Below are positions 1 through 37,102 of a stretch of 37,102 nucleotides of DNA, piece by piece. The stretch lies in assembly GCF_001434575.1 (NCBI RefSeq), contig NZ_AZDA01000016.1, forward strand, positions 1 through 37,102. The letters run 5' to 3'. Numbering within the stretch: position 1 is the stretch's first letter; the number at the start of each line of letters is the position of its first letter. The notes beneath the pieces were generated by a model. It ran no database searches. It was not told the DNA's origin and saw nothing but the letters and a program-made list of their open reading frames with translations. Source of the stretch: Loigolactobacillus bifermentans DSM 20003 (GTDB lineage: Bacteria > Bacillota > Bacilli > Lactobacillales > Lactobacillaceae). A program made the position numbers and the translations under genes.

Positions 1-34
1 AAAAAGAGAAAGCCCAATGTAGCAACTTTCTCTT
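1..34 (-). terminator. Hairpin terminator, second one downstream of ldh
   Basis: On the minus strand the arms AAGAGAAAG and CTTTCTCTT pair perfectly around a 13-nt loop and run into a T tract at the window edge. It lies after a first terminator, so ldh ends in a tandem pair. Confidence 0.55.
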
Positions 35-46
35 GACTAATGGTAG

Positions 47-80
47 AAAATAAGCCATCCAAAACCGGATGACTTACTTT
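47..80 (-). terminator. Intrinsic terminator of ldh
   Basis: It begins 8 bp after the ldh stop codon. On the minus strand a stem formed by AAGTAAGTCATCC and GGATGGCTTATTTT closes on a short loop and is followed by T residues. Confidence 0.7.
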
Positions 81-88
81 TTTAAAGC

Positions 89-1078
<990 letters not shown>

Positions 1079-1080
1079 TT

Positions 1081-1095
1081 ATTAAGCGCTTTCAT
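1081..1095 (-). promoter_or_regulatory. Candidate cre (CcpA) site at the ldh promoter
   Basis: On the minus strand the sequence is ATGAAAGCGCTTAAT, matching the cre consensus WTGNAANCGNWNNCW with one mismatch. It overlaps the end of the -10 box and covers the likely transcription start. That position would favour repression or roadblock, although ldh is often CcpA-activated in this group, so the direction of control is uncertain. Confidence 0.55.
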
Positions 1096-1121
1096 TATAC
1101 CTCAAATATCAATTAATTCAA
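1094..1121 (-). promoter_or_regulatory. ldh promoter
   Basis: On the minus strand TTGAAT (1116-1121) is followed after 16 bp by a perfect TATAAT (1094-1099), about 45 bp upstream of the ldh start. Confidence 0.7.
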
Positions 1122-1148
1122 TTAAAATAATTAGAGTTAAAATGTAAT

Positions 1149-1351
1149 TTAATTACTATTTAAAGCGAAATCTGGTAACTGCATCTTTTTTTCACAAGCA
1201 TTGGCCGCTGCAAAGAGGTGCTTTAACCGCTCAAGGCCAATCTGCTCGTTACTCCGCAATACAATCACAGCTGACGTAATGACCTGTTTTACGCTAAATT
1301 CACAATCTAATTTAATCGCAAATTTATTTAAATTTGACGTACTATTACAGG
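1149..1351 (-). pseudogene. Possible gene remnant between lctP and ldh
   Basis: The 296-bp gap between lctP and ldh contains one minus-strand frame that stays open for about 65-70 codons, beginning inside the lctP 3' end in another frame. It has no usable start codon; the only ATG is 14 codons before the stop. The conceptual peptide looks protein-like, with segments such as ITSAVIVLRSNEQIGLERL and HLFAAANACEKK, and the middle is GC-richer than its flanks. I do not recognise the family. It may be the 3' end of a decayed gene, or chance. Confidence 0.3.
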
Positions 1352-2883
1352 TGAATCGCGTTGATCACCAAGCCTGAAACAAAGATCCAAAGACAAATGA
1401 CGATCAGGTACCCTAAGAAGTAAGTCATACTCTTTTTCAAAATAGTACCTTCGCTCCCCTGTAAATTCGTTGCGGCAGATGCCACCGCAATACTTTGTGG
1501 TGAGATCATCTTACCAGCAGTTGCCCCAACAGCGTTGGCCGCAACAACCCAATAAGTGCTATCGCCTAAGGTGCTGGCCGCTTGCCGTTGTAGGCTCCCA
1601 AACAAGACATTAGCAGATGTATCCGAACCGGTTACAAACGTCCCTAATGCCCCGATAACCGGTGCGATCAATGGGTATAGATTGCCTAGTAAGGCCACTA
1701 AGGTTGCGGCAATGATGGAAATCATGCCACTATATCCCATGACTTTCGCAAGTGCCACGATTGCACAAACCGTAATCAAGGTCGCAACCATTTGTTTGGC
1801 TGTTTGACCTAAAATTTTGATAATTTTACCAAATGGTAATTTTTGAATCAAACCGCCAATAATCGTCGCTAAAATAATCAACGTTCCTGGTGTTGAGATC
1901 CAATTAAATACATACGGCGCAGCGCCACTTCCGGTATAAATCGTGATACTCGATTTAATTCCTGTTAGTAAATGATTCAATGGTGGTACCAACGGCGATG
2001 CTAGCATAACGAACACGAAAACGAGAATGAAAGGTGTGGTGGCCAAAGTGAACTGCCCCACCGTTGGCAGATCCTTTTTTTGATCCGGCTGTTCCGGTTG
2101 CTTTTTCGCCTGCCAACGCGCAAATAAGACAACCACCACAATACAAACTAAGGAACCAACGATTGCTGGTAATTCTGCCCCTAGGAATTTAGCAACAATG
2201 ATTTGTGGAATCCCAAATGCCAGCCCAGCTGCCAATGTTGGCAGCCAGACCTCGCGGATGGCTTTGACACCGCCACCGATCAAAGCCACCATGATGAATG
2301 GAATGATCACGATCAACGGTAACATTTGTAAGGTTGCTAGATAGGACAAATGCCGCACATCTAAACCACTGATCTGCGCCAATGTTGTGACAGGCAAGCC
2401 AATCGCCCCAAAGGCAGTTGGCGTGGTATTCGCAATCAAACAAATCGTTGCTGCTAAAATCGGTTCAACTCCAAATGCAATCAGAATACTGGCAGGAATC
2501 GCCACAGCCGTTCCAAAACCGGCAATGGCTTCCAAAAAGCCGCCAAACCCCCAAGCGATAATCAAAACCAACAAACGTTTGTCACTGGTAATGCCAGAAA
2601 GTCCTTTCCGAATCGTTTCCATGCTGCCACTTTCGGTGGAAACATTATAGGTGAACACGGCCGCAATAATAATATACACGATCGGCCAGATCCCCATGAC
2701 AATCCCTTCCAGCGATGCAGTTACCGCATTAATAACGGACATTTTAAATGCAAAAATAGCGAGAAGCAAAGTTAACACTAATCCAATGGAACAAGCCTTA
2801 GCACCAGGTAGTTTCAAAACACCTAACGAAAAAATCAGCCAAATAATTGGTAGTAACGCGATTACAAATAAGCCTAATTTCAT
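1345..2883 (-). CDS. lctP: L-lactate permease
   Basis: Integral membrane transporter of 512 residues in the LctP/LldP family, which moves L-lactate (and glycolate in some relatives) with protons. Hydrophobic segments run along the entire length, about 12 or more. Family-typical stretches are GFGGFLEAIAGFGTAVAIP near residues 112-130, NTTPTAFGAIGLPVTTLA near 152-169, and a C-terminal SPQSIAVA segment. The ATG follows AAGGAGG with good spacing, and a promoter is visible upstream. With ldh next downstream it probably exports fermentation lactate or takes it back up. Lactobacilli often carry several paralogues, so substrate preference is not certain. Confidence 0.93.
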   Translation of the reverse strand: MKLGLFVIALLPIIWLIFSLGVLKLPGAKACSIGLVLTLLLAIFAFKMSVINAVTASLEGIVMGIWPIVYIIIAAVFTYNVSTESGSMETIRKGLSGITSDKRLLVLIIAWGFGGFLEAIAGFGTAVAIPASILIAFGVEPILAATICLIANTTPTAFGAIGLPVTTLAQISGLDVRHLSYLATLQMLPLIVIIPFIMVALIGGGVKAIREVWLPTLAAGLAFGIPQIIVAKFLGAELPAIVGSLVCIVVVVLFARWQAKKQPEQPDQKKDLPTVGQFTLATTPFILVFVFVMLASPLVPPLNHLLTGIKSSITIYTGSGAAPYVFNWISTPGTLIILATIIGGLIQKLPFGKIIKILGQTAKQMVATLITVCAIVALAKVMGYSGMISIIAATLVALLGNLYPLIAPVIGALGTFVTGSDTSANVLFGSLQRQAASTLGDSTYWVVAANAVGATAGKMISPQSIAVASAATNLQGSEGTILKKSMTYFLGYLIVICLWIFVSGLVINAIHL

Positions 2884-2929
2884 GGTAACGCCTCCTTGGT
2901 TTCACAATCTATATTTTACTGCTTATGTT

Positions 2930-2958
2930 ATTGTAACCGATTTCATATTGGTTGTCAT
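2930..2958 (-). promoter_or_regulatory. lctP promoter
   Basis: On the minus strand ATGACA (2953-2958) is followed after 17 bp by TACAAT (2930-2935). Each box has one mismatch to consensus. Confidence 0.6.
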
Positions 2959-2970
2959 TGAATTTACATG

Positions 2971-3012
2971 AAAAAAGTCTAAATAAGGTTTGACCCTTAC
3001 TTAGACTTTTTT
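2971..3012 (-). terminator. Terminator of the HAD-corA unit
   Basis: A near-perfect inverted repeat, AAAAAAGTCTAA... and ...TTAGACTTTTTT, lies 7 bp after the corA stop. It is T-rich on both strands, but only corA converges on it. Confidence 0.85.
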
Positions 3013-3019
3013 CACAATA

Positions 3020-3928
3020 CTAGAATTTACCCCGTTTTCGAAACTCATAAATTAAGCTGCCAATGATCACCACTGATAACAGCACGATCAAGATCCAAGT
3101 CCAACGACTACGAGATAATGGTAAGCCAACATTCATCCCGTAAAAGCCCGTAATAATCGTTGGTACCGTCAGTGCTAGCGACCAAACTGTCAGAAAACCC
3201 ATGGTATGATTTAAGTCATTATTCACCAAGCTATCAAAAGTTTGCGCCACCCGATCGACCACTTCGGTTTCCAAGCTGGTCATCTCACTGATCTGTTGTG
3301 CTTCGATCAAAGCGTCCTCTAATAATTCTTCCTCACCCACTGATGCAACCCCTAAAACGGTTTTATCTAAATGAGTCAACAACTCTAAATTATTTTGTGT
3401 GGCGCTGATCAGAAAGGTCAACGTTTGCTGTAAATAGGATAACGCGACTAAATCACGATTGGCCCGTGATTGATTTAAAAGTTTATCCAAGCGATTCCGC
3501 TCTTTGGTGACATATTTTAAAACGGGTAAATATTGGTCGATTAAATTTTTAATGGCCGTTAAACAAAAGGCAACTGGCGTCCCTAACGTTTCATCAGCCC
3601 CGCAACGGGTCAATAAAAATTCAATATCTGGCAATTCTTGTTGGTTAAACGTAAAGACCTGCTGATTCTTGATCAAAAATCCGATTGGTTCTGAAACATA
3701 ACGCACGCCGGTTTGCTGCTGTAACCGTCGTGGTGCGTGCGTGATGATCAATTGTTCACCAGTTTCTTCCGAATCAGTATAGTTGGCACGTTCATCCGGA
3801 TCAGTGACATAAACCAGCATTTCATCCGACAAACCATATTGCTGTTTTAATTGTTGTTGATCCGCTTGCGTTAACCTGGTTGTCGCAATCCAAGCGATTC
3901 CCGCACGTGTGGTTCTTTCTCTGATCAT
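3020..3928 (-). CDS. CorA-family divalent cation (Mg2+) transporter
   Basis: Protein of 302 residues with a large hydrophilic N-terminal region and two C-terminal membrane helices. The diagnostic GMN motif (YGMNVGLP) is at residues 264-266, at the end of the first helix. The second helix (about 276-293) ends in a short basic tail. CorA proteins form pentameric Mg2+ (sometimes Co2+/Ni2+) channels in the plasma membrane. The ATG follows GTGAGGG. It starts 10 bp after the stop of the HAD phosphatase gene, so the two are likely co-transcribed. The family is secure; the transported ion is inferred. Confidence 0.92.
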   Translation of the reverse strand: MIRERTTRAGIAWIATTRLTQADQQQLKQQYGLSDEMLVYVTDPDERANYTDSEETGEQLIITHAPRRLQQQTGVRYVSEPIGFLIKNQQVFTFNQQELPDIEFLLTRCGADETLGTPVAFCLTAIKNLIDQYLPVLKYVTKERNRLDKLLNQSRANRDLVALSYLQQTLTFLISATQNNLELLTHLDKTVLGVASVGEEELLEDALIEAQQISEMTSLETEVVDRVAQTFDSLVNNDLNHTMGFLTVWSLALTVPTIITGFYGMNVGLPLSRSRWTWILIVLLSVVIIGSLIYEFRKRGKF

Positions 3929-3938
3929 CTGCTGGCCC

Positions 3939-4742
3939 TCACTTTTCTGGTAACCAGTTGAAATGCTGACAAGCCGCTAAAATGCCATCATCCGTGTTTT
4001 TTAAAGTGACATAGTCTGCCATAGCCTTTAGCGCTGGTACGGCATTTCCCATGGCAATACTGGTCCATTGTGGGTCAAACATCACTCGGTCATTCATCCC
4101 GTCACCAAATACCACCACATCTGTTACCGGTGCTTGTAGTTGCGCCATTACTTCCAAAATCCCCCGATGCTTTTCATCATACTGAAAAACCAAGTAAGGT
4201 GCTTCAAAGCGCAAATAACCTAAGCTATCTTTCAACGTTAATCGGGCTTCTTCCGCCTGCGGAATGGCCACATAAATTTTAAAAATTTGCGAAAGTTGTC
4301 GATAATCAAATTGTGGGTCAATATGATACGTTGTGGGTTCCTGACGGGGACCAGCTTGTTGCCGAAATAAATCATTGCTAGCATAAACCGCATCTGAATC
4401 TGCTGGCGCCACCAAAACCCCATAGCCAAGGTCAGTGGCCTGCTGAATCAAGGCCTGCGCTTTCGTCAAATTTAATGGCCGATTATATAACAATTGGTCA
4501 TTTAACACCAAGGCACCACCACCTGCGCACAACATATTGTGTAGTCCCATAGCCTGCATAAATGGCTGTGCTTTATAGTAAGCCCGACCTGTAGCCAACG
4601 TCACAAAATGACCGGCTGCTTGGAGGGCCTGTAGCGTTGGTTTCACAGATGGAACCACTTGCTTGGTGCGGTTATCCGTTAACGTGCCATCAATATCAAA
4701 GAAGAAATACTTTTTCAAGTTCCTCACATCCACTTCGCTCAA
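3939..4742 (-). CDS. Cof-type HAD-superfamily phosphatase
   Basis: Cytoplasmic hydrolase of the Cof/YidA-type (class IIB cap) HAD family, which dephosphorylates small phosphorylated metabolites. It shows motif I FFDIDGTLTDN near residues 15-25, motif II in VTLATGRA, and motif III/IV FGDGMNDRVMF near the C terminus. The longest frame gives 267 residues from a TTG start with no clear ribosome binding site. An alternative TTG directly before KKYFFFDIDG, about nine codons later with GTGAGG just upstream, would fit the family better, so the exact N terminus is uncertain. It lies directly upstream of corA. Substrate unknown. Confidence 0.88.
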   Translation of the reverse strand: MSEVDVRNLKKYFFFDIDGTLTDNRTKQVVPSVKPTLQALQAAGHFVTLATGRAYYKAQPFMQAMGLHNMLCAGGGALVLNDQLLYNRPLNLTKAQALIQQATDLGYGVLVAPADSDAVYASNDLFRQQAGPRQEPTTYHIDPQFDYRQLSQIFKIYVAIPQAEEARLTLKDSLGYLRFEAPYLVFQYDEKHRGILEVMAQLQAPVTDVVVFGDGMNDRVMFDPQWTSIAMGNAVPALKAMADYVTLKNTDDGILAACQHFNWLPEK

Positions 4743-4804
4743 TCTCGTTAATGCTAATGTTATTATGAACTTTTTTACAAAGAATTGACAAGTACCCGTG
4801 AAAT

Positions 4805-4836
4805 TTGGTCCGTTTAACCCTGCTTTGGTTTATAAT
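4805..4836 (+). promoter_or_regulatory. Weak promoter upstream of the plus-strand membrane gene
   Basis: A perfect TATAAT at 4831-4836 is preceded by only a weak -35 (TTGGTC, 4805-4810, spacing 20). A TTGACA at 4785-4790 is too far away to match this -10. Confidence 0.4.
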
Positions 4837-4878
4837 AGCTTTATAAAACTTGATTTTAAAGAATCCGGAGACTTGCGT

Positions 4879-5511
4879 ATGGAGAGCCCTTTGCAACGTG
4901 AACAACGTTATAACTTTGTTTTGATTGGCCTCACAGGCCTATTACTTGTATCCTTAAATTTAACCCGCAATCCATTGACTCATTTGATCAACACCTTAGG
5001 TAATCTGTTAGCTGTACCATTTCATTTACAACTATTAAACCGTTTACTGGCTCTTTTAGGGCATCCTGTCGCGGCGTGGCTTTATTTAATCCTGTTGGCT
5101 GGCTTATTGGTGGCCCTTGATCATCGTGACCAGGCGTTTAGCAGCTTAGGCATCGCTTTAGTGGGCATCCCAATTTTTGCGGTTATACGCTACTTTTACC
5201 ATGTGCTGGGAACTACTTTTAAACTAACCGTTCAATTGGATTACCGCCATTTTTGCTTTGCATTAACCCTACTGCTCATTTACACCAGCTTGCGGCCTTA
5301 CTACAAAGAAGTCCGCTTACGTCAGTTGAATAGTTTATTATTCAGTCTGATTGCGATTTGTGATTGCCTCATTGCATTGCAACTAACGAAAACCAATTTA
5401 ACCACGTTAGCACTTGATTATAGTCTGAGTTATATTTGGCTCCTTTGCGGCTGGGTGGCCACACCAGTCATTCTAAAATGGCGTGACCGATTACATTATC
5501 CACTGAAATAG
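4879..5511 (+). CDS. Integral membrane protein, function unknown
   Basis: Protein of 210 residues from the ATG at 4879, which follows CCGGAG by 8 bp. The frame is open further upstream, but that extension would overlap the promoter. About six hydrophobic segments are visible: near residues 13-25, 36-55, 66-85, 94-112, 131-145 and 160-205. Short charged loops (DHRDQ, RPYYKEVRLRQ) separate them, and the end is basic (KWRDRLHYPLK). I recognise no family motif. It is divergent from the HAD-corA unit and followed by its own terminator, so it is probably monocistronic. Confidence 0.7.
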   Translation: MESPLQREQRYNFVLIGLTGLLLVSLNLTRNPLTHLINTLGNLLAVPFHLQLLNRLLALLGHPVAAWLYLILLAGLLVALDHRDQAFSSLGIALVGIPIFAVIRYFYHVLGTTFKLTVQLDYRHFCFALTLLLIYTSLRPYYKEVRLRQLNSLLFSLIAICDCLIALQLTKTNLTTLALDYSLSYIWLLCGWVATPVILKWRDRLHYPLK

Positions 5512-5518
5512 CCCATTT

Positions 5519-5563
5519 AAAAATGGCATTTAAACCGGTTGCTGGTTTAAATGCCATTTTTTT
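5519..5563. terminator. Bidirectional terminator between convergent genes
   Basis: Arms AAAATGGCATTTAAACC and GGTTTAAATGCCATTTT pair perfectly around a 7-nt loop, with A and T tracts on either side. It serves the plus-strand membrane gene and the minus-strand rRNA methyltransferase gene. Confidence 0.92.
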
Positions 5564-5570
5564 GTCACCT

Positions 5571-6947
5571 TTATTCTGCCGCTTCAAAGCGCAGCCCTTT
5601 CGGAAAGAAATTCTTAACAGTGCCATTGACTAATTTACCAAACCCAACTGTTTTGGCTTGGTAAGTTAATAAGACCCAATGCTTGCCTGTTTCAACAGTC
5701 TTAAAGGTATCCCCGTGGACATAAGCGCGATAATCGGCAGCTGATAGGGCCAGATGATGGCGCGCAGCGGTTGCTTTTAAAGCCAATGCCAAGGCGTAGC
5801 TAGGCTCAAAGCGCTGCCGCTTTAATGTGCCTAAGTGCAAACCAGGCCGAACGACTTTCAACTGTGTCAGATCCAACGTTTCTGGGCTTAAATACAACTG
5901 ATCCCCAAACACCACCAGATCACCATTTAACGTGCAATTAAGATTATTTTTTTCAAATGCTTGCCAAAGTGCCACTTGATCTTGATCCGGCAAAGTTTTA
6001 CGACGTGGTTGTTTCCCTTTCTTCGCCTTTTTTTTAGGTTTAGTCACCGGTACTTCAGCGGTTGCCGCACGTTGTAACAACGCCATAAAATGTCCTTCAC
6101 CGTCAATGTGATGTGGAAATAAGCGCACGGCTTGTGCCAATTCTGGATTGCCATCTGCCCAGTCCGGCCGCCCAGCAGTCATCCCTGGATAGCGTTTGAT
6201 CGGCTGTAAGCGAAACTCAGGATAGTTGGCCAATACCCACGCCATCATTTGTTCATCCTCTTCGGGACTAAACGTACACGTGGAATAAACCAAATGTCCA
6301 CCAGGTCGCACCATTTTTAAGGCTTCTGTCATGATCTCACGTTGACGTGTGGCGCATTTTGCAGGGTAATCTGGGGTCCAATAAGCCTGTGCCGCAGGAT
6401 CTTTTCGAAACATGCCTTCACCGGAACAAGGCGCATCTACCAAAATCGTATCAAAAAAAGCCGGAAAACGCGGCGCTAAATGAGCCGGACTTTCGTTTAA
6501 GATCACTGCATTTTGAATCCCAAACCGCTCAACATTTTCTGCTAGGATCCGAGCGCGTTTCGGCATGATCTCATTTGACACCAAAAGGCCTTGCTGCTGC
6601 ATAAAACTCGCCAAATAAGTGGTTTTGCCACCAGGCGCGGCGCAAAGGTCCAATACCCGTTCGCCTGGCTGAGGTGCTGCAATTGCCGCCACATACATGG
6701 CACTGGGCTCTTGACTATACACATAGCCGGCTTGGTGATCAACCTGTCGCCCATTGACGGCGCCATAATAACCCCATTTTGCATAAGGGACGGGCCTGCT
6801 TAAATCCAAGGCCACTTCGGTTGGGTTCGGTTTTAACGGATTAATGCGAAATCCCTTATGCCGAGGTTGTTGAAAGCTTTCAAAGAAAGCCGGTGCTTCT
6901 GCGCCTAATAATTGCTGATATTTTTTAACAAATCCTTCTGGTAACAA
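5571..6947 (-). CDS. rsmF: RsmF/NOL1/Nop2/Sun-family RNA (cytosine-C5) methyltransferase
   Basis: Cytoplasmic SAM-dependent enzyme of 458 residues that methylates cytosine C5 in 16S rRNA in studied relatives. The SAM-binding APGGKT is at residues 104-109. The two catalytic cysteines are visible: Cys174 in DAPCSGEGM and Cys224 in YSTCTFSPEEDE. A basic linker rich in Lys near residues 300-320 leads to the C-terminal RNA-binding region typical of Firmicutes RsmF. The start is a TTG preceded by AGAAGGGAA. It begins 15 bp after the stop of the membrane protein gene at 6963-7940. The target base is inferred from the family. Confidence 0.9.
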   Translation of the reverse strand: MLPEGFVKKYQQLLGAEAPAFFESFQQPRHKGFRINPLKPNPTEVALDLSRPVPYAKWGYYGAVNGRQVDHQAGYVYSQEPSAMYVAAIAAPQPGERVLDLCAAPGGKTTYLASFMQQQGLLVSNEIMPKRARILAENVERFGIQNAVILNESPAHLAPRFPAFFDTILVDAPCSGEGMFRKDPAAQAYWTPDYPAKCATRQREIMTEALKMVRPGGHLVYSTCTFSPEEDEQMMAWVLANYPEFRLQPIKRYPGMTAGRPDWADGNPELAQAVRLFPHHIDGEGHFMALLQRAATAEVPVTKPKKKAKKGKQPRRKTLPDQDQVALWQAFEKNNLNCTLNGDLVVFGDQLYLSPETLDLTQLKVVRPGLHLGTLKRQRFEPSYALALALKATAARHHLALSAADYRAYVHGDTFKTVETGKHWVLLTYQAKTVGFGKLVNGTVKNFFPKGLRFEAAE

Positions 6948-6962
6948 ACTTAAAATTCCCTT

Positions 6963-7940
6963 CTATTGAACGGTTTGATGGCCAATCCGGTGTAAACGAA
7001 CGGCAAAATAGCCAACCGTTACCAGATAATAGAAAATCAGCAAACTGATCAAATCTTGATATTGCAATACATATAACCGCGAGATTGCCAACAATGTAGT
7101 GACGACCATACTCAATAATAGGCTGAGCATAAAACCACGTAATTCATGCCAGCGCACTTGATGACGAACCTGTGCGCCAATCGAATGCTTTTGGGCCATT
7201 TGTCGAACAGCAAAAAGCCATACTTCAGCCACCAATAAACTTAAGCCTAACGTCACAATATTACTGATAATGAACCACCAATACTGTTTCAGCCAAGCCC
7301 GCCCGACTAACGGCGTGTTTTGGGTGACCAATTTCTGTGTTTGTTGGGCCTTTAGAACATGCTGAAAAGTGCTTAAATGACTCAAAGTTGGTTTACCATC
7401 AATGACGATTTTAAAGTGGCTTAATGATTGGTTGGTTAAACTTTGCACCGGCGACGTCGTGATAAAAATTTGTGAATCCAAGCGACTGGCCTGTTGATTG
7501 CCTACCACCCCAATCACTGAAATGTAACGCCCTTTAAATTTCAAATAGCTTTGTTGCGTCGGACGATACAACGTTTTGGCAACTTTTTTACCAACAACGG
7601 CAACTGGTACTTGCGATTGAAAATCATCATCTGTAAAAAAACGACCTGATAATAACGGCAGTGTTTTAAAATCACCTGCACCGTAGAGATAGGTGATCTT
7701 CGTATTTGGGACCTGGTATTGGATCTGATAATTCGTTAATTGCTTTTGCTGCTTCAAGGCCTGATTAACTGCCATAATCGACTGATGTCGCTTACTTTTT
7801 AAAACATAAGCAGACTCTGATAACCCACCACGATCTAAGATTTTTTGATAGGCGATTCGATTCATTTGACTAAAACTAAAGACGATTAAAAACGTAATGC
7901 CCATCATGAAAAGAATGAGCAACCACCTGCGTTTGATCAC
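6963..7940 (-). CDS. MacB/FtsX-like ABC-permease-type membrane protein
   Basis: Protein of 325 residues with the layout of an MacB/FtsX permease. It has one N-terminal membrane helix (about residues 7-25), a long extracellular domain (about 30-215) with a MacB-like segment near PLLSGRFFTDDDF, and three C-terminal helices (about 220-245, 265-290, 295-315). The start is GTG after AGGTGA. No ATPase subunit is encoded nearby, so it is either an orphan permease or a relict working with an ATPase elsewhere. It is transcribed just before the rsmF gene. The cargo is unknown, and the assignment rests on architecture more than motif. Confidence 0.6.
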   Translation of the reverse strand: MIKRRWLLILFMMGITFLIVFSFSQMNRIAYQKILDRGGLSESAYVLKSKRHQSIMAVNQALKQQKQLTNYQIQYQVPNTKITYLYGAGDFKTLPLLSGRFFTDDDFQSQVPVAVVGKKVAKTLYRPTQQSYLKFKGRYISVIGVVGNQQASRLDSQIFITTSPVQSLTNQSLSHFKIVIDGKPTLSHLSTFQHVLKAQQTQKLVTQNTPLVGRAWLKQYWWFIISNIVTLGLSLLVAEVWLFAVRQMAQKHSIGAQVRHQVRWHELRGFMLSLLLSMVVTTLLAISRLYVLQYQDLISLLIFYYLVTVGYFAVRLHRIGHQTVQ

Positions 7941-8012
7941 TTTGCATCACCTGTATTTTCTGAAATATCTATTTAAGCATACCGAGGTTCCGTTTGAAAG
8001 TCAAAAGCAGTC

Positions 8013-8774
8013 TTAGCTCACCCAAAATACTTGCTCTTGAACCAGATCAAACGGCGCAAAATGGCGATTTAATTGTTGTACTTGCCGATCTTGTCGGTAG
8101 TGCGCCCCCTGCCAAAAGGCCGAACTACCAGTACACCCATCTTTTTCACCAATACAAAGTAGCGGCACCTGAGGACAACATTGACGGATCAACTGTAACA
8201 CTTGCCAATCAATTGGCACACCATCTGGACTCCAACTCATCACAATGTAATCGACAGTAGCCCCATAGGTGCGAACAGCGGTTAAGGCGTCCATTGCCTG
8301 AACGGCCGTTACCAACTGGCGCCCAGTTTCATTTTCAGCGACCCATTCCAAGGTATCTGTTGCAATCACCATTTGGCCTAAGTGCCGTAAGCCAGCACTA
8401 ATATACCCATTACCTGCCATAATTTCTAAATAGCGCTTGCCTGGTAAACGCGCCAAATCAGCAATCAGTGCCGGTGTGGTATGCGACCAGATGCCATAAG
8501 TGCTGGCTAAATACTCGCGGTAATCGTCAAGGACTTGGGTCAACTGTGTCACCGTATGCGCCAGTGCAGTCTCTGGTTGCGTCGGATCCAGTTGAAACAA
8601 ATCCAAAAACAAAGTTGGCGCAACCGTCAATTCAGGAACTGCAAGTGGTAACTGGCCTTGCTTTAAGCGATGATCGTTGCGCAAAATGGCATCGAGCTGC
8701 TGCCAAACCGCTGGCAAAGACGACAATTGCCGACGTAGTGTTTGCACTTGTTGCAAATAATCTGAAGCAACCAT
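8013..8774 (-). CDS. SAM-dependent methyltransferase-like protein
   Basis: About 253 residues from the ATG at 8774, which has AGGAAG 7 nt upstream. An in-frame TTG six codons earlier would place that ribosome binding site inside the gene, so I reject it. The central part has a Rossmann-like SAM-binding motif, LEIMAGNGYISAGL, followed by an acidic residue at the next strand end (IATDTLEW). The later strand VDYIVMSWSPDG fits a class I methyltransferase fold. I cannot name the substrate. It follows the DUF59 gene but a terminator lies between them, so it may be transcribed separately or by read-through. Confidence 0.6.
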   Translation of the reverse strand: MVASDYLQQVQTLRRQLSSLPAVWQQLDAILRNDHRLKQGQLPLAVPELTVAPTLFLDLFQLDPTQPETALAHTVTQLTQVLDDYREYLASTYGIWSHTTPALIADLARLPGKRYLEIMAGNGYISAGLRHLGQMVIATDTLEWVAENETGRQLVTAVQAMDALTAVRTYGATVDYIVMSWSPDGVPIDWQVLQLIRQCCPQVPLLCIGEKDGCTGSSAFWQGAHYRQDRQVQQLNRHFAPFDLVQEQVFWVS

Positions 8775-8794
8775 CTGATACTTCCTTTCCAAAC

Positions 8795-8822
8795 AAAAAA
8801 CCCTCTTGTTTTCGCAAGAAGG
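8795..8822 (-). terminator. Terminator after the DUF59 gene
   Basis: On the minus strand CCTTCTTG and CAAGAGGG pair around a 6-nt loop and are followed by six T residues. It lies between the DUF59 stop (8839) and the methyltransferase start (8774). Confidence 0.75.
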
Positions 8823-8838
8823 CTCCTGTCATCATAGA

Positions 8839-9192
8839 CTAGTGAATCCCTAACGCAATGCGTGCGTAACGACTCATTTTATCAACTGACCAAGCGGGAT
8901 ACCAAACCAGTTCAACCTCAACATCTTTGACTTCTGGAATCTCGTGCATCGCTTGATTGATCTCATCATTTAATAAATCGGACAAAGGACAACCCATTGT
9001 CGTTAACGTCATTTTAATATGGCAAAGGCCAGCTTCATTTAAATCGATACCATAAATCAAGCCTAAATTGACAACATCAATGCCGAGTTCTGGATCAATA
9101 ACAGACTCTAACGCCGTTAAAATACGATCTTTGATCTCTTCGGCATTTTGGTCTTGTTCTGAAGTTGCTTGTGCTTTTTCTTCTTCGCTCAT
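8839..9192 (-). CDS. MIP18/DUF59-family iron-sulfur cluster assembly factor
   Basis: Small cytoplasmic protein of 117 residues in the family of SufT, PaaD and MIP18, which helps iron-sulfur cluster assembly or delivery. Typical features are DPELGIDVVNLGLIYG in the first half, the conserved cysteine in TMGCPLSD, and VELVWYPAW near the end. The N terminus is an acidic, Gln/Glu-rich extension. The ATG at 9192 has AAAGAGGTGG upstream; a GTG three codons earlier lies within that site and is rejected. No suf genes are visible nearby, so its partners must be elsewhere. Confidence 0.88.
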   Translation of the reverse strand: MSEEEKAQATSEQDQNAEEIKDRILTALESVIDPELGIDVVNLGLIYGIDLNEAGLCHIKMTLTTMGCPLSDLLNDEINQAMHEIPEVKDVEVELVWYPAWSVDKMSRYARIALGIH

Positions 9193-9229
9193 GAGTGCCA
9201 CCTCTTTATAAGTTCTATTTACTTACCTG

Positions 9230-9258
9230 ATTATAACGCTATCATCGGTAAATGAGAA
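9230..9258 (-). promoter_or_regulatory. Promoter of the DUF59 gene
   Basis: On the minus strand TTCTCA (9253-9258) is followed after 17 bp by TATAAT (9230-9235), 37 bp upstream of the start codon. Confidence 0.55.
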
Positions 9259-9278
9259 GCACTTTCAATTATAGATGA

Positions 9279-10598
9279 CTAAAAATTTTCGGGCAGCGTT
9301 TGGTCTAACTGCACCAAATTCGCATAGGACTCCCGTTTGACGACTAAAGCAGCGTGACCGTTTTCAACAAAAACAACTGCTGGCCGCGGATTGCGATTAT
9401 AGTTACTGGCCATGGCGTACCCATAAGCCCCTGTGGTTGGCATGGCTAAAATATCGCCAGGCTGAGTTGCCGGTAATTGTTGATCATAAGCTAAAATATC
9501 ACCAGATTCACAATACTTCCCAACCACCGTCACTTTTTGAGTGGGCTCGGCCTCAGGTTGTCCTGCTAAGAAAGTATCATACTTGGCTTGATACAAAGCC
9601 GGCCGAATATTATCGCCCATACCACCATCAACGGCTAAATAATTACGGATACCTGGCAGATCTTTACGCGTGCCAATGGTGTATAAGGTGGTGCCGGCTT
9701 CCGCCACCATTGAGCGACCAGGTTCGATCCAGATTGCTGGCATCTTTAAGCCTTGTTCCGCCATTTTACCTTGGACATCGGCCACAATATCTTTGACATA
9801 ATCTTGAGGGGCTAACGGTTGATCGTCAGCGGTATACCGCACGCCAAAACCGCCGCCTAAGTTCATCACTTGTGCGTCAAAGCCCGTTTTTTGATGCCAT
9901 TGGGCTAATAATTGAACCAGCGCTTCAGCCGCCATTTCAAAGCCGTTGGTCTCAAAAATCTGTGAACCAATGTGACAGTGAATCCCCAATAAATGCAGTC
10001 GATCACGTTTTTCAACTTCTAAAAAGGCTTGTGTGGCTTGACCACTTTTTAGATCAAAACCGAATTTAGAGTCCTCTTGCCCAGTCATAATATATTCGTG
10101 GGTGTGCGCAGAGATGCCAGGTGAAATACGCAGTAAAATAGCGGCTGTTTTGTTGGCCTTCGCTAATAAATCGTCCAACAATTCAATTTCTGAGAAATTA
10201 TCCACCACAATCGTGCCCACCCCAGCAGCAATAGCTTGTTCAATTTCAGCCGCTGTTTTGTTATTGCCATGGAACGTGACCTCTGCCATTGGGAAACCTG
10301 CTTGTTGGGCGGTGTACAGTTCACCGCCAGAAACAATATCGCAACCAATGCCAGCCTTGGCAATCAATTGGTACATGGCCACTGCTGCAAAAGCTTTGCT
10401 GGCATAAGTAATCTTATACGCCACGTGTGCAGCTTCAAACACTTCTTTAAAGGCCTGGATCCGCTGTTTGATCAAAGCCGTATCGTAAACAAACAAAGGT
10501 GTACCATATTCCTTGGCCAAATCTAATGTATCAACGCCACCAATGGCCAAATGCCCTGCAGCATTGGTCACCATGGTTCCGTAATGATAGTAACTCAT
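9279..10598 (-). CDS. lysA: Diaminopimelate decarboxylase
   Basis: PLP-dependent, fold type III decarboxylase of 439 residues. It converts meso-diaminopimelate to L-lysine, the last step of lysine synthesis. The PLP lysine is Lys68 (ITYASKAF). Other family motifs are HCHIGSQ, the phosphate-binding NLGGGFGVRY, EPGRSMVAEAG and the active-site CESGD. The ATG follows AAGGGAGCG by six A residues. A TTG eight codons earlier overlaps this ribosome binding site and is rejected. The other lysine pathway genes are not next to it. A terminator-like hairpin lies just upstream, so lysA depends on read-through or a weak local promoter that I cannot define. Confidence 0.96.
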   Translation of the reverse strand: MSYYHYGTMVTNAAGHLAIGGVDTLDLAKEYGTPLFVYDTALIKQRIQAFKEVFEAAHVAYKITYASKAFAAVAMYQLIAKAGIGCDIVSGGELYTAQQAGFPMAEVTFHGNNKTAAEIEQAIAAGVGTIVVDNFSEIELLDDLLAKANKTAAILLRISPGISAHTHEYIMTGQEDSKFGFDLKSGQATQAFLEVEKRDRLHLLGIHCHIGSQIFETNGFEMAAEALVQLLAQWHQKTGFDAQVMNLGGGFGVRYTADDQPLAPQDYVKDIVADVQGKMAEQGLKMPAIWIEPGRSMVAEAGTTLYTIGTRKDLPGIRNYLAVDGGMGDNIRPALYQAKYDTFLAGQPEAEPTQKVTVVGKYCESGDILAYDQQLPATQPGDILAMPTTGAYGYAMASNYNRNPRPAVVFVENGHAALVVKRESYANLVQLDQTLPENF

Positions 10599-10629
10599 TT
10601 TTTTCGCTCCCTTTTTCAACACACTTTAT

Positions 10630-10673
10630 AAAAAAAGAAACCCTACGGCAAACCGATAACCGAACGGTTTCTT
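10630..10673 (-). terminator. Terminator-like hairpin between the tautomerase gene and lysA
   Basis: On the minus strand AAGAAACC and GGTTTCTT enclose a 28-nt partly self-complementary loop and run into a T tract. It could end the tautomerase transcript or limit read-through into lysA. Confidence 0.6.
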
Positions 10674-10680
10674 AACGACC

Positions 10681-10863
10681 TTAATGGCCTTTTTCTTTAC
10701 CTGCAACGAAGTAATGATCATGTTGCATTTCGTTTAAAACAACGTGAATGTCGTCAGCCGGAACATTGATGTTCTTGGCAATAGCATCTGTCACGTCAGC
10801 TGCCATTTTTTGAAGTTGTTCAATAGAACGGCCTTCTAACAAATCGATGTGAACTAGTGGCAT
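10681..10863 (-). CDS. 4-oxalocrotonate tautomerase-family protein
   Basis: Sixty-residue protein beginning MPLVHIDLLEGRS. Removal of Met exposes Pro1, the catalytic base of this superfamily. The following amphipathic helix (residues 14-32) and the strand around DDIHVVLNEM match the subunit fold, which assembles as a hexamer. In degradative bacteria the family isomerises keto-enol intermediates; in lactobacilli the substrate is unknown. The ATG follows GTGAGGG. It has its own promoter and a hairpin after it. Confidence 0.88.
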   Translation of the reverse strand: MPLVHIDLLEGRSIEQLQKMAADVTDAIAKNINVPADDIHVVLNEMQHDHYFVAGKEKGH

Positions 10864-10901
10864 AAAAATCCCTCACTTCTAAAATAGTTTTAATAGGTTT
10901 T

Positions 10902-10930
10902 ATTATAGCAAGTTTTATGCCGTTCGTCAG
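10902..10930 (-). promoter_or_regulatory. Promoter of the tautomerase gene
   Basis: On the minus strand CTGACG (10925-10930) is followed after 17 bp by a perfect TATAAT (10902-10907). It lies between the LysR stop and the tautomerase start. Confidence 0.55.
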
Positions 10931-10935
10931 TTTTT

Positions 10936-11844
10936 TTACTGATTTGTCCGCGCCGTTAAAATCGGTGTCTGCTCAGCTGCCTGGCGCCGTATCAATTGCA
11001 AAAAAGTACTTGTCAACGGTGTTAAAGCTTGGTGAGGTCGTGTTGCAATGCCGATTTGGCGATATTGTGGTTGCGCTAACGGTTTCAAACAAATCCGGTA
11101 TGGCACCCGTTGTAAAATCAAGCTCGGCAAAATACTGATCCCTAACCCACTTTCAACCATGGCCATAATCGCATAATCATCCCAAGTGGTCAATCGGATT
11201 TGCGGCTGTAATTTGAAACGTGTCAGTAATTCTGAAATTTCGGAAGCCCCTTTGCGTTGTAATAATAGAAAAGGCATTTGGTCAAATTGATGCAAGCCAA
11301 TGGTCGCTTGCGTTTGCCAATCAGAAGTCACTGGTAATACCGCCAACAATTCATCTTTAAATAGCGGCTCAAACTGCAACCCCTTCGTCACAGGCGCTTT
11401 TAAAAAACCACAGTCAATGCGGCCAGCATGTAACCAGGCTTCAACTTCTACATAGTCTCCCAGCAACAATTCAAGCTCAACCTTCGGGTAACGCTGCTTA
11501 AACTGCTGGATCAAAGGGGGTAACCAATGCGTGGCAATACTTGAAAAAACGCCGATCCGCAACGTACCTGTTTCAAATCGGTTCAACTGTTGGGCTGTTT
11601 GTGTCAATTGGTGAAACGTCATCACCAACTGGGTTAACTGGGGCCAAATTTTTTCAGCAGCATCGGTTAACTGGATTTGTTTTTGATGCCGCTCAAACAA
11701 ACGGAATTGCAAGCTGTGCTCCACATCTTGGACCATGCGACTAATACCAGATTGAGAATAATTTAACGCCACAGCCGCTGCTGAAAAACTACCTAACTCA
11801 TAAACTTTTAAACACGCTTGGTATTTTTGAATTTGCCCTTCCAT
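10936..11844 (-). CDS. LysR-family transcriptional regulator
   Basis: Regulator of 302 residues. The N-terminal winged helix-turn-helix spans about residues 5-62, with the typical GSFSAAAVALNYSQSGISRMVQDVE pattern given in part by AAVALNYSQSGISR. A linker helix leads to a two-lobed periplasmic-binding-like effector domain (about 90-295). The ATG follows GTGAGGACA. It is divergent from the YbaK-type gene across 157 bp containing a 15-bp perfect palindrome, the usual arrangement for a LysR regulator controlling its neighbour and itself. The effector is unknown. Confidence 0.93.
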   Translation of the reverse strand: MEGQIQKYQACLKVYELGSFSAAAVALNYSQSGISRMVQDVEHSLQFRLFERHQKQIQLTDAAEKIWPQLTQLVMTFHQLTQTAQQLNRFETGTLRIGVFSSIATHWLPPLIQQFKQRYPKVELELLLGDYVEVEAWLHAGRIDCGFLKAPVTKGLQFEPLFKDELLAVLPVTSDWQTQATIGLHQFDQMPFLLLQRKGASEISELLTRFKLQPQIRLTTWDDYAIMAMVESGLGISILPSLILQRVPYRICLKPLAQPQYRQIGIATRPHQALTPLTSTFLQLIRRQAAEQTPILTARTNQ

Positions 11845-11869
11845 GACATGTCCTCACTATCTGATTTTC

Positions 11870-11884
11870 GCATAATAATTATGC
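11870..11884. promoter_or_regulatory. Palindromic LysR-type operator candidate
   Basis: GCATAATAATTATGC is a perfect 15-bp palindrome 25 bp upstream of the lysR start. On the minus strand a TATAAT with TTTAAA 17 bp further upstream lies just above it, so binding here would block the lysR promoter. Confidence 0.5.
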
Positions 11885-12001
11885 TAATCATTTGTTTTTA
11901 TTATATCACGGTCTATGTTACGTTTAAATCAAGCGCATTACTTTACTGATATTCATTTACATACATCAGCATCAATCTAGACCTGTAGGAGGCTCAAAAT
12001 T

Positions 12002-12541
12002 ATGTCACTTAGTCCCATTTACACCACCGCACCCGATCCATTAAACCAGCCCATTCAGCAATTAGTCTATCCATTTTTTAAACAACACCAAATCGCCTTT
12101 CAAAGGGTTGCCACGGATCCTGTGATCACGATTGAGGATTGCCAAGCTGTGGACGCAACATTAAAGATGGCCATGGTAAAAACGTTACTGCTTACGAATC
12201 ACCAGCACTCACAATTTTATTTATATGTACTCCCTGGCATTCAAAAGTTTAATACCAAAGCGTTTAGTCACGCCTTAAACATTGCCCGAGTCTCATTTGC
12301 GCCCAAAGAATTGCTACAAGCTAAACTGGCCACGTCATTAGGGGCCACTACCATTTTTAGCTTACTGCAACCCAATTGCCATGATGTCCAATTGGTGGTG
12401 GATCAACATATTTTTGCTAACACGAGCTACGGTTGCAGTGATGGCACAACCACCAACTACTTAAAGCTCGATATTAACGATTTAAAGACCAAGATTCTGC
12501 CGCAACTGCAGCCCAGCTACCGCGTCATCGAAACCGCATAA
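12002..12541 (+). CDS. YbaK/ProXp-type aminoacyl-tRNA deacylase domain protein
   Basis: Protein of 179 residues resembling the YbaK/prolyl-tRNA synthetase-associated domain. These proteins hydrolyse mischarged tRNAs in trans, such as Ala- or Cys-tRNA(Pro). Supporting features are the segment MVKTLLLTNHQHSQFYLYVL, the conserved Lys in that region, and the C-terminal strand-rich part with NTSYGCSDGTTTNYLKL. The ATG has TAGGAGG nine bases upstream. It is divergent from the LysR gene, and the extended -10 promoter of pepD overlaps its 3' end. The substrate tRNA is not determined. Confidence 0.75.
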   Translation: MSLSPIYTTAPDPLNQPIQQLVYPFFKQHQIAFQRVATDPVITIEDCQAVDATLKMAMVKTLLLTNHQHSQFYLYVLPGIQKFNTKAFSHALNIARVSFAPKELLQAKLATSLGATTIFSLLQPNCHDVQLVVDQHIFANTSYGCSDGTTTNYLKLDINDLKTKILPQLQPSYRVIETA

Positions 12542-12545
12542 TCAT

Positions 12546-12553
12546 GCTATAAT
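12546..12553 (+). promoter_or_regulatory. Extended -10 promoter of pepD
   Basis: TGCTATAAT carries a perfect -10 (12548-12553) with an upstream TG. No good -35 is visible in the end of the preceding gene. It lies 30 bp before the pepD start. Confidence 0.5.
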
Positions 12554-12583
12554 GACGATAAATGAATTAAAGGAGCGATTTTT

Positions 12584-14011
12584 TTGTCATTAACTGCATT
12601 AGAACAGCATTCGGCTTGTACGAGCATTTTAATTGGTCGGTCTGCCACAGCTGATGGTTCTGTGATCATTGGCCGCAACGAAGATAGTAAAGCTGCTTGG
12701 CCTAAACATTTCGTGGCGCACCCTGCCAAAACGGCTACTGAAACGCCTTATTTTGAATCTAAAGATACCGGCGTGCGCATTCCCTTGCCCTTAGCCAGCT
12801 TAGCCTATACGGCGACGCCAGAGTGGACGGATCAGTTTGGCGTTTTCGAAGAAGATGGCATCAATAGTGCCAACGTGGCCATGAGTGCCACGGAAAGTGC
12901 TTATGCCAATGCTCGGGTTCTGGCATACGATCCACTGGTCCCTGCAGGGATTGCTGAAGAAGCCATGGTAACCGTTGTATTACCATACATTGAAACCGCT
13001 CGGGCTGGCGTTCAACGTTTAGGCCAAATGATCGAACAATATGGCACTAGCGAAAGCAACGGAATCTTGTTTGCCGATCAACAAGAAGCCTGGTATATGG
13101 AAACCGTCACCGGCCATTTATGGGTGGCCCAACGGATTCCCGATAACGGCTATGCTGTAGTTGCTAACCAATTGGCTATCCAGGAAATTAAATGCGATCA
13201 GCCTGATCAATTTTTAATGGCCTCACAATTAGTACCCTTTGCTGAAAAGCATCACTTTTGGCAAGCCGATACGCCTTTTAATGTGCGCGCTATTTTTGGC
13301 ACCAAACGGGCTGATGACCTGATTTACAACACCCCTCGGGTTTGGGACGGTCAGCGCCAGTTAACACCATCTGTCAGCCAAGACCCAGAAAGTTTTGACC
13401 TGCCTTTTATTCAATATCCTGATCAATCGATCCAATTGGATCAGGCCATGACCATCTTAGGGTCACATTTTCAAGGCACTACTTTTGATCCAGCTGGCAC
13501 AACGCCTATTACCAAACACTATCGCCCAATTAGCTTGGCAAAAACCCAAGAGGCCCATTTATTGCAACTGCGCAACGATGTCCCGACACCAATCAGTGGT
13601 TTGCACTGGTTGGCCCTTGGGGTTGCGGCTGAAAGTATTTTTGTACCGTTTTATGCCGGTATTACGAAAACGCCAGCCAATTATCAAATCGGCGGTGCCA
13701 CTTATGATGAACAATCTGCTTACTGGACTTATAAATTACTAGGCGTTTTGGTTGATAGCCATTACACCCAATTCCAACCCCAATTAGCAGATCTGCAGCG
13801 TCAAGTCTACAGTCACTTGCTAGGCCATTTGGCACAAACCGATCGCCAGGCCCAGACCTTAACCGGGCTAGCCCTGACCAATTGTCTGAATCAAGCTGGG
13901 ATAGACCAGGCAGCTTATGCCGAAAAGGCCGTTAAAAAATTAACCGCCCAATTGATTACCACGGCCACCGATTTATCGCCATTAAACTTTAAAACAGACG
14001 CCAATTTATAA
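12584..14011 (+). CDS. pepD: C69-family dipeptidase
   Basis: N-terminal-nucleophile dipeptidase of 475 residues, family C69 (PepD), which splits a broad range of dipeptides in the cytoplasm of lactic acid bacteria. The start is a TTG after AAAGGAGCG. Cys12 (SACTSILIGR) is the expected nucleophile, exposed by removal of the short leader, and is followed by the family motif DGSVIIGRNEDS. Further typical segments are EEDGINSANVAMSATES and WYMETVTGHLWVAQR. It has its own promoter and a strong shared terminator. It fits a peptide-scavenging lifestyle. Confidence 0.94.
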   Translation: MSLTALEQHSACTSILIGRSATADGSVIIGRNEDSKAAWPKHFVAHPAKTATETPYFESKDTGVRIPLPLASLAYTATPEWTDQFGVFEEDGINSANVAMSATESAYANARVLAYDPLVPAGIAEEAMVTVVLPYIETARAGVQRLGQMIEQYGTSESNGILFADQQEAWYMETVTGHLWVAQRIPDNGYAVVANQLAIQEIKCDQPDQFLMASQLVPFAEKHHFWQADTPFNVRAIFGTKRADDLIYNTPRVWDGQRQLTPSVSQDPESFDLPFIQYPDQSIQLDQAMTILGSHFQGTTFDPAGTTPITKHYRPISLAKTQEAHLLQLRNDVPTPISGLHWLALGVAAESIFVPFYAGITKTPANYQIGGATYDEQSAYWTYKLLGVLVDSHYTQFQPQLADLQRQVYSHLLGHLAQTDRQAQTLTGLALTNCLNQAGIDQAAYAEKAVKKLTAQLITTATDLSPLNFKTDANL

Positions 14012-14019
14012 ACCAAAAT

Positions 14020-14073
14020 AAGACCACTTGGATCAGTGTGCACTAATGTGCATGCTGATCCAAGTGGTCTTTT
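14020..14073. terminator. Strong bidirectional terminator between pepD and the immunity gene
   Basis: A long inverted repeat pairs AAGACCACTTGGATCA with TGATCCAAGTGGTCTT, with a further GTGCAC/GTGCAT core. A and T residues flank both sides, so it can stop both convergent units. Confidence 0.9.
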
Positions 14074-14076
14074 AAG

Positions 14077-14439
14077 TTAATGCCGCGGCATTGTTTCCGT
14101 TAAGCTGTAAAACTGCGATTTATCAGAAAAATCTGCCCGATATTGGCCGTTAAAACCAGCCTTTTGACCAATTTCACCTAAGACCAGCATTAATGCTTCT
14201 TGTTCTTTTGGAAAATAGATGTGGTCTTTAATGGCTGCATTACGAATATAGTTGATGAGCCGATTGACCCAAATCTCAGGCCGTTTGCTCGTTTCCAATT
14301 TGCGATAAACTTGTAGCAAAACATCGCGAATATCTAGCAAAGCTGCTGTTTGATCAGGCCGCTGAGCCAACAGTTGATACAGCGCGTGAATCGTCTGTCT
14401 AGCCGTAACACGCCATGCTTCAGTTTGTGATGTTCCCAT
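14077..14439 (-). CDS. EntA-type class IIa bacteriocin immunity protein
   Basis: Cytosolic four-helix protein of 120 residues in the enterocin A immunity family. Such proteins protect a cell from pediocin-like bacteriocins by binding the bacteriocin-occupied mannose PTS receptor. The C-terminal half carries family-like segments: VYRKLETSK, VNRLINYIRNAA, and the ending GQKAGFNGQYRADFSDKSQF, close to the enterocin A immunity protein as I recall it. The ATG follows TTTTAGGAGGTG, which is the end of a 98-bp repeat unit. No bacteriocin, transporter or sensor gene is visible nearby. It is downstream of the SPFH gene and probably in the same transcript. Confidence 0.82.
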   Translation of the reverse strand: MGTSQTEAWRVTARQTIHALYQLLAQRPDQTAALLDIRDVLLQVYRKLETSKRPEIWVNRLINYIRNAAIKDHIYFPKEQEALMLVLGEIGQKAGFNGQYRADFSDKSQFYSLTETMPRH

Positions 14440-14448
14440 TTTTGTGAC

Positions 14449-14645
14449 ACCTCCTAAAATCTCTAAGGTTAGATTTTGCTATCGCAAAATTTCACTTCGG
14501 AGGATTGCCAGTCTTGTGGGGGAATTTCACCCCGCAGGACTCATGGACCTCCTAAAATCTCTAAGGTTAGATTTTGCTATCGCAAAATTTCACTTCGGAG
14601 GATTGCCAGTCTTGTGGGGGAAATTCACCCCGCAGGACTTCATGA
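14449..14645 (-). repeat. 98-bp leader repeat array A (two units) before the immunity gene
   Basis: Two tandem units (14449-14546 and 14547-14645) differ at only about three positions. Read on the minus strand, each holds an ATG, a hairpin with GGGG/CCCC core, a CCTCC box, the hairpin ATTTTGC-GATA-GCAAAAT and a terminal GGAGG. The anti-SD copies (plus-strand GGAGG at 14597-14601 and 14499-14503) can pair with the SD copies at 14548-14552 and 14450-14454. The last SD is that of the immunity gene. The array fills the gap after the SPFH stop. Confidence 0.92.
14590..14643 (-). CDS. Mini-ORF in array A, first unit
   Basis: A 17-codon frame (MKSCGVNFPHKTGNPPK) starts 4-5 bases after AAGAGG and runs through the CCTCC box before stopping. 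In the second unit the corresponding frame is cut to five codons (MSPAG). Expression is not shown; the frame matters because translating it would disrupt the CCTCC/GGAGG pairing. Confidence 0.3.
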   Translation of the reverse strand: MKSCGVNFPHKTGNPPK

Positions 14646-14664
14646 ACCTCTTACTTCAAAAACA

Positions 14665-15486
14665 CTATTTCTTAAGCCCTTTACCAAATAATTCGCCAGC
14701 AGCCGGTAAGTTCCCAAAATCGGTTGCTTTATCCGTTGGCACAACCACTACATTGGCGGTTGACTTCGCTAAGTCTGCATAGGCGTTGATCGATTGGTTC
14801 TGGAAGTACTTATCATCAGCATTGGCCAACCCCGCCTGAACGGTGTCGATTCGGTAGCGTTCTGCATCTGCGCGCGTTTTAGTCGCATCAGCCTCGGCTT
14901 TTGCAGTCGCCATCAACGCATCGTTTTTCGCCTTGGTGGTCAATTCAATCGACTTGGCTTCCCCTTCTGCTTTGGCAACTGCTGCAACACGTTCCCGATC
15001 AGCCGTTAACTGTTTGTCCATGGCCTCTTGAATGGCATGAGACGGTGTCAATTCATCGATGTTGATTCGGTCCACATTGATGCCGTAAGTATTGGTTAAG
15101 TCCCCAATGGCTAACGCCAATTCTTGATTGATCTTCGCCGTTGACCCCAGGGCTTCATTTAACTCCATCCGACCAATAATATCCCGCAAGTGGCCTCGTA
15201 CCAATTGTGCCATGGACTCAACTGAATCTGTATTTTCATACTGATATTTCACAGCATCTGTCACATGGTAATTCAAGGTCAAACTAGCAGACACATCCGC
15301 ATTATCTTTGGTAATAATCGAATAATTTGGCAAAGACAATGGTTCCATCGCTAAACTAACTTTACGGATCTTTTGAACCAGTGGAATGTAAATATGTAAA
15401 CCTGAGTCGACACTTCGTTGATATTTTCCCAATGTTTCGACTAATCCCTGATTGTTTTGTGGTACGATCTTAATTCCAAATGGCAT
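14665..15486 (-). CDS. SPFH/band 7 domain protein
   Basis: Protein of 273 residues in the stomatin/prohibitin/flotillin/HflK superfamily, which forms oligomeric scaffolds at membranes. The SPFH domain spans about residues 3-170, including GLHIYIPLVQKI and the segment NEALGSTAKINQEL. It is followed by an Ala/Glu/Lys-rich coiled coil (about 165-215) typical of the family. There is no strong N-terminal membrane helix, only a short hydrophobic start. The ATG follows GGAGGAAAAAT. The gene directly upstream encodes a protein with an NfeD-like C-terminal domain, the classical partner of SPFH proteins. The cellular role here is unknown. Confidence 0.88.
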   Translation of the reverse strand: MPFGIKIVPQNNQGLVETLGKYQRSVDSGLHIYIPLVQKIRKVSLAMEPLSLPNYSIITKDNADVSASLTLNYHVTDAVKYQYENTDSVESMAQLVRGHLRDIIGRMELNEALGSTAKINQELALAIGDLTNTYGINVDRINIDELTPSHAIQEAMDKQLTADRERVAAVAKAEGEAKSIELTTKAKNDALMATAKAEADATKTRADAERYRIDTVQAGLANADDKYFQNQSINAYADLAKSTANVVVVPTDKATDFGNLPAAGELFGKGLKK

Positions 15487-15508
15487 AATTTTTCCTCCTC
15501 CAAAATCA

Positions 15509-15838
15509 CTAAATCTGTTGTAACGTTAAGATATTGCCGTTGGCTTCGATGATGGCATATTGCGCGGTATCATTGATTGGCTGGCGATCACTGATCAAAT
15601 AACGATAATAGATCCCACCGACCTGTACCAAGCCGTTCGTTTGATTTAAAGTCGCCCCTGATACGACTTGGCCAATAATTTGGCGCTTTTCAAACGTGTT
15701 TTTCTGGGGCTGTTGTAAAATACTAATGATATAAGCATTGACACTGCGACGTTCCCGGGCCGCTGCCTGTGCCAACTCGTCGTACAACCGTTGATCCATT
15801 CGCAACAAAAAGCGCTTTTCTTGTGGCTTATCATCCAA
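15509..15838 (-). CDS. Ribbon-helix-helix protein with NfeD-like OB-fold C terminus
   Basis: Protein of 109 residues with two parts. Residues 8-42 (RFLLRMDQRLYDELAQAAAR onwards, with RSVNAYI) match an Arc-type ribbon-helix-helix DNA-binding domain. Residues 53-109 have the spacing of the NfeD C-terminal OB fold: IIGQVV, NGLVQVGGIYYRY, then YAIIEANGNILTLQQI. The start is a TTG after AAGAGGTGA. The promoter contains TTTGATATCAAA at the transcription start, suggesting autoregulation. NfeD proteins normally accompany SPFH proteins, and the next gene is SPFH. The NfeD similarity is by eye, and I do not know this fusion as a described family. Confidence 0.72.
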   Translation of the reverse strand: MDDKPQEKRFLLRMDQRLYDELAQAAARERRSVNAYIISILQQPQKNTFEKRQIIGQVVSGATLNQTNGLVQVGGIYYRYLISDRQPINDTAQYAIIEANGNILTLQQI

Positions 15839-15851
15839 AGCAAGTCACCTC

Positions 15852-15945
15852 TTTGATATTACTTTGATATCAAATTTAATATACCAAGCAACGCAGCTTA
15901 TGTCAATATAATCTACCACTAATTTCGGAATGATTTGATATCATG
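15852..15945. promoter_or_regulatory. Operator copies TTTGATAT around the RHH promoter
   Basis: A perfect palindrome TTTGATATCAAA (15863-15874) lies just downstream of the -10 box. A half-site TTTGATATT (15852-15860) sits next to it at 11-bp spacing. A third copy, TTTGATATCATG (15934-15945), lies upstream of the -35 box. Adjacent short sites of this kind suit a ribbon-helix-helix repressor. Confidence 0.6.
15878..15906 (-). promoter_or_regulatory. Promoter of the RHH/NfeD-SPFH-immunity unit
   Basis: On the minus strand a perfect TTGACA (15901-15906) is followed after 17 bp by TATATT (15878-15883). This is one of the best promoters in the window. Confidence 0.8.
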
Positions 15946-15948
15946 TTT

Positions 15949-15982
15949 TAAAAAAGGAATCCCCATAAAAATGGAAATTCCT
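15949..15982 (-). terminator. Terminator of the EVE-HNH/lipoprotein unit
   Basis: On the minus strand AGGAAT and ATTCCT enclose an inner stem CCAT/ATGG and are followed by a T tract. It starts 9 bp after the lipoprotein stop. Confidence 0.8.
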
Positions 15983-15990
15983 GATAAACG

Positions 15991-16719
15991 CTAGCCTTCG
16001 TCACGGGCTAAATAAATATAAAGTTGTGTTTTCGAAAAACTCACATTATAAGTGATGCCATTAGAGCGAATCGTTTTAAAGGTGGTTTGATCTTTTTGCT
16101 GATTTTTAATCCCTTTTTGAAAATCTTTCAGCACTTGTTGACTATTGGCCCCTAGCGCAGCCGATACCAACGAAAAAGTGGTCCCAAAAGCCTTTTGTCC
16201 GGCCGTTTGTTTCATGGTCTTCAGGGGCACAATAAAGGCTGCATTGATCACCTGTTGCTGTTGCACATTTAATCGCAGTTGATAAGCCGTCGTCTGAATT
16301 GCAGTATGAATACCTGTCGCCGCTTTTTGAGGCAATTGTGGCGCTGTCAATCGCATTTGTGCTAAGCCACCATTGTATTTCAGTGCCAAGGCTGCGTAGC
16401 TCGTGATTGCTGGTTGCCGCGTAACATGGACTGTTTTCAATTGTTGCTGGCCGCCTTGGGTCGCCTTAATGCGCACGGCTTGTTGCCGATCACTAGCAGG
16501 CACCAATAACACAAAATGACCACTATTATTTTTTAGCGTGTGTTGCTGCCCATTGAGCTGGTAAGTTAACTGAGCACCATGGCTGGCCTGTCCTTTGATC
16601 ACCGTCATCATTTGGGTGGGCCGATATTGTGTTTTGGTAGTCGTTAGTTTTAGTTGCCCACAGCCAGCTAAAACTAATAAGGTACCTAACGCTACGATAC
16701 TTTTCAAAAAATGTCGCAT
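15991..16719 (-). CDS. Predicted lipoprotein, function unknown
   Basis: Protein of 242 residues with a lipoprotein signal peptide: basic MRHFLK, hydrophobic core, and the lipobox LAGC with Cys20 as the lipidated residue. It should be anchored on the outer face of the membrane. After the signal, residues 30-100 look like a small beta-rich (Ig-like) domain ending in VHVTRQP. The rest is Gln/Thr-rich and partly helical. I recognise no family for it. It begins 11 bp after the stop of the EVE-HNH gene and is probably co-transcribed, an unexpected pairing of a surface protein with a nucleic-acid protein. Confidence 0.75.
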   Translation of the reverse strand: MRHFLKSIVALGTLLVLAGCGQLKLTTTKTQYRPTQMMTVIKGQASHGAQLTYQLNGQQHTLKNNSGHFVLLVPASDRQQAVRIKATQGGQQQLKTVHVTRQPAITSYAALALKYNGGLAQMRLTAPQLPQKAATGIHTAIQTTAYQLRLNVQQQQVINAAFIVPLKTMKQTAGQKAFGTTFSLVSAALGANSQQVLKDFQKGIKNQQKDQTTFKTIRSNGITYNVSFSKTQLYIYLARDEG

Positions 16720-16730
16720 AAGCTTCCTTC

Positions 16731-17648
16731 CTATCCTTTAAAAATATAATTGCGATGCCAGTTCATGAACACCCGCTGTGCCGGGGTTAAATTTAAGCGC
16801 TGCGGCTGTGAAAGCAACCGTTGTCGCTCTAAAAATGGCAATTGTGCGGCCGTTAATTGATAACCCCCACGTGAAAAACCAATCAGACCGTGCGCCAGTA
16901 ATTGCGCGTGATTACGGCACAACAAAATACCATTATCAGCCAGTGCTGCCGTCAGATCATCCAAATCTTGACGTGGTTTAAACCGGGCGGCAACTAATAA
17001 ATACGGCGTTTCGATACCACATAACGCACACTGATGGACTTGTGTTTGCCACACATTGTGACGAAACTGTTGCTGGACCGTGACTTCTTGCTGGCGATCA
17101 AGTAGATCAACTTGTAACAAAAAGCGTAGAACAGGATCCTCATTTAAGGCCACATTGGACATACTTAGCCGTAATTGTTGTTGGGCAGGCTTTAAATAAC
17201 GAGCCTCTATCTGATCGATCAACACACGACAAAGCGGGCTATAACAAGGGTATAAATAACCTTGATTCCCATTACCATCTTGCTGAAAGGCCGCATGTTG
17301 TTTGGGAAAGTAAGGCGCGATCAAAGGTAATATCTGCTGGATCACAAGGGGTTCATGCAACGGATAATACTGCAACGCAACTTGCTGGATTTGCGGCCGT
17401 TGCGTTAACTTTAACGCCTGTGCCAGTGACACTGGTAGTCGTCGCTGTTCTGCAGGTGCAAGGACACGACTCATGGCCACGATTTCACCACCCACATAGT
17501 GAAAAATCACATCGTCGGGTTTGACTGTTTTGAGACGGGCCCAAGTCGGCGGCACTTGGCCTTGACGGTCTTTTAAATAGGTCCAGATCAAACCTGCTTG
17601 CTTTTCTGCCTGATAAGTTCGTCCTTGCATCACGATAAAGGCTTGCAT
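16731..17648 (-). CDS. EVE-HNH protein with a degenerate HNH motif
   Basis: Protein of 305 residues. The N terminus (residues 3-65, FIVMQGRTYQAEKQAGLIWT and VIFHYVGGEIVAMSRV) looks like an EVE domain, a fold that recognises modified bases. The C terminus (about 195-262) has an HNH layout: Cys207 and Cys210 (CALCG), Asn239-Gly240, Cys244 and His247 (LLCRNH). The usual LLVAAHIKPW is here LLVAARFKPR, with Arg222 in place of the catalytic His. Relatives of the EVE-HNH type are modification-dependent nucleases. Loss of the His suggests a nuclease-dead or altered protein. The ATG follows AGTAGGA. It is upstream of the lipoprotein gene. Confidence 0.75.
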   Translation of the reverse strand: MQAFIVMQGRTYQAEKQAGLIWTYLKDRQGQVPPTWARLKTVKPDDVIFHYVGGEIVAMSRVLAPAEQRRLPVSLAQALKLTQRPQIQQVALQYYPLHEPLVIQQILPLIAPYFPKQHAAFQQDGNGNQGYLYPCYSPLCRVLIDQIEARYLKPAQQQLRLSMSNVALNEDPVLRFLLQVDLLDRQQEVTVQQQFRHNVWQTQVHQCALCGIETPYLLVAARFKPRQDLDDLTAALADNGILLCRNHAQLLAHGLIGFSRGGYQLTAAQLPFLERQRLLSQPQRLNLTPAQRVFMNWHRNYIFKG

Positions 17649-17743
17649 TTCAAAATCCTACTTTCTACACACAGCCAAAATAACTGCTCTTTAGCCTAAT
17701 ATTACCACTTGTTACCTTCAAAAATCGAGCATAATCGAAAAAC

Positions 17744-17778
17744 AGGCCTATCTTCTACGCTGACAGAAGATGAGCCTA
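17744..17778 (-). terminator. Hairpin upstream of the EVE-HNH gene
   Basis: Arms AGGCTCATCTTCT and AGAAGATAGGCCT (minus strand) pair with small bulges and are followed by TGTTTTTC. It may be a second terminator behind rplS or part of the EVE-HNH leader. Confidence 0.5.
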
Positions 17779-17806
17779 TTTTCAAAGTCGGACTTGCTAA
17801 CAAGTT

Positions 17807-17840
17807 AAAAAAAAACACCAACGTTGCACAACGTTAGTGT
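17807..17840 (-). terminator. Intrinsic terminator of rplS
   Basis: On the minus strand ACACTAACGTTG and CAACGTTGGTGT pair around a very short loop and run into nine T residues, 15 bp after the rplS stop. Confidence 0.9.
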
Positions 17841-17854
17841 CTAAAAAGTCCAAA

Positions 17855-18202
17855 TTATTTACGGATTTCTTTAATACGAGCTGCCTTACCATGCAATGCA
17901 CGTAAGTAATACAACTTCGCACGACGTACTTTACCATGACGGAGAACGTCGATCTTATCAACACGTGGTGTGTGGATCGGGAATGTCCGTTCAACCCCAA
18001 CACCGTTACTGATCTTACGAACCGTATAAGTTTCGCTGATACCAGTACCACGACGTTTGATAACAACGCCTTCAAACATCTGAACACGTTCACGTGTTCC
18101 TTCGACGATGCGGGCGTGAACACGAACAGTATCACCAGGGCGGAAGTCTGGAATATCAGTACGTAATTGTTCTTTTGTGATTTCTGCAATTAATGGGTTC
18201 AT
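17855..18202 (-). CDS. rplS: 50S ribosomal protein L19
   Basis: Large-subunit protein of 115 residues that sits near the interface with the 30S subunit. Family-typical stretches are [33 protein letters not shown] and the basic end [19 protein letters not shown]. The ATG at 18202 follows AAAGGAGAG. An in-frame start 25 codons further upstream would lie inside the structured leader and is rejected. It closes the rpsP-khpA-rimM-trmD-rplS block but has its own promoter, leader hairpin and terminator. Confidence 0.97.
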
Positions 18203-18253
18203 TAAAAACTCTCCTTTTCTACAAATATTCTTATCAAACCTTGACAGCGGAAT

Positions 18254-18280
18254 ATTGTGATCGTGACTTAATATCACAAT
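18254..18280 (-). ncRNA. Candidate L19 leader hairpin
   Basis: Between the rplS promoter and start codon, ATTGTGA and TCACAAT pair around a 13-nt loop on the minus strand. L19 leaders with an autoregulatory hairpin are known in Bacillus relatives. I infer membership from position and structure, without having compared it to the family model. Confidence 0.45.
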
Positions 18281-18285
18281 TAATT

Positions 18286-18314
18286 ATGTTATCATTTGTA
18301 CGAATAATTGTAAA
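18286..18314 (-). promoter_or_regulatory. rplS promoter
   Basis: On the minus strand TTTACA (18309-18314) is followed after 17 bp by TAACAT (18286-18291), leaving an 80-nt leader before rplS. Confidence 0.6.
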
Positions 18315-18335
18315 GTATAATTTTAGCATACTGCG

Positions 18336-19085
18336 CTAGTCAATGCCTTTTAACTCGTCCTGGATTTCCCACAACAAGTCCTGCTGCTCGCGCGTCAACT
18401 TCATTTTGTCTAACAAATCAGGCCGCCGCAAATAGGTCCGTTTAATGGCTTGTTTTAAGCGCCACTGATCAATCTTTTGATGGTTGCCACTAATCAGCAC
18501 GTCAGGGACTTTGCGGCCTTCAAAATCCGCTGGCCGCGTATATTGTGGATACTCTAACAGGCCGGTGGCAAAGGAATCATTAGCAGCCGACTGATCATTG
18601 CCCAGTACTCCTGGTAACAAGCGCACCGTGGTATCAATGATCACCATGGCGCCTAATTCACCACCAGTCAGCACATAATCGCCTAATGAGATCTCATCCG
18701 TGACCAATTCGCGAATCCGTTCATCATAGCCTTCATAGTGCCCACAAATAAACACTAAATGATCACTTTTTGACAAGTCTTGCGCCACAGATTGAGTGAA
18801 TGGCGTACCAGCTGGGTCTAATAAGATCACCCGTTTCGGGCCTGGCCGCTTTTGGTCTAAATCAGCCATTGCCGCAAACAAGGGTTGCGGCTTTAAAAGC
18901 ATCCCTTCACCACCGCCATACGGATAATCGTCAACCGTATGGTGTTTCACGTCATCAGAGTAAGGCCGAAAATCTGTCACTTGAATATCCAATAAATCAC
19001 GTTCTTGCGCTTTCCCAATGATCGATTCATTTAAAACACCATCAAACATCCCTGGAAATAAGCTTAATACATCAATCTTCATCAT
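18336..19085 (-). CDS. trmD: tRNA (guanine37-N1)-methyltransferase
   Basis: SAM-dependent SPOUT enzyme of 249 residues that makes m1G37 in tRNA and prevents +1 frameshifting. It begins [14 protein letters not shown], and the knot region has [13 protein letters not shown] and [16 protein letters not shown], both typical of TrmD. It overlaps the end of rimM by 14 bp, which indicates translational coupling. The length is normal. Met1 or Met2 could be the start. Confidence 0.97.
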
Positions 19086-19602
19086 CGATCAGCCCCTCTG
19101 GTAAATCAATGATCACTTGCTGCGCATCAAGGTCAACTTGTAACACCACTGACGGAATATAGGGCAATAACCAGTCTTTTTGTTGTGGCCGTTGCACCAC
19201 CCAAACATCATTTGCACCTGGACTTAAAATTTCTTTTACCGTTCCTAACGACTGTTGCGTTGCCTGATTGATCACCGTCAACCCAATAATATCGTGGTAA
19301 TAGTACCCCTCACCTGGTGCCAAAGGTTGCTGATCAGCAGCCGCCACTTGCAGCGTCAAGCCTTTGATTGTTTCGGCCTCAGTTAACGTGGGGATTTCTT
19401 TAAATGTCATCAGTTCAAAAGTCTTTTGATGCCGATAACTGGACACGGTTAGCGTTTGGCGCTGTCCTTTTTGAACCACAGATAGCCGAGACTTTGGGGC
19501 GAACCGTTGCTCTGGAAAATCTGTCATTGACAAGACCTTCACTTCACCGCGAATCCCGTGTGTGTTGACGATTTTGCCAACATTGTAGTATGCTTCCGCC
19601 AT
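19072..19602 (-). CDS. rimM: Ribosome maturation factor RimM
   Basis: Assembly factor of 176 residues for the 30S head, binding protein S19. The N-terminal beta barrel has [18 protein letters not shown]. The C-terminal PRC-barrel domain has [23 protein letters not shown] and LLPYIPSVV. The ATG at 19602 follows AAAGGAA; a longer frame would start seven codons earlier inside the ribosome binding site. The acidic end (DDED) overlaps the start of trmD. A hairpin with a T tract separates it from khpA. Confidence 0.96.
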
Positions 19603-19621
19603 ATTCGATTCCTTTCTCATC

Positions 19622-19655
19622 AAAAAAAGCGCTTGGACTCAAAAGTTCAAACGCT
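19622..19655 (-). terminator. Internal terminator/attenuator between khpA and rimM
   Basis: On the minus strand AGCGTTTGAACT and AGTCCAAGCGCT pair with small mismatches around TTTG and run into seven T residues. It lies inside an otherwise continuous gene block, so it probably lowers rather than abolishes rimM-trmD transcription. Confidence 0.7.
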
Positions 19656-19661
19656 CTGAAA

Positions 19662-19904
19662 CTATTCAATAATATTGAGCCGTACGCGTTTATTGTCAGC
19701 TGACTTAACGCTATAAACAACTGTCCGAATCGCCTGCGCAACACGTCCCTGCTTACCAATAATACGACCGATATCTGCTTTGTTTACTTGTAGATCATAT
19801 TCAAGAAAGTGTTGGCTTTCCCGAAACGTGACCAACACTTCATCGGGATACGTGACCAGTGGCCGAACAATCGTTAAAATCAGTTCTTTCACATTTGTCA
19901 TCAA
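19662..19904 (-). CDS. khpA: KH-domain RNA-binding protein KhpA
   Basis: KH-domain protein of 80 residues (formerly YlqC). The GXXG loop is visible in DIGRIIGKQGRVAQAIR. It binds RNA with KhpB (EloR/Jag) and is linked in other Gram-positives to cell division and elongation. It starts 9 bp after the rpsP stop, the usual order in Firmicutes. The length is typical. Confidence 0.94.
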   Translation of the reverse strand: MMTNVKELILTIVRPLVTYPDEVLVTFRESQHFLEYDLQVNKADIGRIIGKQGRVAQAIRTVVYSVKSADNKRVRLNIIE

Positions 19905-19913
19905 TCGTTATCC

Positions 19914-20189
19914 TTATTTTTTTGCGTATTTAGCTTCATGCAATTTTTGCATAATGCCATGATCAGATAAGATGTTACGAACTGTATCAGAAGGTTGAGC
20001 ACCTTTTTCTAACCAGTCTAAAATTGTATCTTCTTCCAACTTGATTTCAGCTGGGTTTACTAATGGGTTGTATGTGCCGACAGTTTCAATGAAACGGCCA
20101 TCACGTGGTGAACGTGAATCAGCAACAACAATCCGGTAGAATGGGCGCTTTTTTGAGCCCATGCGCTTTAAGCGAATTTTAACAGCCAT
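19914..20189 (-). CDS. rpsP: 30S ribosomal protein S16
   Basis: Small-subunit assembly protein of 91 residues beginning [20 protein letters not shown], with [21 protein letters not shown], both signatures of S16. The ATG follows AAGGAGGTG, and a strong promoter lies just upstream. It is the first gene of the rpsP-khpA-rimM-trmD block. Confidence 0.98.
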
Positions 20190-20228
20190 GTTTGGTTTGC
20201 ACCTCCTTGTTTCTTTTCAACGCTAATA

Positions 20229-20257
20229 AATATACCAGTTATTGGGAACGTTGTAAA
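20229..20257 (-). promoter_or_regulatory. rpsP promoter
   Basis: On the minus strand TTTACA (20252-20257) is followed after 17 bp by TATATT (20229-20234), with a TGG just before the -10. Confidence 0.65.
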
Positions 20258-20369
20258 GCTTTTTTGCTTTACAGTCCTAATTAATTTTTGGCTGACGTTT
20301 TAAAGCGGATGTTCAAACGATACGGACTATGATAGACTTTTAGCAAACACCTTACAAGGAGGCTTTTTT

Positions 20370-20690
20370 ATGTCAGAATTATTGGTAACTACCACCGAAC
20401 AAATTCCTGGTCAAACCTATGAAGTGATCGGTGAAGTGTTCGGCTTAACCACCCAGTCTAAAAATATCGTCCGTAACATCGGTGCCGGCTTGAAAAATAT
20501 TGTTGGCGGTGAGATCAAAGATTACACTAAAATGTTAGATGATGCCCGGCAAGAAGCTGTCACACGCTTGCGCGCCAATGCTGCGGCAATGGGCGCTGAT
20601 GCGGTGGTCATGATGCGGTTTGACTCCAGTGCCATCAGCAGTGATATGCAATCGGTTGCGGCTTACGGCACTGCCGTTAAATTCGTTTAA
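20370..20690 (+). CDS. YbjQ-family (UPF0145) protein
   Basis: Protein of 106 residues in the YbjQ family, sometimes labelled a putative heavy-metal-binding domain. It forms pentamers in solved structures and has no established reaction. Family-like segments are [33 protein letters not shown] and the ending AYGTAVKF. The ATG follows AAGGAGG. It lies on the plus strand, against the surrounding translation genes, and is followed closely by a small membrane gene. Confidence 0.88.
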
Positions 20691-20703
20691 TGGCGGTGCC
20701 GTG

Positions 20704-21012
20704 ATGCCACTAATTGCGATTATTTTAGATGTCCTTGCAGTTGGCTTATACCATTGGCAAAGCCAACTGCTCACACACAGCCGCTTCTTATTGGGGTTCA
20801 GCGGTCAAGTCCTTGTCGTCCTATTGTGTCTAGGCTTGACGATTGCCTACCGCGGCCCACGCAAACAACAACACGATTATACGTTTAAAGGTTATCGTTA
20901 CTTAACCATTCGTTTTGCGCTTATTTTATTTTCATTGTTGATCAATGGCATTGTCCTCTTTTTATATTATTTAAACTTAACTGGCCGCAACACAATGATC
21001 TTTGCTGGTTAA
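20704..21012 (+). CDS. Small membrane protein, function unknown
   Basis: Protein of 102 residues from the ATG at 20704, 13 bp after the YbjQ stop. It has three hydrophobic segments (about residues 2-15, 27-45, 68-92) and a basic loop (RGPRKQQHDYTFKGYRY). I see no known motif. The ribosome binding site is weak (GGCGGTG), so translation may depend on the upstream gene. The frame is open earlier inside ybjQ, but those starts have no support. A strong terminator follows. Confidence 0.6.
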   Translation: MPLIAIILDVLAVGLYHWQSQLLTHSRFLLGFSGQVLVVLLCLGLTIAYRGPRKQQHDYTFKGYRYLTIRFALILFSLLINGIVLFLYYLNLTGRNTMIFAG

Positions 21013-21054
21013 AAAAACTGCCAAGGCGTTGAAAAATGCCTTGGCAGTTTTTTT
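21013..21054. terminator. Bidirectional terminator between the plus-strand pair and ffh
   Basis: AAAAAACTGCCAAGGC and GCCTTGGCAGTTTTTT form a perfect stem with a 10-nt loop. It serves convergent genes ending at 21012 and 21059. Confidence 0.92.
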
Positions 21055-21058
21055 ACCA

Positions 21059-22492
21059 CTATTTACGACGACGCAAAGCTTTCATGCGCTTGCGCTTATT
21101 TTTCTTTTGTTTCCGAACCATGTTGTTCATTGCCATTTTGCCTAAACGCCCTGACATGCCTTTGCCAAACATTTGATCCATCCCAGAAAAGTTCCCGTTA
21201 GACATTTTACTCATCATTTTACGCGATTCCATAAACTGTTTGATCATCCGATTAACTTCGTGAATGGGCCGCCCTGAACCAGCGGCAATACGCCGTTTAC
21301 GAGACGGATTCAACAGATCAGGGTCCTGCCGTTCTGCTGGGGTCATGGAATAAACCACGGCCTTCATATGGCCCATTTCTTCAGGACCCATTTGAATTTG
21401 ATCTAACCCTGGGACATTGTTCATCCCTGGCATCATTTTCAAAATATCTTGAATCCCACCCATTTTTTGCACTTGATCTAATTGATCAATAAAATCGTTA
21501 AAATCAAAGGTGTTTTCTTGCATTTTTTCAGCAAGCTCAGCGGCCTTTTTTTCATCATAATCTTCTTGTGCTTTTTCAATCAGCGTCAGCATATCACCCA
21601 TGCCTAAGATCCGGTTCGCCATCCGATCCGGATGGAACACATCTAAGGCATCCAGCTTTTCACCTTGCCCGGTGAACTTGATCGGTTTCCCGGTTACAGC
21701 ACGAATGGACAACGCTGCCCCGCCACGGGTATCCCCGTCTAACTTGGTTAACACAACCCCGGTGATTGCCAGCTGCTCATTAAAGCTTTCCGCAACATTC
21801 ACTGCATTTTGCCCGGTCATGGCGTCGACCGTTAACAGAATTTCATTGGGCTGGGCAATCGCCTGAATATCCTTTAATTCCTGCATCAGCTTTTCATCAA
21901 TTTGTAACCGACCGGCCGTATCAATGATCACATAATCATTTTTCTTTTCAGCTGCTTCTGCGAGCCCTTGTTTAACGATTTCGCGTGGATCCACATTAGT
22001 GCCTAGCTCAAAAACAGGTGTATCAACTTGTTGGGCAACTGTCTGCAACTGTTGAATGGCGGCTGGCCGATAAACATCGGCTGCAATAAATAATGGCCTT
22101 GCTTTTTCTTGGGCCTTTAAATATTTTGCTAACTTAGCAGCCGTGGTGGTTTTACCAGCCCCTTGTAACCCAACCATCATAATGATCGTTGGGATCTTGG
22201 GTGCTTTGTTTAAAGGGGTGGCTTCTTCACCCATTAATTTCGTTAATTCTTCATTAACAATTTTCACGATTTGTTGTGCAGGTGTTAAACTTTCCAGCAC
22301 ATCGCTGCCTAAAGCGCGTTCCCGTACGGTTTTGACAAAATCTTTAACAACTTTAAAATTGACATCGGCTTCTAATAACGCAAGCCGAATCTCGCGCATC
22401 ACATCTTTTAAATCGCTCTCAGAGATTTTACCTTTGCGCCGCAATTTGCTCATTGCGTTTTGTAATCGTTCCGTTAACCCTTCAAATGCCAT
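21059..22492 (-). CDS. ffh: Signal recognition particle protein Ffh
   Basis: SRP54 GTPase of 477 residues. With the SRP RNA it recognises signal peptides on ribosomes and docks to FtsY. The N domain is followed by the G domain with VGLQGAGKTTTAAKLA (near residues 107-122), DTAGRLQ and TKLDGDTRGG. The C-terminal M domain is Met-rich (MMPGMNNV, NGNFSGMDQMFGKGM) and ends in a strongly basic tail. It starts 18 bp after ylxM, the usual pair. Length is normal. Confidence 0.97.
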   Translation of the reverse strand: MAFEGLTERLQNAMSKLRRKGKISESDLKDVMREIRLALLEADVNFKVVKDFVKTVRERALGSDVLESLTPAQQIVKIVNEELTKLMGEEATPLNKAPKIPTIIMMVGLQGAGKTTTAAKLAKYLKAQEKARPLFIAADVYRPAAIQQLQTVAQQVDTPVFELGTNVDPREIVKQGLAEAAEKKNDYVIIDTAGRLQIDEKLMQELKDIQAIAQPNEILLTVDAMTGQNAVNVAESFNEQLAITGVVLTKLDGDTRGGAALSIRAVTGKPIKFTGQGEKLDALDVFHPDRMANRILGMGDMLTLIEKAQEDYDEKKAAELAEKMQENTFDFNDFIDQLDQVQKMGGIQDILKMMPGMNNVPGLDQIQMGPEEMGHMKAVVYSMTPAERQDPDLLNPSRKRRIAAGSGRPIHEVNRMIKQFMESRKMMSKMSNGNFSGMDQMFGKGMSGRLGKMAMNNMVRKQKKNKRKRMKALRRRK

Positions 22493-22510
22493 TTCACACC
22501 GACTCCGTTT

Positions 22511-22852
22511 CTAAATTTCTTCATCATGGGCCAACTCTTGTACCAGTTGGGCCAAGGTTTTATCTTGCGCATAATTGGTTTTCACGTAAGTTGTCAACCG
22601 ATCCAACGCCGCATTGCGGGTCTTAAAGGTTGCCAACAACTTAAGCTTCTGTTCATAAGCTTCTAAACTTTTTTCAGTTCGCTTAATATTGTCATAAACA
22701 GCTTGCCGACTAACAGCAAATTCCTCGGCAATTTCACCTAAGGAGTAGTCATCCGCATAATAAAGCTGTAAATATTGATATTGTTTTTTGGTTAATAAAG
22801 AACCGTAAAATTCAAACAGTGAGTTTACGCGATCATTTTTAGAAATCTCCAT
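22511..22852 (-). CDS. ylxM: YlxM-family helix-turn-helix protein
   Basis: Protein of 113 residues in the YlxM/p13 family, which accompanies Ffh and modulates SRP in some Firmicutes. The helix-turn-helix spans about residues 32-58 ([20 protein letters not shown]). The ATG at 22852 has GGGGAGA upstream; a GTG six codons earlier lies in front of this site and is rejected. It starts the ylxM-ffh unit. Confidence 0.93.
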
Positions 22853-23042
22853 GAGCGTCTCCCCATTCACTTTTTGTTAGTCACTGCTTTAGATTAACCT
22901 ATTTTGACCTTATTCGTCAATTATTCCTGTAAAATAATCATACCGTTTTCAGGCTGCCAACAGAAAAATAAAAAGCTTTTATCCGCCAACATGGTGAATG
23001 CTGAACAAGCTACCCTTAAAAACCGCTACACCAGCAAGAAAC

Positions 23043-23082
23043 ACTGTCGTGACAAGCATTACATGATGCTTGCTACAACAGT
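23043..23082. repeat. Long imperfect hairpin in the ylxM upstream region
   Basis: Inverted repeat with arms ACTGT, GT, CAAGCAT pairing to ATGCTTG, AC, ACAGT, about 14 pairs with symmetric internal mismatches. No T tract follows on the plus strand, so it is not a plain terminator. Confidence 0.6.
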
Positions 23083-23100
23083 AATGTAAGCAGATTCCTA

Positions 23101-23128
23101 TTGCAAGTTAGACATATTCTGGTAAAAT
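23101..23128 (+). promoter_or_regulatory. Promoter of the 109-residue membrane protein gene
   Basis: TTGCAA (23101-23106) and TAAAAT (23123-23128) are separated by 16 bp, with TGG before the -10. Confidence 0.6.
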
Positions 23129-23159
23129 GTGTTTAGAAAGACAAAGGAGGTCTTAGCGA

Positions 23160-23489
23160 ATGGTTCCAGTGATTATTTATTGGGGTGGCGTCATTGTCCT
23201 AGCCGTCTGGCTAATTTGGAACGTCGTGTTCTCACTAAAGTTCTTAGCAACTGGTGAACGCGGTAACCTTTGGGGCTTTATGCTTTTAAATATTTTTGCT
23301 CTTATTTTCGGTATTTTACTTCAGTGGGCCTATGGTGATAACGGCTTCATCAAGTGGGCATTAGCTTCATCCTCACAAGCTGTTACACAAACTCATTGGC
23401 TCTTCATTAACAACTGGATCAACGTGGTTTTGATCGTGTTACAATTAATTCTCGGTCGTGTTGGTTCACCTAAAAAAGCAAAAGCTTAA
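23160..23489 (+). CDS. Small membrane protein, function unknown
   Basis: Protein of 109 residues with three hydrophobic segments: near residues 4-26, 37-57 and 80-100. It ends in a basic tail (GSPKKAKA). Trp is frequent. The ATG follows AAAGGAGGT, and the gene has a promoter before it and a terminator after it, so it is monocistronic. It sits against the direction of the SRP genes ylxM-ffh and ftsY. I know of no function. Confidence 0.7.
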   Translation: MVPVIIYWGGVIVLAVWLIWNVVFSLKFLATGERGNLWGFMLLNIFALIFGILLQWAYGDNGFIKWALASSSQAVTQTHWLFINNWINVVLIVLQLILGRVGSPKKAKA

Positions 23490-23491
23490 TT

Positions 23492-23524
23492 AAAAAAACT
23501 GGTTCGCAATGAGCCAGTTTTTTT
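23492..23524. terminator. Bidirectional terminator before ftsY end
   Basis: AAAAAACTGG and CCAGTTTTTT pair, with extra TC/GA closing a short loop. It separates the convergent plus-strand gene and ftsY. Confidence 0.85.
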
Positions 23525-23534
23525 GTACCCTTTT

Positions 23535-24575
23535 TTACTTATCTGGTGTATCAGATGCCGCAACATCGATTTGATAATCAGCTTTGATCAAATCTTTAAA
23601 CAGCCCGTAAACAAATTCATTGGGTTTAAAGTCTTGCAAGTCATCGATCTGTTCACCTAAGCCGACTAATTTCACTGGAATATGTAACTCATGACGAATG
23701 GCTAACACGATCCCGCCTTTTGCGGTACCATCCAACTTCGTCAGTACGATACCGGTGACTTGGGTGGTATCATTAAATTCTTTGGCTTGGATCAGTGCGT
23801 TTTGACCAGTGGTTGAATCCAGTACCAACAAGACCTCTTGTGGGGCATGCGGAATGCTACGTGTGATCACCCGCTTGATTTTATCCAATTCGTTCATTAA
23901 ATTTACTTTATTTTGTAAACGACCAGCTGTATCAACTAATAAAATATCATAGTTTTCTGCCTTGGCGCGTTCAACGGCATCATAGACCACCGCTGCAGGG
24001 TCGCCTTGCGGTTTACCAGCAACAACTGGCGCATCCGCTCGTTCGCCCCACACTTGTAATTGTTCGGTTGCTGCCGCCCGGAAGGTATCAGCTGCTGCTA
24101 ATAACACTTTATGCCCTGCTTGGCGGTACTGATGGGCTAGTTTGCCAATCGTAGTGGTTTTACCAGCACCATTAACCCCAACAAATAAAATCACAGTTGG
24201 TCCTTCTGATGCAAAGCGAATGGCGTTTTGTTCATTAGAGCCGTCTTGTTCATACCGATCGACTAACTTTTGGACAATTGTTTGCGCCACTTCAGTGGGT
24301 TCCTTTACATTTTGTAACTTGACTTCTTCCCGCAACTCATCTGTGATCTCAACTGCCATGTCAAAGCCAACATCGGCACCAATCAACGTTTCCTCCAAAT
24401 CATCAAAAAAGTCCTCGTCAACGGAACGAAAATTGGCAAATAATGCATTAAGCCGTTCCCCAAACGTTTTCCGACTTTTCGCCAAGCCTTGATCATATTT
24501 TTGTTCGGATTGGGTCACTTCGGTTTCTTTTTCACTACCACCAAATGCCCGCTTAATGCGATCAAATAACCCCAT
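23535..24575 (-). CDS. ftsY: Signal recognition particle receptor FtsY
   Basis: SRP receptor GTPase of 346 residues at the inner face of the membrane, pairing with Ffh. A short charged A region (about 1-45) is followed by the N domain. The G domain has LFVGVNGAGKTTTIGKLA, ADTFRAAATEQL, DTAGRLQNKVNLM and TKLDGTAKGG. It lies 15 bp after a HAD phosphatase gene and belongs to the rnc-smc-HAD-ftsY unit. Length fits Firmicutes. Confidence 0.97.
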   Translation of the reverse strand: MGLFDRIKRAFGGSEKETEVTQSEQKYDQGLAKSRKTFGERLNALFANFRSVDEDFFDDLEETLIGADVGFDMAVEITDELREEVKLQNVKEPTEVAQTIVQKLVDRYEQDGSNEQNAIRFASEGPTVILFVGVNGAGKTTTIGKLAHQYRQAGHKVLLAAADTFRAAATEQLQVWGERADAPVVAGKPQGDPAAVVYDAVERAKAENYDILLVDTAGRLQNKVNLMNELDKIKRVITRSIPHAPQEVLLVLDSTTGQNALIQAKEFNDTTQVTGIVLTKLDGTAKGGIVLAIRHELHIPVKLVGLGEQIDDLQDFKPNEFVYGLFKDLIKADYQIDVAASDTPDK

Positions 24576-24590
24576 TTGTCATCATCCCTT

Positions 24591-25397
24591 CTAATCTGTC
24601 AAATCAAAATAATGTTGCAAGAATTTCGCAACACCGGCTTCATCGTTGGTGACCGTTTCCGCATTGGCCATGGCCTTCACTTCTGGAATGGCATTCCCCA
24701 TGGCAACACCGATCCCCGCAGATTCAATCATGCTTAAATCATTCGCCTGGTCACCGAAAGCCATTAATTCAGCTCGCGTCCAACCAAAGTGCGCCAATAA
24801 TGTATCTAACGCAGCCGCTTTTGTCACCGCTTTGGGCACAAATTCCAGTAGGTCCGTTCGTGACGAAGCAATATTAAAGTTTGCCATCAACTCAGCTGTC
24901 AGGTGTTGCCGTCCCTGGGCAATTTTAGCCTGATCTGTGGCAATGACAACTTTGCTATAGGGTTGTGTCGCCAATGCTTGATAAGTGGTTTGATCAAAAA
25001 TCAAGTTGGGATTCATTTGTTGATAACGTGACGGTCCAAGTTCTGTTAAATGATAAACCTGTTGAAAATCCAGCACATCCAACGGCCAAGCCACAGTTTG
25101 TGCAAAATTGACAATCGGTGCCATGGCTGTTTTTGTCAATTCAATTTGTTGCAACGTTTGTTGGCCATCGACTGATTGAACCAACGCGCCGTTAAACGTT
25201 GATGCAAAATCATCGGGTTGCGTTAATGCCAATTGGGTTAAATAAGGTTGAATGGCGGCAAGTGCCCGCCCAGTACACAGAATAATCTTAACGCCTTGCT
25301 GGTTCAATTGTTGTAAGACCCGAACCGTTAGCGCATCAATGGTTTTAGCGCTGGTTAGCAAGGTACCGTCTAAATCTAATGCGATCATTTTGATCAT
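24591..25397 (-). CDS. Cof-type HAD-superfamily phosphatase
   Basis: Protein of 268 residues with motif I IALDLDGTLLTS near residue 6, motif II ILCTGRA, and motifs III/IV FGDQANDLSMIESAGIGVAMGNA near the C terminus. Relatives dephosphorylate sugar phosphates and nucleotides such as FMN or PLP. Its start overlaps the smc stop by 4 bp (ATGA), so translation is coupled to smc. It is a second, distinct paralogue of the HAD gene near 4 kb. The substrate is unknown, and any tie to chromosome segregation is only positional. Confidence 0.93.
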   Translation of the reverse strand: MIKMIALDLDGTLLTSAKTIDALTVRVLQQLNQQGVKIILCTGRALAAIQPYLTQLALTQPDDFASTFNGALVQSVDGQQTLQQIELTKTAMAPIVNFAQTVAWPLDVLDFQQVYHLTELGPSRYQQMNPNLIFDQTTYQALATQPYSKVVIATDQAKIAQGRQHLTAELMANFNIASSRTDLLEFVPKAVTKAAALDTLLAHFGWTRAELMAFGDQANDLSMIESAGIGVAMGNAIPEVKAMANAETVTNDEAGVAKFLQHYFDLTD

Positions 25398-28300
25398 GAA
25401 TTTGTCGCCTCCATAGCAGCTTCAACGGAGACAGAAACCACCGTTGAAACCCCTGATTCTTGCATTGTAACACCGTATAAGACGTCTAAGGCCATCATCG
25501 TACCTTTACGATGCGTGATCACAATAAATTGTGTCTGATGATGATAATGCTTTAAAAAGTTCCCAAAGCGCACCACATTGGCCTCATCTAAAGCAGCCTC
25601 AACTTCATCTAAAATACATAGTGGCACCGGCCGCACTTCGATTAACGCAAATAATAATGTGATTGCCGTTAAGGCCTGTTCCCCACCTGACAACAAGCTT
25701 AACTGTTGTAGTTTCTTACCTGGCGGCTGAACAATAATATCAATGCCTGTGGTTAAGGGCGCCTCTGGTGACGTCAATTTCAAGGTGGCTTGACCGCCGC
25801 CAAACATCTTTGGAAAAAGTGCCGCAAACGCTTTGGCAGTGGCCTCAAACGTGGTCATAAACCGTTGTGCCACTTCTTGGTCCATGGCATGCATGGTACG
25901 GTCCAATTGTGCTTGTGCTTCCAGCAGATCGGCCTGTTGCGCATTTAAAAAGTCATAACGCTTTTTCAACTGTTGATAGGTGTCAATTGCCCCTAAATTC
26001 ACATTGCCTAGCTCTGCCAAGCCACGTTTTAAGAGCTTTGCTTGTTGGCGTAACGGTGCCGTTGCTGTGGTTAAGCTCTCCGCTTGTGCAGCTTCATAGC
26101 TTAACTGATAGTCCTGGCTTAACTGTGTCAGAGCCTGGTTAATGCCCGCATCAAATTGTTCAATCGCCGTCCGCAACCGCACCGCACTGCCCCGCTCTTG
26201 CTGACTGCTCGACTGCGCATGCGCCAGTTGTTGCTCTTGTTGCGTCACTTGCTGATCAAAAGTCGTCCGCTGGGCTTGTTTAGCCTGGACAGTTGCCGTT
26301 AATTGTGTCAATTTAGCCTGCAACGCTTTTAATTCTTGTTGGGTGGTTTGATGATGCCCATTATTTTGAGCCACTTGTTGCGTTAACGTTTTTTGTTTGG
26401 CCTGCTGTTGTTGCAATTGATTCGTCGCTTGTTGAATCGTTGTAGCCAATTGCGCTTGGCCGGTTTCAAGTTGTTGCACTTGTTCCTGCGCCACTGCTAC
26501 TGCCGTTTGACGTTGCTGGTGTTGTTCCTGCGTGGTGACCTGCCGCTGTTGTACGGCGGTCAACGCCGTTTCAGCAGCTGTTAATGCGGCTTGGGTGGTT
26601 GCCATTGTTGCCGTCAGTTGTGTTTGCTGGTGCTGATTTTCAGCTTGTTGTTGTTCTAATTTAACCTGTTGATCCTTCGTTTGCTGTTGCTCAAAGGTCA
26701 ACGCGCGTTGGCGCTGTTCAAAAGCCTGGACCTGTTCTTTTAAAGTTGCCAGCGCCGTTGTCTGTGTCATCACCTGTTGACCAAGTTGTTCCGCCTGTGT
26801 GGTAAGCGTTGTGACTTGTGCCTGGTCTGTTGCGATTTGCGCTTTAAGCTGGTTCAAGTCTTGCTCTTTTTCGGCTAAAGCTTGATTCATCGCTTGCAAC
26901 TCATGTTCTAACTTAGCTTGTTGCTGCCGCTGTGCCAATAAACGATTCTGGGATTTATGACTGCCTCCGACCATGGTACCGCCTGGGTTTAAAACATCCC
27001 CTGTTAGTGTCACAATTTTCACCTGATGGCGTAACTGATCTGCCAAAGCAACACCATGCGGTAACGTATCCACCACAAGGACTCGCCCTAACAAATACTG
27101 TAATGCAGGTGCAACCTGAGCCTTAAAAGTGATCAAGTCAACGGCACACCCGCAAAAACCTGCTTGTTGTTGCGCCTGTGCGAGTTGTGCAGCCGTCAAC
27201 TGCCGTTGCTGCAAGGCATCTAACGGTAGGAATGTCGCCCGACCGGCATGCTTTTGCTTCAATAATGCAATGGCTTGCTGCGCGACGGTTTGCGTATCCG
27301 TGACTAAGGCCTGTGCTTGACCCCCTAAGGCGATTTCAATCGCTGTTAAGTATTGACTTGGGACTTGGATCAGTTCTGTAACGGCACCGATTAAGCCCGG
27401 TAAGGTAGCACGTTGCTGTAATAATAACCGGACCCCATTGTAAAAGCCGGTGTAACTGGCCTGCATTTCTTTTAAGCTTGCTAATTGTGCATCTGCTTTT
27501 TGCTTGATTTTAAGTGCCTGAAGCCAATTTTGCTGGGCTTGTTCAAACTGTTGCTGCCGTTGTATCACCTGCTGTTTGATTGCCGCTAGCTGGGCCTGGC
27601 GTTGCTGCCGTTGTTGCTGTAGCGTGGTCACTTGCTGTTGCGCCTGCTGCTTCTTTTCGTGCCACTGGGCAGCTTGTTCCTCTAATGCCGTGACGCCAGT
27701 TTTAGTCAACTGTTGTGCCAGCTGCGCGAGCTGGCGCTTTAAATAGCCCGCCTCATTGTGCAACGTGGTTTGCTGTTGTAGTTGATCAATATACTGATCG
27801 CGCTGTTGCTTAATCGTGGCAGCTAACTGTTGCGTTTGTGTCTGTGTCTGTTGTGTCGTCGTCTTTAAAGCCTGCTGCTGGTGTTGCAGGTCACGGCGCT
27901 TTTGTTGTAAGGCCTTTGCCTGCTTGGCAAATTTTGTCTGCGCTGTTGTCAACGCTTGCTGGGCCTGTTGCACCTGAGTGGTTAACGTGGCTAATTGTTC
28001 CTTCGCCACTTGTCGTCGCTCACCGGCTAAGTCTTTCTCATTGCTTAACTGCGCCAACTGCTGGGTCAACTCAACTCGTTGTTGTTGTTGCTGATCAAGT
28101 ACTTGTTGTAGTGCCTGCTGCTCTTTTTTAGTTTGTGTCAGCTGGGTTTGAAAGGTTTGCTCATTTGCCTGTGCTTGTTTCAAACGCGTGGCAACTTGTT
28201 GCAACGCCACTTGCTGATCCTTTTTAGCGGCTACTTTTTCGGTGATCTCCCGTACCAATAATGTTTTTGTCACCTGATCGAGCTGCTTTTTTTGTTGTAG

Positions 28301-28945
28301 GTAGTCGGTGGCAATGCTACTTTGTTCTTTAAGCGGCTCCATTTGTTGGGACAATTCTGTCACAATATCAGAAACCCGCTCTAAATTTGACGCAGTGGTT
28401 TTTAACTGAAGTTCCGCTTCGTGTTTACGTTGCTTATATAAGGCAACGCCAGCTGTTTCTTCAATAAACCCACGGCGGTCTTCCGGCTTACTATTAAAAA
28501 TGGCAGCAATTTTTCCCTGTGAAATAATGGAAAAGGATTCACGACCGAGGCCGGAATCCATAAATAAATTGACAATATCCTTTAAGCGACAATTTTTTTG
28601 GTTAAGCTTAAAGGCTGATGAACCATCCCGATAAAGCACACGTTGAACTTCGACTTCATCATGCTGGTCTGATAAGGTGTGGTCTTGGTTGTCAAACGTT
28701 AACGTCACCGTCGCACGATTTAAGGGATGCCGGGTCGCAGATCCTGCAAAAATCACATCAGCCATTTTATCGCCACGTAGACTTTTCGCAGATTGTTCCC
28801 CTAACGCCCAGCGAATCGCTTCACTAATATTACTTTTGCCAGAGCCATTTGGGCCAACGATACCAGTTGTCCCATGATCAAAGTGTAAAACCGTACGATT
28901 CGCAAATGATTTAAAACCGACAATTTCAAGTGTCTTCAGTTGCAC
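25394..28945 (-). CDS. smc: Chromosome partition protein Smc
   Basis: Condensin ATPase of 1183 residues, the normal length; with ScpA and ScpB it loads at parS and extrudes DNA loops. Walker A GPNGSGKS is at residues 31-38. The hinge (about 490-660) has YTGFYNGVR and LPGLIGAVTELI. The C-terminal head has LSLLSGGEQALTAITLL, then the Walker B region CILDEVEAALDEANV. The two coiled-coil arms are unusually Gln-rich, with runs such as QQQQQRVELTQQ. It starts 13 bp after rnc and overlaps the next HAD gene. Confidence 0.97.
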   Translation of the reverse strand: MQLKTLEIVGFKSFANRTVLHFDHGTTGIVGPNGSGKSNISEAIRWALGEQSAKSLRGDKMADVIFAGSATRHPLNRATVTLTFDNQDHTLSDQHDEVEVQRVLYRDGSSAFKLNQKNCRLKDIVNLFMDSGLGRESFSIISQGKIAAIFNSKPEDRRGFIEETAGVALYKQRKHEAELQLKTTASNLERVSDIVTELSQQMEPLKEQSSIATDYLQQKKQLDQVTKTLLVREITEKVAAKKDQQVALQQVATRLKQAQANEQTFQTQLTQTKKEQQALQQVLDQQQQQRVELTQQLAQLSNEKDLAGERRQVAKEQLATLTTQVQQAQQALTTAQTKFAKQAKALQQKRRDLQHQQQALKTTTQQTQTQTQQLAATIKQQRDQYIDQLQQQTTLHNEAGYLKRQLAQLAQQLTKTGVTALEEQAAQWHEKKQQAQQQVTTLQQQRQQRQAQLAAIKQQVIQRQQQFEQAQQNWLQALKIKQKADAQLASLKEMQASYTGFYNGVRLLLQQRATLPGLIGAVTELIQVPSQYLTAIEIALGGQAQALVTDTQTVAQQAIALLKQKHAGRATFLPLDALQQRQLTAAQLAQAQQQAGFCGCAVDLITFKAQVAPALQYLLGRVLVVDTLPHGVALADQLRHQVKIVTLTGDVLNPGGTMVGGSHKSQNRLLAQRQQQAKLEHELQAMNQALAEKEQDLNQLKAQIATDQAQVTTLTTQAEQLGQQVMTQTTALATLKEQVQAFEQRQRALTFEQQQTKDQQVKLEQQQAENQHQQTQLTATMATTQAALTAAETALTAVQQRQVTTQEQHQQRQTAVAVAQEQVQQLETGQAQLATTIQQATNQLQQQQAKQKTLTQQVAQNNGHHQTTQQELKALQAKLTQLTATVQAKQAQRTTFDQQVTQQEQQLAHAQSSSQQERGSAVRLRTAIEQFDAGINQALTQLSQDYQLSYEAAQAESLTTATAPLRQQAKLLKRGLAELGNVNLGAIDTYQQLKKRYDFLNAQQADLLEAQAQLDRTMHAMDQEVAQRFMTTFEATAKAFAALFPKMFGGGQATLKLTSPEAPLTTGIDIIVQPPGKKLQQLSLLSGGEQALTAITLLFALIEVRPVPLCILDEVEAALDEANVVRFGNFLKHYHHQTQFIVITHRKGTMMALDVLYGVTMQESGVSTVVSVSVEAAMEATNS

Positions 28946-28958
28946 AAAGAGGACCTCG

Positions 28959-29660
28959 CTAACGTTTCTGTAGTTTCTTTAATGCTGTTTCAGCAGCAAC
29001 TTGTTCCGCAGCCTTTTTATTATGGCCTTGACCGGTTCCTAAGATCTGATCCTGCGCCACAACTTCAACTGTAAACTGTTGATTGTTGCTCGTTGTTGGC
29101 TCACCAACTAAGCGGTACGTAATATCGACTTCACCTGATTTTTGTAGCCATTCTTGCAGGTTGGTTTTGTGATCCATGGCGTATGAAAAACGGCCGGCTT
29201 CCACCTTTGGGAAAACAACTTGTTGCACAAACCGCACCACCGTTTGGCGACCTTGATCTAAGTACAATGCCCCGACGAAACTTTCAAAAATATCACATAA
29301 TAACGAATTACGATCACGGGCACCGTTCATTTCTTCGCCGCGACCTAATTGAATGTACTGATCAAAATGACATTCGCGGGCAAAAGCACTAAAACTATCC
29401 TCACAGACGATTGCTGCACGTAAGCGTGTCAATTTTCCTTCAGGATAATTCGGGTACTTTTTATAAAGATACTCTGAGACGATCAATTCCATCACAGCAT
29501 CCCCTAAAAATTCAATGCGCTGATAATCCTGTAACTTCAGCTCAGGGTGTTCATTAACGTAAGAGGACTGCGTAAAGGCCTCTTCAAGTAAACTTAAATC
29601 CGAAAAAACAATTTGAAAACGTGTTTTTAATTCTTTTAAAAATTCTGGATTCAAATTCAT
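28959..29660 (-). CDS. rnc: Ribonuclease III
   Basis: Double-strand-specific endonuclease for rRNA and mRNA processing, 233 residues from MNLNPEFLKEL. The ATG at 29660 follows AAGAAGG. Earlier in-frame ATGs at 29690-29696 have no ribosome binding site and overlap the promoter region. The catalytic signature is RIEFLGDAVMELIVSEYLY, with later metal-binding residues in CDIFESFVGALYLD. The C-terminal dsRNA-binding domain runs from NLQEWLQKSG to AAETALKKLQ. It leads the rnc-smc unit. Confidence 0.96.
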   Translation of the reverse strand: MNLNPEFLKELKTRFQIVFSDLSLLEEAFTQSSYVNEHPELKLQDYQRIEFLGDAVMELIVSEYLYKKYPNYPEGKLTRLRAAIVCEDSFSAFARECHFDQYIQLGRGEEMNGARDRNSLLCDIFESFVGALYLDQGRQTVVRFVQQVVFPKVEAGRFSYAMDHKTNLQEWLQKSGEVDITYRLVGEPTTSNNQQFTVEVVAQDQILGTGQGHNKKAAEQVAAETALKKLQKR

Positions 29661-29710
29661 TAACCTTCTTTCTTTTTTAACGAGCTTCATTGGCATAATA
29701 TACCAGTATT

Positions 29711-29739
29711 ATTATACCCTATTTACTGAAAATTCCCAA
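29711..29739 (-). promoter_or_regulatory. Promoter of the rnc-smc-HAD-ftsY unit
   Basis: On the minus strand TTGGGA (29734-29739) is followed after 17 bp by a perfect TATAAT (29711-29716), about 50 bp upstream of the rnc start. Confidence 0.6.
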
Positions 29740-29782
29740 TATCTTGCGCCATAACTTCAAAAAGGATTTCACACAAGTTATT

Positions 29783-29820
29783 AAAAAAAGCCCTGAACAA
29801 AAATCGTTCAGAAGCTTTAA
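29783..29820 (-). terminator. Terminator after the TMEM175-type gene
   Basis: On the minus strand AAAGCTTCTGAAC and GTTCAGGGCTTT pair with two mismatches around a 7-nt loop, followed by T residues. Confidence 0.82.
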
Positions 29821-29828
29821 ACTGCCCG

Positions 29829-30680
29829 CTAATGTGGCCAAGATTGATGCTGTTGCTTATGTTGTTTAAACCATTGTTGCAACTGCGCTTGCTGTTCTGG
29901 TGTTGAACGGCCATAACGTTGTAAGATGCGTTGACGCCGTTTTGGGTCAATGCTTTGATCCAGCCACTTGGTCCAGTTTGGTGCCGTTGCCGTCGTGTCA
30001 GTCATGATCTGTTGTTGTGCTTTATGAAAATCCTTCAGCTCAGTATGGTTAAACGTTGCCACATCTTGCTGTTGTTCTTCTGGCAAATTGGCCACGTCGT
30101 ACATGTCCTGCCGTGCCGATGAATTCAACAAGAACATTAAAATCGGATAAGCCAGGTAGAAGATCAAAGCAATCTCCGGCAAGAACCAAGCGACCACAAG
30201 ATCCCAAATCGCTAAAATATCCAACCAGTGATTGGCATTCCCATAAATTTTAACATAGACCTTTTGCATAGCTGCCTTGTCTGTATATTCCAAATGAATA
30301 ATGACTTTCGCCAAATAACGAAACAACAAGTTCACCACAAATTGCAAAACACCGTAAAGAATGACGGTCACACGCGTGGTATTTGAAGCCATCATGCTGG
30401 TAAATAATGGTATCAGCGACAAAAACGCCAAAAAAATCATATCAACGATTAAAATTCGGTACGTCATGGTTTCAATCTCACCAAATGCCGTGGCGTGCTG
30501 GTACCACATATTTGCCACAAAAATAAAACTGATCAAGAAAATACCAATATGCTTCCCTAATAGCAAGTAGTGCCCCCACGAATCCTGTAAAACTGGCGGC
30601 ACATTTAAGACCATAATTGTAATAATAATGGCGATAATCGCATCTGAAAAAGCATCCAATCGGTTTTTGAGTTTTTCCAT
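29829..30680 (-). CDS. TMEM175-type (DUF1211) potassium channel protein
   Basis: Membrane protein of 283 residues. The first helix carries the diagnostic RLDAFSDAIIAIIITIMVL (residues 7-25), the FSD motif of the TMEM175 family. These form potassium-selective channels lacking the classical selectivity filter. About six hydrophobic segments occupy residues 12-190. A hydrophilic, Gln-rich C-terminal tail of nearly 90 residues follows, longer than in simple bacterial members. The ATG follows GTGAGGGA. It starts 30 bp after acpP and ends in a terminator, so it may share the plsX-acpP transcript. Confidence 0.87.
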   Translation of the reverse strand: MEKLKNRLDAFSDAIIAIIITIMVLNVPPVLQDSWGHYLLLGKHIGIFLISFIFVANMWYQHATAFGEIETMTYRILIVDMIFLAFLSLIPLFTSMMASNTTRVTVILYGVLQFVVNLLFRYLAKVIIHLEYTDKAAMQKVYVKIYGNANHWLDILAIWDLVVAWFLPEIALIFYLAYPILMFLLNSSARQDMYDVANLPEEQQQDVATFNHTELKDFHKAQQQIMTDTTATAPNWTKWLDQSIDPKRRQRILQRYGRSTPEQQAQLQQWFKQHKQQHQSWPH

Positions 30681-30710
30681 AAGCTTCCCTCACAACCTAA
30701 CGCAAACGAA

Positions 30711-30953
30711 TTAAGCTTGGTGCGCTTTGATATATGCCACAGCATCCCCGACGGTTGCCAATTTTTCAGCATCTTCGTCTGAGATCTCAGCACCAAACGT
30801 ATCTTCTAATTCCAATACAAATTCAACGACGTCAATTGAATCTGCATTTAAATCTGTTTTGAAGTTAAGTTGTTCATTGATCTGTTCTGGTTTTAATTCA
30901 AACCGATCTTCAATCAGTTGTGCAATTTTGGTATAAATTTCTTTTTCGTCCAT
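30711..30953 (-). CDS. acpP: Acyl carrier protein
   Basis: Acidic carrier protein of 80 residues. Ser39 in NADSIDVVEFV is the site for 4'-phosphopantetheine. Flanking helices are typical, as is the ending DAVAYIKAHQ. It carries acyl chains between fatty acid synthesis and PlsX. The ATG follows AAGGGGAA. It is 49 bp downstream of plsX, the usual neighbour. Confidence 0.96.
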   Translation of the reverse strand: MDEKEIYTKIAQLIEDRFELKPEQINEQLNFKTDLNADSIDVVEFVLELEDTFGAEISDEDAEKLATVGDAVAYIKAHQA

Positions 30954-31002
30954 GGTTAATTCCCCTTATTATCTCAGAATAATGAATCGGTAACAGTTTA
31001 CG

Positions 31003-32016
31003 CTATTCTGGTCGTTTTGCCAATTGATGTTCACTAAAATAAGTGACCACATCTTCAACCACATGTTGGGCTAACATATCACGAATTTGTTTGATCGTGT
31101 AATAAACTGCCTCTGGGCTAGCTGTGCCATGCGTTTTAACCACAGGCGCCTTTAAGCCGAGTAAGACGGCACCACCGTAACGCGAATAATCAAATTGATC
31201 CCGCATGACGCCAAGATCACTTTTCAGAAGTGCCCCGCCAATTTTACCTTTTAAGCCACTGTTCATAATCGTGCGCTTTAATAAACTTAAAATAGCCATG
31301 GCCGTGCCTTCAATTGACTTCAAAGCCGCATTACCGGTAAAGCCATCCGTGACGATCACATCTGCTACACCATTTAATAGCTCACGGGCCTCAATATTAC
31401 CAATAAAGTTTAATTCCGGATCACCTGCAAGCAACTGATAGGCCGCTTTATGGACCAAATCCCCTTTTTCTGGTTCAGTCCCATTATTCAACAAGGCAAT
31501 GCGTGGCTTTTCAATTTGACGCATGTTTTTAGCGTAATAGTTACCCAGCACTGCATACTGATACAAGTTTTCCGGTTTCGAGTCCGCATTCGCACCAATA
31601 TCTAAAATATTAAATTGACCGCCGGTTTTAAAATCTGGCATCGTGGGCATTAAGCCTGGGCGTTGAATCCCTTTGATCCGGCCGATAATGAATAAACCAG
31701 AAGCCAATAACGCACCGGTACTCCCTGCAGAAAAAATGGCATCGGCTTGGCCTTCTTTAACTGCACGAGCAGCCACGACCATAGACGCATCTTTTTTTCG
31801 ACGAACCGCACGAACGGGTTCTTCTGTATCCAAAATTTCTTCACTCGTCGGGACGACTGTTAACCGTGTGGCATCTTTAATTTCAGCTTGAATTTGTTGT
31901 TCATCACCATAAAGTAAAAATTCCAAATCTGAAAACGCATCTCGGGCACGTTCTACCCCAGCAATAATCGTTTGTGGGGCGTTGTCGCCACCCATTGCAT
32001 CAACGGCAATTTTCAT
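31003..32016 (-). CDS. plsX: Phosphate acyltransferase PlsX
   Basis: Enzyme of 337 residues that converts acyl-ACP and phosphate to acyl-phosphate for PlsY, the first committed step of phospholipid synthesis in Gram-positives. It begins MKIAVDAMGGDNAPQTII and contains FSAGSTGALLASG and VTDGFTGNAALKSIEG, all family-typical. The ATG is 6 bp after GGAGG, and that GGAGG is the end of the last unit of a 98-bp repeat array. Its translation may therefore be controlled by the array. It is followed by acpP. Confidence 0.96.
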   Translation of the reverse strand: MKIAVDAMGGDNAPQTIIAGVERARDAFSDLEFLLYGDEQQIQAEIKDATRLTVVPTSEEILDTEEPVRAVRRKKDASMVVAARAVKEGQADAIFSAGSTGALLASGLFIIGRIKGIQRPGLMPTMPDFKTGGQFNILDIGANADSKPENLYQYAVLGNYYAKNMRQIEKPRIALLNNGTEPEKGDLVHKAAYQLLAGDPELNFIGNIEARELLNGVADVIVTDGFTGNAALKSIEGTAMAILSLLKRTIMNSGLKGKIGGALLKSDLGVMRDQFDYSRYGGAVLLGLKAPVVKTHGTASPEAVYYTIKQIRDMLAQHVVEDVVTYFSEHQLAKRPE

Positions 32017-32063
32017 AAAAAACCTCCTAAGGTCTCTAGTGTTTATTTTGCTATCGCAAAATC

Positions 32064-32117
32064 TTATTTCCGGAGGATGACCAGTCTTGTGGCGTCAACC
32101 CACACCGCAGGACTCAT
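32064..32117 (-). CDS. Mini-ORF in array B, unit nearest plsX
   Basis: A 17-codon frame, MSPAVWVDATRLVILRK, starts three bases after AGGAGG. Its codons ATC CTC CGG contain the box complementary to the plsX ribosome binding site. It differs from the neighbouring copy by A5V and one silent change. Translation is not proven. Confidence 0.35.
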   Translation of the reverse strand: MSPAVWVDATRLVILRK

Positions 32118-32161
32118 GGCCCTCCTAAGGTCTCTAGTGTTTATTTTGCTATCGCAAAATC

Positions 32162-32215
32162 TTATTTCCGAAGGATGACCAGTCTTGTGGCGTCAACCCA
32201 CGCCGCAGGACTCAT
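32162..32215 (-). CDS. Mini-ORF in array B, outer unit
   Basis: A 17-codon frame, MSPAAWVDATRLVILRK, follows an AGGAGG that has no visible anti-SD upstream. It overlaps the CCTTC box that can pair with the next SD. The preserved frame between copies is suggestive but the sequences are too close to prove selection. Confidence 0.35.
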   Translation of the reverse strand: MSPAAWVDATRLVILRK

Positions 32216-32291
32216 GGCCCTCCTAAGGTCTCTAGTGTTTATTTTGCTGTCGCAAAATCTTATTTCACTTTTTAAATGGTTCGACCCTTAT

Positions 32292-34331
32292 TTAATCTAA
32301 TGTTTGGTCGCGTTGTTGATAATGTTGTAAATACTGATCCAGTACCTGGCGTTCCGCAGCAGTGCCTAAAGATTCAGACAGCAGTTGTTGGGCTTCGATC
32401 TGTGCCACTTCTAAAATGCGCACATCGTTGATCGGGTCACCGATTTTAAATTCTGGCAAGCCAGACTGGCGTTGACCGAGCACGTCGCCAGCGCCGCGTA
32501 GTTCCAGATCCTTTTGCGAAATTTTAAACCCATCATTGGTTTCTGTCATGATCTGCATACGCTCAATCGCCGTTTGATTTTTAGGATCAGCAATCAATAA
32601 ACAGGTGGCAGCCGTTTGCCCTCGGCCAATCCGACCGCGTAACTGATGCAATTGTGATAATCCAAATCGATCAGCGTCAAAAATAATCATCATGTTGGCA
32701 TTGGGCACATCCACCCCAACTTCAATCACAGTGGTCGCGACTAATACTTGGAAATCATCGGCTTTAAAACGTTGCATCACATCATCTTTTTCAGCGTTGC
32801 TCATTTGGCCGTGCAAAAGACCGACCCGATAATCTGGTTCAAACTGGGCTTGCATGCGTTCAAAAACCGCCTGCGCATTTTTCAGATCCATGACTTCAGA
32901 AGCCTCGATCAGTGGTGTGACCACATAAGCCTGCTGGTGCTGTTGCAGTGCTTGACGCACTAGGTCTACAGCAGACTGTTCTTGATTAGAACGCAGCCAT
33001 TGCGTTTGGATCGGTTGCCGGCCTGCTGGTAATTCATCAATCGTCGACACATCCATTTCACCATAAGTGGTAATGGCCAAAGTCCGTGGAATTGGCGTTG
33101 CTGTCATTGCCAGCACGTCAGGTTGTTGGCCTTTTTCCCGTAAGATCCGCCGCTGATTCACACCAAAACGATGTTGTTCATCAGTAATCGCCAATCCCAA
33201 TGCCGCAAACTGGACGTCCTTTTGAATCAGCGCATGAGTGCCAATGATCATTTGGACGGTTCCGTCCGCTAAACCCGCCAAAATTTCTCGGCGCGCTTTT
33301 GGTTTTGTTGCACTGGTCAATAACGCGATCTGAACCGGAAAATCATTGAACAGCCGGCTTAAGTTATGGTAGTGTTGCTCAGCTAAAATTTCAGTCGGTG
33401 CCATTAAGGCGGCCTGTTTGCCTGCCGTTACGGTGGCGTACATCACCGTGGCTGCCACAATGGTTTTCCCACTACCAACATCCCCCTGCAAAAGGCGATT
33501 CATATGATAAGGACTTTTGAGATCACGACAAATTTCATTGGTAACCCGTTTTTGGGCTCGCGTGAGTTCAAATGGTAAGGTGCTTAAAAAAGCCCGTAAT
33601 TGCTGATTGTTATACGCCACAGTTTGCCCTTGCGCACCAAGTGTGGCCTGACGTTTTAAAGTTTGCAGGCGCAATTGAAACAGAAAAAACTCTTCAAAAA
33701 TAGCACTACGCCGAGCTTGTTGTGCGGCCTGCACATCAGCAGGAAAATGCATCGCTTCGACAATGACCCGTTCTGGCAGTAACCGATACTTTTGCCGTAA
33801 ATAGGCAGGCACCCAGTCCACAATTAAATCACGATACTGGTCAAACGCTTGTTTAATTAAATGAACCAGCGTTTGTTGGCGAATATGCTTATTCACTGAA
33901 TAAATCGAGGCAAAGCCCGGATCTTCATCGGTTTTCACCGCTAATACTTTCATACCCGTTAAGCCTTTACGCTTCGCATCCCATTTCCCATAAACAGCTA
34001 CCTCAGCCCCAGTGGTAAAGCGTTCCTTTAACCAAGGCTGATTGAAAAATGTAACGATCACCACCACCCGGTCAATCATCAAGCGAACATTTAACCGATT
34101 TTTACCGCGACCAAAACGACTGACGATTGGTTCACTAATAATCAGGCCTTTTAACGTTACTTTTTCTTGATCACCGATTTCATTGATGGCCTTGACTTTC
34201 AAGTCTTCATATCGAAAGGGATAGTAGTGCAATAAATCATCGACGGTGGCAATTCCCAATTCTTGCAATGCTTGGGCTTTTTTAGGCCCGACACCGGCTA
34301 ATACAGTGATTGGATCTTGTAAACTCGGCAT
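32292..34331 (-). CDS. recG: ATP-dependent DNA helicase RecG
   Basis: Helicase of 679 residues that remodels stalled forks and branched DNA. The N-terminal wedge/OB region has LLHYYPFRYEDL. Helicase motifs are LLQGDVGSGKTIVAAT, the DEQH box (ITDEQHRFGV), MTATPIPRTLAI, ELPAGRQPI and QLRGRIGRG. The ATG at 34331 follows AAAGGGGGG. A longer frame starting at 34400 would run through the terminator of the preceding gene and is rejected. It lies between fakA-like and plsX, the usual order. Confidence 0.96.
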   Translation of the reverse strand: MPSLQDPITVLAGVGPKKAQALQELGIATVDDLLHYYPFRYEDLKVKAINEIGDQEKVTLKGLIISEPIVSRFGRGKNRLNVRLMIDRVVVIVTFFNQPWLKERFTTGAEVAVYGKWDAKRKGLTGMKVLAVKTDEDPGFASIYSVNKHIRQQTLVHLIKQAFDQYRDLIVDWVPAYLRQKYRLLPERVIVEAMHFPADVQAAQQARRSAIFEEFFLFQLRLQTLKRQATLGAQGQTVAYNNQQLRAFLSTLPFELTRAQKRVTNEICRDLKSPYHMNRLLQGDVGSGKTIVAATVMYATVTAGKQAALMAPTEILAEQHYHNLSRLFNDFPVQIALLTSATKPKARREILAGLADGTVQMIIGTHALIQKDVQFAALGLAITDEQHRFGVNQRRILREKGQQPDVLAMTATPIPRTLAITTYGEMDVSTIDELPAGRQPIQTQWLRSNQEQSAVDLVRQALQQHQQAYVVTPLIEASEVMDLKNAQAVFERMQAQFEPDYRVGLLHGQMSNAEKDDVMQRFKADDFQVLVATTVIEVGVDVPNANMMIIFDADRFGLSQLHQLRGRIGRGQTAATCLLIADPKNQTAIERMQIMTETNDGFKISQKDLELRGAGDVLGQRQSGLPEFKIGDPINDVRILEVAQIEAQQLLSESLGTAAERQVLDQYLQHYQQRDQTLD

Positions 34332-34370
34332 AACGGACCCCCCTTTCTTTAACCTTGACCCACTGTCATC

Positions 34371-34414
34371 AAAAAAGGCGAAACTGGTGTGACTAAGCAC
34401 TCATTTCGCCTTTT
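34371..34414 (-). terminator. Terminator between the fakA-like gene and recG
   Basis: On the minus strand AAAAGGCGAAA and TTTCGCCTTTT pair around an inner GTG/CAC stem and run into T residues, 8 bp after the fakA-like stop. Confidence 0.8.
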
Positions 34415-34421
34415 GCGTCAC

Positions 34422-36083
34422 TTATTCGACTGAAACTAAATAGGGATAAACCGGTTGACCGCCATCATGAATTTCGACTTCTAAGTCTTCATCATCATCC
34501 GTTAACGCAGTCGCAATCGCCTCGGCTTCTTTCCGAATACCACCTTCGCCAACTAAAATTGTAATGATCTCACTATCTTCGTCTAACATGGCTTTGATCA
34601 TCGCTAAGGTTGCCGCCTGACGATCTGGCAAGGTGACTTTAATATCACCGTCAATAATACCTAAATAATCATCTTTCTTGATGGCTAACCCATCAATGGT
34701 GGTGTCCCGAATGGCCTGCGTCACTTGACCACTAACCACATCTGCCAAACTAGCCGTCATATTACTTTGATTGGCGTCCAATTCATCACCAGGATTAAAA
34801 GCTAACATAGACGTCATCCCTTGAGAAATCGTCTTACTTGGCACGATTGCCACTGGCGTATCAACGACTTTAGCTGCTTCTTTAGCCGCTAATAAAATAT
34901 TCCCATTATTTGGCAAAATCAAGACGCGTTTTGCATTGGCTGCATTGATGGCATCAACAATATCAGCCGTACTAGGGTTCATCGTCTGACCCCCATTTAA
35001 GATATAAGTTGCCCCAAGGCTCTTAAAGAGATCCGCAACACCTTTACCAGACGCGATTACCACAATTCCATAATCATGCGGTTCACTGGTTGCTTCAGCC
35101 TGATCCTTTTCAAGAATTGTTTCATGCTGGATCCGCATGTTATCAATTTTAATTTTCAACATTGAACCAAACTGATGCCCGTAACTTAATACCTGGCCTG
35201 GATGCTCAGTGTGCACATGGACCTTGACGACTTCATCATCGTTAACCACCAACAATGAATCGCCTAACCCGTCTAAATGATTCCGAAATGCTTCGTATTC
35301 AAAGGTTTCCGTGGCGCCATCTTGTCCTAAACCGACCATCATTTCAGTACAATAGCCATATTGAATATCGTCAGTTGCAATTTGGCTTTGAACACTTTGA
35401 TGGTGCATGGCATTAACCATTTCATCCATTTCGCCTTCATTTGGTTGATAATCATCAGCGCTCACTTCACCAGACAGACCTTCTAAAAAGCCTTCATAGA
35501 TCATAACCAAGCCTTGCCCACCAGAATCGACCACCCCAACTTCTTTTAAAACAGGCAATAGATCTGGCGTGCTGGCCAAGGCCTTTTTAGCAGCCGCTAA
35601 AGTTTCTTGTAAAACCAACACAGCATCATCACTGGTTTTAGCCGTATCACGGGCAGCCCGCGCTGCTTCACGCGCAACAGTTAAAATCGTCCCTTCAACT
35701 GGCTTCATGACCGCTTTATAAGCTGTCTCAACCCCACCAACAAACGCTGCTGCAAAGTCAGCCGCTGATAACGTTTCTTTTGTGGCCACACTTTTAGCAA
35801 AGCCACGGAATAATTGTGACGTAATCACGCCAGAATTGCCCCGTGCGCCCATTAAGAGTCCTTTTGCGAGACTTTGGGCCAGGTCGCCAACACTGTCCGC
35901 AGTAGACTCGTTAACGGCCTTGGCGCCACTGCCAAATGAGAGACTCATGTTGGTCCCAGTATCACCATCTGGCACTGGGAAAACATTTAATGAATTGACA
36001 AATTCAGCATTTTTATTTAACCGATGTGCACCGGTTCGCACCATATCTTGAAAAATGGTTGCTGTAATTTCGGTTACTTCCAA
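34422..36083 (-). CDS. fakA: DhaL/DAK2-domain protein, probable fatty acid kinase subunit FakA
   Basis: Cytoplasmic protein of 553 residues, YloV family. The N-terminal DhaL ATP-binding domain has LNVFPVPDGDTGTNMSLSFG near residues 30-49 and MGARGNSGVI. The middle region has GYCTEMMV and VHVHTEHPGQVLSYG. The C-terminal DegV-like part has RVLILPNNGNILLAAKEA and GEGG. In Firmicutes FakA phosphorylates exogenous fatty acids held by FakB, feeding PlsY with acyl-phosphate. That fits its neighbours plsX and acpP. No FakB gene is in the window. It follows asp23 by 56 bp. Confidence 0.9.
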   Translation of the reverse strand: MEVTEITATIFQDMVRTGAHRLNKNAEFVNSLNVFPVPDGDTGTNMSLSFGSGAKAVNESTADSVGDLAQSLAKGLLMGARGNSGVITSQLFRGFAKSVATKETLSAADFAAAFVGGVETAYKAVMKPVEGTILTVAREAARAARDTAKTSDDAVLVLQETLAAAKKALASTPDLLPVLKEVGVVDSGGQGLVMIYEGFLEGLSGEVSADDYQPNEGEMDEMVNAMHHQSVQSQIATDDIQYGYCTEMMVGLGQDGATETFEYEAFRNHLDGLGDSLLVVNDDEVVKVHVHTEHPGQVLSYGHQFGSMLKIKIDNMRIQHETILEKDQAEATSEPHDYGIVVIASGKGVADLFKSLGATYILNGGQTMNPSTADIVDAINAANAKRVLILPNNGNILLAAKEAAKVVDTPVAIVPSKTISQGMTSMLAFNPGDELDANQSNMTASLADVVSGQVTQAIRDTTIDGLAIKKDDYLGIIDGDIKVTLPDRQAATLAMIKAMLDEDSEIITILVGEGGIRKEAEAIATALTDDDEDLEVEIHDGGQPVYPYLVSVE

Positions 36084-36139
36084 AACTAATCCTCCTTCAT
36101 ACTTAACAATGAAGCGTCAAGCCTCATCAGAGGTGTGCT

Positions 36140-36502
36140 TTAATCTGGTAAAACGCGCACACCTTGAACAAAGACGTTCACGGAATTTGCCGAAACGCCA
36201 AGCATAGTTTCTAAATTGTATTTTACTTTACTTTGAACATTACGGCAGACTTCTGAGATCTTCGTACCATAGCCCACCATAATATAAACATCAATGGCCA
36301 CACCATTTTCTTCTTGGCGTACCACCACACCGCGAGCATAATTTTCACGGCGTAAAATTTCATTTAAGTTATCGCGAATTTGATTTTTACTTGCCATACC
36401 GATAATACCGTAAACGTCTGTTGCGGCACCACCAACCACAGTGGCGATCACTGTGTTTGAAATATCAATCGTACCATATTGTGTTTTGATATGAACTGCC
36501 AT
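36140..36502 (-). CDS. Asp23/Gls24-family envelope stress protein
   Basis: Protein of 120 residues (YloU type), beginning MAVHIKTQYGTIDISNTVI. The central GVAIDVYIMVGYGTKI and the ending NSVNVFVQGVRVLP are family-typical. Members are linked to alkaline and envelope stress, and in staphylococci are tethered to the membrane. The ATG at 36502 follows TTTAGGAGG; a frame extending 12 codons further would contain this site and is rejected. It is first in the asp23-fakA unit. Confidence 0.93.
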   Translation of the reverse strand: MAVHIKTQYGTIDISNTVIATVVGGAATDVYGIIGMASKNQIRDNLNEILRRENYARGVVVRQEENGVAIDVYIMVGYGTKISEVCRNVQSKVKYNLETMLGVSANSVNVFVQGVRVLPD

Positions 36503-36555
36503 ATCGCAAAAACCTCCTAAAGTCGCTTGATTGCGCAAAAAATTCTTTTTTGGCA

Positions 36556-36578
36556 GACTGTCGTCATCTCAGACAGTC
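36556..36578 (-). promoter_or_regulatory. Hairpin in the asp23 leader
   Basis: GACTGTC and GACAGTC pair perfectly around a 9-nt loop in the leader between the asp23 promoter and start. No T tract directly follows in the minus direction, so it is more likely a leader structure than a terminator. Confidence 0.45.
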
Positions 36579-36639
36579 GTAACACAGTCAACTCGTATTG
36601 CCCTGCGCTTAAAACAAAAAAACATCTACACGATATTCT

Positions 36640-36667
36640 ATCATAGCCCACTTTTAAAGAAAAGTAA
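36640..36667 (-). promoter_or_regulatory. asp23-fakA promoter
   Basis: On the minus strand TTACTT (36662-36667) and TATGAT (36640-36645) are 16 bp apart, giving a leader of about 130 nt. Confidence 0.5.
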
Positions 36668-36709
36668 CCCTCACTTGAAGAGAACGGTAAATTTGTAAAT
36701 GATGTTGTT

Positions 36710-36737
36710 TTGCAGCCTTGCCACAACGCGGTATACT
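36710..36737 (+). promoter_or_regulatory. Promoter transcribing repeat array C
   Basis: TTGCAG (36710-36715) and TATACT (36732-36737) are 16 bp apart. The predicted start near 36744 lies 54 bp before the first mini-ORF of the array, so the repeats would be a leader RNA of a gene beyond the window. Confidence 0.6.
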
Positions 36738-36797
36738 AAAGGAAACAGCTCAGGCGCCAAATCATTTTTAATGGCAGCCAACTTGCAAGGAGGAACC

Positions 36798-36878
36798 ATG
36801 TTGCCTACGAGGGTAGTTGCGCCCGTAGGAATGGCCATCCTCCAAAATCAGATTTTGCGGAAGCAAAATAGACCTTAG
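36798..36878 (+). CDS. Mini-ORF in array C, unit one
   Basis: A 26-codon frame starting MLPTRVVAPVGMAIL follows AAGGAGG by 3-4 bases, with no visible anti-SD upstream. A one-base deletion after the CCTCC box, relative to unit three, shifts the frame so that it ends at the TAG of CCTTAG. Confidence 0.35.
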   Translation: MLPTRVVAPVGMAILQNQILRKQNRP

Positions 36879-36993
36879 AGAACCTAGGAGGTGCCATGTT
36901 TCTGGCGTGACGGTTTGCGTCCGCCAGAATGGACAACCAGCGAAAATAAAACCTTTGCGCAGCAAAGATACACAAGCGCTTTTAGCTGGTGCC

Positions 36994-37068
36994 ATGTTTC
37001 CATCGTGGCGCTTTTCGCCCGAGGGAATGGTCATCCTCCGGAAATCAGATTTTGCGATAGCAAAATAG
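36994..37068 (+). CDS. Mini-ORF in array C, unit three
   Basis: A 24-codon frame starting MFPSWRFSPEGMVILRKSD. It shares VILRK with the array B frames in the same position over the CCTCC box. Its own SD position is the altered GCTGGT of unit two, so initiation may be weak or coupled. Confidence 0.33.
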   Translation: MFPSWRFSPEGMVILRKSDFAIAK

Positions 37069-37102
37069 ACCTTAGAGAACCTAGGAGGTGCCATGTTTCC
37101 AT

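Follow-up and report, generated by a model that had tools for sequence, protein, structure and literature searches.

A repeat family placed at Shine-Dalgarno sites of Loigolactobacillus genes, with the plsX leader array as a probable member of a mobile, site-rebuilding type

Does the tandem array in the plsX leader of Loigolactobacillus bifermentans DSM 20003 (32023-32266; Tandem Repeats Finder: period 98, 2.5 copies, 97% matches) serve the control of phospholipid synthesis, or does it belong to something of wider occurrence? The array lies in a window of 37,102 nt (the whole stretch of DNA analyzed here), whose genes, named by eye, are ldh, lactate permease, rimM-trmD-rplS, ffh, ftsY, smc, rnc, acpP, plsX, recG, fakA, and asp23; its plsX shares 82-83% identity with those of Loigolactobacillus backii, binensis, and iwatensis. 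A preliminary description of the locus had proposed a relay in which a ribosome on a mini-ORF in one unit opens the Shine-Dalgarno sequence (SD) at the end of that unit, and the parts from which that relay was assembled are all present: the last unit provides the plsX SD, a box complementary to this SD lies inside a 17-codon ORF, the next unit repeats the scheme with a CCTTC box and a 17-codon ORF of its own (MSPAAWVDATRLVILRK followed by a stop), and the outermost half unit has no such box (table 1). The array is far beyond chance, yet it is a genome-wide repeat rather than one specific to plsX. We consider it probable that it is one member of a family of mobile repeats that insert at SDs and rebuild them.

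Table 1. Coordinates of the plsX leader array, its parts and the two further arrays in the window (+, strand as read; -, complement).
Feature	Position	Strand	Remarks
plsX, host gene of the insertion	31003..32016	-	
GGAGG, 3' end of unit 1 and plsX SD	32023..32027	-	6 nt upstream of the plsX ATG
Unit 1, plsX-proximal	32023..32120	-	101 bits; 3' end AGGAGG is the plsX SD
Right hairpin of unit 1, ATTTTGCGATAGCAAAAT	32045..32062	-	family-wide pairing in 96.9% of cells
17-codon mini-ORF of unit 1, MSPAVWVDATRLVILRK, stop included	32064..32117	-	minus-strand reading
CCTCC "guide" box of unit 1 (anti-SD of the preliminary description)	32072..32076	-	covaries with the 3' end family-wide
Left hairpin of unit 1, variable in sequence	32084..32113	-	family-wide pairing in 80.4% of cells
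Unit 2	32121..32218	-	98% identity with unit 1; apparent local duplication
Partial unit, 3' part (positions 51-98), 5' side missing	32219..32266	-	98% over 48 nt
Second array, two units	14450..14645	-	last GGAGG serves a 120-aa ORF (14077-14439) as SD
Third array, three units, the middle one GCTGG-ended	36796..37088	+	reaches the contig end

Rfam, searched over the whole window at the gathering score, has no match at the repeat arrays, and its sole match is the L19_leader before rplS (18222-18258, complement strand, 37.3 bits). Two further arrays of the same family in the window had escaped the preliminary description, as had at least 145 covariance-model matches genome-wide; the latter figure is a lower bound, 150 candidates having been scored, and a DNA search of the same genome gives 69 unit matches. 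The preliminary description had suggested searching related genomes with such a model, and the search returns matches in all eight Loigolactobacillus genomes (at least 145 in L. bifermentans, then 65, 41, 38, 23, 18, 16, and 10); the 65 belong to a complete genome (G005), and the matches in G001-G005 represent a divergent variant of the unit. Outside the genus, a DNA search found the unit in none of 52 genomes, and the covariance model under strict filters had matches among 395 sampled genomes only in L. bifermentans and in G362, a genome of another genus; no other Loigolactobacillus is among these matches, so that the congeners were either absent from the sample or lost to the filters. The G362 locus (L244) has four related units in one array with a period of about 197 bp, near a putative ABC transporter gene. 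Plasmid, phage, and viral-contig searches with the unit gave no match, and literature searches, judged by titles and the starts of abstracts, turned up no description of an SD-targeting repeat. The unit defines a non-coding repeat family of about 98 bp that has so far been found almost exclusively in Loigolactobacillus, and that this family is dispersed and placed in leaders is, in our estimation, close to certain.

Placement was scored in L. bifermentans for a sample of 57 array sites (48 segments, 122 units; a part of all sites), requiring a GGAG, GAGG, or GAAGG of the last unit 5-14 nt before the start codon of a same-strand ORF of at least 60 aa. Of the 57 sites read, 50 agree with this definition, the final unit ending in the SD of a co-oriented downstream ORF; of the seven remaining, one is cut by a contig end and six fall outside it (two GCTGG-ended arrays, L227 with an array that follows a T-run, two without such an ORF, and one with a 16-codon ORF). 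At one locus (contig C64:90247-90440), the ORF behind an array has a stop after 16 codons and resembles, by eye, a broken HTH gene. SD placement is found at 11/11 sites in L. backii (G006) and at 11/13 in L. iwatensis (G007), the remaining two being cut by ends; orthologous sites of these two species are counted once in each. The products of the host genes, named by eye from translations, include RpoC, GyrA, GyrB, AccC, FabF, AroD, SerC, TilS, and RadC in L. bifermentans and RsmA, UvrB, ThrB, and PflB in the congeners. The same unit thus precedes dozens of unrelated genes, and the notion of a device specific to plsX and phospholipid synthesis has to be abandoned.

Among arrays that begin with a complete unit, GGAG, GAGG, or GAAGG is present in the left flank of 35 of 44 in L. 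bifermentans (the flank of the other nine is not SD-like) and in 7/7 and 8/8 arrays of L. backii and L. iwatensis, respectively. Units also stand directly after terminator-like T-runs, instead of SDs, at C119:9224, C15:45668, L227, and C97:148015 of L. bifermentans, and three of these four end in GCTGG. In the window outside the arrays, counted against a hand-made gene list, 9 of 14 GGAGG lie 3-25 nt upstream of gene starts and four within genes, so that targeting of GGAGG would by itself already lead mostly to SDs; GGAG occurs 44 times, 11 at gene starts and 30 within genes, and for this shorter motif selection against intragenic hits would therefore have to contribute more. The variant in G005 has a similar left hairpin and a different right half and ends in GTAG (L214-L222, L240). 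An ORF of at least 100 aa starts 7-17 nt after this GTAG on the same strand in 8 of 10 stretches (L216 and L221 being the others), which suggests that the variant abuts or completes an SD without an AGGAGG of its own; by eye, no guide complementary to the unit end is seen in the G005 units.

The clearest record of an insertion is the rpoB-rpoC junction, which is empty in all seven congeners and contains exactly one unit after TAGGAGG in L. bifermentans, with the SD regenerated. The congeners read rpoB...AGGAGGTC(A/G)GC(T/C)AAGTGAT, with TAGGAGG in six and TAAGGAGG in one, and the L. bifermentans junction reads ...GACTAGGAGG, a 98-nt unit ending TTTAGGAGG, and TCAGCTAAGTGAT. Likewise, the unit is absent from the 70 nt upstream of plsX in all six congeners read (G001 left out), and by eye no such unit is seen in the gyrA leaders of five congeners or the accC leaders of three (the gyrA leaders of L. 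backii and L. iwatensis and the fabF leaders lie outside this comparison). Sites with a single unit usually have a gene-specific SD (GGAG, GGGAGG, AAGGAG, or TAGGAGG) as their left flank and mostly the consensus AGGAGG as their right end, C97:148015 being an exception. A left SD that varies beside a right end that is mostly constant speaks against plain target duplication, but a duplication keeps some probability because AGGAGG flanks the unit on both sides. Five L. backii/L. iwatensis pairs picked as possible empty sites proved occupied or partly deleted and display copy-number and deletion changes, with no clean insertion among them. We regard mobile insertion of the units as highly likely.

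How the arrays grew appears to differ between genomes. In the multi-unit arrays of L. bifermentans, 55 of 83 units have their nearest relative at another site (with up to 97% identity) and 28 have it in an array-mate, and so these arrays look largely like serial insertions. No unit of L. backii is closest to one elsewhere (12/13 to array-mates, one tie) and only two are in L. iwatensis (11/14 to array-mates, one tie); with 23/27 units closest to array-mates, local duplication or homogenization is indicated in these species. By the likeness of its sequences, the plsX array would be of this latter kind, an ordinary family member whose two full units look locally duplicated. Slippage or local duplication of an ancient leader, with no mobility whatsoever, would account for plsX units that are 98% alike, for the closeness of array-mates in L. 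backii and L. iwatensis, and for the copy-number differences between the arrays of these two species; however, it is hard to reconcile with the single rpoC insertion opposite seven empty congeners, with the 55 L. bifermentans units whose closest relative lies at another site, or with the unrelated host genes, and we consider it very improbable as the whole account.

In order, a unit consists of CCATG, a hairpin of variable sequence, TGGnCA, a guide of 5 nt (CCTCC as a rule), a second, short hairpin, and TTAGGAGG. Its ends (CCATG... and ...GGAGG) form no terminal inverted repeats, and the palindromes near both ends are two covarying hairpins. The named structure, which combines these hairpins with a stem between guide and end, was scored on an alignment of 74 units (55 from L. 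bifermentans and 19 from L. backii and L. iwatensis): 89.7% of cells are paired, compared with 81.4% after shuffling and 38-53% when slid, and 126 cells are double-changed, compared with 45 after shuffling and no more than 26 after sliding. Applied to the mixed alignment, RNAalifold gave only nine pairs and did not recover the guide/end stem, which was instead tested as part of the named structure. Compensatory hairpin changes are found in both copies when the uvrB arrays of L. backii and L. iwatensis are compared. As an indicator of whether the hairpins act in DNA or in RNA, strand preference points both ways: the left hairpin is lower on the antisense strand in 46 of 81 L. bifermentans units and on the sense strand in 23, and the preference is opposite in L. 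backii and L. iwatensis (sense strand in 30/32). In these two species, some units (L158, L160/L168, and L202) contain in their left part an insert of about 100 bp (CCA(G/C)TAGCAGTCC...GCGCTAGTGG), a further small repeat lodged inside the first.

The complementarity between box and SD that the preliminary description had noticed at plsX is a real, covarying feature of the family. Guide and end match at 4.57 of 5 positions, compared with 4.09 after shuffling (reached in 0 of 10,000 shuffles, a test that ignores the relatedness of units, those of one array not being independent), and the pairing is perfect in 93 of 141 complete units. Among these 141, the types are CCTCC/GGAGG (72), CATCC/GGAGG (23, with four of five pairs), CCAGC/GCTGG (14), CCTTC/GAAGG (6), and the rarer CCAGT/GCTGG (2), GCTCC/GGAGT (2), and GCACC/GGTGC (1), and 21 units fall outside the matched or CATCC/GGAGG types (e.g., seven with CCGCC/GGAGG). 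Two L. bifermentans loci show SD or guide variants: L230 has GGAGT with GCTCC, and the last unit of L225 has a divergent guide and an AAGGAG end. Describing the box as an anti-SD is apt insofar as its complementarity covaries, but the pairing persists where the 3' end is GCTGG and there is no SD.

Could this pairing nonetheless be regulatory? In erm-type translational attenuators, a leader ORF runs through an SD-complementary box, and the unit is built alike. A family that spread as a regulatory RNA leader, with the ribosome on the mini-ORF freeing the next SD, would be consistent with the covarying complementarity, with the presence, in most arrays, of an ATG 3-5 nt downstream of the SD, and with a mini-ORF that is open through the box in all 37 units of L. 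backii and L. iwatensis (frame +1, 28; frame +2, 4). In L. bifermentans, however, the mini-ORF is not conserved as in an attenuator: its frame extends past the guide in 60 of 104 units (frame +1, 74; frame +2, 79), and 40 of the 104, including the single rpoC unit, stop at codon 5 or 6, upstream of the box. The mini-ORF through the box thus holds as a description of the two congeners and for only part of the L. bifermentans units. The host genes (by eye, rpoC, gyrA, gyrB, plsX, aroD, uvrB, and thrB) share no common function, and the GCTGG-ended units retain the pairing without an SD.

Predicted folding weighs on both sides of the relay. At plsX itself, the pairing of SD and box assumed in the preliminary description has a predicted probability of 0.00 in all five windows. 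In four of the five minimum free energy structures, the SD is paired instead to the AGAGACCT immediately upstream, and in the fifth, that of the 321-nt window, to the AGAGACCT of the preceding unit. Across 36 folded sites, the median probability of SD-box pairing is 0.27, with heterogeneous values, and masking of the guide lifts the median predicted openness of the SD from 0.235 to 0.415, which is about the level of element-free leaders (0.43) and speaks for the relay. Taken together, the early stops in L. bifermentans and the folding at plsX and the 36 sites make a relay unlikely as the general function of the family here, and we judge spread through such a function to be improbable, although a relay could soften the effect of an insertion in some leaders.

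A related proposal, which we find rather doubtful, treats the relay as a by-product that makes insertion harmless: the guide/end pairing would serve mobility, and translation of the mini-ORF would melt the resulting stem. It is favored by the CCATG that follows the target SD in 97 of 107 complete L. bifermentans units and in 35/37 units of L. backii and L. iwatensis, and that leader-placed G005 units retain as well, and by a stop 5 nt past the guide being the commonest single case (29 units in L. bifermentans, 12 in L. backii, and 13 in L. iwatensis). Yet the early stops in 40 of 104 L. bifermentans units count against this proposal as well, frames +1 and +2 are there open more often than the mini-ORF frame, and CCATG is perhaps merely the end of the element. 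Among L. bifermentans units that bear the ATG, the mini-ORF is open through the guide in 32 of 52 that stand last in their array and in 24 of 45 that stand further inside. The composite view, a mobile element that finds the SD through an internal anti-SD guide, rebuilds it, and keeps it open by a built-in mini-ORF, falls in our estimate just short of an even chance.

We hypothesize that the unit inserts directly 3' of GGAG(G) within the SD of a gene and, by carrying its own terminal AGGAGG, would leave the gene with an SD near its start codon, so that insertion may be tolerated even in genes such as rpoC. The 3' end of the unit would then be a fresh target, from which head-to-tail arrays could arise. 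The guide pairs with the unit end and, by extension, may pair with the target; mobility might be single-stranded and IS605-like, with a non-autonomous unit served by an enzyme in trans. We hold an IS605-like mechanism with guide pairing only tentatively. Y1 transposases (PF01797) occur in two of the eight genomes of the genus and are found in neither L. backii nor L. iwatensis. Three candidate sources were considered and rejected: the IS200-type gene of L. bifermentans (L142, C119:54660-55017) looks frameshifted, and the unit profile finds nothing around it; the matches of the profile at an IS200-type fragment with stops (L143) are at chance level (E 1.3 and 20); and the IS605-type element in G003 has no likeness to the unit by eye.

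Mobility by another route, such as reverse transcription of the leader RNA, a tyrosine recombinase acting on folded DNA, or gene conversion in place of HUH/Y1 chemistry, strikes us as slightly less credible than the IS605-like route. It would suit the six of eight carrier genomes without a Y1 enzyme and the many arrays that open with a 5'-truncated unit; against it, no candidate enzyme is linked to the unit, and later deletions should likewise produce 5'-truncated units, since no more than the 3' SD has to be kept (as at asp23 of L. iwatensis, where just the 3' part of a unit is retained).

The unit resembles IS608-type elements, with their pairing of guide and cleavage site, in that a short internal guide reads the target in those elements (PMC7290912) and covaries with the end in the unit; the guide of the unit, however, is located about 9 nt upstream of the right hairpin, between this and the left one, and no transposase is tied to it. 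IS605-type elements and the palindrome-associated transposable elements (PATEs) derived from the IS200/IS605 group are described, in the parts of the accounts used here, as having no inverted repeats, near-terminal palindromes, and insertion 3' of a 4-6 nt guide-read target without target duplication (PMC3119063, PMC7290912). The unit shares with PATEs, as portrayed in those same parts, the absence of terminal inverted repeats, the near-terminal palindromes, the non-coding size, and the short target (PMC3119063, PMC7290912), and differs in its SD target, in a 3' end that regenerates the SD, and in its long head-to-tail arrays; because a related IS605-type transposon was not found, we do not file it as a PATE. 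The pneumococcal BOX, RUP, and SPRITE elements are likewise small structured repeats with many copies and a narrow host range, but they have terminal inverted repeats, BOX and RUP cause target duplications, and the part of that account consulted here makes no mention of SD placement (PMC3049150). The lack of terminal inverted repeats also separates the unit from MITEs, and the distribution of PF01797 given above provides no consistent RAYT (Y1) partner of the kind that marks REP/REPIN elements.

If our reading is correct, the family represents a mobile element that has the ribosome-binding site as its very target and renews this site with its own end, which would be a safe-haven strategy within genes indispensable to the cell and could allow invasion of the leaders of nearly any gene, essential ones included. 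The code linking guide and end (CCTCC for GGAGG, CCAGC for GCTGG, and CCTTC for GAAGG) makes this targeting directly testable, and the family indicates that core genes can have their 5' leaders rewritten inside a single genus.
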